Source: a virus
Length of the DNA: 54,108 bases
IMG/VR virus record: IMGVR_UViG_3300043395_001550
Coordinates: 1 to 54,108 of that record
Strand: one strand, 5' to 3'
Below the pieces are notes generated by a model. That model had not been told where the DNA came from. It worked only from the letters and a program-made list of their open reading frames with translations, and ran no database searches. Positions 1-54,108 of the stretch are shown piece after piece. A program made the position numbers and the translations under genes. Position 1 is the stretch's first letter. The number at the start of each line of letters is the position of its first letter.

Positions 1-195
1 CACTCCGCGAACAAGTTCTACCCAAACAGGGTGCAACCATTCATTTCTAACGTCAAATGGATTTGAAGGCACGACAACGGGGTTCCATAGTCCAAGTTCA
101 TCATACTCACCGGCAGGGGGTGTTGACTCAACCCATGCGTCATATTTGGCCCTAATGTCATGAATCATAGTAATCAAAGCAGCAAAGATTTCCAT
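1..195 (-). CDS. Hypothetical protein, C-terminus outside window
   Basis: The ATG at 195 opens a frame that runs off the left edge (65 codons seen). It begins MEIFAALITMIHDIRAKYD and is rich in Trp and Pro further on, with no signal peptide or membrane segment. I do not recognise a family. A late promoter match (AATAAATA) ends 22 nt upstream, so expression with the virion genes is inferred; it may be a structural or assembly protein. Confidence 0.6.
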   Translation of the reverse strand, partial: MEIFAALITMIHDIRAKYDAWVESTPPAGEYDELGLWNPVVVPSNPFDVRNEWLHPVWVELVRGV

Positions 196-216
196 ATGTA
201 CCTCTAAGTCTAATGG

Positions 217-224
217 TATTTATT
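217..224 (-). promoter_or_regulatory. T4-type late promoter AATAAATA
   Basis: Reads AATAAATA on the minus strand, 22 nt before the start at 195. It fits the NATAAATA late motif of T4-like cyanophages and the spacing seen at the other late promoters in this window. Confidence 0.55.
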
Positions 225-225
225 T

Positions 226-417
226 TCAAGGTTTATACTTCATTATACTAGGACATTCTGTATAGAATACTCCTTCAACATAACATGATGCTTTCACTTC
301 ACCTTTTCTTTTTGGAAGGGCCTGCTCAAGATGATATCTAATTGGATTGTCAGTCACAACAACTGGAACATCCTGAAGACATCCAAACAATATACAAGCG
401 ATGGGAAGAATAATCAT
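226..417 (-). CDS. Small predicted lipoprotein
   Basis: 63 aa. The hydrophobic N-terminus ends in the lipobox-like LFGC (Cys13), so cleavage and lipidation are predicted, leaving about 50 residues in the periplasm. It lies just after the 646-aa structural gene. Size and lipobox would fit an outer-membrane spanin (Rz1-like) or an exclusion lipoprotein, but no inner-membrane partner is obvious nearby, so function is open. No strong ribosome binding site is visible. Confidence 0.5.
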   Translation of the reverse strand: MIILPIACILFGCLQDVPVVVTDNPIRYHLEQALPKRKGEVKASCYVEGVFYTECPSIMKYKP

Positions 418-435
418 AAAGTTACAATCAACGAA

Positions 436-2376
436 TTAACGGTCTTCTCTTGTATTCAAGACTGCAGCGGCAAATGCTGCTGTTCCATTCACGGTTTTGC
501 AGGCAACTGTGATTGTTTCACCAGGCTGCAATTCAACTCTACCAATAATATCGGTGGATAATTGTTTATCAATTTGTCCGGTTTCACCCATAGATATGGA
601 TTCGAGAATTTGATCGTTATTGGTAACTGTAACCGTTGTTCCCGAAGAATCGTATAGAGAACAAGAATTTGGTGCCCAACTGGAAAATGATGGCGTTCCA
701 CCAAGTAACCCATTTTTAATAAGTGCAAATACACCAGGCTGAGTATGTTTATATGCAACAGACAAATCTGTTAATACAATTACTGATTGATTTGCTCGCC
801 CAGCAAGTGTTGTTGGATTTGAAATACTAAAAATGGACTGATATGATGCCGATCCAGCAGACGATATATTATTCGTATATGAGTATCTATTTCCATGTAG
901 AACTACATCACCCTCAACAAATCCACCAAATGAACTGATTTTTACATGTTTATCGACTGCACTACCAGCAGAAGTTGCAGTTATTGTAATTGGAAATGCC
1001 GGATTGCTGAAAGATGGAATTGTTCTAGAATTTGGAATATCAATAGAATGTACCGTAACAAACGTTGGGTTGTTGCCAGGTTCGGTTACTTCAACATCAA
1101 AAATTAAAGATCCATAACCAAGATATTGCAAACCTATTTGATAGACATTTCCCTTTGTTGGATTCAAAACATATCCAGATGGATTGTTGGAAATGCTTCC
1201 ATCCATTCTATCGCCATTCCATTGTGATTGGGGAATAAACACATCCGATGTCGCGGCACCAGCCCGTGTCTCTACAAATGATCCAGCGGCACTAGTTCCA
1301 GCGAGTGAAAATGTACCAGTCTTATTACCGGCAGATCCAGCAACAAACACCACCGTAGATCCATTTACATGGGATGTCCAACCTGAGTATGTCCCTCTCG
1401 ATATCTCATACGCAGTCCTTAAAGTAGATCCGGAATTGGTTACTGCCGCAGTATGTCCAATTCCAGCAAGTGTCACAGTCAAGCTTTCATCTGTTGTTGA
1501 TCCAGTATTAACTGTAAGTGTTTGTATTTCACGAATGCCATGACTGGAATGAAGAATTCCAAATTGTGTTCCAACATATCCAAAATAGACACCATCTTCA
1601 CCATGCCCCATTCCAGCAAGCAAATAACAACTAGTTACTCCAACGTCATATACTCCAGCAAATCTACAAACCAATCCTTGACCAGCACGATATCTCAACC
1701 TTTCCCGACTCTGAAGTTGTGCATTTGCAAATGTGGTAATTCCAGTAGAAACATCAAACATCGAATTGGTTGTTGTTACAACTCCACTCAACGAGGATGA
1801 AGCAAAAATCTTAACTGTATTAAGTCCATACACACCATCCCTCTGTAGCAAGGGTCGCAGTCGTTCAGTATGAACCGATCCAAAGGGAAGTCTTGGCGAG
1901 TGCATAGCAACCTCAACGTGACCCTCTGGAGTGAGAGGAACTTCTTTATAGGATCCATCACCAACTCTACCACTCAAAACCGATCGTGTGACGTTGGTAT
2001 TATTGTCCTCAACAATATCATCACCAAGTTGTACTGTACTTTCCCCAAAATTCCCCAAAAGAGTTTGTAATCTTAGAGTTGCTTGATTTCCACCATCATT
2101 TTTCAATCTAACACGAAAATAACGATTTAGAACAGAAACTCTGCGGGTTACTTGTGTAGAAGAAGAAACGGAATATGTTAATGTTTTATCCCAATTGGTA
2201 TTATCTGGACCAAAATCAAAATACAACGTACATGCGGTATCGGCATAAACAGAAACTACAACACCAGCATAATCCAACACCTCTGCACCAGTTCCCGTAA
2301 ACGTAGCGGCTGCTGAAAGTGGAGTAGTTGTGCTGTTGGTTGTGGAAACCTTATTTCTGGAACTAAAATACGTCAT
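436..2376 (-). CDS. Virion structural protein (646 aa)
   Basis: Beta-rich, Ser/Thr/Gly-rich sequence with few charged runs, typical of phage fibre or decoration proteins. Residues about 1-110 (with TACTLYFDFGPDNTNWD) look like a small beta-sandwich found at the start of many virion proteins; the rest shows no enzyme motif. An AGAGGAA element precedes the ATG. It follows a 320-aa probable structural gene after 15 nt, and both likely use the late promoter at 3394. I cannot name the virion location. Confidence 0.7.
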   Translation of the reverse strand: MTYFSSRNKVSTTNSTTTPLSAAATFTGTGAEVLDYAGVVVSVYADTACTLYFDFGPDNTNWDKTLTYSVSSSTQVTRRVSVLNRYFRVRLKNDGGNQATLRLQTLLGNFGESTVQLGDDIVEDNNTNVTRSVLSGRVGDGSYKEVPLTPEGHVEVAMHSPRLPFGSVHTERLRPLLQRDGVYGLNTVKIFASSSLSGVVTTTNSMFDVSTGITTFANAQLQSRERLRYRAGQGLVCRFAGVYDVGVTSCYLLAGMGHGEDGVYFGYVGTQFGILHSSHGIREIQTLTVNTGSTTDESLTVTLAGIGHTAAVTNSGSTLRTAYEISRGTYSGWTSHVNGSTVVFVAGSAGNKTGTFSLAGTSAAGSFVETRAGAATSDVFIPQSQWNGDRMDGSISNNPSGYVLNPTKGNVYQIGLQYLGYGSLIFDVEVTEPGNNPTFVTVHSIDIPNSRTIPSFSNPAFPITITATSAGSAVDKHVKISSFGGFVEGDVVLHGNRYSYTNNISSAGSASYQSIFSISNPTTLAGRANQSVIVLTDLSVAYKHTQPGVFALIKNGLLGGTPSFSSWAPNSCSLYDSSGTTVTVTNNDQILESISMGETGQIDKQLSTDIIGRVELQPGETITVACKTVNGTAAFAAAVLNTREDR

Positions 2377-2391
2377 TCTCTGCCATTCCTC

Positions 2392-3354
2392 TTAGATTAG
2401 ATACCAATTGTCCTTAGTTGAATTGTAATGTAGATGCAATGTAGAATTGATGGGCAGAGAAAATGATGAGTAACTTATTCCATCGATTATAAGACTTTTG
2501 CCGTTCCCATCAATTGTAATGTCTGCTGTGTATATATTAGAGATCCAATGACTTTCATTTGAAATTGGGAATAGTGGCATTACAACTGTCGTTGCACTAT
2601 CAACATAAACTATATTCTCAGAAACAGCAACATTATGAGATCCTGCGTCTGCTATTACTGAAGAAATACGCTCAGCAGAAGTGGAGGGAATCCACTTCCC
2701 CTGCGCAGCATTATATACTAACGTATCACCATCTTGTGGTGCAGATGTATTTAGATTTACATCATCAAGTTCTTTAAGGAGAACAGATCCACCGCCACCA
2801 AGAGAACTTAGTTGTGCCTGAACTCTACTTTTGAACAGCGTGTAATCATCGGATAGTTCGTCAATATCATCAAATTTCCTTGTTACTGGAGTTAAAGGAT
2901 CCTTTGCCGAAATAGCATCCTGAATCTTAACAACAGATTCGTAAAGTTTTTCATCTATTTTGTTTTCGGGTTCATCAAAACCATAGTCATCCGCAATATC
3001 ACTTATAATCTTAGAAATATCTTCACATACATGCTTATCGGGTATTGTATAAAGTGGTGTCGAATTTATATTATTTCTATGTAATTCTGGAACTGGATCT
3101 GGAGTTGTGTTCGGAGTAGTTGATTTTTTGATAGAAAGTGATTTATATTTACTAAGATATTCATCAATAGAGTGCCCCTCAACAACAGCATTATTGGATT
3201 TATTACTTTTTACAATATCACTATAGATGTCATACTCTTTGGGTGCAGCACTTTTAATGCGGCCATGGTCAGGTGTGTTTTTGGTTTTTTTCTTATTTTG
3301 TGATGCAATCTTCCGATAAGATTCTGCAATATTTTGAAGATCTCCAGCATCCAT
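2392..3354 (-). CDS. Fibre-like structural protein (320 aa)
   Basis: The N-terminal 130 residues are Lys/Ser-rich and look disordered. From about residue 195 the protein carries the linker module LKELDDVNLNTSAPQDGDTL followed by a W-I-P-S-T motif; this LDDVxL...DGxxLxYxxxxxKWxP pattern is common in phage fibre and neck proteins. The C-terminal 100 residues form a beta-rich head-like domain. A late promoter (GATAAATA, 3394-3401) lies 40 nt upstream. Likely a minor fibre; position in the virion unknown. Confidence 0.65.
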   Translation of the reverse strand: MDAGDLQNIAESYRKIASQNKKKTKNTPDHGRIKSAAPKEYDIYSDIVKSNKSNNAVVEGHSIDEYLSKYKSLSIKKSTTPNTTPDPVPELHRNNINSTPLYTIPDKHVCEDISKIISDIADDYGFDEPENKIDEKLYESVVKIQDAISAKDPLTPVTRKFDDIDELSDDYTLFKSRVQAQLSSLGGGGSVLLKELDDVNLNTSAPQDGDTLVYNAAQGKWIPSTSAERISSVIADAGSHNVAVSENIVYVDSATTVVMPLFPISNESHWISNIYTADITIDGNGKSLIIDGISYSSFSLPINSTLHLHYNSTKDNWYLI

Positions 3355-3393
3355 AATTCACACACTCTGAATTTACCCATAGACCGTATTACT

Positions 3394-3401
3394 TATTTAT
3401 C
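3394..3401 (-). promoter_or_regulatory. T4-type late promoter GATAAATA
   Basis: Minus-strand GATAAATA, 40 nt ahead of the start at 3354 and overlapping the stop of the preceding gene (3400). Expected to be read by host RNA polymerase with phage late factors, including gp33 encoded at 43.7 kb. Confidence 0.55.
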
Positions 3402-4077
3402 ATAGAAGATCGCCATGAACCAAACACATCTTAGAAATCCAACGCTCATTATTGGGTAGATTCTGGTTTAGAAGTGTAGGACAGCTGCACCCAAATTCTC
3501 CTGTACCGGGGGAGATTTTCCACTTGTCTCCACCCCATGCTCGCACAGGATCATTTGTACGAATTCGAATATATCCCTCCTCATTCATAGGAATATCATC
3601 TGGGTCATTCACATATTCTATAGAATACGACGACTGTTCATTCTTGGCAAGAAAGGGTTCCGCATTTTTCATGTCCTGAAGAACCTCAAGACTTGCCCTA
3701 AGTTCATCATTCTCCGCTTGAAGGGCAGCAACCTGCTCCCGTAGTGGTTGAATCGTATCACCAAACTGATCAACAAAGTCATTCACCAGAGTAGGAAGAT
3801 CTTCACTCAACACAAGATCATTATTTTCAGCAACTTCCCGCATCATCTTCTCATCGCGGAATTCATTAAATGCCAACTCTGCTGCTCCATCCATGATCAC
3901 ACGATCACTAAATCCAACAGCACGAAGAAATGACTGAAACAGAGTAAAGTATTGATGAACATTCATGTCATCACGTGGAGCACTAACTCGCACAGTTTGA
4001 TTATCAACCCCACCACCATATGACGTTGGTAGGTCATCCTCAACATGATAAACAAACTCAACCAATTGCTTGGGCAT
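3400..4077 (-). CDS. Hypothetical protein with central coiled coil (225 aa)
   Basis: The ATG at 4077 is chosen because AGGAG sits just upstream; an in-frame extension to 4113 has no such site. Starts MPKQLVEFVYHVEDDLP. Residues about 105-140 form a Leu/Glu-rich heptad stretch (coiled coil). The C-terminal part has Cys residues (FGCSCPTLL and MCLVHGD) that might bind metal. A TATAAT box at 4102-4107 could be a promoter -10 without a good -35. Family not recognised. Confidence 0.65.
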   Translation of the reverse strand: MPKQLVEFVYHVEDDLPTSYGGGVDNQTVRVSAPRDDMNVHQYFTLFQSFLRAVGFSDRVIMDGAAELAFNEFRDEKMMREVAENNDLVLSEDLPTLVNDFVDQFGDTIQPLREQVAALQAENDELRASLEVLQDMKNAEPFLAKNEQSSYSIEYVNDPDDIPMNEEGYIRIRTNDPVRAWGGDKWKISPGTGEFGCSCPTLLNQNLPNNERWISKMCLVHGDLL

Positions 4078-4155
4078 GGATTTTCTCCTGTTCATAATAT
4101 GATTATACACCAACCTAATGTCCTGCCGCAGGTTGATGTGACACTTCTTAAACTG

Positions 4156-4386
4156 TCAGGGTAGGATGCCGTAGGAAGATCCAAGGTCTTCAACATCCAG
4201 TCTTGTATATCTAGAGCGTATTTGAAGATCTGTTTCAATCCAGAAGTTTATAGATGCGTGATAATTTTCATTTCCAGGTTTAGTTACTCCAACCCAATAG
4301 TGTTGGGATCCAAGTTTTTCAACTCTCACATCAACATTCTTGAAGAATGCTATGGAAAAATCACTCTTTTCCTCAAAGTTGGACAT
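4156..4386 (-). CDS. Hypothetical protein (76 aa)
   Basis: Soluble, mixed composition, start MSNFEEKSDFSIAFFKN. GGAG lies about 10 nt before the ATG. Begins a dense run of small minus-strand genes. No recognisable domain. Between it and the coiled-coil gene (4078-4155) there is only an imperfect hairpin around 4120-4137 with a long loop. Confidence 0.55.
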   Translation of the reverse strand: MSNFEEKSDFSIAFFKNVDVRVEKLGSQHYWVGVTKPGNENYHASINFWIETDLQIRSRYTRLDVEDLGSSYGILP

Positions 4387-4408
4387 TACCTTGCTCCAAA
4401 TGGATTAC

Positions 4409-4546
4409 TTAGTCGTCGTCTCTACCATGTACTCTTCCAATTATATAACCAGCATATGCTCCACCCATAAAGAATACAAGAACATATGCAATATTGACAA
4501 GAATCTTAATAACTTCTGTTAAGATAAATTCGAATTCGCTCTGCAT
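4409..4546 (-). CDS. Small membrane protein (45 aa)
   Basis: Short gene encoding an acidic N-terminus (MQSEFEFILTEVIKI), one hydrophobic helix of about 22 residues (VNIAYVLVFFMGGAYAGYII) and a charged C-terminus ending RDDD. Fits a single-pass inner-membrane protein. It starts 5 nt past the glutaredoxin stop and ends 22 nt before the next start. Only a weak GGTGA ribosome site. Function unknown; the membrane segment and tight packing support it being real. Confidence 0.55.
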   Translation of the reverse strand: MQSEFEFILTEVIKILVNIAYVLVFFMGGAYAGYIIGRVHGRDDD

Positions 4547-4551
4547 CACAT

Positions 4552-4800
4552 TCACCGAATTAGTTGAACTTTCTTCATGTACTGTAAAGTTTCTTTCAAA
4601 CTACCAATATGCTCACCATCAATTGTCACTTGTGGATACACAGCATCTTTACCAAATTCAGCACGAAACTGGCGATCACTAAAATCAATACCAAGTTCAT
4701 ACTCCAGATATTCTCCACCCAGACTTTGCAGAAGCATACGAATACGCTCACACTCTTGTCCACCATCACTATAAAGAACTGCTGTAAGTTTCTCAGTCAC
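4552..4800 (-). CDS. grx: Glutaredoxin-like protein lacking the first active-site Cys
   Basis: 82 aa, thioredoxin fold. I start it at GTG 4800 because AGGAGG lies 5-6 nt upstream; the ATG at 4842 has no ribosome site and would overlap the preceding gene. Glutaredoxin features are the beta1 LTAVLYS, the cis-Pro YPQV, and GSLKETLQYM for glutathione contact. Where CPYC is expected the sequence is GQEC: only the second Cys (residue 17) remains, and it is the only Cys in the protein. Classical dithiol chemistry is therefore unlikely; a glutathione-binding or modified redox role is inferred. A normal CGYC paralog is at 49529-49771. Confidence 0.85.
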   Translation of the reverse strand: MTEKLTAVLYSDGGQECERIRMLLQSLGGEYLEYELGIDFSDRQFRAEFGKDAVYPQVTIDGEHIGSLKETLQYMKKVQLIR

Positions 4801-4819
4801 GCTGCCTCCTGTAACATTT

Positions 4820-5137
4820 TCAATCTCTGGTTCTCCAATCATCCGGTTTGTCGCGCCGAAACCAATCAACAATCTCATCGGCACTTGAGAACCCTGTTCT
4901 GTGATTGGATGGATCCGGGTCTCCTAGTCCCATCCTATTCATAAAATCATCCATACTACCTTCCTGCATATTAGGATTTGCAGCATGACGACGGGCCCTT
5001 CTGAGCATTTCTCTGGCACTAGTATTTGCCTGGCCAAGCTTTTCTGCCCAGATCATATCTTCAAGTTTAACTTCTTCGTTATTTGCAATATTATCGCAAA
5101 TACCCTCTAACCTTAATCTATATTGTGTGGATAACAT
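4820..5137 (-). CDS. Conserved cyanophage-type hypothetical protein (105 aa)
   Basis: Mostly helical, charged: an N-terminal helix (LSTQYRLRLEGICDNIANNE), a conserved-looking LEDMIWAEKLGQANTSAREM segment, then an Arg-rich helix and an acidic C-terminus ending in WFRRDKPDDW. From memory, similar proteins sit beside glutaredoxin genes in cyanomyoviruses. The stop is 19 nt before the glutaredoxin GTG, so its tail carries that gene's ribosome site. Function unknown. Confidence 0.7.
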   Translation of the reverse strand: MLSTQYRLRLEGICDNIANNEEVKLEDMIWAEKLGQANTSAREMLRRARRHAANPNMQEGSMDDFMNRMGLGDPDPSNHRTGFSSADEIVDWFRRDKPDDWRTRD

Positions 5138-5138
5138 A

Positions 5139-5336
5139 TTACTCTTCGGAGAGATAGTGTTCTAATTGATTAATTCTTTGAAATTCAGAGTGTGCAATCT
5201 CCGATCTTTCATGTAAAATGTCACGAATATCCTGCATAATAATGTGGTTTTCAACATATTCGTCAAGATACTTGTCTAATGCTTCTTTCAAGTATCTTTT
5301 TCTGTGCCACTCCGGGCTATACGGTCTATAGGTCAT
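5139..5336 (-). CDS. Small helical protein (65 aa)
   Basis: ATG 5336 is chosen; a TTG five codons upstream is possible but would overlap the previous stop. Begins MTYRPYSPEWHRKRYLKEAL and is entirely charged and helical. The stop TAA is followed after 1 nt by the next ATG. No ribosome site visible, so translational coupling to the upstream membrane protein (11-nt gap) is likely. Function unknown. Confidence 0.55.
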   Translation of the reverse strand: MTYRPYSPEWHRKRYLKEALDKYLDEYVENHIIMQDIRDILHERSEIAHSEFQRINQLEHYLSEE

Positions 5337-5347
5337 AATAAAGTAAG

Positions 5348-5599
5348 TCAATCATCACATGTATTATACATCGTATGAAGTTCTTTTGCCATATCATTAT
5401 ATTTCCTATCCAAATGCCACTTTACAAATGGATTCCTAGGATTATGTTGAATGTGCCACATCATCATAAACCAGCGACGCTGAACAGTCAGTTTCGCATT
5501 TGCTAGGGTCAACAGAAAAAACTGCGCAATCGATTGGTCTGTCACAATAAAATAACCGATTACGGCAAATACTGCCAACCAAATGTAAAATTGAATCAT
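5348..5599 (-). CDS. Small inner-membrane protein (83 aa)
   Basis: Starts MIQFYIWLAVFAVIGYFIV, a single N-terminal transmembrane helix, followed by a basic, Trp/Met-rich segment and HNPRNPFVKWHLDR. Proteins with this same opening recur in cyanomyoviruses (recalled, not searched). ATGA overlap with the preceding gene shows coupling. Function unknown; the basic half would face the cytoplasm or DNA. Confidence 0.65.
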   Translation of the reverse strand: MIQFYIWLAVFAVIGYFIVTDQSIAQFFLLTLANAKLTVQRRWFMMMWHIQHNPRNPFVKWHLDRKYNDMAKELHTMYNTCDD

Positions 5600-5760
5600 C
5601 CTTGTAATTTTCCTTTTAGATACGCTAATAGATCATCACGAATATCATTTAATTCAGACTCACACCCATTTTCCTTGGAAAGAATTCGAATTCTTTCATG
5701 CCTATCCCAAAGGTCCTCAATCATGAGGTAAATCGCTTCTTGTTCTTTAGTAGTTACCAT
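5596..5760 (-). CDS. Small hypothetical protein (54 aa)
   Basis: ATG 5760 is preferred over an upstream in-frame Met because GGAG lies 8 nt before it. Starts MVTTKEQEAIYLMIEDLWDR; helical and charged. Its first 14 nt overlap the end of the previous gene and its stop overlaps the next ATG (ATGA). Unknown function. Confidence 0.5.
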   Translation of the reverse strand: MVTTKEQEAIYLMIEDLWDRHERIRILSKENGCESELNDIRDDLLAYLKGKLQG

Positions 5761-5938
5761 CTTTGGTCTCCACGTTGGTGCAATTTGGAAAACTGTCATT
5801 TAAAGTTACAATAAGGTCACGTTTTTGATCAAGTGTCACATTATCATTAATTTGAATTCGATTGATAATGGTAGACAATTCTTGACATGATATATTAAAT
5901 GGTGCAATCGCCAATAAGATTAAAACTGAGTGAATCAT
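5747..5938 (-). CDS. Small secreted protein (63 aa)
   Basis: N-terminal MIHSVLILLAIAPFNISC looks like a signal peptide; the Cys at 18 is a poor lipobox. The mature part is about 45 residues with one further Cys. It sits next to another small exported protein (5963-6217), so the pair may act in the envelope. No family recognised. Confidence 0.5.
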   Translation of the reverse strand: MIHSVLILLAIAPFNISCQELSTIINRIQINDNVTLDQKRDLIVTLNDSFPNCTNVETKDGNY

Positions 5939-5962
5939 GATTAAACTCCACGCAATATTTAG

Positions 5963-6217
5963 TTAATCAAGCACACCATTCACATCTCTCATTAGAATCA
6001 TACAATCAACGAAATCCTGCCACTTTTTAGTTTCAACTGTAGTTGTTTTATAGGGAACACCAGAAAGTAGGGCACAAACCCGATTTGCATTAAACTTCAC
6101 AATCCTAACCTCTGCGGTCGGATTTACATACTCAGTCCCAGATGCACTCTGACCGAGATAGTCTACACTACCCGACAGCAAAGGCACAAATGCAAGAGTC
6201 AGGTTAAACAATTTCAT
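5963..6217 (-). CDS. Small exported protein (84 aa)
   Basis: MKLFNLTLAFVPLLSGSVDY gives a signal peptide with likely cleavage near residue 18-24. The mature part has two Cys residues (RVCALL and VDCMIL) about 25 apart that could form a disulfide. ATGA overlap with the preceding gene. Unknown function; export to the periplasm is inferred. Confidence 0.55.
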   Translation of the reverse strand: MKLFNLTLAFVPLLSGSVDYLGQSASGTEYVNPTAEVRIVKFNANRVCALLSGVPYKTTTVETKKWQDFVDCMILMRDVNGVLD

Positions 6218-6414
6218 TTAATGATGCTCCAATCTTTATCTCCGGATTTATCAACCCAGAAAGAATGTTTTCCATTAATAGATGTCAAATACATCTTGGA
6301 ACCCACTTCTTTTTCTATTATACATGAATGCAGACGAAACATGTAGTCTTCAAAATAAATCGTAGCCTCCTCCGTCAGGGGAATGACTTGAGCAAACTTT
6401 TTCTTTTTGGTCAT
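6214..6414 (-). CDS. Small hypothetical protein (66 aa)
   Basis: Basic N-terminus (MTKKKKFAQVIPLTEEATIY) and beta-rich remainder ending WVDKSGDKDWSIIK. Coupled by ATGA to the exported protein gene downstream. The 66 nt upstream (6415-6480) contain no clear gene or promoter. No family recognised. Confidence 0.55.
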   Translation of the reverse strand: MTKKKKFAQVIPLTEEATIYFEDYMFRLHSCIIEKEVGSKMYLTSINGKHSFWVDKSGDKDWSIIK

Positions 6415-6480
6415 AGATTCATTCTTGATAATACCATGATAGACATTTTCCTGAGTGATGGGGAAATGGGAGGACAGTTC

Positions 6481-6702
6481 TCAATCTGGCACAAAGACCG
6501 TACCAGTCTTGGGAAGTTCCCGATGCTTCTTAATAAATTTTTTCGCTTGAAGTTCCGTGTTCACAGTTTCAAGTTGTTGTCCATCAAAGATGATCATGTA
6601 CTGCTTCTTTCCAAAAGGAACTGCAGCGTATCCGTCTTTAGTCACAAATCCCTTTGCAGATCCGTGATAGAAGTTGTAAGCATCGCGATAAACATCTGCC
6701 AT
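6481..6702 (-). CDS. Small hypothetical protein (73 aa)
   Basis: ATG 6702 begins MADVYRDAYNFYHGSAKG; it falls 1 nt after the prs stop, which suggests coupled translation. Contains a beta-rich KKQYMIIFDGQQLETV stretch. Function unknown; co-transcribed with prs. Confidence 0.55.
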   Translation of the reverse strand: MADVYRDAYNFYHGSAKGFVTKDGYAAVPFGKKQYMIIFDGQQLETVNTELQAKKFIKKHRELPKTGTVFVPD

Positions 6703-6703
6703 T

Positions 6704-7663
6704 TTAGTTGTCAAACATACTACTCATAGAAACCTCTTGATGAATTCTAGAAATTCCTTCACCAAGAACATTTGAAATTGACAGCACCTGTAAATTGCTG
6801 AAATTCTTTTCGACCGGGACTGGAAGAGTGTTTGTAACAATCACTTCTTCAAATACTCCAGGAATAGACAGTCTTTCGGATGCTGGATACGAAAATACTG
6901 GATGTGTTGCACACGCTAGAACTTTCGTGGCACCTCTTTCCCGCAATAGTTTTGCTGCTGCAGAGATTGTTCCTCCCGTATCAATCATGTCATCGACCAG
7001 AATTGCCACACGATCCCTTACATCACCAATCACAGTCAGAGACTCTACGATGTTGTGTCCAGGACGACGTTTATCTACAATTGCAAGTGGAGCATTATTA
7101 AGAATCTTGCTGAAAGAACGTGCTCTTGCAACACCACCCACATCGGGAGATACTACCACAATATTATCTAAATCAGATTCATATTTGGTCTTAATGTATC
7201 GTGCAATTGTGGGTGCTCCATATGTATTATCACAGGGAATATCAAAGTATCCCTGTAACTGAGCAGAGTGAAGGTCCATCGAAACAACACGATCCGCTCC
7301 AGATGAGGTAAGAATGTTGGCAACCAGTTTAGCAGCAATCGATTCTCTTCCTGCTGCCTTTCTGTCAGATCGAGCATAACCAAAGTAAGGAATGACTGCG
7401 GTAATTTCTTTCGCAGATGCCCTACGGCAAGCATCAATCAAGATCAACAATTCCATCAAATTGCTATTAGCAGGAGAGCAAGTTGATTGAACAATAAAAA
7501 CGTTGCAACCACGAACTGCGGAATTCACCTGAACATATGTTTCACCATCAGCAAATGTTTTGATGATTCTGGGAGTCAGTTCAACATTCAAGTACCGCGC
7601 AATTTCTTGCGAAAGTTCTACACTTGCGGTTCCACTAATCAGGCGAAACTTATCATTAATCAT
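6704..7663 (-). CDS. prs: Ribose-phosphate pyrophosphokinase (PRPP synthetase)
   Basis: 319 aa, normal length for a class I enzyme making PRPP from ribose-5-phosphate and ATP. Motifs: PYFGYARSDRK (92-102), the RPPK signature region VVSMDLHSAQLQGYFD (126-141), SPDVGGVARAR (172-182), and the PRPP-binding loop LVDDMIDTGGT (222-232). ATG 7663 is chosen for the family start MINDKFRLISG and an upstream GGAG; longer in-frame starts add unrelated sequence. PRPP feeds purine, pyrimidine and NAD synthesis. It lies near a LOG-family gene (8129-8680) that could supply ribose-5-phosphate. Confidence 0.93.
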   Translation of the reverse strand: MINDKFRLISGTASVELSQEIARYLNVELTPRIIKTFADGETYVQVNSAVRGCNVFIVQSTCSPANSNLMELLILIDACRRASAKEITAVIPYFGYARSDRKAAGRESIAAKLVANILTSSGADRVVSMDLHSAQLQGYFDIPCDNTYGAPTIARYIKTKYESDLDNIVVVSPDVGGVARARSFSKILNNAPLAIVDKRRPGHNIVESLTVIGDVRDRVAILVDDMIDTGGTISAAAKLLRERGATKVLACATHPVFSYPASERLSIPGVFEEVIVTNTLPVPVEKNFSNLQVLSISNVLGEGISRIHQEVSMSSMFDN

Positions 7664-7756
7664 GAATTCACATCTCCATTTACATTTTACCAAAAGGGCG
7701 TCATCTGAGTGCGGTCCAGGACCTTTGCCCCGTTCCACTCAAAAATCACGAAAAAC

Positions 7757-7891
7757 TCAATTTTCGCCCCTGTCCTCATCAGGGTTTTCGGCGCTGCGTT
7801 CTGCAACAGTCTCCTCATGTCCCAGCACCTGCCCTGAAATGGCAAGTTCAAGAACCTCATCAGAAAACAGAAAATCCAAGGGAATCGGCAT
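7757..7891 (-). CDS. Small acidic hypothetical protein (44 aa)
   Basis: Starts MPIPLDFLFSDEVLELAIS and ends in a Glu/Asp-rich tail. It lies between a terminator (7927-7949) and prs. It is more GC-rich than its neighbours. A TATACT box 20-30 nt upstream could be its promoter -10. Real coding is plausible but not certain. Confidence 0.45.
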   Translation of the reverse strand: MPIPLDFLFSDEVLELAISGQVLGHEETVAERSAENPDEDRGEN

Positions 7892-7926
7892 GATTTAAAT
7901 CTCACATGTAAGAACAGTATATAGAC

Positions 7927-7949
7927 AAAAGAGGGGAGTGAATCCCCTC
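7927..7949 (-). terminator. Intrinsic terminator
   Basis: Minus strand: GAGGGG, 7-nt loop ATTCACT, CCCCTC, then TTTT. It ends the LOG-containing transcript. Just downstream is GTC-TATATACTG, a promoter-like -10, as at the terminator near 46.9 kb. Confidence 0.7.
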
Positions 7950-7959
7950 ATGTGACAGT

Positions 7960-8136
7960 TTAGTAACTGGCATTATTTACGTCATAGTCCGGACAACATG
8001 ACTGAATATCATGTTTTCGAAAGTCAAATGTATGATCAATCAATCCTGCTTCCAATTCATCAACTGTCAGACTATGTGCAATTACTTCAGTTTGCGTCGT
8101 ATTCTTTTTGTAAACATGAAATACTTGTTCAATCAT
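7960..8136 (-). CDS. Small hypothetical protein (58 aa)
   Basis: ATG 8136 overlaps the LOG gene stop by 8 nt and has GGA about 7 nt ahead; an ATG at 8145 is an alternative. Starts MIEQVFHVYKKNTTQTEVIA with a later HSLTVDELEAG segment. Cyanophages often carry short proteins with a similar HVY...HSLT layout (recalled). Function unknown. Confidence 0.6.
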   Translation of the reverse strand: MIEQVFHVYKKNTTQTEVIAHSLTVDELEAGLIDHTFDFRKHDIQSCCPDYDVNNASY

Positions 8137-8680
8137 AGTATCCATCTAAAATGTGAACTGCTTCACTAAAACGATCCACATAGTGAATCATCTTCATCTC
8201 ATCATAACTCAAGAAGTTATTGTCCAGCATCTCATCTTCCAACCAGTGACGGAAAGACCTCCACATTCTTCCAACACATACTACTGGTTTTCTGTCCAGA
8301 TGAGAAACTTGAATCAATTGATAGACTAGTGCCATTTCCAAAAGTGTTCCAATTCCTCCCGGTGTTACAATAAAGGCATCACACTCAGAGAATGTCTTCA
8401 GTCGTGTGAAGAAGTCGTCATGCTTTGTGTGTTCCTGCACATATTCATTAATTGCTTCTTCAAATGGCAAATAGATGGCATGAGCAAGAGAGCATACTTC
8501 CGTATCCCCACATACACTCATAGCACCTTTGTTCGCTGCTTCCATAGTACCAGGACCACCACCGGTGACGATGATCCACCCCTTCTCTGAAAGATTTTTT
8601 GACATTCTTTCAACCGACTCATAAAGTCCGGAGTCAGGACTTGTTCTTGCAGAACCAAATACAGCAACCTTTCTCTTCAT
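8129..8680 (-). CDS. LOG-family nucleoside-monophosphate phosphoribohydrolase-like protein
   Basis: 183 aa, Rossmann-like SLOG fold. Motifs: GSARTSPDSGLYESV near the N-terminus, GGGPGTMEAAN (40-50), and PGGIGTLLE (107-115), the LOG catalytic PGGxGTxxE, with an Arg at 93 matching the other catalytic residue. Known LOG enzymes cleave nucleoside 5-monophosphates to base plus ribose-5-phosphate; older databases call them lysine decarboxylase-like. A strong sigma70 promoter (8789-8817) precedes it. With prs in the same neighbourhood a base-to-PRPP route is inferred. Substrate is unproven. Confidence 0.85.
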   Translation of the reverse strand: MKRKVAVFGSARTSPDSGLYESVERMSKNLSEKGWIIVTGGGPGTMEAANKGAMSVCGDTEVCSLAHAIYLPFEEAINEYVQEHTKHDDFFTRLKTFSECDAFIVTPGGIGTLLEMALVYQLIQVSHLDRKPVVCVGRMWRSFRHWLEDEMLDNNFLSYDEMKMIHYVDRFSEAVHILDGYYD

Positions 8681-8788
8681 AATAGAACCTATTATTCCAC
8701 ACTAGTTATAATGAAATCACAACTTAAATGTCCTATAGAATTTTAAAGATCTAAGAGCCTTATTTCTCATTCAACCCTAACAAAGGTT

Positions 8789-8817
8789 ATTGTACAGACT
8801 TATGAACCTTGTGTCAA
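8789..8817 (-). promoter_or_regulatory. Sigma70-type promoter TTGACA-N17-TACAAT
   Basis: -35 TTGACA at 8812-8817, 17-nt spacer, -10 TACAAT at 8789-8794. The -35 lies inside the 3' end of the SprT-like gene. It points at the LOG gene starting at 8680, leaving a leader of about 100 nt that holds no clear gene. Confidence 0.75.
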
Positions 8818-9228
8818 GTCTTTTAGATATTCTTTACACAACTTTACTTCTTGTTCGTAGGCATCCCTCTCCCATGGTTGATCTTCATAGTCAGTTGCAC
8901 TATGATCTACACCTTTCCAGAGTCTCTTTGATCCACGATCCTTTAACTCTCCACGCACATGTTGACGCACATGAACCAACTCATGAAGCAGAGTTTGAAT
9001 GTAAAACTCCCGATCCATCTTGTTGTGAAGTTCAATTAAGAAAGACCTTGGACGATAATCACAGTCTTGAACTGTGCAAAGTCCATAGAACCCCTCCCTC
9101 ATCATTCCACGATGAGATACTTCGATCTCCAATTTGTGCCTTGGAAGGTATTTTTGAATGAACCAAGAAACTACACTTTCACACAGTTTCTTGCTGTAGT
9201 TGTATCCAGACAATTCAAGAAAAAGCAT
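8800..9228 (-). CDS. SprT-like zinc metallopeptidase
   Basis: 142 aa from ATG 9228. The zinc motif is HELVHVRQH (HExxH), with a preceding helix LHNKMDREFYIQTLL and a later third-ligand candidate around WERDAYEQE. Small SprT-like proteins are common in T4-like cyanophages; cellular SprT/Spartan enzymes cleave DNA-bound proteins. Role here is inferred only. Upstream 9229-9406 has the terminator of the preceding gene and no other gene. Confidence 0.75.
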   Translation of the reverse strand: MLFLELSGYNYSKKLCESVVSWFIQKYLPRHKLEIEVSHRGMMREGFYGLCTVQDCDYRPRSFLIELHNKMDREFYIQTLLHELVHVRQHVRGELKDRGSKRLWKGVDHSATDYEDQPWERDAYEQEVKLCKEYLKDLTQGS

Positions 9229-9345
9229 AGTACAGCACCGAATGAACAACGCGCACACCCCAATTCATGAAGATGCAGAAGGATGATACGAAAATCAGTC
9301 TGTCAAGCGTTGTGAGTTGCATGGGGGTGTCTCTGTCACACTCAT

Positions 9346-9377
9346 ACAATAAGACCCTCCAGGGGGTCTGGAGGGTC
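9346..9377 (-). terminator. Intrinsic terminator
   Basis: Minus strand: 8-bp perfect stem GACCCTCC / GGAGGGTC (9353-9377) with a 9-nt loop, followed by TTATTG. It lies 30 nt after the stop of the 225-aa fibre-associated gene and closes the fibre operon. Confidence 0.8.
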
Positions 9378-9406
9378 CTCTGGGACACTTTGTGAAGTGG
9401 TTCAGA

Positions 9407-10084
9407 TCATCCTCTAGCGAAACTGATGATTCCGGAATTGAGAGATCCCCATCCTTCATCATCCATATCAAAATTTACACTAATTCTGTCACTATCTTTG
9501 TTAAATATTCTATACTTAAGGTAGTTAGTTGTTCCGCTATTTAATTCTGTAAACGTGCCGGAAGATTCTGTTCTTGGATCAATAGCACCACTAGCATGGT
9601 AATGTGCTATGGTTACATGGGGGGTTGGATATAAAGTGCCATCCTGTGTCTGTAACGTTGGGTTTCCAGATGTAGCTTGATCCGCTACTGATTGTACAGT
9701 TGGAGTTGCACTTGCAGATGGTCTAAAAACAATTATACTATTAACGTCTGTAGTCCATCCGGAGTTTGCAACTGTGATTACTGAGTTTACATCTCCAGAT
9801 ACTATTTTTTTATACCACCAACGTATTTCTACATCATTACTATTAACTACGTCTGAGCTAAAGTTGTCTCCAATTAATGTCCATCCAGATGGATCTGCTG
9901 TTGCGGGAGCACTATTCCAAGTTGTTCTACCAGTCCATGAAATTATAACAATATCATTCGCAGCTGCAGTTGCTGGAACTGTTATTTGATGTGTTGTTGA
10001 AAATGCGGATGCAATATATTGGACCGTCAACTTAGGTGTTGATGGTTTTGCTCCAAGACTAAATGTTGATAATATTGGGCTCAC
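9407..10084 (-). CDS. Tail-fibre-associated structural protein (225 aa)
   Basis: Beta-rich protein beginning MSPILSTFSLGAKPSTPK, Ser/Thr-rich, with no enzyme motif. It follows the 1085-aa fibre by 2 nt, so it is translated with it and may be a fibre tip, chaperone or adhesin. A lectin-like jelly roll is possible from composition but not shown. Confidence 0.65.
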   Translation of the reverse strand: MSPILSTFSLGAKPSTPKLTVQYIASAFSTTHQITVPATAAANDIVIISWTGRTTWNSAPATADPSGWTLIGDNFSSDVVNSNDVEIRWWYKKIVSGDVNSVITVANSGWTTDVNSIIVFRPSASATPTVQSVADQATSGNPTLQTQDGTLYPTPHVTIAHYHASGAIDPRTESSGTFTELNSGTTNYLKYRIFNKDSDRISVNFDMDDEGWGSLNSGIISFARG

Positions 10085-10086
10085 GA

Positions 10087-13000
10087 TTATGCTCCATATT
10101 GAGATTGAGAACCAAGAACGGTAAAGGTTGAGGCTGCAGTTTTAATGATTGTCCAAGTATACATGTCATAGTTTGATGCGGTTAAACCTACAGTTGGAGC
10201 AGCACCACCCAACCACAATTCTGTCTGAGCACCACCATCAATTGTAATATCAGTCGCATAATGTGTTGTAGAACTCTTCTTGGCAAGAATGGTGACTACA
10301 ATGGAATCTCCTGTTGCCATCAAAGTGTTGAGGGATACTGAAGCATTTCCGCGAATGTTATGTGTCCAGTTTGCTGCAGCTGCAGTAGTGAATATCCACA
10401 CATTCGATGTGAGAACATCAATATTTGCTGTCGCATTTACTGCACCAGCAACCACGTTGACTTTTTCAAGTAATGGGAGAGTTTTAAGATTTCCCAGAGT
10501 TGAAATTCCAGATACGTTTTCATTAGTTGCACTAAGTGCATTTACGGTGACAGTTCCTGCTGCAAAGTTTCCTGATGCGTCTCTAACAACAACTTTGGAT
10601 CCTGTATTAGCAGTATCTGCATCAACAGCAACTGTTCTTGCAGTAGATCCGTTATATGTCTGACCATTCTGAGTAAGATATGAACCAATTGTGAGGTTAT
10701 TTAAGTTGCTTCCAAGAGATATGCCGGAGATTGTTGATGATGCCAATTTGGAAATGGCAATTGCTGCAGATGCGTTAATATCCGCATTAACAATTCCACC
10801 CGATAAGTTTAATTTACTATAAGCAATCGCTGCGGATGAATTAATATCGGTATTTGTGATTGAATCATTTGCAATCATTGTGCTGGTTACAGTACCACTA
10901 TCTCCAGTCGTGATCACAGTTCCTGTGGTTGCTGGGAGTGTGATTGTATTTGATCCCGCAGTAGCAGTTGCCAGAAGGTTAATAGAACCACTAGTGGAAC
11001 CGCTGAAGTTTGCACCGGTTCCTTGTATTGTTGGTAGTGTTAATGTTTTAGATGAGAGTGTTTGGGAATCTGTGGTTCCAACAATAGATCCTGATGGTGC
11101 AGATTTTCCTCCAAGGAATTGTGCGTTTAGGTTATTTACTTGAACATTAGAGTTTACAATAAATGGAGCATGGACGTTACTTCCCTTAACAAGGAATCTT
11201 GCTGCTTCCTCTTCATATTTTGCAGAAACGTCAAGTGTATATTCTGGTGGAACTGTTGTTCCCACGCCCACAAGAACGTCAGTTCTAACACCAATTTCTC
11301 CAGCTCCATTCTGGACTGTTCCCCATGCCTCACCAATTGCGGATCCATATAGGTCTATTTTATAGACTCCGGGACTGACCTCTACCGCATCACTACCAGC
11401 ACCATCAATAATACTTGTAACAATACCAGGCCCACTAAATGCATTTCCTGTTATAGTTCCAAGAACCTTAATACTTCCAACAACATCTAACGCAGTCGTT
11501 GGATTTGTTGATCCAATTCCAACCGCACTTGACACATATGCTTTTCCAGTTACTTGTAGTTTCTGGTCAGCAGTTCCAGTAGAAGTTGCAGATCCAACCA
11601 ATATCGGTCCTGTTACATATGTGGAAATTCCAGCAACTCTTAGTGTGTTGGTACTGAGCACAGTTGAAGTTGATACTCCAAGTGTTGTGAATCCAGTCAC
11701 ATTAAGTTGTGATGCACTCAACCCATTAGTATTGGTTGTGCTCAGCGTAGTAACGCCAGTGACGTTAAGTTGGGATGCATTAACTACGCCTAGAGTGGAA
11801 AATCCGGTGACGTTAAGTTGAGATAGAGATCCAAATCCACCACTAACACTGGTCGAAATGCCTGATGTTGATGCATAGGTTGCTACACCGGCATTAGATG
11901 CATAAGTTGCAACTGATGCAGTTGTGGCATTTCCACTAAAGGTTGTTGCAGTAATTACGCCGGTTGCATTTACGCCAGTTACATTAGCAATCCCTGTTAC
12001 ACTAATTCCTTTTTGGTGAGTTGTTGCATCTCGGAAGGTTGAAACTCCAGATACATCAACCTGTTTAGAAAATAGAGTTGAACCTGTAACTGTAGTAATT
12101 CCAGCAAATGTTGAGACTCCAGTAACACTAAGTTGCGATGCATTAACAACACCTAAGGTCGAAACTCCAGTAATTGTTGTTTGAGTTGCCTTTAGATCTA
12201 CTACTGTAGTTACACCAGTAACATTAAGTTGGGATGCATTTAATGCTGATGTTGTGGTCGTTGTTAAGGTGGTTACACCAGTAATTCTTGCATTTCCAAG
12301 AACCGTCAGGGCATCTTGTGCCGCTGAGGTCATAATTCCAAGATGACCTTTTCTAACAACAACAGAATCGTCGTCTAAGAATTCAACGGAATGAATAGAT
12401 GATGATGAATTATTAAAGTTTAAATCGCCATCAACGTCAACCGTTAAATACCAACCCTCATTTCCAGTCTGTTCTTCTATGTAAATTGCCGATTCAGCAA
12501 CTGTACTACTATTTGGTAATGTTTTAACTGCCATTCCGCCACGCTGCGGAACAATTGTACTAACATCACCAATAGTAAGTGAAGCAACATGAGTGTTTGT
12601 ACCAATAGCAACTGAATTGGCAGTTCCAACAATTACATTTGCAAGAGTGGAAACTCCAGTCACGCTAAGTTGTGACGCATTAATATTACCAATAGTCGTA
12701 ATACCAGTAACATTAAGTTGGGCTGCTGTCAAAGGACCAGTAGTGGTGATGCCCAATAGAGTATTGGAAGAGACTGTTAATCTTGTAGCGTTTGCAAATC
12801 CAAGCGTACTTATTCCAAGAACGTTAAAATCTGTAGATTGAAGATTGGTTACATTTGCAGATGTAAATGTACTAACTCCGGATGAATTTATATTACTATT
12901 AACAACAAGAGCTGAAAGTGCTCCCGTAACATTAGCGTCTCCAACAACTTCAAAATGTTTAGATGGTAATGTAGTTCCAACTCCAACACCGGAACTGGTT

Positions 13001-13344
13001 GCACTAAAAATAGAACCAGCAACTCCTATTGCCAATCTATTAGATTTTACTTCTCCCGAAATATTGATATTTGAACCGGTTAAAGATGTTACGACTCCAG
13101 ATACTGCATTTAATGTGGATGCATCAACTTGGGTATATGATACTTGTGTTCCCTTTAGTTGTGTGATTGTAGAAATTCCACTAGCAACTAAATTATCTGT
13201 TGCAATTTCTCCAGCAACAGAAAATGTGCTGGTTGGAACTGTTGAAGCGATTCCAACCTTATTCGTGTCTGTGTTCGCTACAATCAGATCGTTTCCGACT
13301 TGTAGACCATTCTTGACAATAAAGTTCTTGTTAGTTGCGCTCAT
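10087..13344 (-). CDS. Repeat-containing tail fibre protein (1085 aa)
   Basis: N-terminus MSATNKNFIVKNGLQVGNDL is typical of cyanophage fibre proteins. Residues about 150-600 consist of short repeats of the form ASQLNVTGVSTL, predicted to make a trimeric beta fibre. Around residue 270-350 is a module (AVKTLPN, GNEGWYL, DGDLNFNNS, RKGHLGI) shared with the 582-aa protein at 22617-24365. The C-terminal 100 residues form a non-repetitive cap. A late promoter TATAAATA lies 31 nt upstream at 13375-13382. Confidence 0.8.
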   Translation of the reverse strand: MSATNKNFIVKNGLQVGNDLIVANTDTNKVGIASTVPTSTFSVAGEIATDNLVASGISTITQLKGTQVSYTQVDASTLNAVSGVVTSLTGSNINISGEVKSNRLAIGVAGSIFSATSSGVGVGTTLPSKHFEVVGDANVTGALSALVVNSNINSSGVSTFTSANVTNLQSTDFNVLGISTLGFANATRLTVSSNTLLGITTTGPLTAAQLNVTGITTIGNINASQLSVTGVSTLANVIVGTANSVAIGTNTHVASLTIGDVSTIVPQRGGMAVKTLPNSSTVAESAIYIEEQTGNEGWYLTVDVDGDLNFNNSSSSIHSVEFLDDDSVVVRKGHLGIMTSAAQDALTVLGNARITGVTTLTTTTTSALNASQLNVTGVTTVVDLKATQTTITGVSTLGVVNASQLSVTGVSTFAGITTVTGSTLFSKQVDVSGVSTFRDATTHQKGISVTGIANVTGVNATGVITATTFSGNATTASVATYASNAGVATYASTSGISTSVSGGFGSLSQLNVTGFSTLGVVNASQLNVTGVTTLSTTNTNGLSASQLNVTGFTTLGVSTSTVLSTNTLRVAGISTYVTGPILVGSATSTGTADQKLQVTGKAYVSSAVGIGSTNPTTALDVVGSIKVLGTITGNAFSGPGIVTSIIDGAGSDAVEVSPGVYKIDLYGSAIGEAWGTVQNGAGEIGVRTDVLVGVGTTVPPEYTLDVSAKYEEEAARFLVKGSNVHAPFIVNSNVQVNNLNAQFLGGKSAPSGSIVGTTDSQTLSSKTLTLPTIQGTGANFSGSTSGSINLLATATAGSNTITLPATTGTVITTGDSGTVTSTMIANDSITNTDINSSAAIAYSKLNLSGGIVNADINASAAIAISKLASSTISGISLGSNLNNLTIGSYLTQNGQTYNGSTARTVAVDADTANTGSKVVVRDASGNFAAGTVTVNALSATNENVSGISTLGNLKTLPLLEKVNVVAGAVNATANIDVLTSNVWIFTTAAAANWTHNIRGNASVSLNTLMATGDSIVVTILAKKSSTTHYATDITIDGGAQTELWLGGAAPTVGLTASNYDMYTWTIIKTAASTFTVLGSQSQYGA
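11640..12740 (-). repeat. Coding repeats in fibre gene
   Basis: Degenerate repeats at DNA and protein level: units related to CCAGTAACATTAAGTTG on the plus strand, encoding QLNVTG blocks. Copies differ by scattered substitutions. Such repeats give elongated fibre shafts and can change number by recombination. Confidence 0.7.
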
Positions 13345-13374
13345 GGGTTTCCCTATCCACCCTACGGTTTTAGT

Positions 13375-13382
13375 TATTTATA
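13375..13382 (-). promoter_or_regulatory. T4-type late promoter TATAAATA (leftward)
   Basis: Exact T4 late consensus on the minus strand, 31 nt before the 1085-aa fibre start at 13344. Only 5 nt separate it from an equal motif on the other strand. Confidence 0.75.
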
Positions 13383-13387
13383 AATGT

Positions 13388-13395
13388 TATAAATA
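13388..13395 (+). promoter_or_regulatory. T4-type late promoter TATAAATA (rightward)
   Basis: Exact T4 late consensus on the plus strand, ending 29 nt before the ATG at 13425. With the leftward motif it makes a compact divergent late promoter pair. Confidence 0.75.
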
Positions 13396-13424
13396 TCTAA
13401 ACATGTGGCAATTTATAATTATCC

Positions 13425-13838
13425 ATGGCAACAACTATTATATCAGGACAATCCTCAAACGGAGCAACACTTCTATATACTGCACCATCTCCAACCAGAA
13501 TTGTGATTCTCTACATGGAAGGTGTTAGAACTGGTGGAAGTGCGGGCCAAGTTGGTTTGTATTGGGGAGCATCTGGAAATCTTGTTTCACAAACATCATC
13601 TTTGATTCGTGCATTTGGTGCAAATATAGCATATCAAATACATTATGATCCTGACAATCTCGGAGCATTTAATTTTAATGTATTTGGGGAAAATCTTGTT
13701 CCAACCAATACTCAGGCTACAAATGCTGAAGATACATTTATTGATGCATTACCTGTGGAGTTATTATTGGATACTGGCCACCAGTTCTATGCCTTATGTG
13801 GACCATATAATTGTGTAGCAATTCCAGAAGCAGGTTGA
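13425..13838 (+). CDS. Plus-strand beta protein, first of three paralogs (137 aa)
   Basis: Starts MATTIISGQSSNGATLLYTA. Distantly related to the next two genes: shared pattern xTxxxGxSSxxGxxLxTA at the start, a central LYWGASG matching their MRWGNS, and LPVELLLDTGHQFYALCG matching their YPLELYLKSGEIFDLTCD. All three sit on the opposite strand from the flanking fibre genes and behind a late promoter. Probably a small virion or fibre-associated protein; function unknown. Confidence 0.75.
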   Translation: MATTIISGQSSNGATLLYTAPSPTRIVILYMEGVRTGGSAGQVGLYWGASGNLVSQTSSLIRAFGANIAYQIHYDPDNLGAFNFNVFGENLVPTNTQATNAEDTFIDALPVELLLDTGHQFYALCGPYNCVAIPEAG

Positions 13839-13844
13839 TAAATT

Positions 13845-14243
13845 ATGGCAAACGTTACAATTTTAAATGGGACTAGCTCCACGGTTGGTGGAGCAGCTCT
13901 TTATACAGCTACTACAAACTGTAGGATCATACTTAATTTTGTTCATGCAACATCCGCTGGTGATGAAATTACTATGCGATGGGGAAATAGTGTAAATTAC
14001 AATCAAGTTTCAAGTACAGATGTACATGCACTTGGAAGAAGACTTGCCCACATATACGTTTCAAACGACGACACCAGATCTGATTATTTTTGCTCCAGGA
14101 GATTCACTAAAGGACTTCTTCCGGGTAGTGATATTGTTGGAATGACCACAACTATGGCATATCCACTAGAGTTATACCTGAAGTCAGGGGAAATCTTTGA
14201 TTTGACCTGTGATGCATATTCTATTATGATAGTTACTGAATAA
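13845..14243 (+). CDS. Plus-strand beta protein, second paralog (132 aa)
   Basis: Starts MANVTILNGTSSTVGGAALY, 6 nt after the previous stop. Very close to the third gene at both ends: one 48-bp block (13961-14008) and one 75-bp block (14139-14213) are identical in DNA, while the part between them differs in sequence and length. That pattern suggests recent duplication or gene conversion with a variable middle (DDTRSDYFCSRRFTKGLLPG). Confidence 0.75.
   Translation: MANVTILNGTSSTVGGAALYTATTNCRIILNFVHATSAGDEITMRWGNSVNYNQVSSTDVHALGRRLAHIYVSNDDTRSDYFCSRRFTKGLLPGSDIVGMTTTMAYPLELYLKSGEIFDLTCDAYSIMIVTE
13961..14008 (+). repeat. Direct repeat A, copy 1
   Basis: 48 bp identical to 14371-14418. Encodes the DEITMRWGNSVNYNQ segment of the second paralog. 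Confidence 0.9.
14139..14213 (+). repeat. Direct repeat B, copy 1
   Basis: 75 bp identical to 14567-14641. Encodes the C-terminal GMTTTMAYPLELYLKSGEIF segment; absence of even silent changes points to recent exchange. Confidence 0.9.
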
Positions 14244-14248
14244 ACAAT

Positions 14249-14674
14249 ATGTCAACTGTTACTGTTTTAAATGGAAATTCATCTACTGTTGGTGGCGCAG
14301 CTCTTTTTACCGCCACCACTAATAGTAGATTGCTAATAAATTTCATAAAAGCCAAGAGTCCTGGGACTGATGATGAAATTACTATGCGATGGGGAAATAG
14401 TGTAAATTACAATCAAGTCTCAAGTGTGGATGTCAATTCAATAGGAAGACAATTGGCACAAGTTTATATATCTAATAATGACACTTGGTTTGATTTTTTT
14501 GGTTATGGTTATTTCCCATCCAATAGATTAACAAGAGGTTTTCATGCGTGTCAGCACGATAATAGTGGAATGACCACAACTATGGCATATCCACTAGAGT
14601 TATACCTGAAGTCAGGGGAAATCTTTGATTTGACCTGTGATCAATATTCAATAGTGGTAATAACTGAGATATAA
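14249..14674 (+). CDS. Plus-strand beta protein, third paralog (141 aa)
   Basis: Starts MSTVTVLNGNSSTVGGAALF, 5 nt after the second gene. Nearly identical to it in residues around DEITMRWGNSVNYNQ and in the last 30 residues, but with its own middle (DTWFDFFGYGYFPSNRLTRG and a following HACQHDNSG). Ends just before the terminator of the converging 1996-aa fibre gene. Likely a variable surface or adhesin-type protein; inferred. Confidence 0.75.
   Translation: MSTVTVLNGNSSTVGGAALFTATTNSRLLINFIKAKSPGTDDEITMRWGNSVNYNQVSSVDVNSIGRQLAQVYISNNDTWFDFFGYGYFPSNRLTRGFHACQHDNSGMTTTMAYPLELYLKSGEIFDLTCDQYSIVVITEI
14371..14418 (+). repeat. Direct repeat A, copy 2
   Basis: Identical to 13961-14008; similarity continues a few bases with one mismatch. 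Confidence 0.9.
14567..14641 (+). repeat. Direct repeat B, copy 2
   Basis: Identical to 14139-14213 over 75 bp. Confidence 0.9.
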
Positions 14675-14694
14675 AAAAACCCCCGAATGGGGGG
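14673..14694 (-). terminator. Intrinsic terminator between converging genes
   Basis: Minus strand: run of six C, ATTC loop, five G, then seven T. It terminates the 1996-aa gene whose stop is at 14702. On the plus strand the stem is followed only by ATTAAAC, so it probably works weakly for the plus-strand triplet. Confidence 0.85.
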
Positions 14695-14701
14695 ATTAAA
14701 C

Positions 14702-17700
14702 TCAGTTAATTGGAATCATAAATCCACGTGTTGTATATGGGAATGTTCCGCTAATGACGTTAAAGTTGATGCGGTTATTTGAATCATCATAGTCAACCGT
14801 AATATTCGTTTGAATACCTGCGGCAATTGCAGCACCAACAGCATCTTGTGCTCTTTCCTGAGTGTGATACTGATTTGTTCCCTCTGGAAGTGAAGTTGTG
14901 GATGACTGTGCCAAAATGTTATTTGGAGTGATCCATCCAAGAATTCCACTTGAAGATGTATAAAGAATGCTGTTTGCTCCACCCACCTGAGTTGGAAGTG
15001 TTAATGTATAAGCAGTTCCAACAAGTGTGCTTGGTGCTTGTAGAGAAAGTCTCTGTGTTCTTCCTGGTAGATTAAATGTAAGTGCTGTAGTAATACCAAC
15101 ATTTCCATTCACATCTAATGTATAATCATACGTTACGGCATATGTTGTAGTGGTGCGAATACCGAGTCTGCCGGTATTATTCATTTGCATCTTAATATCA
15201 TTATCCGTACCGGTATGATCCATTCTAATTTTTAATGGGAATCCGGATGGATTTCTAAGTCTCAAATCAATTCCAGCATCTGGCTCATTTGTTCCAATAC
15301 CAACAAGTTTATTTGGTGTGATAACAAATGGTTCCACGTCACTTGCAGAATTTCCTGCAAATAGAACCTTTCCACTTCCAGAATTGACCAGATCGAGAGT
15401 GTTTCCATTAGCACTCTGGCTTATTTTGAATAGTGATGTCGCTGTACTTCCTGTAAGATTAAGAATATTGCTGAAATATGTGAATGATGGCAAATCATCA
15501 AGATTTCCGGCAACGTCATAAGCCGCGATGGCATTTGGTGTTCCGGTTGGAGTTCCTCCGCCACCACCAGTTTCAGTTGCTCTGAAGTTTATGGTTGCAA
15601 TACCGGAAGAAACCGTTGCAGAAATTGAGACACCAGCACCAATAAAGTTGATCTGGGTTGCAATACCAGCAAACAAGTTATTTGCAGTCGAGATTGCAAT
15701 TCTTGGGTTTGCATTAAGTGTGAGTGTAGTTACACCCGCAACGCTAGGGATTGCAGTAATGGACAGACCCTGACCAACTATGTTGAGATTGGTTGTAAAT
15801 CCAATATATGTTCCATTACTTGAAATACCAACACCCTTGACACTTGCTGGGTTGATTCCAACATATCCATATTTCTCCCAGGTATTTCCTGTTGTAAAGA
15901 TCCATCCAAGATAATCATCTAGAGTTGGGTTTGCGGACCAAACAATATCACCAAGACTTCCCGGAGATACTGGTGTAGATAGACCAACTGTGAGTTTTCT
16001 GGGCGTAGTTGCATCACCCTGAATTTTCAGAGACTTAACATGAATTCCATCATCTGATGTAGATCTAACTTTACCATTAAAGACAACAGGACCATCGAAA
16101 TTGGATAGTGAGTCCTTATCTGGCCCACCACTTACGGTAAGATTCTTTTCTACCTGAATACTGTCAAAAGTTTCAACGGCATATCCAACATCTTCGCTAT
16201 TTTTATCAAGTCTTGTAGCTGAAGTGACTTGAGATGGAACCTTAACCTTTTGAGTATTTCCTGATGAACTATCAATCTTTGACCCACCAACAAATACATC
16301 ACCATCCTGGTTGGAACCATAGAAACTTACAGAACCTCCATTTCCCTCAAGAGAATATGCATTTATCAGTTCTGCACCACTCAAAACCTTGGACTGATAC
16401 TCATCTTTTGCTGTAGAATAGTTTCCTGGACCGAAACCAACGTATTCAAAATAATGAGCAGAAGACCTAATTGAAGAATTCTGTCTCAATTCAATCGGAA
16501 TTGGTGTAATTCTTCTGAGTAGTGAGTTTGCAGAGTGTGCTGCGGCAGCTGTTCCAAGAAGTGATCTGAATGCCAATACTGTGTTGCTTGTGACAACTTG
16601 CTTAACTCTGAAGATTTCGGAATCGATCAAGAAGTAATCGCCAAGTCTTAGACCAGAGTTGACTGCATTTGAAACAGTAATGCCACTACCTTCAGTATTA
16701 TCTGAAGATGCAATCGGAGCAAGAATTGAGGTAGAGAGTCCGGAATATGCAACGACAATTCTACCCGAAGTCGCTTCTACATCATTCTCAATTCCACCAC
16801 CATAAGAAGATGCCACATGGGAATATGATTCAATAGTTCCGGAGACAATTGGATTATCTGTTCTAATTCCAAGATATACCTTTGCAGTTGTTAGACCAAC
16901 AAGATCTGTAACAATTGTATCTTTATTGTAGAAACTGGTATTAGATCCACCAAGTCTTATCTTTGTTCCTACTCTATATCCATGAGTTGTGTTAAAACCA
17001 ACTGTTGCAATACCAGTTGCATAATCATACCTAATCGTTGAAACACCAACAACTCTACCTGCAACAAATGCTTGACCAGTTGCAGTAACTACTGGACCAA
17101 TACCTGTTGAGAGTGGAGATGGTAGTGCAGTCGAAGATTGAAGTTCAATCTGCTTTGTGTTTCCGACACTAATTCCAGTAATCTTATAGAGGTTGTTAAA
17201 ATGATATGTTGTTATGCTGGAAATGCCTGAAATTGCAAGAGTTTCGCCAACAACATTTTCAATTCCCTCAACACGAACAACTGGATAATTTGCAGTAGAC
17301 CATGGAGAAACAGTAGTAACACCTGATGCAATTCGCAGAGTGTTTCCAATACCATAGGCACTACCATTATCCATAATTCTAATAGAACTTATGGATCCGG
17401 AACTTACGGTCAGTCTTGCTGTTGCATGATTTCCAGTTACAGAAGCACCAATTGCTGTAAGTGGAACGTTGTAGTATTCGCCATCAACATAATTTGCTCC
17501 AGGACTTACAATACTGAGATTTGAAATACCATTCAGTCTGTGATCAATATTGGTGAAGATTGTATGCGCCAATCCAGTTGGTGATGATTGTAGGTTTGTT
17601 AGACCAACACCAACGTTGATGTCATATAGTGCTTTTGAAACTGCCTCTTTTGTTAAACTATTCTGCCTATCATTAATAGTTACATTACCAATAACATCAG

Positions 17701-20692
17701 ACTCTGCAAATGAGTATGACGCTTCTGGATCAAAATTTCTATTATCCTTATCAATTACTGGATAAACGTGAGTAGTATCTTGGGAAAACTTTTCACCGGA
17801 GAAATAATTATCTGATGGTGAAACACTAGCAGTTATTATAGTTAAATGGTAAATACCATCCTTAACACCCTCTTCATACTCTTGAATTGTTTCTACATCA
17901 TATACTTTATGAGTTAGGCTAAAGTCCTTTCTCTGATAATATGGTAGATTTGCATTTCTTAGGGAGTTATTATTTGTATAGGTGCCAGGATTCTCCTCCA
18001 ACGCATAACTGTATTCTTTGGTGTTTCCAATATTAATTACTGTATGATATCCATTAAATCCAGAGTATGCCGCGCCAACAGTATTATTTGTGCTGGTTAT
18101 GTTTATAACTTGAACCTTGGATCCAATAGTTAAATTATGTGGAAGCTCTGTTGTAATAGTAGCGTTTCCTGAAGACCATGAAGCATTTGCGATAATTCTG
18201 GTGTTTCTTAGATCAGTTGATTCTGAAATGGAAGATGTGTTAGATGCGTTCCATTGGGCACTAATCTCTGTCGTAGATCCAATAGATGTGTTTGATTCTT
18301 GAACAATAAAGTCTCTACGTGGTGGGGTTGCACCTAATGCTCCCTTGGGAATTACATAGCGAATCTGATAGATCGTATCTTCCTTCGATCTATTATCTGG
18401 ATATCTTTCAATATAAGTCGTTGAAGTCCTTGTTGCACCAAATCCAGAAAGAGCTGCGTAAATACTATTCTCTGTGGAAGCAGCAGAAACATTAATATAC
18501 CACTGAGAATTTGTGGTGTCCCACTGAATTGGGTGTCCAATATCACCACTCTTCTTATCGGAAACTCTACTTTCAATAAGTAGAAGTCCGCCTTTGTTGT
18601 TAATGACAACATCATCTCCGACAAGAGCATCATCTAATGTCTTTGCAATTTTTACCTGATTTGCAGATAGTCCTGTAACAATCGCAAAGTAGATTCTATC
18701 TGGTTCAAGACCATCAGGAATTTCTCCAGTAATACCAATAACTCTAATCTTTTCTCCATCCACAAGGGCATGGTTGGACGTTAAAGTAATAATGTTGCTT
18801 GAAATTACATTACCAGTTCCAGTTCTTGAAACGACATAAGATTTTTTGGAAGAAATCTCTGCACCACTTCCTTGAGTGTTCGGCATTACAATTCTTGCCG
18901 AATATGTTGTAGAAACGCCCGTGAATGCTGGAAGATTTACATACAGAATGTCATTTGATCTTGCACCAATTCTATATCCATCAACAATATGTTGTGGTGG
19001 ATATGCTTGAGAAGTCTTATTTGCAAGGAACAGTTTACTTGTTGTTGCAACTGAGACAGTCTTTGTCTTATCGATACTTGCAACATCAATATAAACTTTT
19101 TCAGTTAATTCTTCCTTTGGAGTAATAATATGTGATACATATCCATAGTCATGCTTAGCGTATGCTTCGTTTGCATAACCCTGCGATACTAAAGACCTTG
19201 CACCATAATGAGAACTTACAGAATTTAATGTAATATTTGAACCAGATTCTGATACAAATTGTTCAGCATATCCAGTTACAGTACAACTGGTCGCATGAAC
19301 CTCGGCACCATTTACACTCTTAATGAAGAAGTTTTCATAAGATGGTTTATACTTTGATTCAATATTGCTGTGAAGATTTTTTGTTGGTCCAGTAATATCA
19401 GCATATGTACCATTAGCACTATTATAAAGAATGAATGCATTATCATCATTCTGTAAACTGATTGCATGAGAATCGTGAATACTAAGATTCTTAAATCCCG
19501 TGACATAGTTTCCATCAACCAACAAACCACACATTCCATAAGATGATCGGAATGTACATCCGTGAATTTCTGGTTCTGTTGTAGTAGTAGTGTCTACTGA
19601 AACAAGTACAGTTGCGGAACTAATAGTTGGCGACGCATCTATTGGCGTTGTGGATGTACTATATTTGAATGTATTTGAATCAACAACTTCTGTAACAACA
19701 AATTGCCCATCATATCCAGACTCACCAACACCAGTTATTTCAATTAGAGTGTCAATTGAAATATCTTCGAAGTCTTGTGCAGTCGTAACGGTAATCGTTG
19801 TTGTTGGTGTTACTCCATTTCCAGCTTCGATGGATGAAATTGCATATGATGCACCAACCGAACCAATAATTTTGTATTCATCAACAATCGCTTCAATATC
19901 TACAGTAGCTGGATAATCTGGAGAGATGGCTCTTTGACTACTGTTTCCATAGACGATAGAAAGTTTCTGATAATATCCATCAAGATCTGTGCGAGTTGTC
20001 TTATATGTCAGGAAGACATCATCAATATCAATTGAGTTTGCACCATCAATATATTCAAATGCAGATAGTTTATGGTGCGAAAAGTTTGGAATTACAGCAT
20101 TACTTGTGTAATCAAGATACACACTTCCTTGAGGGTCTCCATCAAGAAATGTGATGTTGTATATGTGAGATGAACCAGTTAAACGGAAAATTGCTGATCT
20201 CTCAACGGAATTATTCTCTGGATTTGGAACATACCTTGGACGAACGATTGTCTTCTTCTCATCCAAACCAACAATAGAAGTTCCACGGGGCACAATCACG
20301 CCACCGAAGAAGCTATTCATTTTATAGAGCGCATTATCGCTACTATTGAGGTTGAATGAAGTTAGAAGATCCCATTCAAACAGGTCAGTTACAGTCGATC
20401 CCCTTCTTGTTTTAAATGTGGAACCATCTGGATAATATCCGGGTCTGTTGTCAACAAAGTGAATTCCGGGAAATACCAGAATTGTTGTTCTGGAAAACCT
20501 GTCATTATTTGATCCCCTTTGATAGGAGAATCTTGCAGCTTCAACTAGAGCTCTCTGAATCGTCTTGAAAGGACGTGTTAGAGAGTTGCCCTGATTATCA
20601 ACACTATCGCTGGAATCCAAGCTGCTAGGATCCACATATAGAATTGTTCCGGTTGTTGATTTCAGAAAATTGTCTAATCTAGAAAGACCCAT
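14702..20692 (-). CDS. Giant fibre-like virion protein (1996 aa)
   Basis: N-terminus MGLSRLDNFLKSTTGTILYV with a later RPFKTIQRALVEAARFSYQR; this opening is a hallmark of a very large cyanomyovirus structural protein (recalled). PFKTIQ plus spaced Asn/Gly turns from about 40 to 520 fit a right-handed parallel beta-helix of the pectin-lyase type. The middle is Ser/Thr/Ile-rich beta modules; the C-terminal 250 residues repeat fibre-type units (VGIGTNEPDAGI, YTLDVNGNVGI). Late promoter GATAAATA lies 33 nt upstream and a strong terminator follows. Probably a long tail or side fibre; receptor role inferred. Confidence 0.8.
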   Translation of the reverse strand: MGLSRLDNFLKSTTGTILYVDPSSLDSSDSVDNQGNSLTRPFKTIQRALVEAARFSYQRGSNNDRFSRTTILVFPGIHFVDNRPGYYPDGSTFKTRRGSTVTDLFEWDLLTSFNLNSSDNALYKMNSFFGGVIVPRGTSIVGLDEKKTIVRPRYVPNPENNSVERSAIFRLTGSSHIYNITFLDGDPQGSVYLDYTSNAVIPNFSHHKLSAFEYIDGANSIDIDDVFLTYKTTRTDLDGYYQKLSIVYGNSSQRAISPDYPATVDIEAIVDEYKIIGSVGASYAISSIEAGNGVTPTTTITVTTAQDFEDISIDTLIEITGVGESGYDGQFVVTEVVDSNTFKYSTSTTPIDASPTISSATVLVSVDTTTTTEPEIHGCTFRSSYGMCGLLVDGNYVTGFKNLSIHDSHAISLQNDDNAFILYNSANGTYADITGPTKNLHSNIESKYKPSYENFFIKSVNGAEVHATSCTVTGYAEQFVSESGSNITLNSVSSHYGARSLVSQGYANEAYAKHDYGYVSHIITPKEELTEKVYIDVASIDKTKTVSVATTSKLFLANKTSQAYPPQHIVDGYRIGARSNDILYVNLPAFTGVSTTYSARIVMPNTQGSGAEISSKKSYVVSRTGTGNVISSNIITLTSNHALVDGEKIRVIGITGEIPDGLEPDRIYFAIVTGLSANQVKIAKTLDDALVGDDVVINNKGGLLLIESRVSDKKSGDIGHPIQWDTTNSQWYINVSAASTENSIYAALSGFGATRTSTTYIERYPDNRSKEDTIYQIRYVIPKGALGATPPRRDFIVQESNTSIGSTTEISAQWNASNTSSISESTDLRNTRIIANASWSSGNATITTELPHNLTIGSKVQVINITSTNNTVGAAYSGFNGYHTVINIGNTKEYSYALEENPGTYTNNNSLRNANLPYYQRKDFSLTHKVYDVETIQEYEEGVKDGIYHLTIITASVSPSDNYFSGEKFSQDTTHVYPVIDKDNRNFDPEASYSFAESDVIGNVTINDRQNSLTKEAVSKALYDINVGVGLTNLQSSPTGLAHTIFTNIDHRLNGISNLSIVSPGANYVDGEYYNVPLTAIGASVTGNHATARLTVSSGSISSIRIMDNGSAYGIGNTLRIASGVTTVSPWSTANYPVVRVEGIENVVGETLAISGISSITTYHFNNLYKITGISVGNTKQIELQSSTALPSPLSTGIGPVVTATGQAFVAGRVVGVSTIRYDYATGIATVGFNTTHGYRVGTKIRLGGSNTSFYNKDTIVTDLVGLTTAKVYLGIRTDNPIVSGTIESYSHVASSYGGGIENDVEATSGRIVVAYSGLSTSILAPIASSDNTEGSGITVSNAVNSGLRLGDYFLIDSEIFRVKQVVTSNTVLAFRSLLGTAAAAHSANSLLRRITPIPIELRQNSSIRSSAHYFEYVGFGPGNYSTAKDEYQSKVLSGAELINAYSLEGNGGSVSFYGSNQDGDVFVGGSKIDSSSGNTQKVKVPSQVTSATRLDKNSEDVGYAVETFDSIQVEKNLTVSGGPDKDSLSNFDGPVVFNGKVRSTSDDGIHVKSLKIQGDATTPRKLTVGLSTPVSPGSLGDIVWSANPTLDDYLGWIFTTGNTWEKYGYVGINPASVKGVGISSNGTYIGFTTNLNIVGQGLSITAIPSVAGVTTLTLNANPRIAISTANNLFAGIATQINFIGAGVSISATVSSGIATINFRATETGGGGGTPTGTPNAIAAYDVAGNLDDLPSFTYFSNILNLTGSTATSLFKISQSANGNTLDLVNSGSGKVLFAGNSASDVEPFVITPNKLVGIGTNEPDAGIDLRLRNPSGFPLKIRMDHTGTDNDIKMQMNNTGRLGIRTTTTYAVTYDYTLDVNGNVGITTALTFNLPGRTQRLSLQAPSTLVGTAYTLTLPTQVGGANSILYTSSSGILGWITPNNILAQSSTTSLPEGTNQYHTQERAQDAVGAAIAAGIQTNITVDYDDSNNRINFNVISGTFPYTTRGFMIPIN

Positions 20693-20724
20693 TTTATTTA
20701 AATCTTATAGTTTCCGTTATGGAT

Positions 20725-20732
20725 TATTTATC
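20725..20732 (-). promoter_or_regulatory. T4-type late promoter GATAAATA
   Basis: Minus-strand GATAAATA, 33 nt ahead of the giant fibre start at 20692 and just downstream of a terminator, so the fibre has its own late transcript. Confidence 0.65.
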
Positions 20733-20734
20733 AT

Positions 20735-20759
20735 ACAACAAAACCCCCCGAAGGAGGTT
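20735..20759 (-). terminator. Intrinsic terminator with UUCG loop
   Basis: Minus strand: AACCTCC, TTCG tetraloop, GGGGGTT, then TTGTTG (four T in a row counting the stem end). One T-G pair in the stem. It separates the early block (20834-22535) from the giant fibre gene. Confidence 0.8.
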
Positions 20760-20802
20760 ATGAAGTCACACTTTTTGGGTCACTAGCGAATTAGTATCGC
20801 AT
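20737..20802 (-). ncRNA. Candidate small RNA or attenuated leader (about 66 nt)
   Basis: A consensus-like promoter (20809-20837) faces a terminator only about 50 nt away (20735-20759), with no reading frame in between. A transcript from about 20802 ending in the U-run would be a 65-70 nt RNA with a UUCG hairpin. Read-through would reach the fibre gene, so attenuation is the alternative. Not similar to any RNA I know. Confidence 0.35.
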
Positions 20803-20808
20803 ATGCTA

Positions 20809-20837
20809 ATAATAGCACATATCTATGTATATGTCAA
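20809..20837 (-). promoter_or_regulatory. Sigma70-type promoter TTGACA-N17-TATTAT
   Basis: -35 TTGACA at 20832-20837 overlaps the stop codon region of the methyltransferase-like gene; 17-nt spacer; -10 TATTAT at 20809-20814. Confidence 0.7.
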
Positions 20838-21457
20838 TTGCTTAAAACGTCAATTAATGTGTCGGAACCTTCCATGGTATGATCAACCCAGAAGGTTGTT
20901 CCACAATATGTATCTTCCCGATGAATCTCTGTATAATTCTCAGGAACTTTCACAATATTATATCCATAAACAAAAGGAATAACTCTTCCAGTCCTATCAC
21001 TATCGTGCGCCGCAATAATGGGAGCATGACCAAAAGCAAAGTTTACAATATCTCCGCGATTATGAATCCCAGGATCCACAAAAATCACATCATACTCCCT
21101 TTCTTCCATAAATGGAACCACAATATTCTCAAGAACCGGAAGATATGAAAGATCTTCTAGGGGATATTGATTATTAATTGCGTCTTGATTTGACTTTTGA
21201 ATTTCGTCTGGAATTTGGACATAATGAAGTGTCCAATTTGTATAGTCCTTAAGTTGTTCTTTGGTTTGATTTGTCCATTCTAGGTTATAATCGCCAGTAG
21301 ACAACTCCACAGACGTTACATTTTTAGCATGATCACACAAAAATTCTGTTCCAACACCAAGACCAAACTCAAGAAAATTATCAATCTCTACAGTTTGAAA
21401 TAGTCGGTCAAAATACTGAACCCAATCTTGGGCACATGTCAACTTATAATCTTTCAT
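20834..21457 (-). CDS. SAM-dependent methyltransferase-fold protein (207 aa)
   Basis: ATG 21457 chosen (starts MKDYKLTCAQDWVQYFDRLF); it comes 1 nt after the previous stop. Class I Rossmann signs: NFLEFGLGVGTEFLCD as the glycine-rich SAM loop, VTSVELS as the acidic end of beta2, and YDVIFVDPGIHNRGDIV as the beta4 motif IV region. Later AAHDSDRTGR resembles phage and capsule methyltransferase-like proteins. Target unknown; DNA, lipid or sugar are all possible. Last gene of a sigma70-driven small-gene block. Confidence 0.65.
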   Translation of the reverse strand: MKDYKLTCAQDWVQYFDRLFQTVEIDNFLEFGLGVGTEFLCDHAKNVTSVELSTGDYNLEWTNQTKEQLKDYTNWTLHYVQIPDEIQKSNQDAINNQYPLEDLSYLPVLENIVVPFMEEREYDVIFVDPGIHNRGDIVNFAFGHAPIIAAHDSDRTGRVIPFVYGYNIVKVPENYTEIHREDTYCGTTFWVDHTMEGSDTLIDVLSN

Positions 21458-21458
21458 A

Positions 21459-21671
21459 TTATACAATAATGGCGTTATTTTCTTCGTGTATGTTTACCAC
21501 GATATTATGTATTTCTTGTGTTGCTTCATCTAAATGATCATAAGATCCACTTAGTTGCTTTCTCTCCGCACCCAAATCATAAGTGAGAACAAATCTCCAC
21601 TTTCTCATTCCCCCACAGAACCATAAGTTAATTTTAACTTCGTTCATGGGTTTGTTATAATCATACTTCAT
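21459..21671 (-). CDS. Small hypothetical protein (70 aa)
   Basis: ATG 21671 (MKYDYNKPMNEVKINLWFCG) overlaps the preceding gene by 11 nt; a Met at 21647 is an alternative. Contains GGMRKWRFVLTYDLG and an acidic C-terminal helix. Unknown function. Confidence 0.55.
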   Translation of the reverse strand: MKYDYNKPMNEVKINLWFCGGMRKWRFVLTYDLGAERKQLSGSYDHLDEATQEIHNIVVNIHEENNAIIV

Positions 21672-21807
21672 TTTTCTGGTGCTCAAGACGGACCCAGTTA
21701 ATAAGATCTCTATACTCTCTCTTTTCATTCTCATCCTTTACCCAAGAGTAGTAATACTCTAGTGCTTTAAGAGAAAGTTCACGGTCACGTTGTGAAAGAA
21801 GCGACAT
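21661..21807 (-). CDS. Small helical protein (48 aa)
   Basis: Strong GGAGG ribosome site 7-8 nt ahead of ATG 21807. Starts MSLLSQRDRELSLKALEYYY and continues as a charged helix with two Trp. The good ribosome site and the overlap with the next gene support it as real. Function unknown. Confidence 0.65.
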   Translation of the reverse strand: MSLLSQRDRELSLKALEYYYSWVKDENEKREYRDLINWVRLEHQKNEV

Positions 21808-21823
21808 TTTATACCTCCAAAAA

Positions 21824-22102
21824 TCATTCACAGTCGGGCATACATTCTGGATTTACCAGTTCAAGTTCATTAAAACATGGATGACATTCTTCTTGAATCA
21901 AGTAGCATGAACCCCTATAAAGATCTTCGGGGCTAAATACTCTTTCTTGATTGGCAATTTTAATTACCCCAGGATCATTAAAATACTCATCATCAAGATC
22001 ATCAAATGTAAATGGAACAGTATTTAAAAAATACATTAATACAAGATGTTTTGTTCCATCACATTCATACCAACAAAATCTTTGTTCGATATAATATTCC
22101 AT
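21824..22102 (-). CDS. Cys-containing hypothetical protein (92 aa)
   Basis: Starts MEYYIEQRFCWYECDGTKHL. Cys pairs occur near both ends (FCWYEC; ECHPC, ECMPDCE), which could bind a metal, though the spacing does not match a known zinc ribbon. Acidic overall. Part of the sigma70-driven block. Confidence 0.6.
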   Translation of the reverse strand: MEYYIEQRFCWYECDGTKHLVLMYFLNTVPFTFDDLDDEYFNDPGVIKIANQERVFSPEDLYRGSCYLIQEECHPCFNELELVNPECMPDCE

Positions 22103-22125
22103 GGAACTAACCCAAGTTATTGTAT

Positions 22126-22320
22126 TTAGAATAGACTAAGTTGATCTTCCTTGATTGAGGAATATGTTGGGGGATGATACTTAAGATATTCGCGAAATGT
22201 CATTTTCATTTCTTTTTTTGTCATTCCACAATGATCTGCTGCTTGGGGCAAATTCCACTTTGCTTTAAACAAAGCAACATTTGCTTCTTCTACGTTTTGT
22301 GGGGTTGTCTTCTTAGTCAT
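22126..22320 (-). CDS. Small HTH-like protein (64 aa)
   Basis: Starts MTKKTTPQNVEEANVALFKA. The segment NLPQAADHCGMTKKEMKMTF has the helix-turn-helix spacing of a sigma-like or transposase-type HTH (A at position 5, G at 9). May be a DNA-binding regulator made early. ATGA overlap with the previous gene. Similar short proteins exist in cyanomyoviruses (recalled). Confidence 0.55.
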   Translation of the reverse strand: MTKKTTPQNVEEANVALFKAKWNLPQAADHCGMTKKEMKMTFREYLKYHPPTYSSIKEDQLSLF

Positions 22321-22535
22321 TTTTGAAGGACTGGAGGTTCTGCATAAATGATTTCGTCGGGATTAATTAGATCTCGCACCGTAGCAAGAACGCTCAAAAA
22401 TTCTTCTACATGGTTACAATTCACGGTCTTTTCATTTCCAAGACTTGAATAAATCCTAAAAGAACGGGATGCCGTGTCAACCACGCACCTTGTAAGATAC
22501 TCTTCTTGTTCTTGGAACTTTTCACCTGAAGTCAT
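22317..22535 (-). CDS. Small hypothetical protein (72 aa)
   Basis: First gene after the sigma70 promoter at 22559-22587. Starts MTSGEKFQEQEEYLTRCVVD and includes a beta-hairpin-like FRIYSSLGNEKTV. Leads a block of six small genes inserted among structural genes. Function unknown. Confidence 0.6.
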   Translation of the reverse strand: MTSGEKFQEQEEYLTRCVVDTASRSFRIYSSLGNEKTVNCNHVEEFLSVLATVRDLINPDEIIYAEPPVLQK

Positions 22536-22558
22536 AGAATCTCCATATCCATATCATT

Positions 22559-22587
22559 ACTATAGGTCCTATCTGGGGCAGAGTCAA
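22559..22587 (-). promoter_or_regulatory. Sigma70-type promoter TTGACT-N17-TATAGT
   Basis: -35 TTGACT at 22582-22587, 17-nt spacer, -10 TATAGT at 22559-22564, 23 nt before the start at 22535. It drives the 20834-22535 block independently of late transcription. Confidence 0.65.
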
Positions 22588-22595
22588 GTCTGGTG

Positions 22596-22613
22596 GACAG
22601 TTTCTCAACTGTC
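22596..22613 (-). terminator. Weak terminator-like hairpin
   Basis: Perfect 7-bp stem GACAGTT / AACTGTC with a 4-nt loop, 3 nt after the stop of the 582-aa gene. There is no U-run, so it may slow rather than stop transcription or protect the 3' end. Confidence 0.4.
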
Positions 22614-22616
22614 ACA

Positions 22617-24365
22617 TTATGCTAATGTTAATGATGTTGATCCAACACCAGTAACTGTAAATGTAACGACTGATCCACTGGTAGTTATTAGAATATATGA
22701 TCCAGAATCACTCTTAAACCCACCTGATGCAATCACACCAACTGTTGAAAGGACATTAACTGATGGGTTATAGATTATTCCAGCATCTGTATTGAGAGCC
22801 TCAGATGTTGCAGATGAATTATTGGTGTCTACAAATGTTGGATAGAAATTCGCGTTTGTTGCGATTGATACTGTCTGTATGTTTGTTGCTGCCCCGCTAA
22901 AAACAGATGCAGTTAGAGTATTTGTGTTTGGGTTGAAATATAATCCACCATCATCAACTTGCAATGCCCTATATGCAGTTCCCCCTCCAGTAACATTCAT
23001 GAATGGAATGTTATAATTATTATTGAGGTCTGAACTGTCGGTCAAATATATGTTATTTGCATTTGTTGCACTTCCGGCCGTGACCCCAGTTAATCCAGAA
23101 CCATCCCCAGAAAAGAATCCTGCTGTGAGAGTATTGGTAGATGGGTTATATGATAAACCAGCATCAGTCCAAACATCTTCGGATGTTTTATTGGTGTTGT
23201 TAGTGTCTACAAATGTTGGATAAAATGCACCATTCGTTGCATTTGATTGTGTAAAAACCTTTGCAGAAACTGTTGCTGAAGATGCAGTACCAACAAAAGA
23301 ACCTGCAGTAAGTGTATTGGTTGATGGGTCATACGATAAACCAGCATCAGTCCACAATTCCTCAGATGTTTTGTTAGTGTTGTTGGTGTCTACAAATACT
23401 GGATAATAATCACCTGCAACTTCATTCCTTTGCGTCTCAACTTTCGTTGCGGTTCCAGAAAATGTTGTTGCGGTGAGAACACCAGTAATTCTTGCGTTTC
23501 CGTCAACAGTTAGTGCATCCGTTGCAATCGTAAGTCCAATTCCAAGATGACCTTTACGGACTATAAGGTCGTTATTATCCAAAAATTCAATAGAATCTGT
23601 AACACTTCCAGAATTGTTAAAATTCAGATCTCCATCTTCATCGACAATTACATACCAACCCTCAGAACCATTTTGTTCTTCCAGATATAATGCTGCTTGG
23701 GCAGTAGTTCCTGTGTTTGGAAGTGTCTTAACTGCCAGAGCTCCTCTATTCGTTACTGAACTGTCTATATTTCCGACAGTAAGAGTTGCATATCCGGGGT
23801 TTGTTGTGAGACCGACTACTAGTTTACTTCCAATAGTTGCAGCTGCCCCAACTAACAAATTGGTTCCAATTGATGCATAAGTTCCAATTGTTGCGGCCGC
23901 CCCTACGTTTAAATTCTGAGAAATGTTAAGTACAGTTGCATAAATTTCATCCCATCTTCTACTGGATGATCCAATATCATATGTACTAGTGGCGTTTGGA
24001 ATTAGGTCTGAGATAAATTCGCCTTGAACTGAAACGTCGTCAGTATTTGTACGTCCAATAGTAATAGTTCCATCACCTAAACTGGTGTCACCTTTAGTGA
24101 CTAGGGCAGTATCTCCGGTCGTATAGAGAGCCGTTCCACCAACTCCAGTATGTGTAACATTAACAATTGATCTAAAGTCATAGTCATGCGATACTTCTAA
24201 ACCTCTATATGTTCCCACTCCAGTAATAATAATCTGGACATTTGGATCGGGTGGAAACTCTGGTGGTTCTACCGCAGTAAGATATAAATCACTAAACTCC
24301 GGTTCTATATCTGGGAATACTTCACCAACAGGTTGTGGTCTAACGTATTGAATTTCTTCTGGCAT
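22617..24365 (-). CDS. Repeat-containing fibre protein (582 aa)
   Basis: Starts MPEEIQYVRPQPVGEVFPDI. Residues about 200-290 hold a module also present in the 1085-aa fibre (AVKTLPN, GSEGWYV, DGDLNFNNS, RKGHLGI). Residues about 315-540 carry four related units built on FYPTFVDTNN and an AGLSYNPSTNTLTAG tail. The N-terminal 100 residues are unlike the other fibres and may attach to the baseplate. Follows the 269-aa structural gene by 10 nt. Confidence 0.75.
   Translation of the reverse strand: MPEEIQYVRPQPVGEVFPDIEPEFSDLYLTAVEPPEFPPDPNVQIIITGVGTYRGLEVSHDYDFRSIVNVTHTGVGGTALYTTGDTALVTKGDTSLGDGTITIGRTNTDDVSVQGEFISDLIPNATSTYDIGSSSRRWDEIYATVLNISQNLNVGAAATIGTYASIGTNLLVGAAATIGSKLVVGLTTNPGYATLTVGNIDSSVTNRGALAVKTLPNTGTTAQAALYLEEQNGSEGWYVIVDEDGDLNFNNSGSVTDSIEFLDNNDLIVRKGHLGIGLTIATDALTVDGNARITGVLTATTFSGTATKVETQRNEVAGDYYPVFVDTNNTNKTSEELWTDAGLSYDPSTNTLTAGSFVGTASSATVSAKVFTQSNATNGAFYPTFVDTNNTNKTSEDVWTDAGLSYNPSTNTLTAGFFSGDGSGLTGVTAGSATNANNIYLTDSSDLNNNYNIPFMNVTGGGTAYRALQVDDGGLYFNPNTNTLTASVFSGAATNIQTVSIATNANFYPTFVDTNNSSATSEALNTDAGIIYNPSVNVLSTVGVIASGGFKSDSGSYILITTSGSVVTFTVTGVGSTSLTLA
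22745..23420 (-). repeat. Four coding repeats in the 582-aa fibre gene
   Basis: Units of roughly 55-60 codons built around DTNNTNKTSEDVWTDAGLSY and variants. The two middle-right copies (about 23100-23230 and 23300-23420) are the most alike in DNA; the others have drifted. Confidence 0.7.
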
Positions 24366-24375
24366 AATCTATCTC

Positions 24376-25185
24376 TCAAACCTGCTTAACGTCGTAATGA
24401 TATCCAACGATAGACCTTTGATTGTTGTCTCCTGGATAATCCTCAATAGTTCCCTCATATTCTGGGATTAGTTTTTCTGTATCAATACGCTCACCGAAAA
24501 TTAGATAGAAGCAATTGATTGGAATGCCACCTTTTGCTTGAAGATATACTGTATTATCTCCAATTCTTTTCACAATTATATCTTGATGTGCGCCAATTGG
24601 TGTTAATGAAACCGTAATAGTCTGTGGATCTACAAGACCCTTCCAATATTCTGGAAGTTTTATCTCTGTTTGATTTATTACCTTTCCACGAACATATACT
24701 GCTGCTTCTGGACCTTCTACGCAACTATGCGCAAGTCTCCACCCTTCCTTAGTTGGGTGTGGAATGTCAAAGTTTTTCTTGGCAGCAAGAACGTGGCCGC
24801 CACAATGTGACATCACATGTCCCTGAGCAATAATGTTTCCACCTGCCCTAAGTGTTCCACCAAGAGTAATATTTCTGTTTACATCAAGATGTTGGAAAAT
24901 TACAGCATCACCTTTAACTGCCAAAGAATATGGTGAATTATTAGTTGGTCCACATGCATTAATAAATCCGGGAACGAAGCATGGTGGGGAGTCACTATTT
25001 TTCATAGGACCAATCATACATGTTGCCCAAATTCCTGGGAATGCCTTATCGGCACCAATAGTCATCGGTGCTTCTATATAAGCACTTCCTCTAATTTTTG
25101 TGGGACCTAATCCAAGAGGTAGATGATATCCTTCGCCAACAAGAAATTGGTGGGATACTGTTAAATCATCGTGCTGAAATGTCAT
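24376..25185 (-). CDS. Virion structural protein with conserved C-terminal domain (269 aa)
   Basis: N-terminal half resembles a short beta-helix (ITLGGTLRAGGNIIAQGHV). From about residue 137, KNFDIPHPTKEGWRLAHSCV and EGPEAAVYVRGKV mark a widespread domain at the C-terminus of phage fibre and baseplate proteins, with LPEYWKGLVDPQTITVSLTP following. It may be a folding or attachment domain; the exact role is not known to me. Two genes downstream of gp5. Confidence 0.7.
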   Translation of the reverse strand: MTFQHDDLTVSHQFLVGEGYHLPLGLGPTKIRGSAYIEAPMTIGADKAFPGIWATCMIGPMKNSDSPPCFVPGFINACGPTNNSPYSLAVKGDAVIFQHLDVNRNITLGGTLRAGGNIIAQGHVMSHCGGHVLAAKKNFDIPHPTKEGWRLAHSCVEGPEAAVYVRGKVINQTEIKLPEYWKGLVDPQTITVSLTPIGAHQDIIVKRIGDNTVYLQAKGGIPINCFYLIFGERIDTEKLIPEYEGTIEDYPGDNNQRSIVGYHYDVKQV

Positions 25186-25194
25186 TACTAATAA

Positions 25195-25851
25195 TCAAGT
25201 ATAAAGTGACTTTTGGTTGAATTCGCGTGTAGATGGGTTGAATTCCTTATTAGGCTTAGGTACAGATGCAGCAGTTATTCCGTTCATAAAATTACTCACC
25301 AAGTGCATAGAAGTATTTGCAACCAAGTTCATGGTTTTGGGAGTAAAGATGCGGGCACCAACATTTGCTTGAACGTCAAATGTTCCTGTTTTCATATTGA
25401 TAGACTGGTTGGAATCTAAATTGATAGATCCTCTCTTGTTATTAAATCCATCTGCTCTAATATCTATATCCAAAGCACTAAGGCGAATTCTTCCTTTTGG
25501 TGCTCTAATCACAACATCCCCAGTTTCTGATAGTAGGAAGAAACCCACACCCTTCTCTGAGTTTACTGTTCCTGCATTATCTGTAGCACACTGGATGCCA
25601 TAAACGCTAGGACATCTATTTAGGGTCCATCCCTGTCTAGGTCCATCATTATCCAAGGAAACATAATGCCTAGAATCAAATGCCTGCAGCATGACGCCAG
25701 AAGTTACATCGGACTTTAGAGCCTCTGATGGATCTCCAAGATGAAGATGCCCAAACTCAATTTGACCGTGACGGTTTCCATATTTTAGTGCTTCATCATT
25801 TTCTTTTTTTCCGCCACCGTGACGATTGCGATTAACTAATTGTCCTGCCAT
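25195..25851 (-). CDS. gp5-associated spike or baseplate protein (218 aa)
   Basis: Starts MAGQLVNRNRHGGGKKENDE. Residues 110-190 show the VgrG/gp5-type beta-prism pattern (GDVVIRAPKGRIRLSALDID and later NLDSNQSINMKTGTF). This resembles the needle part of T4 gp5, here on a separate gene 23 nt after gp5. Likely contributes to the membrane-piercing spike; inferred from position and pattern. Confidence 0.65.
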   Translation of the reverse strand: MAGQLVNRNRHGGGKKENDEALKYGNRHGQIEFGHLHLGDPSEALKSDVTSGVMLQAFDSRHYVSLDNDGPRQGWTLNRCPSVYGIQCATDNAGTVNSEKGVGFFLLSETGDVVIRAPKGRIRLSALDIDIRADGFNNKRGSINLDSNQSINMKTGTFDVQANVGARIFTPKTMNLVANTSMHLVSNFMNGITAASVPKPNKEFNPSTREFNQKSLYT

Positions 25852-25874
25852 TAAAGTTTACCTGTGTGATTACA

Positions 25875-28625
25875 CTAGTTATTAGGTATTATACTACCTC
25901 TGCTGTCTCTTGTCACTCTACCAACACAATCAACCACACTAATCAATTGAACGTCTTCTGGAATTCTATCATCACCTTCAGCAAGATCACCCACTCTAAT
26001 TACGTTGAATACGGGAACCATATCTGCATTAATGCCTTGATTAGAATTCACGCGAATAGTTGGCCACTCTGCAAATCCTATACCAGGACTAATTACATTT
26101 ACAGATTCAAGTCTACCAACACTATCAAATACTGGTTCTAATACTGCGCCTCGATCCGGTGTGATTGTAATTGTATCTCCCGGTTGATAATTTACACCAG
26201 GATTTGTTACTACAATTTCACCAATTTCCAAGACTACCGGATATGAACCGTTAGATGTTGGATACTCTGGTGGTACTACTGGACCGCCAGATGGTGGTAC
26301 TACTGGATCTGCTGCTGGTGGTGTTGTTGTAGATCCACCAACCTCCACCGGAACTGGTGATAGTGGTCCTTGTCCATTAATAACTTCAGTTATATTGCCA
26401 TCATTATCATATATTTCAATCACAGTTCCTGCTGGTGCAGCAATAGTGTCTCCAGGAAGAACTGAGATTGGTGTGAATGGTGGAACAACAGTATATCCAC
26501 TTATATCATTTCCAAGAATTGTGTCAGTTGGAGTTGCATAAACAGATCCATTTGCACCAACATATCCATTTGGTGCTGGGAGATAGGCAACCCCAGGATC
26601 AAGTACAATCACACCAGTAACGGTTAGATCTTCCTCACCAGGATCGGATGTAATGATGTTGTTTAGTGGAGTAATTGTACTTGATCCACTAAATGTTCCC
26701 TGACCAACTTCATTTCCATTTCCATCAACAGCAATACCATCTCCAGTAAATGTTCCATTATCAAAGTTTCCGGTTCCATTAAATGATTGAGTTCCTGTAC
26801 CCGTTCCTGATCCAGTAATTTGACCACCACCCGTATACAGTCCATCATCTGTGAGGAAAGTTCCAGATCCGGTAAAATTGCCTTCCTCATCAAATGTTAC
26901 AGTTCCCTGCATAGTTCCAGCACCCGCAGGCATTTCGCGGAACTGCTCACCACCTGATCCTGGTTGATCTGCAAATCCAGGCAAACCACCGACACCAGTT
27001 CCTGTTCCTGTTCCTGTTGGTGTTGTATTGGTTGGGGATACTGTGGAAGTTCCTGTAGCGGGAGCAACCTGAGCTGCTGTTACTGCGCCATTACCAAATC
27101 CACATTGATCCATCATAGTAACTGATGGCGGGGCAGAGTAACCACTACCACCACTCACCATATCCACAGCGAGTAGTGATCCATCTGGACCAATCACAGG
27201 ATTTCCTGCAGCACCTTTACCATTACCAGTAAAGTTTGCGCGTGGCGGCCCACATGGTTTGGCCTTGGTGTTACATCCACCACCGCCGCCTCCTCCCCCA
27301 CCGGAACCACCAGCACCGCCGGATCCGCCACCTTGGGCAAGAGAGTTTATCAAACTTCCAATATTTTTTGAAACCTCATCTGATTTTTCCTTAGGTCCAT
27401 ACCAGAAACTCCACTGATCATTCATCGTACAGTCAAGTTTCTCATCACAAGAGAGGAATCCTAGCAGACCCCAAAGTATGTTGAGAATGTCTAGGGGTCC
27501 ACCTTTAATATTAAATCCGGCTCCAGCAGCTGCTTGTATCGCCTTTATTACATTATTTACTTTATTGGCAATTGGTCCAATAATGTTACTAAAAACTCCC
27601 CCCGCCATCGCTTCAGCGGCACACATGGGGGCATCAATTAAGTCATCGACTGCCTTCTGAACAAGTCCCTTAACCAGTTCAATCAGAGCATCAATTAGTT
27701 TATTGAAAAGACATTGTAGACCATCTTGCTGTTCCTCTACAACTCTATTGAATCTGGATCTTTTATTTGGAATTACAAGATTGACAATCTCTTTGATTCC
27801 ATCATCAATAATATTATTTGTATATCCTCTAATCTTATCGATCAAAGTCTTGATTAGATTTGCAATAAATTGCGTTGCGGTATTTACTAACTGTGGAATT
27901 GCATTCTGAAGGTCTGATGCGGCACCAAGAAAACTACTTGCTTCGGATCTAATTTGATTAACAAGCTTAAGGAGATTTTTAAGTGCTCTCTGAACACCTT
28001 GCATCTCTCCAGCTGGACCATCGCACTCTCTTGTTTTTGGAACATAGTGTGAGTATGCTCCATCTTTAATTTGGTCAATATGTGCAACTCTACCAACAAG
28101 TGGATTTGGATTTTCCTCTAATGGTGGAGTTCCCTCTGAAGGTCCTTCAAGAAGAAGATTTTTTGTTGAAGATGTTTTTGTTTCTTTTAATCCAATATAA
28201 CCTGTTCTGGGAATATATCCTTCATTTGGATCTCCACCAAACAATCTTGTTTGTGATTGGTTTCCCAAGACTCCCATGATGATGGGTTCGGTTCCATCAA
28301 TACCATCCTTATAGAACCCGATGACATAGTTTCCTTGACGTAGATTTGCTGTCTGTGCAGATCCATCATGGCCACTACCAGCAGTTACTGGATAGAGAAC
28401 TTCTGCCATCGGGAGTTCATCATCGGTAGTATCCTGATACTTCTCTTTAGTATCTCTACCAAAAATTCTCACCTTATACCTATACCCCCATCCCTTCTCA
28501 TCATCCCTCTTATGGACTTTATGAGCATGGTTTTCATTCCAATTTTTCTCATCAACAACTTGTCCCATCCACCAATGGAACTCTGCTGTGCCACTAAATT
28601 CAGAATTGAACAGGTCTCTTGTCAT
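25875..28625 (-). CDS. gp5: Baseplate hub protein gp5-like (916 aa), no lysozyme domain
   Basis: Residues about 1-130 match the gp5 OB-fold: EFHWWMGQVVD, WGYRYKVRIFG, LPMAEVLYPVTAGSG, NYVIGFYKDG. A helical region follows (about 190-330), then a Gly-rich linker near 430-460, repeats of G-x-G-T-F type (about 570-650, MORN-like) and Pro/Thr-rich beta segments. T4 gp5 carries lysozyme after the OB-fold; I see no such domain here. Wall hydrolases occur instead in the two large proteins upstream. Operon: gp27-like, 72-aa protein, gp5. Confidence 0.85.
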   Translation of the reverse strand: MTRDLFNSEFSGTAEFHWWMGQVVDEKNWNENHAHKVHKRDDEKGWGYRYKVRIFGRDTKEKYQDTTDDELPMAEVLYPVTAGSGHDGSAQTANLRQGNYVIGFYKDGIDGTEPIIMGVLGNQSQTRLFGGDPNEGYIPRTGYIGLKETKTSSTKNLLLEGPSEGTPPLEENPNPLVGRVAHIDQIKDGAYSHYVPKTRECDGPAGEMQGVQRALKNLLKLVNQIRSEASSFLGAASDLQNAIPQLVNTATQFIANLIKTLIDKIRGYTNNIIDDGIKEIVNLVIPNKRSRFNRVVEEQQDGLQCLFNKLIDALIELVKGLVQKAVDDLIDAPMCAAEAMAGGVFSNIIGPIANKVNNVIKAIQAAAGAGFNIKGGPLDILNILWGLLGFLSCDEKLDCTMNDQWSFWYGPKEKSDEVSKNIGSLINSLAQGGGSGGAGGSGGGGGGGGGCNTKAKPCGPPRANFTGNGKGAAGNPVIGPDGSLLAVDMVSGGSGYSAPPSVTMMDQCGFGNGAVTAAQVAPATGTSTVSPTNTTPTGTGTGTGVGGLPGFADQPGSGGEQFREMPAGAGTMQGTVTFDEEGNFTGSGTFLTDDGLYTGGGQITGSGTGTGTQSFNGTGNFDNGTFTGDGIAVDGNGNEVGQGTFSGSSTITPLNNIITSDPGEEDLTVTGVIVLDPGVAYLPAPNGYVGANGSVYATPTDTILGNDISGYTVVPPFTPISVLPGDTIAAPAGTVIEIYDNDGNITEVINGQGPLSPVPVEVGGSTTTPPAADPVVPPSGGPVVPPEYPTSNGSYPVVLEIGEIVVTNPGVNYQPGDTITITPDRGAVLEPVFDSVGRLESVNVISPGIGFAEWPTIRVNSNQGINADMVPVFNVIRVGDLAEGDDRIPEDVQLISVVDCVGRVTRDSRGSIIPNN

Positions 28626-28632
28626 TTATAAA

Positions 28633-28851
28633 TCAGTCTTCGTGAATTCTACATTCTAGAGCATCTGGATGAGTATCACAGTAAAGCTCCAACTGCGTTG
28701 GATCGTGATCATCATCTGGGTGATTTACTTGATATTGTTCTAACGCATCAAGTTCATCTTCGATGTGCCTACGGCGTTGGGCACTAATCATGGGATTGTC
28801 TAATTCATCCCTATCGTCATTAATATGTTGCTGCAAAGATTTGTTTACCAT
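28633..28851 (-). CDS. Small acidic protein between hub genes (72 aa)
   Basis: Helical and acidic: MVNKSLQQHINDDRDELDNP, then a helix RRHIEDELDALEQYQ and a Cys-containing C-terminus. Placed between the gp27-like and gp5 genes, 7 nt from gp5. Likely a baseplate assembly or hub accessory protein by position; no homology recognised. Confidence 0.65.
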   Translation of the reverse strand: MVNKSLQQHINDDRDELDNPMISAQRRRHIEDELDALEQYQVNHPDDDHDPTQLELYCDTHPDALECRIHED

Positions 28852-28867
28852 AAATTTGTCCTCATCC

Positions 28868-30208
28868 TTATTTTCGACCTAATGATTCTCTAACCAAATG
28901 TAGTGATGTATAGGAGCTGTTTTTTGATATTCTGTGTCCCACATCTACTATCATATATATACCACCTTTGTTTCTACTTACATCCTGAGTTTGTTTGTTT
29001 GAAACTTCAGGGAAGTCCATGTATATTGTATCACCAGCATGTAAACCAAAGTCTGCTGGTATAGTGATGGACATTTTGGTGTTGAACAGATTATTGTATC
29101 TTGCAGAAGATTGTCTTAGAATATCATTAATATCAAAGTTTACTCTATCCTTTGATTTTGGTAGTTGCTCATCCAATTTTCGTCCAGTTGGCAATACCCC
29201 AGTATCATCAAACTTGGTAAAAATCTTAGCAATCTCCTGCTGAACATCATCTCCAACATTTGGCCTATAGAGTCCGCCAATATTTTGCTCTTGGAATTGG
29301 TTGGCAGTATCAAATTCAGTTTCCCTGTAATCGTTGCTGAATGGTTCAAATCCTTTCAATTCTTGCTTCATGAGGTTGCCAATCATCAAAGCTCTTTCCA
29401 TCTCAATTCCACTATCGAAGTGGTAGTTCAATATCTTAGCATCATATCCAGGTGGAAGTTCTGTTGATGATGTACTGATCAATCTCCTCTTTGGACCCAA
29501 CGACATCAACTTGTCGATCGATCTAAATTGAAATCCACCAGATCCGGATCCGTCATCTGCCGTTTCATAGAAGAAATATCCAGCAAGATTTCCAAGTGCT
29601 CCAGGCATATCTGGGACAGTCCGTTTTGCCAACCACGGAATAATGTGAAACGGTTTTTGGCTATATCCTAAGAAATTGAAATCATTCAGTCCTGGGTCAA
29701 CAGTAACCTGCTTTGCTGTACCAAGAACACTCTTAAGAATTTCATTTACATTATCAGGAATCTTTCCTTCATAACGTTTAGTAACTCTTGTCTTTTGCAA
29801 TTGATTTTGAATTGATTCTGGAGAGTAGAAGTCAATCGTATACTTTGTCTTTCTTGCATGTTCTGCAATTGCCCGCATCTCCTTTACTGCTAAGGCATAG
29901 TCTCCTTGATACCTCAGTTTATTGCCATACCCATCTTCAATAGCCAACTCTGTCTTTTCGCCAGCAGTTAGATTGAGTGTATTTGTGTTGGCATGATCCT
30001 GTGTCATAGCAGCATTTCCCTCCGAAGAGGAATAACCAGTATCGATGATTGCTGCAGAGGCCCTTACTGTAGTATCCAATATACTTTCGTACACCATCAT
30101 TTCAGAAATACCACCTTTTACATCTGTGGTATTTCCGTTATAATTTGATGTGATCGTGAATTGGCTTACATTTGCCTCTCCAGCTTGTGCAGCGACGTTC
30201 TTTGGCAT
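28868..30208 (-). CDS. gp27: Baseplate hub protein, gp27-like (446 aa)
   Basis: Starts MPKNVAAQAGEANVSQFTIT. Beta-rich N-terminus, a helical YTIDFYSPESIQNQLQKTRV segment, FHIIPWLAKRTVP, and a C-terminal IYMIVDVGHRISKNSSYTSL that is typical of gp27/gpD-type hub proteins ending in a lectin-like barrel. Length near T4 gp27 (391 aa). The adjacent gp5 supports the assignment; sequence identity to T4 cannot be judged here. Confidence 0.65.
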   Translation of the reverse strand: MPKNVAAQAGEANVSQFTITSNYNGNTTDVKGGISEMMVYESILDTTVRASAAIIDTGYSSSEGNAAMTQDHANTNTLNLTAGEKTELAIEDGYGNKLRYQGDYALAVKEMRAIAEHARKTKYTIDFYSPESIQNQLQKTRVTKRYEGKIPDNVNEILKSVLGTAKQVTVDPGLNDFNFLGYSQKPFHIIPWLAKRTVPDMPGALGNLAGYFFYETADDGSGSGGFQFRSIDKLMSLGPKRRLISTSSTELPPGYDAKILNYHFDSGIEMERALMIGNLMKQELKGFEPFSNDYRETEFDTANQFQEQNIGGLYRPNVGDDVQQEIAKIFTKFDDTGVLPTGRKLDEQLPKSKDRVNFDINDILRQSSARYNNLFNTKMSITIPADFGLHAGDTIYMDFPEVSNKQTQDVSRNKGGIYMIVDVGHRISKNSSYTSLHLVRESLGRK

Positions 30209-30213
30209 CTTGA

Positions 30214-33200
30214 TTAATGTCTACTCAGACTGTTTCTATTTCCACTATGACTATTTACTCCACCAGCAGACTGTGGGCCAAAGTCAGTAGTTCCACCCTG
30301 ATTTAGAGGTACGGGAACAACTCTTTGAACTATTATAGGTTGAATCATTAGAGATTGTCCAGTCTTCTCATACGATGCGTGTGATTGTAATGGGGTAAAG
30401 TCCTTTCTTGGTGGTGTGCCAACAGGATTAATCTGTCCACCTTCCTCTTTACCAATCCAACCACGCGGATCATACCAAGCTCTCTGAGGTTTCTTTGCAC
30501 TTGAATCACCACCACCATATCCTTTTGCTGCAGGTCCTGCTTTTGGTGCAGCAGGTTTAGTGGTAGGTTTAGCAGCAGGTTTTGCTGATGGGGTTGATGG
30601 ACTACTTCCAGACCCTCTTTTTCCACCCATGCCACCACCAGCTGGATGTGCAGCAGGTTTTTGTGGGAAGAGAGTTTGTTGAATCTTGGTAAGTATATTG
30701 CCACCACTATCTCTCTTAGGAGCCCAATTGGTTCCATTCCATACTACAGGTTTTCCATTAAGTGTAGCTTCCTGTCCAACCTTTCTTTGAGATTGTCCGG
30801 CGGAAGCATTTCCAGGAGTTCCAGCAACCCAAGATTGACTCTTGGAATCCCAAACTTGAGTCTTGCCATCGGCCGTTGTGATTTGTCCTGTGATTGCCTG
30901 CTTGACGATTGCTTCGACTTCTCTGGATTTCTTGAAGTCACGCTCTCCAATTGCTCCACTACCAAACTGATACCACGGAACGTCAAATGCAACACCATCA
31001 CTAGCATCATTATATGTTGGATCACCACCAGCCTTTCCAAAGTGTCCACCTCTGGCACTATGACTACCAACTCCACCAAATCCTTCAAATTCAGTAACGT
31101 CATATCCTCTTGCTTTAAGTGCTTTATATGCAGCAATCGCAGTCTGTCTGTTTGAGAATGAGAAGTGATCGTGAGCATTTCCCTCAGTTCCGTGGCCACC
31201 ATAATCATATCCGGGTCTGTTTGGATCTCCATGTAGGTGTTGATAGATGGATCCTAATGGTTTTCCTTTTGGTGTAGTTCCGGTTGGTGGTGCTCCTGCC
31301 TTTCCTTCTGCCTTTGCAAATTTGATTGGATCCTGTCTTGCAGCTTCAATAATTCTTCTTTCTTCTGCTGTTGCCTTATCACTTGGACCAATCCATGCAC
31401 CAATTCCACGTTCCTTCATGTATTGAAGTGCAAGTAGATCCTGAACTTCCTTGGAGAACTTTGCATCTCTGGGTATACCAGCCCGGCGAACCACTCCCGG
31501 AAGAGTGTTTCCGATAAACTGATATCTACCTACTGCGTGTAGTCTTCCCTGCTTAATCCACTCAGCATCAGACATTCCAGGTTTTTCTGCCTGAAGTGCA
31601 AGAACTTCGCCCACGGTCAGGTCGGTGAGTTTTCTTCCACCATGCTGCTTCATCTTTGAGAAGTCTCCGGAATATCCCTTAACACCTCTACCGCCAGCAA
31701 TACCGATCTGGTTTACGGCACTATATCCACCAGAACCAGCAGATTCATACTTACTGAGAATGTCTAATGCTTTCTTTTGATTTGGTGTCATGGTGACGGA
31801 TATATTTCCACCAGATCCTACATCTCCTGGTGCTGGTGTTACACCGGGAACTCCGGGAACTTTAGGTGTTCCGGGTTTTGCTTTTGCTCCCCGTGTTCCC
31901 CTTCTTCCACCCATGCCACCACCAGCCGGCTCCCATCCTCCACCAGCTGCTCCAGGTGCTCCGGGAGTGCCAGCTGCTCCAGGTGCTCCAGTCTCTCCTT
32001 CACCCCAGGTTTCTGTTGCTTCTTCGGGCGATCCTCTTTTAGCAGGACCACGACGACGCTTACTTTCGCCCGAAATATTTCTGATGGCAGTTTGTGCCTC
32101 CAGACCAATCATTCGCTTGAATGAATTACTTAAAGTCTCTTCAAGTTTTCCATCATCTGCGAATGTTGATGTTTCACTTGGTTTTACAACACCACCTGCT
32201 GCGAAGGCAGAGATTGTCTTATAGAGAGACTCTGATGCTGCGCGATTTGCAGATGCTTTGATGATTGCTCCAATCGATGCACCCAACTGAGCATAAACCA
32301 GATCCGATGGTTTTTGTCCGAGAGCAATATCAATCGATGCTCCCATGATGCCACCAACAATCGGAATCCCCTTCAGAATTTCCGATGTTTCTGTAAGTGC
32401 CTTAAAGGGATTTCCTATACCGCCCTTTCCTTCTTCTTCTCCCTTTGCAAATCCAAGAATGCTCTTGGCCCATCCAATCAGACCAACAGGACGATTGCCT
32501 CCATCACCACCTACAGTATCTGTGTCGGGGAATAGTCTTTGAATTACACTCTTTCCACCAATATCTCTTCCTGCTTCAGTCTTCTGCTTTTGTTTTGATT
32601 CTGCAGGTACTTTTAGCCTCTTACTTCTTCGAGTAATGGGTTTTACGGGACGACTAACTCTACCACCCGATGCACGACCTTTTGGTTTGGTAGTCTTCGA
32701 TCTCTCAAAGACCATATCATAGAGAGTTGTACCAATCGCATCACCTATGAATCCACCAATCACAGAACCGATTAGAGCACCTGCACCACCAGCAAGTAGG
32801 TTTCCGATGATCGGTACAACAGAACCTGCAATAGTTCCAATTGTTCCACCCAAAAATCCACCAAGTGCTTGTCCAGCTGCTACACCTGCTGCTCCTGCTG
32901 CTGCTCTTCCAGGAGAATCTCCGAATACAAGGGTTCGAATTGCGAAGTCAATAATTGGCCCGATAAACGGAACAAACTTTGAACCAACTCTACTAGCACC
33001 TTTTGCAACTCCTTTTGCAGCTCCTTGTCCAGCAAATCCAGCAGCTGTGCGGAATCCTTGGGTGGCACCCGGAGCTGGAGGTCTTGGCATTCCCCGCACG
33101 GGATTGGCACCCGGTCTTGCCGATGGACCACCCGGCCTTGCCCCTACTCCAGGTCTTGTGCCGGGGGCTGGGGGTCTTGTGCTTGGAGATCCAGGTCTTG

Positions 33201-34008
33201 CTCCAGGGGCAGGTGGCCTTCTTCCAGGTGTACTTCCAGGTGCTGCGCCGCGCTTTCCTTTTCCCCCACCACCCAATCCAAAGTCTGGCATCATGCCCAT
33301 AGATGCCAGAGTCATTCCGACGATCAGAGCCGTATTTAAGAACGTACTCAGTCCGCTGGTGAACGCATCGAAGATCTTAACCCCCGTGTCACCACCTAAA
33401 AATTGTACAGTTCCTCGAATTGTATCATGTATTTTGAATCCAAGGTCTACAAAAAATACAAAACCCTCGAATAGAGCACCAAATATTGTCTCCAATACTT
33501 TCCATGCTCCACCAGCAACAAATCCAACAACCTTTAACAAACCAGGAATAATATCCTTAGTTCTATTCAAAATTGCGCCAAGAAATGTGTATAAAAAGAA
33601 TCTCCAAATGGAGTCAATTAGTCCACCACCAACAACTTTTCGTACAAGTTTTGGTCCATCAAATCCATTCTCAGACTTCTTTGCTTCTAACTCTGATTCC
33701 TTTTCTTTACGCTTCTTTGAAATAGCATCTATCTTTTCCTTTCTTTCCTTCTTTTGCGCAAATATCTTGCGTGACATTAAAAGGGTGGAGATATTATCAA
33801 CTAGTCCTTCAATTTTCTTTACTTCTCTATCGTGCTTCTTTTTAAAGAGAATCTCTTCATTATCTTCGTTGACTGTTTTTTCAGTCTTGAAATTTCTGTC
33901 TGCGACCTTAGTGTATTTTGGCACACTAAAGTTTACCTTACCAGTCTTTGCAACGATCCAAGACTTGTTTGATTGTGGTAATAATTTGCCTGCGTCTATT
34001 TTTGCCAT
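30214..34008 (-). CDS. Large hub or tape-measure-like protein with lysozyme-like domain (1264 aa)
   Basis: Basic coiled N-terminus (about 50-120), hydrophobic segments (about 130-240 and 340-430), a Pro/Gly/Arg-rich linker (about 250-330). Residues about 750-905 form a lysozyme-like domain: KYESAGSGGYSAV with the likely catalytic Glu, LTVGEVLALQ, GRYQFIGNTLPGVVRRAGIP. Residues about 915-1020 form a second domain (GHGTEGNAHDHFSF, GSHSARGGHF, DGVAFDVPW) whose SH...G...AxD pattern recalls M15-type peptidases. Ends disordered. Probably delivers wall hydrolysis at the tail tip. Confidence 0.7.
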   Translation of the reverse strand: MAKIDAGKLLPQSNKSWIVAKTGKVNFSVPKYTKVADRNFKTEKTVNEDNEEILFKKKHDREVKKIEGLVDNISTLLMSRKIFAQKKERKEKIDAISKKRKEKESELEAKKSENGFDGPKLVRKVVGGGLIDSIWRFFLYTFLGAILNRTKDIIPGLLKVVGFVAGGAWKVLETIFGALFEGFVFFVDLGFKIHDTIRGTVQFLGGDTGVKIFDAFTSGLSTFLNTALIVGMTLASMGMMPDFGLGGGGKGKRGAAPGSTPGRRPPAPGARPGSPSTRPPAPGTRPGVGARPGGPSARPGANPVRGMPRPPAPGATQGFRTAAGFAGQGAAKGVAKGASRVGSKFVPFIGPIIDFAIRTLVFGDSPGRAAAGAAGVAAGQALGGFLGGTIGTIAGSVVPIIGNLLAGGAGALIGSVIGGFIGDAIGTTLYDMVFERSKTTKPKGRASGGRVSRPVKPITRRSKRLKVPAESKQKQKTEAGRDIGGKSVIQRLFPDTDTVGGDGGNRPVGLIGWAKSILGFAKGEEEGKGGIGNPFKALTETSEILKGIPIVGGIMGASIDIALGQKPSDLVYAQLGASIGAIIKASANRAASESLYKTISAFAAGGVVKPSETSTFADDGKLEETLSNSFKRMIGLEAQTAIRNISGESKRRRGPAKRGSPEEATETWGEGETGAPGAAGTPGAPGAAGGGWEPAGGGMGGRRGTRGAKAKPGTPKVPGVPGVTPAPGDVGSGGNISVTMTPNQKKALDILSKYESAGSGGYSAVNQIGIAGGRGVKGYSGDFSKMKQHGGRKLTDLTVGEVLALQAEKPGMSDAEWIKQGRLHAVGRYQFIGNTLPGVVRRAGIPRDAKFSKEVQDLLALQYMKERGIGAWIGPSDKATAEERRIIEAARQDPIKFAKAEGKAGAPPTGTTPKGKPLGSIYQHLHGDPNRPGYDYGGHGTEGNAHDHFSFSNRQTAIAAYKALKARGYDVTEFEGFGGVGSHSARGGHFGKAGGDPTYNDASDGVAFDVPWYQFGSGAIGERDFKKSREVEAIVKQAITGQITTADGKTQVWDSKSQSWVAGTPGNASAGQSQRKVGQEATLNGKPVVWNGTNWAPKRDSGGNILTKIQQTLFPQKPAAHPAGGGMGGKRGSGSSPSTPSAKPAAKPTTKPAAPKAGPAAKGYGGGDSSAKKPQRAWYDPRGWIGKEEGGQINPVGTPPRKDFTPLQSHASYEKTGQSLMIQPIIVQRVVPVPLNQGGTTDFGPQSAGGVNSHSGNRNSLSRH

Positions 34009-34014
34009 TTCTTA

Positions 34015-37000
34015 TTACCCAACAATTCCGTACATTTCTGTAAGTCTCTTTCTTTCCGGAATTCCAGAAACAGCATGAGCATTAAATATAGGTGCCTGTG
34101 TATAAACACTATTATCTTCTGCAGGTGGCAATCCATCAGGCATAGACGTTTTGTTAATTGGTGGAAGTGTAATAGCTCCTCCCATCGATCCTGTAACTGG
34201 TGCGCCAGGTACATTTCTATTTACCTGACTACTTAACTGTGCAAGTTTTCCACGTTGACCATCTTTTGCTGGGGCAGAGTTTGGATCAAATTGTGCAACC
34301 AATTTATCAACATGACTAATGCCACCCATGTCAACAAACTTTTTGGGGAAGATGTAATGATTTTCTCCGGGTTGTAGAGCAACCAGTTGTCTGTCAGCAG
34401 TTCCTCCAGGTATATTGACTCCAGTATTCTCCGTGACCATCTTGCCACCGTGCTGCTTTCCAACCCATCCACGTGGATCATACCAAGCTCTCTTAGGTTC
34501 TGCTGATTTTGCCGCTGGTTTAGATGTTGGTTTTGCTGTGGAAACAATTCTTGGGGTTTGACCAAAATTGACGTTGGTTTTCTTAATCAAGTTAAGATTG
34601 GACTTGGTTGTTTCCAGTCCATGATGACCACCATTAATCGAATACACAAAGTCCTTAAGGTTTCCGGTCTTAGCCATCTGTCCTAGATTTGCATCAGGGA
34701 ATAACTTTTGACGGTTTTCCATGTATGCAAGAACAGAAAGTGCTTGGATTTTTGGATCCTTTTCGATCAATCCGGGATTCTTAACAACATCATATCCCTT
34801 ATATCCATTTCTTACCAACCACTTATTAAACATTTCATAGTTTGTTCTACCAGTCAGTTGAACTGGGCCACGTCCAATAAAATTATATCCATCAGCATCA
34901 CCTTTATTCCCTAAAACTGGATTGCTTCCATACCCTCTAATTTTATTGAAGTAATTCCAACCTGGCTTTCCTTTTGGATCATTTGGTGATGGAGTATATT
35001 GTTCTCTTGTCTTAGTAAAGTTTCCACTTTCTTGCATCATACGCGATGTCAACATCTGCATAAATTCTTTACTATTCCACCCCTTCTCCTTCCATCTTCC
35101 ACCCTGAAGAATGCTAAACAGCATCGGCAGAGATTGCTGATATACAGGAGCAATATTTTTAGCAGACGCTTTACCACCAACCACACCAAGTTGATGTGGC
35201 ATGATTGCTCCACCACCTGCCATTCCGGGAACTTTTGGTGCCGCAGCTGCAGGAGTTGGTGTTGGTGTTATTGCTGGTGCCGCAGGAGTTGATCTAAATC
35301 CTGCCATTAATGGATTTGGAGTTTTTGGTTTTGCTAGAGTATCCTTATACTTGAGATTCCAAATATCTTTTCCTATAGAATCTGCTTGCTTATAATTCTT
35401 TTGATCCCTATACTTACTCCACATGCCCATCGCAAGATCAATCTTTGCGTTGGCAGATAGGTTTGCTGGATTTGATGGTCCAACAGTTTTTGTTATTTTT
35501 GGTGCTTCCGATTGCTTACCAAATCCACTACGGACAAATTCTTTCCAGGATTCTGTCTTATCTTCTGGGAATTTCAGACCCTTAATCTTTCCAAGAAGTT
35601 GTTGAGTGTAATAACTCCAGAGATCTTTTGGTGCAATCGAACCACCCTGTTGCCAGTTATTTGACATGGATGATGGAAAACCAACCTTCCCAGAACCAAT
35701 TATACCGCCACTAGAATAACCTTGTGAGGATTGTCCCCAAGCAGGTCTAAGATCTCCAGTTAGATTTGATGGTTGTGCTCCAACAACAAACTTAGCAGGG
35801 TCTACTCCAGTCTCATTTGCTAATTTCTGCTGTTGTTCTTCATTAAGAACTAACTCTCCGCGTTGTAGTACAGCAGATCCACCACCTTCTATCGGAAGTA
35901 GTTGTGTATCTTTTCCACCTCCAGCAACAGTTACACCAGTATCTCTACCGACAAATCCACTAAAGATTGATCCACCTCCGGAATAACCTTTAGTTTGTCC
36001 GGTTTGTAGACGGTGAATTTGTTCATCAATCTCAGACTTTTTACCCCATGGATCAAAGAAACCTACTTTTTTCTTCTCTTCTTGCAGTTTCTTGATCTTT
36101 TCAGACTTTGATCCAGGTGCCGATTCTGTTTTTCTCTCTTGGGAATCTACTGTTCCTGGCATAAGTGCAGGAATCATAGCTCCAGCAGCAAAGACACCTG
36201 CAGCAACTGCAAACTTACCGCGGCCGGTTAATCTTCCGCCAGCAGAAAGCTTAAGGTTTCTTAATGCATTTAATAGCATAGGCATGATCTTTGCCATACC
36301 CTTAGCAAAGAATCCTACCAGTCTAATAGTATTGCGAACAAATCCCCCGAAGGGTGTCATGAATAACAGGAATGCTGCCAGTAATGCAGGCCAGAAAGTC
36401 TCAAGCAATCTACCAAGAACTTCAATCTTCTTAGCGTTTTTTGGATCAGTAAACCACTTAACGAATTTTGTAAATATTGCTCCCAAGAATGTGAACTTAA
36501 TAAAAGTCCAGACCTTATCTAACAACCCTTTAACGGGTGCCAGCATTTTTTCCTGTATTTTTTTAAGTTCTTTTGCTCTCTTCTTTTCTAATTTATCTTC
36601 GTCAGTCTGTCTTCTTCTGCTTACACCAGACCTTCTTTCCTTTTCGGTTCCAGTCTGTTCTGCTTTTAATTGACCTTTTAGTGCCTTGAGAATATTCTTC
36701 AGATTCTCTCTAATGTTTCTTAGAGAATCCAGAAGTGTATCTACTTTTCTTTCTTTCTTCTTTGGTTCTTCTTGAACTGGTTCAAGACCTTTGTATTGTG
36801 CGGCCGCACTCGGACCACGACCAACACCAAGACCGGGACCTATAAGTGTCTGTGCAGGTTTCTGTGTTTGTTCAGTATCAGTTGATTCGGATTTTCTACC
36901 TCTTGCAAATGATTCCACAGTAATTTTTTTCTTCTTAATGGTAAATCTACCAACCTTAGATTTAATTCTTCTATATTCGTTGGTGAGGATTTCCATTTCC

Positions 37001-37209
37001 TCAGAGGGGAATCCCTTCCCCTGACTGGTGAGAATCTGATTCTCAACCAATTTTTGCTTCAGCAGAGTTCTGTATGTATCATAATCAATATCAAAAGTAT
37101 CCTCCAACCCAAGGAGTCGGAGGATTACCTCATTAATGTCCTCATCAACATTATCAGTAGTTTTGGTTCCGGTGTAACGGGAAAGCATCCCAATAGGATC
37201 AACGGGCAT
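34015..37209 (-). CDS. Large hub or tape-measure-like protein with GH19-type domain (1064 aa)
   Basis: N-terminal 180 residues are charged and coiled; about 220-350 is hydrophobic (FIKFTFLGAIFTKFVKWF; later FAVAAGVFAAGAMI). Residues about 690-860 match a GH19 chitinase/lysozyme: MMQESGNF with a likely catalytic Glu, then FIGRGPVQLTGRTNYEMF and NPGLIEKDPKIQALSVLAYM. The start overlaps the gp51-like gene by 11 nt and the next large gene follows after 6 nt. The shared design with the 1264-aa protein suggests the two work together in the tail. T4 counterpart uncertain (gp29-like position). Confidence 0.7.
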   Translation of the reverse strand: MPVDPIGMLSRYTGTKTTDNVDEDINEVILRLLGLEDTFDIDYDTYRTLLKQKLVENQILTSQGKGFPSEEMEILTNEYRRIKSKVGRFTIKKKKITVESFARGRKSESTDTEQTQKPAQTLIGPGLGVGRGPSAAAQYKGLEPVQEEPKKKERKVDTLLDSLRNIRENLKNILKALKGQLKAEQTGTEKERRSGVSRRRQTDEDKLEKKRAKELKKIQEKMLAPVKGLLDKVWTFIKFTFLGAIFTKFVKWFTDPKNAKKIEVLGRLLETFWPALLAAFLLFMTPFGGFVRNTIRLVGFFAKGMAKIMPMLLNALRNLKLSAGGRLTGRGKFAVAAGVFAAGAMIPALMPGTVDSQERKTESAPGSKSEKIKKLQEEKKKVGFFDPWGKKSEIDEQIHRLQTGQTKGYSGGGSIFSGFVGRDTGVTVAGGGKDTQLLPIEGGGSAVLQRGELVLNEEQQQKLANETGVDPAKFVVGAQPSNLTGDLRPAWGQSSQGYSSGGIIGSGKVGFPSSMSNNWQQGGSIAPKDLWSYYTQQLLGKIKGLKFPEDKTESWKEFVRSGFGKQSEAPKITKTVGPSNPANLSANAKIDLAMGMWSKYRDQKNYKQADSIGKDIWNLKYKDTLAKPKTPNPLMAGFRSTPAAPAITPTPTPAAAAPKVPGMAGGGAIMPHQLGVVGGKASAKNIAPVYQQSLPMLFSILQGGRWKEKGWNSKEFMQMLTSRMMQESGNFTKTREQYTPSPNDPKGKPGWNYFNKIRGYGSNPVLGNKGDADGYNFIGRGPVQLTGRTNYEMFNKWLVRNGYKGYDVVKNPGLIEKDPKIQALSVLAYMENRQKLFPDANLGQMAKTGNLKDFVYSINGGHHGLETTKSNLNLIKKTNVNFGQTPRIVSTAKPTSKPAAKSAEPKRAWYDPRGWVGKQHGGKMVTENTGVNIPGGTADRQLVALQPGENHYIFPKKFVDMGGISHVDKLVAQFDPNSAPAKDGQRGKLAQLSSQVNRNVPGAPVTGSMGGAITLPPINKTSMPDGLPPAEDNSVYTQAPIFNAHAVSGIPERKRLTEMYGIVG

Positions 37210-37381
37210 TTTTCTGCGTCTCTGCTTTTAATCGTTCTTCTTCAAGATGATTCTTCAACATGCCTACATACACATCTCGCTCCCAAGGAATCATATTTTC
37301 TATCTCTGTTAATGAGTATTTATGATACTGCATCAAGGAGAAATTGAGAACGAAATAGTTTTCAAGATCCATATGGGACAT
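37199..37381 (-). CDS. gp51: Baseplate hub assembly protein gp51-like (60 aa)
   Basis: Contains YFVLNFSLMQYHKYSLTEIE and IPWERDVYVGML, the pattern of the short gp51 proteins that follow gp26 in T4-like cyanophages. gp51 is known as a hub assembly factor. It starts 2 nt after the gp26 stop. ATG 37381 or 37372 are both possible. Confidence 0.7.
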   Translation of the reverse strand: MSHMDLENYFVLNFSLMQYHKYSLTEIENMIPWERDVYVGMLKNHLEEERLKAETQKNAR

Positions 37382-37383
37382 GG

Positions 37384-38103
37384 CTAGGCGAAAAAACTAG
37401 ACAATCCCTCCAGTACAACTTCACTTTCTACACCCGTCTTTGGATTCTTCACACTAATAGTATGTGAGAGTTTAGGCATAGTCTCAAAGAACTTTTCAAT
37501 CTGTTTAAATTGAACAGTATTCATTTGATCAAGAAACTCACTCAGTTCCTTCTTAGTTACATCAGCAGCAACCCACACCTCATCTTCGTTATAGATTTTG
37601 TCAATACATGACGCAATAAGTTCAAACGACTGCTCCATGTTGTTGTCAGATTCCAAATCAAAGTTACTCTTCACAAATTGATCAAGAGAGGGATACTTCA
37701 TCTCCATCATGAGATTGTCATCTAACTTGATCTTATTATCATGCTCATCATTTCGTTGAACACCAATATCATCAACATTAATCTTCTTCAAGACATATGT
37801 TTCTTCATCATCTGGGCAGAGAATATTGACTTCAATCTCTTCACCAACAGACTTACCTCTAATATTAAGAAACAGATATTCAATATCAAATGTTGGAAGA
37901 GTTTCTACTTTAATTCCCTTGGTCTCAATACAATTTTTGATGACGTTCTTAATTGCCATCGAAATTTGTTTAGGGTCCTGACTTTCTAATGCTAGAACAA
38001 GAAGCTTTTCTTCCCTCACTAAAAATGGACGATATGTGATAGTTTTTCCTGTGGATGGCAACTCCAATTCATAAGTTGGCGTCGAAATCTTTGGTAAAGG
38101 CAT
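37384..38103 (-). CDS. gp26: Baseplate hub subunit gp26
   Basis: 239 aa beginning MPLPKISTPTYELELPSTGK, then ITYRPFLVREEKLLVLALES, both strong marks of the T4 gp26 / baseplate hub family. The rest is helical with an LNIRGKSVGEEIEV core. In T4, gp26 is needed for the central hub. Late promoter GATAAATA at 38130-38137 lies 27 nt upstream. Followed by gp51-like. Confidence 0.9.
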   Translation of the reverse strand: MPLPKISTPTYELELPSTGKTITYRPFLVREEKLLVLALESQDPKQISMAIKNVIKNCIETKGIKVETLPTFDIEYLFLNIRGKSVGEEIEVNILCPDDEETYVLKKINVDDIGVQRNDEHDNKIKLDDNLMMEMKYPSLDQFVKSNFDLESDNNMEQSFELIASCIDKIYNEDEVWVAADVTKKELSEFLDQMNTVQFKQIEKFFETMPKLSHTISVKNPKTGVESEVVLEGLSSFFA

Positions 38104-38129
38104 AATTTTTCAAGAAATTCATGATAATT

Positions 38130-38137
38130 TATTTATC
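38130..38137 (-). promoter_or_regulatory. T4-type late promoter GATAAATA
   Basis: Minus strand, 27 nt before the gp26 ATG, overlapping the stop of the gp54-like gene (38136). Confidence 0.65.
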
Positions 38138-38963
38138 ACCCCAATAGACCCTGTGATCTTCCAAGTTGATCTCTTACTCCAAACTGATCAAGTGCTGGAT
38201 TTCCAATCGCCCTACCATTTCTCTGCTGATCTCCATTCAGGAAATCATTATAAACAGCACCGTTTACAGGACGATTGTTTGGATTAGTTGGACTTGGTGC
38301 ATTAGAGTTTCTATTGATTGGAGTTTGATTGCTTCCTTGAACAGGTGGCGTCACATTTCCACTTCCATATCCCAATCTTTCTACAATATATCTGTTGTAT
38401 ACAAAGTGTACAGTAACATGAAGTAGTTGAGATGCATCATATGTTACTGGCATCGTAATAACTTCAACTGGATATGCTTGTAGGAATGTGTAGGCAAGAT
38501 ATGTGCCTTCCATAACCCTTTCAAATTTGTTGATATAGATTTCCGCAGATCTATATTCATCAGAATATTTCATTCTGTAAAACTTGTTCTTATCTTTAAT
38601 TTGTTGATCATCATTCGCTGCAAATTGTATCCACTTTTCAAAGAACCAAATAACACTATATGCACCTTGAGTGGATCCCGCAAGATCAACATAAAATGTA
38701 AAAGCAGCTCTATCATCATGCTGCCTACGATATGCCAATCTCTCAGTAACACCGGTATAATCATCATTCACTTCAGCAGTCATTAATGCAGATCCGGGGA
38801 GTGCTGCCTCATGACATGCTAGAGAGATATGCTCACCATCATAATACTGCCTCACACCCGGAGGTGGCTCCAACCATGCCTGAAAGTGAGACGTGAGTGA
38901 TGGAGTAAGTAGTCTACTCTTAATTTCAGAGTTAGTCTTAATTACCGGTCTTGGTGCTGGCAT
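38136..38963 (-). CDS. gp54: Baseplate tail-tube initiator gp54-like (275 aa)
   Basis: Starts MPAPRPVIKTNSEIKSRLLT. Tube-fold features: AALPGSALMTAEVNDDYTGV, FTFYVDLAGS, an LQAYPVEVITMPVTYD strand pair and HVTVHFVYNRY, followed by a disordered Asn/Pro tail. This matches proteins named gp54 in cyanomyoviruses; it could also be a tail-tube paralog. Divergent from gp4 across 32 nt. I see no NATAAATA for it on the minus strand. Confidence 0.65.
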   Translation of the reverse strand: MPAPRPVIKTNSEIKSRLLTPSLTSHFQAWLEPPPGVRQYYDGEHISLACHEAALPGSALMTAEVNDDYTGVTERLAYRRQHDDRAAFTFYVDLAGSTQGAYSVIWFFEKWIQFAANDDQQIKDKNKFYRMKYSDEYRSAEIYINKFERVMEGTYLAYTFLQAYPVEVITMPVTYDASQLLHVTVHFVYNRYIVERLGYGSGNVTPPVQGSNQTPINRNSNAPSPTNPNNRPVNGAVYNDFLNGDQQRNGRAIGNPALDQFGVRDQLGRSQGLLG

Positions 38964-38964
38964 T

Positions 38965-38972
38965 TATAAATA
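38965..38972 (+). promoter_or_regulatory. T4-type late promoter TATAAATA
   Basis: Exact consensus on the plus strand, ending 23 nt before the gp4 ATG at 38996. It lies in the 32-nt gap between two divergent genes. Confidence 0.75.
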
Positions 38973-38995
38973 AAGCTTGCTCTTATATATTATGT

Positions 38996-39451
38996 ATGCC
39001 AAAAGATTCTAAGTATTATCAGGGCAGATTTACTCCAAGAAACCCCGAAAAGTATATTGGCAATCCATCAAACATAATCTATAGAAGTAGTTGGGAACTT
39101 AAGTTCATGCAGTGGTGTGACAGAACACCTTCAATTTTACGTTATGGATCTGAAGAATTTTCTATTCCCTATTGGAATCCTGTGAAGGAAAAGATTTGTA
39201 GATACTATCCAGATTTTCTAATTGAAGTGATGGAGAGTGATGGAAAGAAGCACAAATATCTTATAGAAGTAAAACCTAAAAAATCTACACTTCCACCAAA
39301 ACCTAGATCAAGAACAACAAAATCATATCTTACTGAAGTGAAAACATACGCTGTAAATCAATCTAAATGGAAGGCGGCAAGAGAATTTTGTAAGGACAAT
39401 CTAATTGAATTCAAAATAATCACGGAAGAGGAATTGGGCCTAAAGGGATGA
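38996..39451 (+). CDS. gp4: Head completion protein gp4
   Basis: 151 aa from ATG 38996 (MPKDSKYYQGRFTPRNPEKY), which matches the family start; an upstream frame extension adds unrelated residues. Nuclease-like pattern: IIYRSSWELKFMQWCDR, YYPDFLIEV with Asp, LIEVKPKK (E-x-K), then NQSKWKAAREFC. T4 gp4 completes DNA-filled heads before tail joining. Leads a plus-strand late operon; its stop overlaps the next ATG (ATGA). Confidence 0.88.
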   Translation: MPKDSKYYQGRFTPRNPEKYIGNPSNIIYRSSWELKFMQWCDRTPSILRYGSEEFSIPYWNPVKEKICRYYPDFLIEVMESDGKKHKYLIEVKPKKSTLPPKPRSRTTKSYLTEVKTYAVNQSKWKAAREFCKDNLIEFKIITEEELGLKG

Positions 39452-39792
39452 CTAGAATTAGCGAACTTATGTCCAAAATTGAGGGGCAGAGAGATCCAGA
39501 CTCCTTGATGATGAGTATATTGGAAGTCTTTACAGAATCTGAATTCATACCGAAGGTTGGTGGATATTATACATTCGTCTATATTCCAAAAGGAAATAAA
39601 ATAGAATATGACCAGTTCCCACTAGTTGCTGTAACTTCAATTGAAAAGTGGGGATTTCGTGGTATCAACTATCACTGGGGTACGAGTAGACAATATACTT
39701 GGTATGAGGTTACAGGAAAATTGCATATTGTGTATCCGGAGGAACTTTCTACGTTGCTCAAAATACCCTATGCAAAATTCACCTATAAATAA
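39448..39792 (+). CDS. Hypothetical protein between gp4 and gp48 (114 aa)
   Basis: Starts MTRISELMSKIEGQRDPDSL. A short helical N-terminus is followed by beta-rich GGYYTFVYIPKGNKI, FPLVAVTSIEKWGFRGINYH and YTWYEVTGKLHIVY. Its place in a late operon with head and baseplate genes suggests a virion or assembly protein. I cannot tie it to a T4 gene. Confidence 0.65.
   Translation: MTRISELMSKIEGQRDPDSLMMSILEVFTESEFIPKVGGYYTFVYIPKGNKIEYDQFPLVAVTSIEKWGFRGINYHWGTSRQYTWYEVTGKLHIVYPEELSTLLKIPYAKFTYK
39784..39791 (+). promoter_or_regulatory. T4-type late promoter TATAAATA
   Basis: Overlaps the stop region of the 114-aa gene and ends 22 nt before the gp48 ATG. A second partial match (AATAAATA) overlaps at 39788-39795. 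Confidence 0.7.
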
Positions 39793-39813
39793 ATACAAAC
39801 CCATAGACTTGTA

Positions 39814-40728
39814 ATGCCAGAAGCAACATCTCCAGAACAAGCCGGAGCAGTATCTACAGCACCAACAGCAACTCCACGTGGTAGTGGAGGTGGTGGCGGA
39901 AATATGCTTGTCTATCCTACAAATATGAGTGGTGAACAGGATAGAGTCGCCTTTAATATTTGGGAAATTGCGAAAGCTCTTGGCACATCTGCTGGTGGTG
40001 GATTGCAGGTTGGTGAGGTTAATTACAGAAGAGTTCCAGGAAAACCAACGGTATACCTACCAATTCAAAATCCTATTGCTGACAATAATAAAGTAAAGTG
40101 GGAAGCAAAGGAGTTGAATGAACTGAGTAGAAGATTGGTTAATTCTTCCTTGGACTTCCAGGAGACTGCCAGTTTCTCACAACTTGCTGAGGGTCTTGGT
40201 GGAATTGCCAAGGATGTATTGAAAGATCCAAAACTAGCAAACCTGTATCTTGCTGAGCAAGCTGTTCCTGGTGCTGAGGGTCTCATTCCCAGAGCAACCG
40301 GAATGATCATCAACCCAAACCTTGAACTACTCTTCCAAGGACCAGAACTGAGAGACTTTACATTTCAGTTTGTGTTGACCCCAAGAAATGAAGGTGAAGG
40401 AAGAACAGTAAAGCAGATCATTAGATATTTCAAAGAAAATATGGCGGTTCGTTTGGAAGCAAGTAGATTGTTTCTTAAGGCACCTTATGTATTTGAAATT
40501 AGATATTTGAAGGGTTCAAGTCAAATTCACCCATCGATTAACCTAATTAAGAAGTGTTGCGCTCTTAGAAATTGCTCCGTGCAGTATACACCCCTTGGGA
40601 GTTACATGACATATGATGATTCGGATGCAACTATGGCACAATATGTAATAGCACTTGAGTTCACAGAGATTGAACCAATTTACGATATAGATTATCAAAG
40701 AGAAGCAAGCCACCCAATCGGTTACTAA
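39814..40728 (+). CDS. gp48: Baseplate tail tube cap gp48
   Basis: 304 aa. After a Gly-rich N-terminus come MLVYPTNM, VPGKPTVYLPIQNPIADNNK, MIINPNLELLFQGPELRDFT and FQFVLTPRNEGEGRTVKQII, the signature of gp48/T4_gp19-like tube proteins that cap the baseplate and start the tail tube. The C-terminus (YVIALEFTEIEPIYDID) fits the family. Own late promoter; gp53 follows after 2 nt. Confidence 0.9.
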   Translation: MPEATSPEQAGAVSTAPTATPRGSGGGGGNMLVYPTNMSGEQDRVAFNIWEIAKALGTSAGGGLQVGEVNYRRVPGKPTVYLPIQNPIADNNKVKWEAKELNELSRRLVNSSLDFQETASFSQLAEGLGGIAKDVLKDPKLANLYLAEQAVPGAEGLIPRATGMIINPNLELLFQGPELRDFTFQFVLTPRNEGEGRTVKQIIRYFKENMAVRLEASRLFLKAPYVFEIRYLKGSSQIHPSINLIKKCCALRNCSVQYTPLGSYMTYDDSDATMAQYVIALEFTEIEPIYDIDYQREASHPIGY

Positions 40729-40730
40729 TC

Positions 40731-41408
40731 ATGTCGTATTATTTTAGAAATCTGCCAAATTTCGAGTACACTAATAGAAACCTTGGCTCAGATCAGCAAA
40801 ATCTTGACAACTATGTTGAGGTCAAGAATATCTTCAAACGTGGAAAAATCCGTGAAGATATTTTAGGAAACCTGATGTTCTTCACCAAATATAGTATTAT
40901 TGGTGATGAACGTCCAGATAATGTTGCATACAAGGAATATGGTGATTCCAAATTAGATTGGGTGGTCCTTCTTTCAAATAATATTCTAAACATTCATTCA
41001 GAATGGCCGTTGAAGCAAACTGTGTTTGATCGGATCATGATGGAAAAATATGGATCATACGAAGAACTGTATAATGGTGTTCATCACTATGAGACTGTAG
41101 AGATTCGAAATACTCTGGATGTTGTGATCATGAAACCGGGAATTGTAGTTCCTGAGGAATTTTCAATCACATACTTTGATCCAGGGCGTGGTGAAGAGAT
41201 GATCTCTGAGGGAGTTGCCAGACCAATTACATACTTTGAGTATGAGACTAGAAAGGAAGAAGCAAAAAGAAATATTCTCCTACTCAAGAAGAAGTATCTT
41301 GGAGTGGTCTTTGATGATATTGAAAGAGAGATGAAATACAAAAGAGGTTCTACTCAGTTTGTGAGCAGAACCTTAAAGAGGGGTGATAATATCAGACTAT
41401 ATGAATGA
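40731..41408 (+). CDS. gp53: Baseplate wedge subunit gp53
   Basis: 225 aa. Starts MSYYFRNLPNFEYTNR; the LysM-like and wedge pattern appears in KYSIIGDERPDNVAYKEYGD, LDWVVLLSNNILNIHSEWPL and a basic C-terminal helix. gp53 joins the six wedges around the hub. Its TGA directly abuts the stop of gp32 on the other strand with no gap and no terminator. Confidence 0.88.
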   Translation: MSYYFRNLPNFEYTNRNLGSDQQNLDNYVEVKNIFKRGKIREDILGNLMFFTKYSIIGDERPDNVAYKEYGDSKLDWVVLLSNNILNIHSEWPLKQTVFDRIMMEKYGSYEELYNGVHHYETVEIRNTLDVVIMKPGIVVPEEFSITYFDPGRGEEMISEGVARPITYFEYETRKEEAKRNILLLKKKYLGVVFDDIEREMKYKRGSTQFVSRTLKRGDNIRLYE

Positions 41409-42335
41409 TCACATATCAACTAGTTTCTGGAAGTAAGACATCGCATCATCTTCATCCTCATCAACTGGCGAAGAAACTTCACGTTCAACAACCCTAGAAC
41501 TAGTAAGATTGTTCAGTTGCTCGCGCAGATCGCTAGGAACTTCAGAACCTTCATCCTCACCATCAAGTTCTGGATCGGGACGACGTTGTGCGGTCTTTTC
41601 CCCAATAACATACTTCAGACGCTTTTCCAGGTCTTGATAGGACTTGAATTGATCTGGAGCAACTAGGGGTTGTAGGGGATGCTCCTTATTCCAAATTCCT
41701 TCTAGTGCATCATCATCGTCCAGAAGGGGACCAGCGGGTGCAAACTCAGACTTATCATAGTTCCAGTAACCATCTTTCTTCACCAGTTTCAGTTTGAAGT
41801 TGGCACCAGTCCAGAAGTCAAATGGATTGATTGGATCTTCATCATCAAATTCTGGTTGCATAGCATTCAGGATCTTATCGAAGATCTTCTTACCGAATTT
41901 GAAGAGGAACACTCTACCCTCGTTTTCGGGGTGTGCGGGATCCTTCACAACGTAGATGTTTGCGTAGTAGGACAACTTACGCTTTTGCTTACGCACAGTT
42001 TCCTTATCCTTATCGCTTCCGCTGTTCCAGAGTCCACGATTATACTCTGAGACGGGATCTTTTTGTCCAATAGTTGTCAGGGAGTTTTCGATGTACCATC
42101 CTCCAGGACCTTGGAATGCATGAGAGAACATTTGTACCCAAGGAACATCTTCTCCTTTGGGTGCTGGAAGGAAGCGGATCACAGCAGATCCAACTCCACT
42201 CTTATCCATTTCGGGTTTCCAGAGACGGTCATCTGCTCCACCTGAAGAGTTATTATTCAGTTTTTCTACCTGTTTTACCAGTTTATCTGTAAGGGATCCG
42301 AGACGGGATTGCTTCTTAAGATCTTGGAATGACAT
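41409..42335 (-). CDS. gp32: Single-stranded DNA-binding protein gp32
   Basis: ATG 42335 is chosen: GGAG lies about 10 nt upstream and the family start MSFQDLKKQSRLGSLT follows; an ATG ten codons upstream is possible. Motifs: WKPEMDKSGVGSAVIRFLPA, GGWYIENSLTTIG, YYANIYVVKDPAHPENEGRV, FKFGKKIFDKI, as in T4 gp32, then an acidic C-terminal tail that in T4 recruits partner proteins. The protein has no Cys, so the T4 zinc site is absent. Promoters: sigma70 (42379-42406) and late-like AATAAATA (42418-42425). Confidence 0.93.
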   Translation of the reverse strand: MSFQDLKKQSRLGSLTDKLVKQVEKLNNNSSGGADDRLWKPEMDKSGVGSAVIRFLPAPKGEDVPWVQMFSHAFQGPGGWYIENSLTTIGQKDPVSEYNRGLWNSGSDKDKETVRKQKRKLSYYANIYVVKDPAHPENEGRVFLFKFGKKIFDKILNAMQPEFDDEDPINPFDFWTGANFKLKLVKKDGYWNYDKSEFAPAGPLLDDDDALEGIWNKEHPLQPLVAPDQFKSYQDLEKRLKYVIGEKTAQRRPDPELDGEDEGSEVPSDLREQLNNLTSSRVVEREVSSPVDEDEDDAMSYFQKLVDM

Positions 42336-42378
42336 GTATTTCTCCGTGTTGTTTGTATTTGGCATTTGTGACGACTTT

Positions 42379-42406
42379 ATCCTAGTATAAACGGAAGGGA
42401 TGTCAA
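42379..42406 (-). promoter_or_regulatory. Sigma70-type promoter TTGACA-N16-TAGGAT
   Basis: -35 TTGACA at 42401-42406, -10 TAGGAT at 42379-42384. Positioned 44 nt ahead of the gp32 start; a late-type motif lies just upstream, so gp32 may be made both early and late. Confidence 0.6.
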
Positions 42407-42417
42407 GCCCGGTTTTC

Positions 42418-42425
42418 TATTTATT
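42418..42425 (-). promoter_or_regulatory. Late-type promoter AATAAATA
   Basis: Minus-strand match 83 nt before the gp32 ATG. The distance is longer than at the structural genes, so confidence is lower. Confidence 0.4.
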
Positions 42426-42430
42426 TTCGA

Positions 42431-42712
42431 TTACCAACCATCGGGACAGTTTGTTTGAAACCACTTTCGTACACCTTCATAGTCGCGAGTGGTCATTTTA
42501 TCATTAATCACTCTTGCCTTCATTACTTGATTCATGTATCCACCATATGTTCCATCAGGGCGGCGGCCGATGATGAGATTTACCTCCAAACCAGCCTTAC
42601 AAACTTGTTTTAAGGTTTCCTCAGTAATTGTTTTGTCGTCCCATGTTTGAGCAGCACACCCCACCAGTCCAGGCAGGATTGCCATGGCGAGCAGGGGAAT
42701 CAGTCGTTTCAT
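42431..42712 (-). CDS. Predicted lipoprotein (93 aa)
   Basis: Signal peptide MKRLIPLLAMAILPGLVGC ends in the lipobox LVGC (Cys19), so outer- or inner-membrane anchoring is expected. The mature part has two further Cys (VCKAG, TNCPDGW) and a basic central helix. A good sigma70 promoter (42737-42765) precedes it, implying early expression. Function unknown; exclusion or lysis roles are possible. Confidence 0.7.
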   Translation of the reverse strand: MKRLIPLLAMAILPGLVGCAAQTWDDKTITEETLKQVCKAGLEVNLIIGRRPDGTYGGYMNQVMKARVINDKMTTRDYEGVRKWFQTNCPDGW

Positions 42713-42736
42713 AGTGAGGTCTGTCTCTCTACTATC

Positions 42737-42765
42737 ATTCTATACGTCGCTGCCCGTCCTGTCAA
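42737..42765 (-). promoter_or_regulatory. Sigma70-type promoter TTGACA-N17-TAGAAT
   Basis: -35 TTGACA at 42760-42765 inside the end of the DUF1825-like gene; -10 TAGAAT at 42737-42742, 24 nt before the lipoprotein start. Confidence 0.75.
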
Positions 42766-43084
42766 TTTTTTCGCGCATCGACTGCAGAACTGCTGACATA
42801 TTCTTGAAGACCATACCAACATCACAGTTTGTTGGGAGTCCCATCAGAGATGCTGAATCATGAATCTTCTTCTTCATCTCCTGTGCCTTTGGATCATCAG
42901 ACAACTTGAGACGTGTGTATAAAATTTGCTGCGTTTCTAAAAGTTTATACAGTAAATCAACATGTTGAAGTTTTTCTTCCTTACTCATGAATGAGAACTT
43001 AAACACATTTCCGTAAATTTGCTCCTGTAGATCAGAAATTTCTGCCAATTCCGACCTGACAATATCAGAATCAAAAAAACTCAT
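42740..43084 (-). CDS. DUF1825-like protein (114 aa)
   Basis: Starts MSFFDSDIVRSELAEISDLQ; the FFDSDIV opening, the EKLQHVDLLYKLLETQQILY helix and a C-terminal FKNMSAVLQSMREKI helix match DUF1825, a family found in cyanobacteria and their phages. Helical throughout; function unknown. ATGA overlap with gp59. This is one of the clearest hints that the host is a cyanobacterium. Confidence 0.75.
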   Translation of the reverse strand: MSFFDSDIVRSELAEISDLQEQIYGNVFKFSFMSKEEKLQHVDLLYKLLETQQILYTRLKLSDDPKAQEMKKKIHDSASLMGLPTNCDVGMVFKNMSAVLQSMREKIDRTGSDV

Positions 43085-43683
43085 TTTAAAGCTCCCAGTA
43101 AGATTTCTTTCAAACTTTCTTTATATCTAAATGTGTTAATATTTAGGAAGTCTGAGTATTTTTTCATCTTAAGTGAAATCAAAGACCATACAGGATCGTC
43201 AATTTTCTTATTAAATTTAACTCTGAAATTAAGAATCTTATCAAGAATAACAAAAGTATCGATTGATAGATTCCCTCTAATAAATTCTTTTAATATTTGG
43301 GGATGTCCATGTTCAGATGTTGCAAACAAGTCATCAAAATTTTTATTGAGAAATACATTTTCTACTTCTTCCTTAAAGACATACATTAAGGATTGATTTC
43401 TCTTCTTCCAATCCGAATATACTGTCTCTCCACTTCTAATGATTTCTCCAATCCACAGAGAATCCGGATTGTCTATTGCTACAAAATTTGATACAAAAAA
43501 TTCTACGATCTCTTTATCGTTCTTATTTCTTGATAGTTTTTCAAACCAAAAACGATCTTTACGTTTATAAAATGATTGTAATGATGCTCTACTTTTACCA
43601 CAGTATTTGTGGTAGTCATACTTCTCTTTAGTGAAATGATTTTTTAATGCAAGGTATGTTTTATAACAATCAAAAGGTGTCAT
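43081..43683 (-). CDS. gp59: Helicase loader gp59
   Basis: 200 aa. Starts MTPFDCYKTYLALKNHFTKE and shows the gp59 pattern YDYHKYCGKSRASLQSFYKR, DRFWFEKLSR, FFVSNFVAIDNPDSLWIGEI, and FVILDKILNF in the C-terminal half, close in order to T4 gp59. gp59 loads the gp41 helicase on gp32-coated DNA; gp32 lies two genes downstream. Between gp33 and the DUF1825-like gene. Confidence 0.9.
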   Translation of the reverse strand: MTPFDCYKTYLALKNHFTKEKYDYHKYCGKSRASLQSFYKRKDRFWFEKLSRNKNDKEIVEFFVSNFVAIDNPDSLWIGEIIRSGETVYSDWKKRNQSLMYVFKEEVENVFLNKNFDDLFATSEHGHPQILKEFIRGNLSIDTFVILDKILNFRVKFNKKIDDPVWSLISLKMKKYSDFLNINTFRYKESLKEILLGALK

Positions 43684-43692
43684 TAATGTAGA

Positions 43693-43950
43693 TCAGATTG
43701 GCAATTTGGCGTGAGTTGTTCTTTTAAGGAAGTTTAACTCTATTGCTTCACATTTAATTTTTTCTTTGAGTGGTTTGGGAATCAGTTTAGGGATCGATTC
43801 TAAGTCCAAAGAATTCATCTCACAAAAATAAATGATAGCATCGATATAAGTCATATCGATGTTATCTCTAACTAGTATCTCGATTTCTGTTGCGAATTTT
43901 GATGGGCAGAAAAACTTTTTTTCAAAAGCTTCCTTAAGATCTTCTTCCAT
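43693..43950 (-). CDS. gp33: Late transcription coactivator gp33
   Basis: ATG 43950 is chosen for an AGGA just upstream; ATG 43974 would add eight residues. Core pattern MTYIDAIIYFCEMNSLDLES, then KLIPKPLKEKIKCEAIELNF, aligns with T4 gp33 (YLEATTAFLEENSI and KFIPSGIIEKIQSEAIDENL). gp33 links RNA polymerase to the sliding clamp at late promoters, so it explains the NATAAATA sites seen here. A sigma70 promoter lies at 43997-44025. Confidence 0.85.
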   Translation of the reverse strand: MEEDLKEAFEKKFFCPSKFATEIEILVRDNIDMTYIDAIIYFCEMNSLDLESIPKLIPKPLKEKIKCEAIELNFLKRTTHAKLPI

Positions 43951-43996
43951 ATATCCTAATACTGTTACTTGCATTTACCACCACATATCTGTCATT

Positions 43997-44025
43997 AGTC
44001 TATCATTAATTACAGTTGTCGTCAA
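43997..44025 (-). promoter_or_regulatory. Sigma70-type promoter TTGACG-N17-TAGACT
   Basis: -35 TTGACG at 44020-44025, overlapping the stop of the nuclease gene; -10 TAGACT at 43997-44002. It would start the gp33-gp59-DUF1825 transcript early in infection. Confidence 0.55.
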
Positions 44026-44705
44026 GTGTATGCTGCTGTTTTGGTCTCAACAAAGTTTTTGATATACTTAACAAGAAGTTTCAAATATTTTGCTAAATCA
44101 TATTCTTCATATACTTCAACCTCACCATTTTCACATGCCATGATAATGACAAATTTCTTAACATTTATACCTGTCATTTCATGAAGCATACATGCGTAAG
44201 CACAACACTGAACAAAATAATCCTCAATCCAATCTCTTGGTTTGGGTTGTTTACTAGTTTTAAAGTCTATTATTGCCAGTTCACCATCAAATTCAGCGAT
44301 ACAATCAACTGTTCCGGCAACGCCAAGATATGTACTATACAGAGCCCCCTCAAGGGCATGAATATTATTTATACGTTTCAGCGTTGGCACGGTTCGCTGA
44401 AATAGCATTTCTGAGATTGGAAGTACGCTAGACAAACGCCCCATATTGAGAAGGTGCTCTTCAACTAAAGTATGAAGATCAGTACCTCTACTGGTCGCTC
44501 TCTTACTGATTCTATCTGCTTCCGCATCTCCAACTTTCTTCCTCCACCCCGCAAACTTTTCACGGTTGAAGTGACTAATAACCGAAGTGATGGACACCAG
44601 TTTGTGTAGTTGCCCATCACCCTCGGGAATTTCATAATAACGAACACCATCTATAGTTACTCTCTCAAGGCGAGGGAGATTCAAATCAACATGTGTAAAA
44701 GTCAT
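44022..44705 (-). CDS. RecB-like PD-(D/E)XK nuclease
   Basis: 227 aa. RecB/Cas4-type pattern: RGTDLHTLVEEHL with His78, GVAGTVDCIAEFDG with Asp134, IIDFKTSK with Asp147 and Lys149, and a Q-x3-Y motif (Gln166, Tyr170). Stand-alone exonucleases of this type are common in cyanomyoviruses and are thought to act in host DNA breakdown or repair. Overlaps the phoH stop (TAATG). An internal TATAAATA at 44366 is probably chance. Confidence 0.82.
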   Translation of the reverse strand: MTFTHVDLNLPRLERVTIDGVRYYEIPEGDGQLHKLVSITSVISHFNREKFAGWRKKVGDAEADRISKRATSRGTDLHTLVEEHLLNMGRLSSVLPISEMLFQRTVPTLKRINNIHALEGALYSTYLGVAGTVDCIAEFDGELAIIDFKTSKQPKPRDWIEDYFVQCCAYACMLHEMTGINVKKFVIIMACENGEVEVYEEYDLAKYLKLLVKYIKNFVETKTAAYT

Positions 44706-45463
44706 TAAAGTCCTAAATCAGTTTTTGCAATAATATATTCTTTACAGATTCCGGATCTTACAATATCCTCAACTCCAAATTCAATAATCTCAAATGAAGG
44801 CATGGTACGAAGAATTCTCATGAAGTCAATAATACCATTCTTTTCATTTGTCTTAATTAAGTCGGACTGAGAAGCATCACCACAGAACATAATCTTACTA
44901 TTTTCACCAACACGGGTGATAATAGAATCTAATTCATGGAAGTTAAGATTCTGGAATTCATCAACAAGAATGATACAATTATCTAATGTAGTTCCACGAA
45001 TGAATGATGTACTCCAGAAACTAATAGTTCCCTGAGTTTTCAGGTTTCCATAAAGCATTTCGAAATCAGTATCTGATTGCATTTGGAACATGTACTTAGT
45101 CATGTTCTTATATGGAATCTGATAGAGAGATGATTTGTCTTCATGATCTCCTGGGAGGAATCCAATCTCTCTTGTCGCAACAAGTGATCTCACAAGATAA
45201 ATTTTTTCGTATGGGGATCTTTCATCTAAAACGTCTTGAAGTGCGTTGTAAAGAGTAATGAAAGTTTTGCCCGTTCCAGCAACCCCATATGCAACTATGT
45301 GTTTTTCATTATCATATGCATCAAATAATTTCTCTTGATTGTCTGTAAGTGGGTCAATTTCTAAAAGTAAATCCGCATTTATTGGCTTCTTTCTTTTCAT
45401 TTGTTTGGCAGTCATGCCAACACCAATTGGTTGTTGCGTTGAAGACTTTCTTTTTCTTGACAT
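44705..45463 (-). CDS. phoH: PhoH-like ATPase
   Basis: 252 aa. Walker A GVAGTGKT (60-67), Walker B NCIILVDEFQN (162-172), sensor GDASQSD (195-201), as in the PhoH family. Basic N-terminus of about 30 residues. phoH is a frequent cyanophage gene linked to phosphate stress in some hosts, but its biochemical role in infection is unknown. Tightly coupled to the nuclease gene. Confidence 0.93.
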   Translation of the reverse strand: MSRKRKSSTQQPIGVGMTAKQMKRKKPINADLLLEIDPLTDNQEKLFDAYDNEKHIVAYGVAGTGKTFITLYNALQDVLDERSPYEKIYLVRSLVATREIGFLPGDHEDKSSLYQIPYKNMTKYMFQMQSDTDFEMLYGNLKTQGTISFWSTSFIRGTTLDNCIILVDEFQNLNFHELDSIITRVGENSKIMFCGDASQSDLIKTNEKNGIIDFMRILRTMPSFEIIEFGVEDIVRSGICKEYIIAKTDLGL

Positions 45464-45473
45464 TATTTTAATA

Positions 45474-45716
45474 CTAGAAGGGTTTTACTCTTGATCCTGG
45501 CATCTTCGATGCTCTATGAAGAACTTCATTCCATCCCGGATGTTTATTGACTAGTTTATTTTGCCAGTCGCCCACCTCCCCGACGCCAGCTACTCCCGCA
45601 GACCAATCTTTATCCCAAGATGGATTTTCTTTCCTCCAGGTTTCATATTCACTCAACGACATGGTAAGTTCTTTTGTCTCACCAGTTTCCAAATTCTTTA
45701 CAGGATATATGGGCAT
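45474..45716 (-). CDS. Small conserved protein, FmdB-like without Cys (80 aa)
   Basis: Starts MPIYPVKNLETGETKELTMS and continues ENPSWDKDW; the C-terminus reads NKHPGWNEVLHRASKMPGS. The short beta-hairpin opening and the PGS end recall FmdB zinc-ribbon proteins, yet no Cys is present, so zinc cannot be bound as in FmdB. The gene upstream (45743-45925) has the same opening pattern. Function unknown. Confidence 0.6.
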   Translation of the reverse strand: MPIYPVKNLETGETKELTMSLSEYETWRKENPSWDKDWSAGVAGVGEVGDWQNKLVNKHPGWNEVLHRASKMPGSRVKPF

Positions 45717-45742
45717 AATTAAGAATCATGTTGTACGATTAT

Positions 45743-45925
45743 TTAGTCAAAGGTCTCTAGATAAATTGAAGTGTAATCCACATTCGGATCATCGAAATGC
45801 TCAAAGTCCGGATTACTCTTCAACATCTTTTGAATCTCTTCTTCAGTAGCAAGAATCTTAAATGTGTGTCCTGTAAGTGTATCCTTAAGGAAATAAGTTC
45901 TCATACCAGTAATTTCGTCCATCAT
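45743..45925 (-). CDS. Small protein related to its downstream neighbour (60 aa)
   Basis: From residue 8, MRTYFLKDTLTGHTFKILAT and later KSNPDF share the M-x-x-Y-x-x-K-x-x-x-T-G-x-T ... E ... N-P pattern with 45474-45716, suggesting paralogs with one fold. ATG 45925 overlaps the thyX stop. An inner start at 45904 would align the two proteins exactly but has no ribosome site. Confidence 0.55.
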   Translation of the reverse strand: MMDEITGMRTYFLKDTLTGHTFKILATEEEIQKMLKSNPDFEHFDDPNVDYTSIYLETFD

Positions 45926-46677
45926 GGAGACAACCTTGCTTTATGCAGACGTTTTGTTTCATAGTATTCAAATACTTCAGGAACCCATTCTTTAATAAGG
46001 GGAACCATACATTCACATAGTGCCTGAATTTCAAGTTGTGCATCCAGTTTAGCACGAAGATCCAGGAAGTGAAGTGCAGCACGAAGAGAGAATGAAACCA
46101 CAAAGTTCTGTCGAATATTCTGCGGAAGGTAATCCCTAAGATGCTCTTCTGCCATACCACCTTGCAAATAACCATCAGAGTATCGCGCAGATGCCCCTAC
46201 ACAAGCACTTAATTCACGCTGGTAGTCGTTGTGGGTCCACTCGTATTTGTGCCCTTTACGGTCCAGGTAGAGACCAGGGGGACGCACATAGAACACTTCT
46301 TCGGGTTTAAGTTCTCCCTGAGCAACTTTTAGAACCCGTCTACCAGTATACCTTTGGGATTGAACATCAAAGGATACACCAACGCGGTGAGTTCTTGCCT
46401 GCATGGGAACGTTATGAACAAATCCATAGCAGTCAAATGTAATCGCTGGATGCTCAAGTGGACCCCAGTGACCACGTTCGTTTGCCAGAAGTTGTTCGAT
46501 TACCCATGTCCCCGCTTTAGTTTCATTCGGGGGATTCTTGGTATGAATTGGGTCTTCGCAATAATCATTTTTTCCCGCTTGCCAAATTAGTGTTTGTGGA
46601 CGTGGCGTTTGTGCCAACACAACCACACCCATTCGACCATCCAACTGAACAAGATCTTTTGCTTTAACTGGCTTCAT
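45922..46677 (-). CDS. thyX: Flavin-dependent thymidylate synthase ThyX
   Basis: 251 aa from ATG 46677, chosen for GAGGAG 7 nt upstream. Family motif RTHRVGVSFDVQSQRY (95-110) matches RHRxxSxNExSxRY. Makes dTMP from dUMP using FAD, NADPH and methylene-tetrahydrofolate, replacing ThyA. Follows a 60-aa coiled-coil gene by 8 nt, and both lie behind the sigma70 promoter at 46890-46918, so early expression for DNA synthesis is expected. Confidence 0.93.
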   Translation of the reverse strand: MKPVKAKDLVQLDGRMGVVVLAQTPRPQTLIWQAGKNDYCEDPIHTKNPPNETKAGTWVIEQLLANERGHWGPLEHPAITFDCYGFVHNVPMQARTHRVGVSFDVQSQRYTGRRVLKVAQGELKPEEVFYVRPPGLYLDRKGHKYEWTHNDYQRELSACVGASARYSDGYLQGGMAEEHLRDYLPQNIRQNFVVSFSLRAALHFLDLRAKLDAQLEIQALCECMVPLIKEWVPEVFEYYETKRLHKARLSP

Positions 46678-46685
46678 TTCGCTCC

Positions 46686-46868
46686 TCAACCTTCAAATAC
46701 TTCATCATAGTCTTCCGGATAAAAGATGTAGTCCGGATCCCGAATAGATCTTAACTCGGGGGATTGTTCTGTTGATTTGAGTTCATTCAATTCTTTCTTC
46801 AAGCACTCAACCAACAAACCCATGTTATTTACCATGAGTTCTAACCGTTCAACCTTATCTTGGTCCAT
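46686..46868 (-). CDS. Small coiled-coil protein (60 aa)
   Basis: MDQDKVERLELMVNNMGLLV continues as a heptad helix to about residue 35, followed by an acidic, Tyr/Asp-rich tail (PEDYDEVFEG). It is the first gene after the promoter at 46890 and precedes thyX. No recognised function. Confidence 0.6.
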   Translation of the reverse strand: MDQDKVERLELMVNNMGLLVECLKKELNELKSTEQSPELRSIRDPDYIFYPEDYDEVFEG

Positions 46869-46889
46869 GCGTCTCCAAAGACTATTATC

Positions 46890-46918
46890 AGTATAGACAA
46901 AAAAACGGGGGTTGTCAA
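46890..46918 (-). promoter_or_regulatory. Sigma70 promoter TTGACA-N17-TATACT overlapping a terminator
   Basis: -35 TTGACA (46913-46918) lies in the loop of the terminator hairpin, the 17-nt spacer contains its right stem arm and U-run, and -10 TATACT (46890-46895) follows. Start at 46868 is 22 nt downstream. One segment thus ends one transcript and begins the next. Confidence 0.75.
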
Positions 46919-46926
46919 GACCCCCG
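46899..46926 (-). terminator. Intrinsic terminator
   Basis: Minus strand: CGGGGGT, 7-nt loop CTTGACA, ACCCCCG, then seven T. Ends the small-gene transcript from 47.3 kb. Shares its bases with the promoter above. Confidence 0.85.
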
Positions 46927-46931
46927 GAAAA

Positions 46932-47033
46932 TTATTTTGCTTGTTGTGCTCTTACTAATTGAGCGGTTTTTAGTTTTTTATCCTTATTGATTTTTGTTTG
47001 GATAAGGACTAGCGGAACTAGTGACTGAATCAT
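46932..47033 (-). CDS. Tiny basic protein (33 aa)
   Basis: AGGAG sits 6-7 nt ahead of ATG 47033. Reads MIQSLVPLVLIQTKINKDKK and then a basic helix. The ribosome site, the 2-nt gap from the preceding tiny gene and the terminator directly after the stop support it. The hydrophobic start may touch the membrane. Function unknown. Confidence 0.5.
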   Translation of the reverse strand: MIQSLVPLVLIQTKINKDKKLKTAQLVRAQQAK

Positions 47034-47035
47034 TT

Positions 47036-47134
47036 TTATCTCCTGTATACTAGGTGAATTACTGCTGCTAAAAATAATAGGACCACGACCTGTAGTACAC
47101 TCAATTCGCATACTATCGCCATGGGACTGTGCAT
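47036..47134 (-). CDS. Tiny single-pass membrane protein (32 aa)
   Basis: MHSPMAIVCELSVLQVVVLL continues to a basic end HLVYRR: a single transmembrane helix. ATG 47134 overlaps the previous TGA (TGATG) and has AAGGAG upstream, a coupling junction. Size resembles photosystem or exclusion micro-peptides but I find no match. An ATG four codons later is an alternative. Confidence 0.5.
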   Translation of the reverse strand: MHSPMAIVCELSVLQVVVLLFLAAVIHLVYRR

Positions 47135-47310
47135 CAGATTACTCCTTTGTATAGATTTTTCTTGGTCTCACTATCCATCGTTTGAATTGGATGGTAATGA
47201 TTACCACGATAAGAATGTTCTTTAGTATCTACATTTTTATGCCATTCAATAAAATCTTTTTTGGGTGTTTCAGTATCATACCACACACCTCGATAACAAG
47301 CTCTTGCCAT
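47134..47310 (-). CDS. Small YRGVxYD-motif protein (58 aa)
   Basis: ATG 47310 has AAAGGAG upstream. Starts MARACYRGVWYDTETPKKDF; the YRGVxY opening recalls DUF4278 and similar cyanobacterial and cyanophage small proteins. A second similar element SYRGNHYHP follows. Preceded by a 27-bp repeat (47343-47369) shared with the next upstream gene. Confidence 0.6.
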   Translation of the reverse strand: MARACYRGVWYDTETPKKDFIEWHKNVDTKEHSYRGNHYHPIQTMDSETKKNLYKGVI

Positions 47311-47342
47311 GAGAAATACTCCTTTGTGTTTAAACAATAGAG

Positions 47343-47369
47343 CGTTCCTTCAGGTGGCATACTTCCGTT
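47343..47369. repeat. 27-bp direct repeat, left copy
   Basis: Plus strand: CGTTCCTTC, 8 variable bases, TACTTCCGTT. Same length and arms as 47567-47593 (22 of 27 identical). Lies 33 nt upstream of the start at 47310. Confidence 0.8.
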
Positions 47370-47380
47370 ACAGTCAACTA
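47368..47380. repeat. 13-bp inverted repeat, left arm
   Basis: TTACAGTCAACTA on the plus strand, the exact reverse complement of 47545-47557. It contains the stop codon of the 55-aa gene. Confidence 0.85.
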
Positions 47381-47545
47381 AGCGTTATTCCACAATCTCC
47401 ACTCACAGAATTTTGGAGAAAGATCTTTGATCTCTCTAAACAATTCCCGTTCAATTTGTGGAGGATAATTTTTTCCATAAATGCGAATCATTAAAATATT
47501 CGCTTGAGAACAGGAAAGAATAAGTGGGAGTGCGATTTCGAACAT
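47378..47545 (-). CDS. Repeat-bracketed small protein (55 aa)
   Basis: Starts MFEIALPLILSCSQANILMI, a short hydrophobic segment with one Cys, then a charged helical part ending KFCEWRLWNNA. Its start and stop codons lie in the two arms of a perfect 13-bp inverted repeat, and a 27-bp imperfect repeat lies outside each arm. Signal-like N-terminus suggests membrane association. Similar short openings occur in cyanophages (recalled). The layout suggests a movable mini-cassette. Confidence 0.6.
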   Translation of the reverse strand: MFEIALPLILSCSQANILMIRIYGKNYPPQIERELFREIKDLSPKFCEWRLWNNA

Positions 47546-47557
47546 AGTTGACTGTAA
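47545..47557. repeat. 13-bp inverted repeat, right arm
   Basis: TAGTTGACTGTAA on the plus strand, pairing exactly with 47368-47380 around the 55-aa gene. Confidence 0.85.
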
Positions 47558-47566
47558 TGAACGTTA

Positions 47567-47593
47567 CGTTCCTTCTGTCGCCTTACTTCCGTT
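47567..47593. repeat. 27-bp direct repeat, right copy
   Basis: CGTTCCTTC, 8 bases, TACTTCCGTT, 22 nt upstream of the 55-aa gene. A 7-bp hairpin (TTTACTC / GAGTAAA, 47592-47608) adjoins it. The remaining 47609-47712 holds a TATAAT box (47665-47670) but no gene. Confidence 0.8.
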
Positions 47594-47712
47594 TACTCGA
47601 AGAGTAAATGAACGATTGATATTATTTATGTTGAAATGCCAATATTTTTGTAGTATTGGATACAATTATAGTAGCAGATCTATACCAAAATCACAATACT
47701 CCTTAATAAAAT

Positions 47713-48042
47713 TTAACGTTCGATATATTGAAATTCTCTATTAGCACATTTCAATTGGAGGATAATAATGTCACACCCTATCTTTGGATTTGCATCCCCA
47801 CAAGTGAAAATATCTACTGCTGCTTCACCTGTTTCTGGCCAAGTATGAATAGAGATATGACTTTCTTCCAATAAAGTTAGAACTGTTGCTCCTTGTGGAT
47901 CGAACTTTTTGTATATTGTTTCCACTACAGTTGCGCCACTAGCAACGGCCGCATTCTCCATCAAATCAATAAGAAACCTTTCATCATTAAGAAGATGAAA
48001 GGGGCAACCATATAGATTAAGTAAATAATGCTTCCCCAACAT
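47713..48042 (-). CDS. speD: S-adenosylmethionine decarboxylase (SpeD)
   Basis: 109 aa, prokaryotic class 1B length. LTLLEESHISIHTWPETGEA holds the self-cleavage site: Ser61 becomes the pyruvoyl group, with His66 and Cys81 as the acid-base pair. It makes decarboxylated SAM for spermidine. speD is a known cyanophage auxiliary gene. Starts 2 nt after the previous stop. Confidence 0.93.
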   Translation of the reverse strand: MLGKHYLLNLYGCPFHLLNDERFLIDLMENAAVASGATVVETIYKKFDPQGATVLTLLEESHISIHTWPETGEAAVDIFTCGDANPKIGCDIIILQLKCANREFQYIER

Positions 48043-48044
48043 TG

Positions 48045-48233
48045 TCAGACATCCGGATCATAGTAATCTTTAAGGAGGTCAGATACGACCCTTTCTGTAC
48101 CATCAAGTTTCTTCACGTCATAAATTGCGGATCTCATATACTTCTTAACTTTCTTATAACTCTTAAGAAGTTTATCAACCTCATCTTTATAGACAACCAC
48201 GTTGAGTTTCTCATTACCAAATCCACTACTCAT
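48045..48233 (-). CDS. Small basic helical protein (62 aa)
   Basis: MSSGFGNEKLNVVVYKDEVD, then a Lys/Tyr-rich helix. ATGA overlap with the upstream gene and 2-nt gap to speD show it belongs to that operon. Unknown function. Confidence 0.55.
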   Translation of the reverse strand: MSSGFGNEKLNVVVYKDEVDKLLKSYKKVKKYMRSAIYDVKKLDGTERVVSDLLKDYYDPDV

Positions 48234-48517
48234 TTCTTTTTTCCCTTAGAACTTTTTTTAGCTGCTCCCCAAAGTCTGGGATTTGTTTGTCCATATCCAA
48301 AATCAATTCTTTGAACAGATCCTGGTCCAAACTTATCATAATAAAAATCAAATAGACTTACCCGCTTACCGCGAGTTAAGTCTATGTATTCAACTCCGTC
48401 CACAACATACCAAATCAGGTAGGCATCGTTTGGAAAGGATCTATCGTTTGCCCTTTCTATAGTGGTCTTCTCAAGAAGTACCTGACACCCGTAATCAATA
48501 GGATCTAATTGTCTCAT
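48230..48517 (-). CDS. Hypothetical protein with Lys-rich tail (95 aa)
   Basis: MRQLDPIDYGCQVLLEKTTI starts a beta-rich domain (YLIWYVVDGVEYIDLTRGKR) with FDFYYDKFG; the last 12 residues are almost all Lys/Ser, suggesting nucleic acid contact. No family recognised. Confidence 0.6.
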   Translation of the reverse strand: MRQLDPIDYGCQVLLEKTTIERANDRSFPNDAYLIWYVVDGVEYIDLTRGKRVSLFDFYYDKFGPGSVQRIDFGYGQTNPRLWGAAKKSSKGKKK

Positions 48518-48532
48518 ATTCGTATCAATAAA

Positions 48533-49096
48533 TCAGGATCTGTTGCCCCATACAATATCTGGATATGCTTCTTTTACAACTTCAAATGGAATCTTGTATT
48601 TGTCGGTAAGAAGTTTATCTTTTACCAGACACAGAATTTCTGCTTCCCTTGGATGAAGTGCCTCAACAATACCAATAAACATGGTCTCTCTACGAATCTG
48701 TGAGAGAGTCATATTACCACCTCTAACAAAGTTGTAGAGATGAACATATTCGTTCCTAAGAGAAGTCCTCCCTTCACCGTTAAGGTCTTGTCCTTGTGCA
48801 GATCTTGCATCAAGTCCTTTGGCAACATTTTCACTTAATGTTCCTGAGGTTACTGTTTGCCGTTCAATATTAGAATAAGGAACTGGACCTTCCGGCAACA
48901 TCGAAATTACCGTTTCGTCATAATTCCAAATAAAAATAGACTTTAAAGATGGATGATCATATTTCCTAAGAACTTCCACCTTTAAAGCTTTTGATCTTTG
49001 TTTTGATGCTAGTTCCAAAACCTCAAACAAAAATGGATTTGTTGGTAAATCCAGGGATGGTTTTGTACTAGTCTTCCTCTTCGTCGCAGTAGTCAT
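48533..49096 (-). CDS. DUF6433-like T4-type phage protein (187 aa)
   Basis: ATG 49096 lies inside the end of the upstream membrane-protein gene. Pattern: NPFLFEVLELASKQRSKALK, LRKYDHPSLKSIFIWNYD, SMLPEGPVPY, LYNFVRGGN, RRETMFIGIVEALHPREAEI and LVKDKLLTDKYKI. I recall this family from T4-like phages of cyanobacteria and pelagic bacteria; function unknown. Well conserved overall, so probably core. Confidence 0.65.
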   Translation of the reverse strand: MTTATKRKTSTKPSLDLPTNPFLFEVLELASKQRSKALKVEVLRKYDHPSLKSIFIWNYDETVISMLPEGPVPYSNIERQTVTSGTLSENVAKGLDARSAQGQDLNGEGRTSLRNEYVHLYNFVRGGNMTLSQIRRETMFIGIVEALHPREAEILCLVKDKLLTDKYKIPFEVVKEAYPDIVWGNRS

Positions 49097-49304
49097 AATC
49101 GTTATAGTTCTCAAATCGAATTGCTATGATTTCATCTGGGATTAAATTGCCATCACTATCAAACATTTCTGGATGTGCTACAGGTAATGATGTTAGATAT
49201 GCCTTTTCATAAAAGTGTTGCTTTGCCAACCATCCTATTGCACCTCCAACAAAAAAGAACATTATAGAAATTAAACTTGTAATGGTCAGTGTTAGTGCTA
49301 ACAT
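49068..49304 (-). CDS. Small membrane protein (78 aa)
   Basis: MLALTLTITSLISIMFFFVG gives a transmembrane helix, followed by GWLAKQH and a soluble part with HPEMFDSDGNLIPDEIIAIR and an acidic end. GGGAGG ribosome site upstream. Overlaps the next gene by 29 nt. Similar cyanophage membrane proteins recalled; function unknown. Confidence 0.7.
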   Translation of the reverse strand: MLALTLTITSLISIMFFFVGGAIGWLAKQHFYEKAYLTSLPVAHPEMFDSDGNLIPDEIIAIRFENYNDYDYCDEEED

Positions 49305-49322
49305 GACTTCCTCCCAGAGAGT

Positions 49323-49529
49323 TTATTTTTTTCTGATGCCCAGACTTAGTTCAAATGTAAAATGTATCTCTCTGAAAAATAGAGAGACCATTTTATCTAA
49401 GCGAATACCAAAGTTCTTTGGTTTTTTCTCAGGGACCCTCCTATTTCTTAACATTAATTCAAACCCACGATCTATGTGAGTTTCTCTTTTACTATTTAGA
49501 TCAAAATCATCATATTTTTGAATTGCCAT
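49323..49529 (-). CDS. Small basic protein (68 aa)
   Basis: ATG 49529 overlaps the glutaredoxin TGA (TGATG). Starts MAIQKYDDFDLNSKRETHID, strongly basic in the middle (RNRRVPEKKPKNFGIR). Function unknown. Confidence 0.55.
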   Translation of the reverse strand: MAIQKYDDFDLNSKRETHIDRGFELMLRNRRVPEKKPKNFGIRLDKMVSLFFREIHFTFELSLGIRKK

Positions 49530-49771
49530 CAAATAACTTCTTTCTCACGTAAGTATTTAATAGTGTCTTTACACCCACCCAAAATAGTCTCATCATTTAG
49601 AACAACTTGTGGAAATGTTGCATCATAACCAAACACTTCTGTAAATTGCATATGCGTAAATCCACCGTCATCTATACTGTGAACAACATAATCCAATTTT
49701 GCCATATCAAAAATGGTCTTAACTTTTTCACAGTAACCGCATCCTTCTTTACTGTAAACTGTAAACTTCAT
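49529..49771 (-). CDS. grx: Glutaredoxin with CGYC active site
   Basis: 80 aa. MKFTVYSKEGCGYCEKVKTI has the dithiol active site at Cys11 and Cys14; FPQVVL supplies the cis-Pro and GGCKDTIKYL the glutathione-binding end. Reduces disulfides, for example as donor for ribonucleotide reductase. Coupled to the HNH gene by ATGA. Contrast with the Cys-poor paralog at 4552-4800. Confidence 0.92.
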   Translation of the reverse strand: MKFTVYSKEGCGYCEKVKTIFDMAKLDYVVHSIDDGGFTHMQFTEVFGYDATFPQVVLNDETILGGCKDTIKYLREKEVI

Positions 49772-50133
49772 GATGCATTATTCCTCCGTTTGCCGTAAGT
49801 ATACAAATTTGTTGGTCTGGGCGGTCTAGACCACTCAACTATTTTTTCCATTCGTTCTTGAGAGAAAAACTCTTGTCTCTCATACCAATCAATCATTTCC
49901 TCATGTCCTTTGTCAGAATTGCATTTTTTACAACTACAAAGAACGTTGTTGGTATTATTCAATCCTCCACGATGTACGGGAATAATATGATCGATAGTTA
50001 ATTCTTCATCTGATCCACAATAAGCACATTCATAATTCCACATTTCTTTTATTTGTTTTCTCCACATTCGTTTAGATTCTGATGAAGATAAAGACTGAAG
50101 GTTGTACAAATAATCCTCTGAAGAATTGTACAT
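49768..50133 (-). CDS. HNH endonuclease
   Basis: 121 aa. Cys pairs CAYC (36-39) and CSCKKC (66-71) hold zinc; IDHIIPVHRGG with Asp48-His49 and the following Asn-rich loop complete the HNH motif (DH...N...). Free-standing HNH enzymes are frequent in T4-like phages, as homing enzymes or nickases. No intron or flanking duplication is seen, so homing is not shown. Confidence 0.87.
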   Translation of the reverse strand: MYNSSEDYLYNLQSLSSSESKRMWRKQIKEMWNYECAYCGSDEELTIDHIIPVHRGGLNNTNNVLCSCKKCNSDKGHEEMIDWYERQEFFSQERMEKIVEWSRPPRPTNLYTYGKRRNNAS

Positions 50134-50142
50134 ATTTGCTTT

Positions 50143-50382
50143 TTAGGTTTGGGGTGAACTAGAAGGGATGACTGGATTTCTACTCCTATTTTTAATTACG
50201 ATAAATGCATCATCTTGATATGTAGTGACTCCATACGGTCTATGCCATTTTGAATTTGCTTGTTCAGATGCAGATAGTCCACTAGAAGCACATCCACCAA
50301 TCTGAACTTCAATTGTATCGCCACTATCCCATTTAAGTTCGTTTATGTAAGATTTAATTTTTTCTAATAAATCCTTATCCAT
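50143..50382 (-). CDS. Small hypothetical protein (79 aa)
   Basis: ATG 50382 (MDKDLLEKIKSYINELKWDS) is chosen; the region upstream holds two promoter motifs, so the longer in-frame TTG start at 50439 is unlikely. Gly/Ser-rich centre (IGGCASSGLSASEQ) and a beta-rich end. Function unknown. Confidence 0.55.
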   Translation of the reverse strand: MDKDLLEKIKSYINELKWDSGDTIEVQIGGCASSGLSASEQANSKWHRPYGVTTYQDDAFIVIKNRSRNPVIPSSSPQT

Positions 50383-50405
50383 AATACAAGATTGGGGAGG
50401 TTCTT

Positions 50406-50413
50406 TATTTATT
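50406..50413 (-). promoter_or_regulatory. Late-type promoter AATAAATA
   Basis: Minus strand, 24 nt before the start at 50382 and overlapping the -10 of the sigma70 promoter. Gives the gene possible early and late transcripts. Confidence 0.5.
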
Positions 50414-50439
50414 ATGCCAGGTTTCTTCTCCTTTGTCAA
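50411..50439 (-). promoter_or_regulatory. Sigma70-type promoter TTGACA-N17-CATAAT
   Basis: -35 TTGACA at 50434-50439, 17-nt spacer, -10 CATAAT at 50411-50416. Drives the HNH-glutaredoxin-speD gene run. Confidence 0.75.
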
Positions 50440-50451
50440 GGGAGTAAATCC

Positions 50452-52122
50452 TCAACTAGACATATTGCCTAGAGGATATGAAATTTTATTTGGGTGAAAA
50501 TTAAAACACCCATAATAAGCTTTACCATAACAGTTGCTTTCTGCAAGTGCCACAGTTTGTCCTTTTTGCCCAATCCAAGAATTGAGATTATCTTCAGTTA
50601 ATTCATGAGGATGTCCATCATGTGCTGGAATATCAACCCATTCAAATATTCTTAAGACTGGTGCTGCCCTCTTTGCATTCTCAATAATTTTTTGTGGATC
50701 AATTGTATGCTGTAAGCAATTATAAATCCAAACCTCATCCCAACCAGATTCATCTATATTCTCTGCACAATCAACAAGAACCTCAATATTCTTGGACTTA
50801 TATCTTTGAACAGTCCAATCTGGATATGCAATTGGGTCTACAACCTTTCCCTTTGGTAGATTGTAGCATTTTAACATCATAGAAGTTGGTCCACCACCAA
50901 TATCCAAAACTGCTTTGTTCTGAGCGTCAAAAGAATAATAACTTTGAGTGATGCTCATATACTTTGCATAAACATAATGCTTTAGATCTTCACCATAAGT
51001 ATTTGTACAATCTCCCCAGAAACTCTTTTCATGATCGTAAATATCATCATCACCTCTCAATTGATACCATCCTTTACGATGTAAGTCATTTAGTTGCATA
51101 AAAATCTTATCATATTTTTTCCCACATGCGTCTAGACTATATTTGGATCTAGCAGTATCGGCAATATATTTTCTATCCAACTCATCAACATCTTTAACGG
51201 CATCTAACCAGTCTTGAAGAGTATGGCAACGGAATCCCATTCCTTCCTGAACGGTTTCTGTCATAGCACCATAATCAACAGAAATAACCGGAGTTCCACA
51301 TAACATCGCTTCCACAGACATTCCACAGAAGGGTTCAATAAAATTAGAAGGTGCTAAGATTGCCTTTGCATTTCGCAAAAAATCACTTCTTTCTTTTCCG
51401 TGAATTGGACCACCATAATGAATATTTGGATGACTCCATTCAGAAGCATCACCTTGCCCATGAAGAATGATTGGAACATCACAATTGTCTGCAATTGCCT
51501 TAATTGTGTCAAGTCCTTTTACTGAACAAATTCTTCCAAGAAAAGCAAGATATTGTCCTGGTTCATATCTTGGTTCCCAATCATCCAAATCATAGTAATT
51601 TGGAACTACCCATTCATAATTTCTACCGCTTCTTTTTTCTTTTTCTTGGTGGTTATGCATCCACGCATATGATTCAAAAATGCGAAAACTATTAGGCATC
51701 AAAATTGAGTATCCAATCCCAGTTTCAACATGTTGGTGATTCGGAAACTCATTCATTAAAATTGAATGAGCATGTCCAAATGGATGACAAATAATGTCTT
51801 GGGGTTTTATTCTTTCCCTTAATGCCGGTATAAGTTTTGATTCAAATAATTGATGCGGCACACTTCCAATTGTAGCATCATCTCCATAAAATGTGGTGGG
51901 ATTTCTTTCCCCAAAACATTTTCTATACTCTTCATCTGTAAGCATCACCACTTTCTCATCAGCGGTGCTTTCAGACCCCTCATTACTATATTCAATAATC
52001 TTATATCCATACATCTGCATCATTTTTGGAAAACGTAGAGCCTTTCCAGTAAAAGCACAATGGCTAAATGATTCCTGATGTTTGGTATGAAAGATTCCAA
52101 TCAAATGCAAAGTGGGTTTCAT
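50452..52122 (-). CDS. Glycosyltransferase-methyltransferase fusion (556 aa)
   Basis: N-terminal half is a GT-B family 4-type glycosyltransferase: LAFLGRICSVKGLDTI (about 191-206), VPIILHGQG, FIEPFCGMSVEAMLCGTPVI (about 259-278) with the conserved Glu residues. The C-terminal part (about 395-500) is a class I SAM fold: KAVLDIGGGPTSMML and WIYNCLQHTIDPQKIIENAK. Both halves look intact. Likely transfers and methylates a sugar on DNA, protein or host surface; substrate unknown. No ribosome site; weak promoter at 52139. Confidence 0.8.
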   Translation of the reverse strand: MKPTLHLIGIFHTKHQESFSHCAFTGKALRFPKMMQMYGYKIIEYSNEGSESTADEKVVMLTDEEYRKCFGERNPTTFYGDDATIGSVPHQLFESKLIPALRERIKPQDIICHPFGHAHSILMNEFPNHQHVETGIGYSILMPNSFRIFESYAWMHNHQEKEKRSGRNYEWVVPNYYDLDDWEPRYEPGQYLAFLGRICSVKGLDTIKAIADNCDVPIILHGQGDASEWSHPNIHYGGPIHGKERSDFLRNAKAILAPSNFIEPFCGMSVEAMLCGTPVISVDYGAMTETVQEGMGFRCHTLQDWLDAVKDVDELDRKYIADTARSKYSLDACGKKYDKIFMQLNDLHRKGWYQLRGDDDIYDHEKSFWGDCTNTYGEDLKHYVYAKYMSITQSYYSFDAQNKAVLDIGGGPTSMMLKCYNLPKGKVVDPIAYPDWTVQRYKSKNIEVLVDCAENIDESGWDEVWIYNCLQHTIDPQKIIENAKRAAPVLRIFEWVDIPAHDGHPHELTEDNLNSWIGQKGQTVALAESNCYGKAYYGCFNFHPNKISYPLGNMSS

Positions 52123-52138
52123 ATTTAAAATGATATAT

Positions 52139-52168
52139 TCTATAATACTATTTAATCCTATAAGTCAA
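52139..52168 (-). promoter_or_regulatory. Weak sigma70-type promoter TTGACT-N18-TATAGA
   Basis: -35 TTGACT (52163-52168) overlaps the end of the glycine-rich gene; -10 TATAGA (52139-52144) is 16 nt ahead of the fusion gene start. Confidence 0.45.
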
Positions 52169-53057
52169 TCGTATTTGTTGATGGGAATGCTCTGTTTGGT
52201 CCCCAAATAATTCTTACTGCACCATTTCCACCAGCCGCTTGTTCAACCGTTGTATTATCTGCACCACAACCACCACCACCATAAGTTCCAGGTGTTGACA
52301 GGACACTAGTGCTATAAACGTTTCCGGGTGGAGTTCCTCCTGCAGCAACGTGTTGAGAAGCATTACCTCCACCCGAACCACCAGCGCCACCGGCACCATC
52401 AGCAGAAGAACCGGCACCACCAGCACCATTAGCACCCGATCCTAAAACACCTACACCACCACCAGATCCCGCAGAGTCTGCAGATCCACCACATCCTCCT
52501 CCTCCGCCTCCTCCGCCAGATCCAGCAGAACCGTTTCCATTTGCTGGAGTTGCATTATATCCTCCACCATTTCCACCATTTCCAGTATATCCACCTGCTC
52601 CACCACCGCCGCCTGATCCAGCAGTCGATGCATTTCTACTTCCACCAGATCCACCATTTCCACCCCCCTCACCAACAAATGTTCCTCCAGTACCCACAAC
52701 ATCAGAGGTTACAGCTCCACCACCACCACCTTTACCAGCAACAGTAGTATTATTGATAAAATAACTTTCTCCACCAGCACCAGCTGTTCCTGCAGTTGCT
52801 CTTGTTCCACCTTGTCCCACAACGACAGTATAAGTTGTTCCTGGAACAACTGGAATATTATTTTTCCACCCAAGACCACCACCACCTGCTCCAGATGCTC
52901 CGCTAGTATTAGCTGCTGATCCACCACCAGCTCCTACACAAACTACATCAACAAAAAAAACATCATCTGGACATATCCAACTAGTGGTTCCCGGAGTTGT
53001 AAAAAGAGCTTGTCCTACCGGTATATCAACCAAAAATGCCGCAGTATATACTGTCAT
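52158..53057 (-). CDS. Glycine-rich adhesin-like protein (299 aa)
   Basis: Starts MTVYTAAFLVDIPVGQALFT. Residues about 45-275 have many poly-Gly blocks (GAGGGG, GGGGGGGG) separated by short hydrophobic turns, like the polyglycine sandwich of phage S16-type gp38 adhesins. The end GAVRIIWGPNRAFPSTNTI is a familiar capping sequence of glycine-rich phage tail proteins. It directly follows the collagen-like fibre, so it may sit at its tip. Confidence 0.75.
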   Translation of the reverse strand: MTVYTAAFLVDIPVGQALFTTPGTTSWICPDDVFFVDVVCVGAGGGSAANTSGASGAGGGGLGWKNNIPVVPGTTYTVVVGQGGTRATAGTAGAGGESYFINNTTVAGKGGGGGAVTSDVVGTGGTFVGEGGGNGGSGGSRNASTAGSGGGGGAGGYTGNGGNGGGYNATPANGNGSAGSGGGGGGGGCGGSADSAGSGGGVGVLGSGANGAGGAGSSADGAGGAGGSGGGNASQHVAAGGTPPGNVYSTSVLSTPGTYGGGGCGADNTTVEQAAGGNGAVRIIWGPNRAFPSTNTIDL

Positions 53058-53058
53058 A

Positions 53059-54108
53059 TTACGTCAACCCCGCTCCAGTAATTACATATTCATTTGCAGC
53101 AACACAGAGTATATTTCCAAGTCCCTTCTGAGCTAATTGCCTTGGTCCAGTTGAAGCCGTTCCAGCCCAACGAAGTTGAACCCCCGTTCCAGATGGGGTA
53201 ATTGTTCTAGTTGATACGCCAACATTATAAATGATGCACATACTACCCGTTGAGAAACCGGTTGATGCGTTAATAGTTACGTTTGCATCTATGATAGTGA
53301 ACTTTCCTTGATCACTTGAAACAAGAGTTGTGTTTGTGCTTGATGGAATTCCAACTGGCGATACTCCTGTGGCACCAGTTACACCAGTAACACCCGTGGC
53401 ACCTGTAGGTCCTGTAACACCAGTTACACCTTGAGCACCCGTGGCACCTGTAGGTCCAGTAACACCCTGAGCACCCGTGGCACCTGTAGGTCCTGTAAGA
53501 CCATCAATTCCTTGGACACCCGTAGCACCGGTGGGTCCTGTAACACCAGTAACACCCGTGGCACCTGTAGGTCCTGTGACACCATCAATTCCCTGAACAC
53601 CTGTGGCTCCAGTAGATCCTATACCTGTGGCACCTTGAACACCCGTAGCACCGGTGGGTCCAGTTACACCATCAATTCCTTGGACACCAGTTGCCCCTGT
53701 AGATCCTATGCCTGTTGCGCCAGTAATACCTATAACGCCAGTCGCTCCAGTAGGTCCAGTTACACCATCAATTCCTTGGACACCGGTGGCACCTGTAGGT
53801 CCTGTAACACCAGTAATACCTTGGACTCCCGTGGCCCCAGTAGATCCTATACCCGTGGCACCAGTAATACCTATGACACCCGTAGCACCTGTAGGTCCTG
53901 TGACACCCTGAGCACCCGTAGCACCAGTAGGTCCTGTGACACCAGTAACACCAGTTGCTCCAGTAGGTCCTGTAACGCCACTAACACCCTGAACACCAGT
54001 TGCCCCTGTAGATCCTATGCCTGTTGCGCCAGTAATACCTATAACGCCAGTCGCTCCAGTAGGTCCTGTTACACCCACAAATCAAGAGCCACCGGTGGCG
54101 CCAGTGGG
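53059..54108 (-). CDS. Collagen-like fibre protein, N-terminus outside window
   Basis: Gly-X-Y repeats ([22 protein letters not shown]) cover the visible N-terminal two thirds; the recurrent GIGST breaks the triplet register. The last 100 residues form a globular end with [20 protein letters not shown]. The frame is open from 54081 down to 53059. An in-frame TGA at 54082-54084 separates it from PTGATGGS codons upstream that are in the same repeat, so the stop may be a sequencing or assembly error, or the gene is broken. The GTG at 54078 is not a convincing start. Confidence 0.75.
53370..54078 (-). repeat. Collagen-type tandem repeats
   Basis: 9-bp and longer units encoding GPT/GAT/GVT triplets. 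Longer blocks recur with few changes (for example around 53690-53760 and 54000-54065), so copy number may vary and short-read assembly is unreliable here. Confidence 0.85.

Follow-up and report, generated by a model that had tools for sequence, protein, structure and literature searches.

Within the window (the whole 54,108-nucleotide stretch of viral DNA analysed here), a 55-codon gene begins and ends in the arms of an inverted repeat that is itself flanked by two copies of a 27-bp element, which raises the question of what such a nested arrangement represents. The initial annotation had offered an insertion unit, a swappable gene slot, or a 5' RNA element shared by two consecutive small genes. 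Its coordinates for the ORF, the inverted repeat and both elements were all correct: the 13-bp repeat is perfect (Table 1), the elements lie on the same strand at 47343-47369 and 47567-47593, each with constant arms around an 8-base core, and the window holds no third copy. Along the minus strand, a 27-bp element is followed by a repeat arm, the 55-codon gene, the other repeat arm, the second 27-bp element, and a Shine-Dalgarno (SD) sequence with a 58-aa gene. A further conserved block, CGTTCATT, had been overlooked and precedes each element on this strand (47614-47607 and 47563-47556).

Shuffled windows contained a mean of 0.01 matches to the 27-bp pattern, and two matches were found in none of them. 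A search in related phages had been proposed, and the element was found in 95 other viral contigs; the shuffled windows and this recurrence together rule out a chance repeat. Across the 102 copies listed, among which the window's own are counted twice owing to overlapping loci, the conserved leader consists of CGTTCATT, a hairpin and AACGGAAGTA-N8-GAAGGAACG, followed by an SD and a small gene.

Tandem glutamine riboswitch aptamers

As judged from sequence and predicted fold, the minus strand carries two glutamine (glnA, RF01739) riboswitch aptamers in tandem, of which the 27-bp elements form the conserved 3' halves (Table 1), and the shared 5' RNA element of the initial annotation is this aptamer. 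Aptamer 1 scored 44.9 bits against RF01739, above the gathering cutoff of 35. For aptamer 2, a contiguous scan with the same model recovered only the 3' half, at 13.9 bits and below the gathering score, because its 5' half is 190 nt away and the model is unable to span a P2 loop of 190 nt; we therefore call it a split derivative of RF01739 rather than a listed member. In an alignment with the loop left out, all of its invariant core (CGUUCA, ACGGAAGUA and GAAGGAACG) was present, and when its flanks were joined the fold displayed P1, P2 and a short P3, with P1 and P2 in register. In the P3 of both aptamers (AGGCGACA in aptamer 1, UGCCACCU in aptamer 2) the first pair is non-canonical and the G-C pair alone is canonical.

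Both arms of the inverted repeat begin exactly at the P2 register of the known aptamer. Just after CGTTCA (47563-47558), TTACAGTCAACTA pairs perfectly with TAGTTGACTGTAA, which lies just before the 3' half, and because the two pair between the aptamer halves we read the 13-bp inverted repeat as the P2 helix of aptamer 2 and the gene as its loop. Aptamer 2 almost certainly contains a complete small gene nested in this loop. The last base of the 5' arm is the A of the nested AUG, and the 3' arm starts with the UAG stop codon. The architecture resembles RF01739 in its P1/P2/P3 layout and in the conserved CGUUCA, CGGAAGUA and GAAGGAACG, and differs in having an entire protein gene where the P2 loop is otherwise short. 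In the MFE fold, GAACG-UAA-CGUUC across the spacer can form a competing hairpin incompatible with P1 of either aptamer; the ligand-free MFE prefers this hairpin to P1, which counts against the explanation that we favor below. Outside the junction-pattern set, almost all tandem relatives have a spacer of 3-5 nt.

Table 1. Features of the tandem aptamer locus, in order along the minus strand.
Feature	Position	Strand	Remarks
Aptamer 1, complete glutamine-I (glnA) riboswitch aptamer	47563-47616	minus	Rfam RF01739
Aptamer 1 P1	47614-47610 / 47571-47567	minus	
Aptamer 1 P2 hairpin	47608-47592	minus	
Aptamer 1 core	47591-47567	minus	
Spacer between aptamers, 3 nt	47564-47566	minus	MFE fold
Aptamer 2 P1 5' strand, CGUUC plus conserved A	47558-47563	minus	invariant in alignment
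Aptamer 2 P2 5' arm (right arm of inverted repeat)	47545-47557	minus	13 bp, perfect with 47368-47380
Nested gene, 55 aa, in P2 loop	47378-47545	minus	PHROG 504 family, two invariant Cys
Aptamer 2 P2 3' arm (left arm of inverted repeat)	47368-47380	minus	perfect 13-bp pairing
Aptamer 2 conserved 3' half, CGGAAGUA-UGCCACCU-GAAGGAACG	47343-47367	minus	all single-hairpin invariant positions kept
Aptamer 2 P1 3' strand, GAACG	47347-47343	minus	
Predicted expression platform	47300-47342	minus	suggested by MFE folds of window, L099, L002 and L102
Downstream gene, 58 aa from AUG (MARACYRGVWYD...)	47134-47310	minus	DUF4278-like, PHROG 5049, S-PM2p192 homologue

Recurrence and covariation of the P2 helix

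At the level of sequence, the analysis established the identity of the aptamers, the register of P2, its recurrence in filled and empty form and the covariation of its arms. The gene-in-aptamer arrangement was found in most related viruses checked. Relative L098 has the same P2 arms as the window, whereas L102 (TTACTATCAT/ATGATAGTAA) and L002 (TTACTATC/GATAGTGA) have arms of other sequence in which the pairing is kept by compensated changes; L099 has mismatches in one arm. The covariation that the initial annotation had suggested looking for is thus present, in register, among relatives. In two further relatives (L100 and L101, ~2960-3200) both aptamers are broken, through loss of the 5' half of aptamer 1 and the 3' half of aptamer 2, and the nested and downstream genes are intact.

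At the same locus, isolated T4-like cyanophages have two tandem aptamers (I and II) with 3-5 nt between them, and the P2 of each either is a hairpin or holds a gene. Both slots are empty in S-PM2, so that the gene-free sites sought by the initial annotation do exist; aptamer II alone is filled in S-SM2, S-H38, S-RIM2, S-MS29, ACG-2014d, SynMITS9220M01 and DSL-LC02, and both are filled in Syn9 (gp196, gp197), S-IOM18, S-CAM1, S-TIM54, P-HM1, P-SSM4, S-SCSM2R, Sf-FR1, Sf-CH3 and Sf-CH11. A clean empty/filled pair is provided by aptamer I of S-RIM2 and S-IOM18 (L108 and L112), where identical P2 arms enclose a 38-nt loop-hairpin in the former and a 66-aa gene in the latter. Among the matches listed with a clear state, in a set fetched regardless of P2 length, a gene occupied 83 of 91 copies of aptamer II and 36 of 112 copies of aptamer I. 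A tblastn search detected homologues of the aptamer II gene in 269 phage records, the architecture being checked in the fetched ones only, and relatives of the 66-aa aptamer I gene in 62. The latter gene, found for instance at 1793-1993 of the Sf-FR1 locus (L104), is unannotated in several deposited genomes (Sf-FR1, Sf-CH11, Sf-CH3). In P-SSM4 the tandem glutamine aptamers are closely preceded by a manA RNA (RF01745, 184 bits; L120 371-556).

The T4-like phage aptamers score about equally on the RF01739 and RF01704 models and mostly fall under both Rfam cutoffs (S-SM2 29.8 and S-PM2 24.6 bits, below the RF01704 cutoff of 33); because of these scores, the ligand of most T4-like relatives is a presumed one. 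No gene-holding aptamer was reported by the Rfam scan among those tested.

To each of 471 aptamer 3' halves we assigned the nearest upstream CGTTCA, a rule blind to pairing. The resulting P2 lengths were under 50 nt in 192 cases, 60-69 nt in one and 140-239 nt in 278, a split to be read as two modes with a gap and not as a frequency, since part of the sample was fetched with a long-gap pattern. All but one of the 278 long loops (277) contain an ATG-to-stop ORF fitted to the helix; in an earlier selection a fitted ORF was present in 238 of 254, compared with 7% after shuffling of the loop middle. The P2 arms covary across 150-230 nt. For aptamer II, the observed values were 0.98 at pair 4 (0.73 expected) and 0.89 at pair 5 (0.61 expected), and for aptamer I 1.00 at pair 3 (0.83 expected) and 0.67 at pair 4 (0.37 expected), each above every one of 1000 shuffles; when the arms were slid past each other, the in-register position yielded the most pairs. 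Among 84 disjoint sister pairs, changes on both sides left the bases paired 17 times and unpaired five times. Changes on one side that disrupt a pair are frequent at pair 4 of aptamer I and at pair 6, so strong constraint is confined to the base of P2, and pairs past position 5 are loose in many relatives.

A nested gene fitted to the RNA

The substitution pattern shows the nested 55-aa gene to be real and, by this measure, under selection at the protein level: dN is ~0.07 and dS 1.4-2.0 when the window type is compared with L102 or L100. The dN/dS of distant aptamer II pairs (0.59) includes poorly aligned sequences and was not relied on. Relatives of the 55-aa protein were found in five viral contigs and L002. 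It matches PHROG 504 with E = 0.004 (1e-30 for Syn9 gp197), and the alignment of the nested-protein family contains two invariant cysteines. An AlphaFold model (pLDDT 84.6) predicts a two-helix hairpin with C12 and C47, for which no PDB match was obtained at E<=0.001; PADLOC and Pfam searches with the protein were empty. Lenient single-linkage clustering placed all but one of the nested proteins together, and we drew no conclusion on common descent from it.

Start and stop codons are fitted to the RNA in relatives as well. Most nested starts are 4-5 nt from the P2 base, which places the AUG within the helix or next to it. Stop codons are located in the 3' arm (the UAG in UAGGA) or, often, inside the conserved core (the UAA in AAGUAAG, or the UGA/UAA in GACURAAGG), and in most relatives the conserved WDAND end of aptamer II proteins results from in-frame reading of the core GGGACGCAAACGACUGA. 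For aptamer II genes the inter-aptamer linker usually supplies an SD-like GGAG, and no SD-like sequence was seen near the aptamer I genes or the window gene. A -10-like box adjoins the upstream side of aptamer I in 68% of cases (7% in shuffled sequences), which makes a very short leader probable for the first nested gene.

Against synonymous shuffles that kept the protein, the codon usage and the arms, the MFE of the nested-gene RNA had a mean z of -2.92 for 105 genes of aptamer I and -2.79 for 129 of aptamer II, and reached -5.62 for the window-type gene, compared with -0.83 for random coding windows of the same contigs and -1.59 for downstream genes; the whole window RNA fold gave z = -6.2. 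These shifts show that the nested coding RNA is, to judge from its predicted folds, selected to fold. The downstream-gene RNA likewise folds more than average, a point against the explanation that we favor.

A proposed switch between two genes

In the MFE folds of the window, L099, L002 and L102, CUCU pairs with AGGAG (the SD) when the aptamer is unformed, and the 8-base aptamer core UGCC(A/G)CC pairs with the start (AUGGCA) of the 58-aa gene; the z-scores of these folds (-2.6, -2.1, -1.4 and 0, respectively) make this platform suggestive only. In the mechanism that we propose, the aptamers would bind glutamine and the two genes would be controlled reciprocally. The nested gene would be translated co-transcriptionally, ahead of the 3' half of the aptamer, and a ribosome located there would hold aptamer 2 open. 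Once the ribosome had left, the gene RNA would fold back and close P2, and with glutamine bound the aptamer would form. Closed P2 would bury the nested start codon and turn the nested gene off, while formation of the aptamer would withdraw UGCCACC from the SD and start of the 58-aa gene and turn the downstream gene on, so that a single aptamer would regulate the two genes oppositely. Glutamine riboswitches are known as ON switches (PMC6698751), in keeping with the proposed freeing of the downstream start.

On the minus strand at 46926-46890 of the window, a terminator hairpin (CGGGGGTCTTGACAACCCCCG followed by a T run) has a -35 box (TTGACA) in its loop and TATACT 17 nt further on, and an overlap of terminator and promoter nearly the same as this one occurs in L002 (~1366-1402).

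Discussion

The explanation that we consider probable is that the locus contains tandem glutamine riboswitches in a cyanophage operon, with a gene as the P2 loop of aptamer 2 and the switch mechanism proposed above. Further points against it are the non-canonical first P3 pair in both aptamers, the low Rfam scores of most T4-like relatives, the looseness of P2 past position 5 and the loss of parts of both aptamers in L100 and L101. A mobile mini-cassette, i.e. an insertion element ending in 13-bp inverted repeats and flanked by duplications, would share with this explanation the perfect inverted repeat, the outer direct repeats and the empty sites, but the sequence of the repeat differs from lineage to lineage and covaries, with arms fixed at the base of P2, and the 27-bp repeats are aptamer halves that in the 95 other contigs mostly have no gene between them. 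Moreover, the unit has no transposase or recombinase, and its slot is occupied by the same gene family across relatives. We give this reading hardly any credence. The insertion-unit option of the initial annotation falls with it, as the arms of its inverted repeat are the P2 helix of aptamer 2, and the swappable gene slot survives only in the new sense of a P2 loop that can be a gene or a short hairpin, not as a mobile unit. An insertion sequence or MITE was also rejected, as the terminal repeats are not fixed (the arms differ at the same site) and the window holds no other copy.

Two further readings accept the RNA structure and dispense with sensing by aptamer 2. The gene could be a compact insertion in an aptamer that no longer senses glutamine, with P2 acting only as a start-codon hairpin that limits nested translation; L100 and L101 retain both genes despite their damaged aptamers, and the well kept P2 pairs are only the first five or so, both of which fit. 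Arguing against such an insertion are the invariance of the entire 3' core and P1 strand, which lie 164 nt beyond the start codon and occur in almost all relatives, and the selection on the complete ORF RNA to fold; we consider it unlikely. Translational coupling without any ligand, in which CGUUCA...GAACG and P2 would form a long mRNA hairpin timing three small genes, draws on the divergence of the relatives' aptamers from both Rfam models and on the ORF stop codons inside the core, but aptamer 1 scores above the Rfam cutoff and aptamer 2 shares all invariant core positions, which leaves it highly improbable. Returning to the tandem riboswitches, a stronger version, in which the nested-gene ribosome and glutamine compete for one aptamer, so that the RNA reads both translation and nitrogen state, drives two genes oppositely and is kept across most T4-like cyanophages, may hold, although we advance it only tentatively.

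Aptamers are usually regarded as non-coding and compact. Structured RNAs with an ORF in a peripheral stem-loop are represented by group I and group II introns and HEARO-type RNAs. These are self-splicing or mobile and their ORF encodes an endonuclease or a reverse transcriptase, whereas the host here is a predicted metabolite sensor and the guest a helical protein of 50-70 aa; group I introns are treated in a review (PMC3984707). Tandem glutamine riboswitch copies are already known (PMC2864571, PMC9481103), the survey in PMC9481103 having left out cases with intervening ORFs or gaps >300 nt, and cyanophage glnA matches are listed in PMC9964418. The glutamine-II (Downstream-peptide) RNA, RF01704, is located in marine cyanobacteria ahead of small-protein genes (17-100 aa; PMC2864571). 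Its peptide is encoded after the aptamer, whereas in the present locus one peptide lies within the aptamer and a second one follows it. In the open-access literature searched, we found no earlier report of a gene inside an aptamer. At the sequence level, the case for a new architecture of a known riboswitch class is strong.

The gene-holding form was absent from 386 cyanobacterial genomes searched with two patterns, the single match being L329, an Oscillatoriales MAG that was also the only match of one pattern over 84,980 species genomes and whose long candidate P2 has no ORF. At 6590-6791 it has a glutamine-I aptamer core, a complementary CGTTCATCCCTC arm at a distance and an ORF-free insert of 150 nt, a reading made uncertain by a nearer CGTTCA, without a hairpin, that is also present.

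In the architecture described here an aptamer helix has as its loop a protein gene whose start and stop codons consist of helix or core nucleotides and whose coding sequence is selected to fold. Abundant marine viruses commonly have this nested design, which contiguous covariance-model scans do not see, and therefore such designs may be missed elsewhere. It would also provide a testable link between the nitrogen state of the host and the expression of phage genes.
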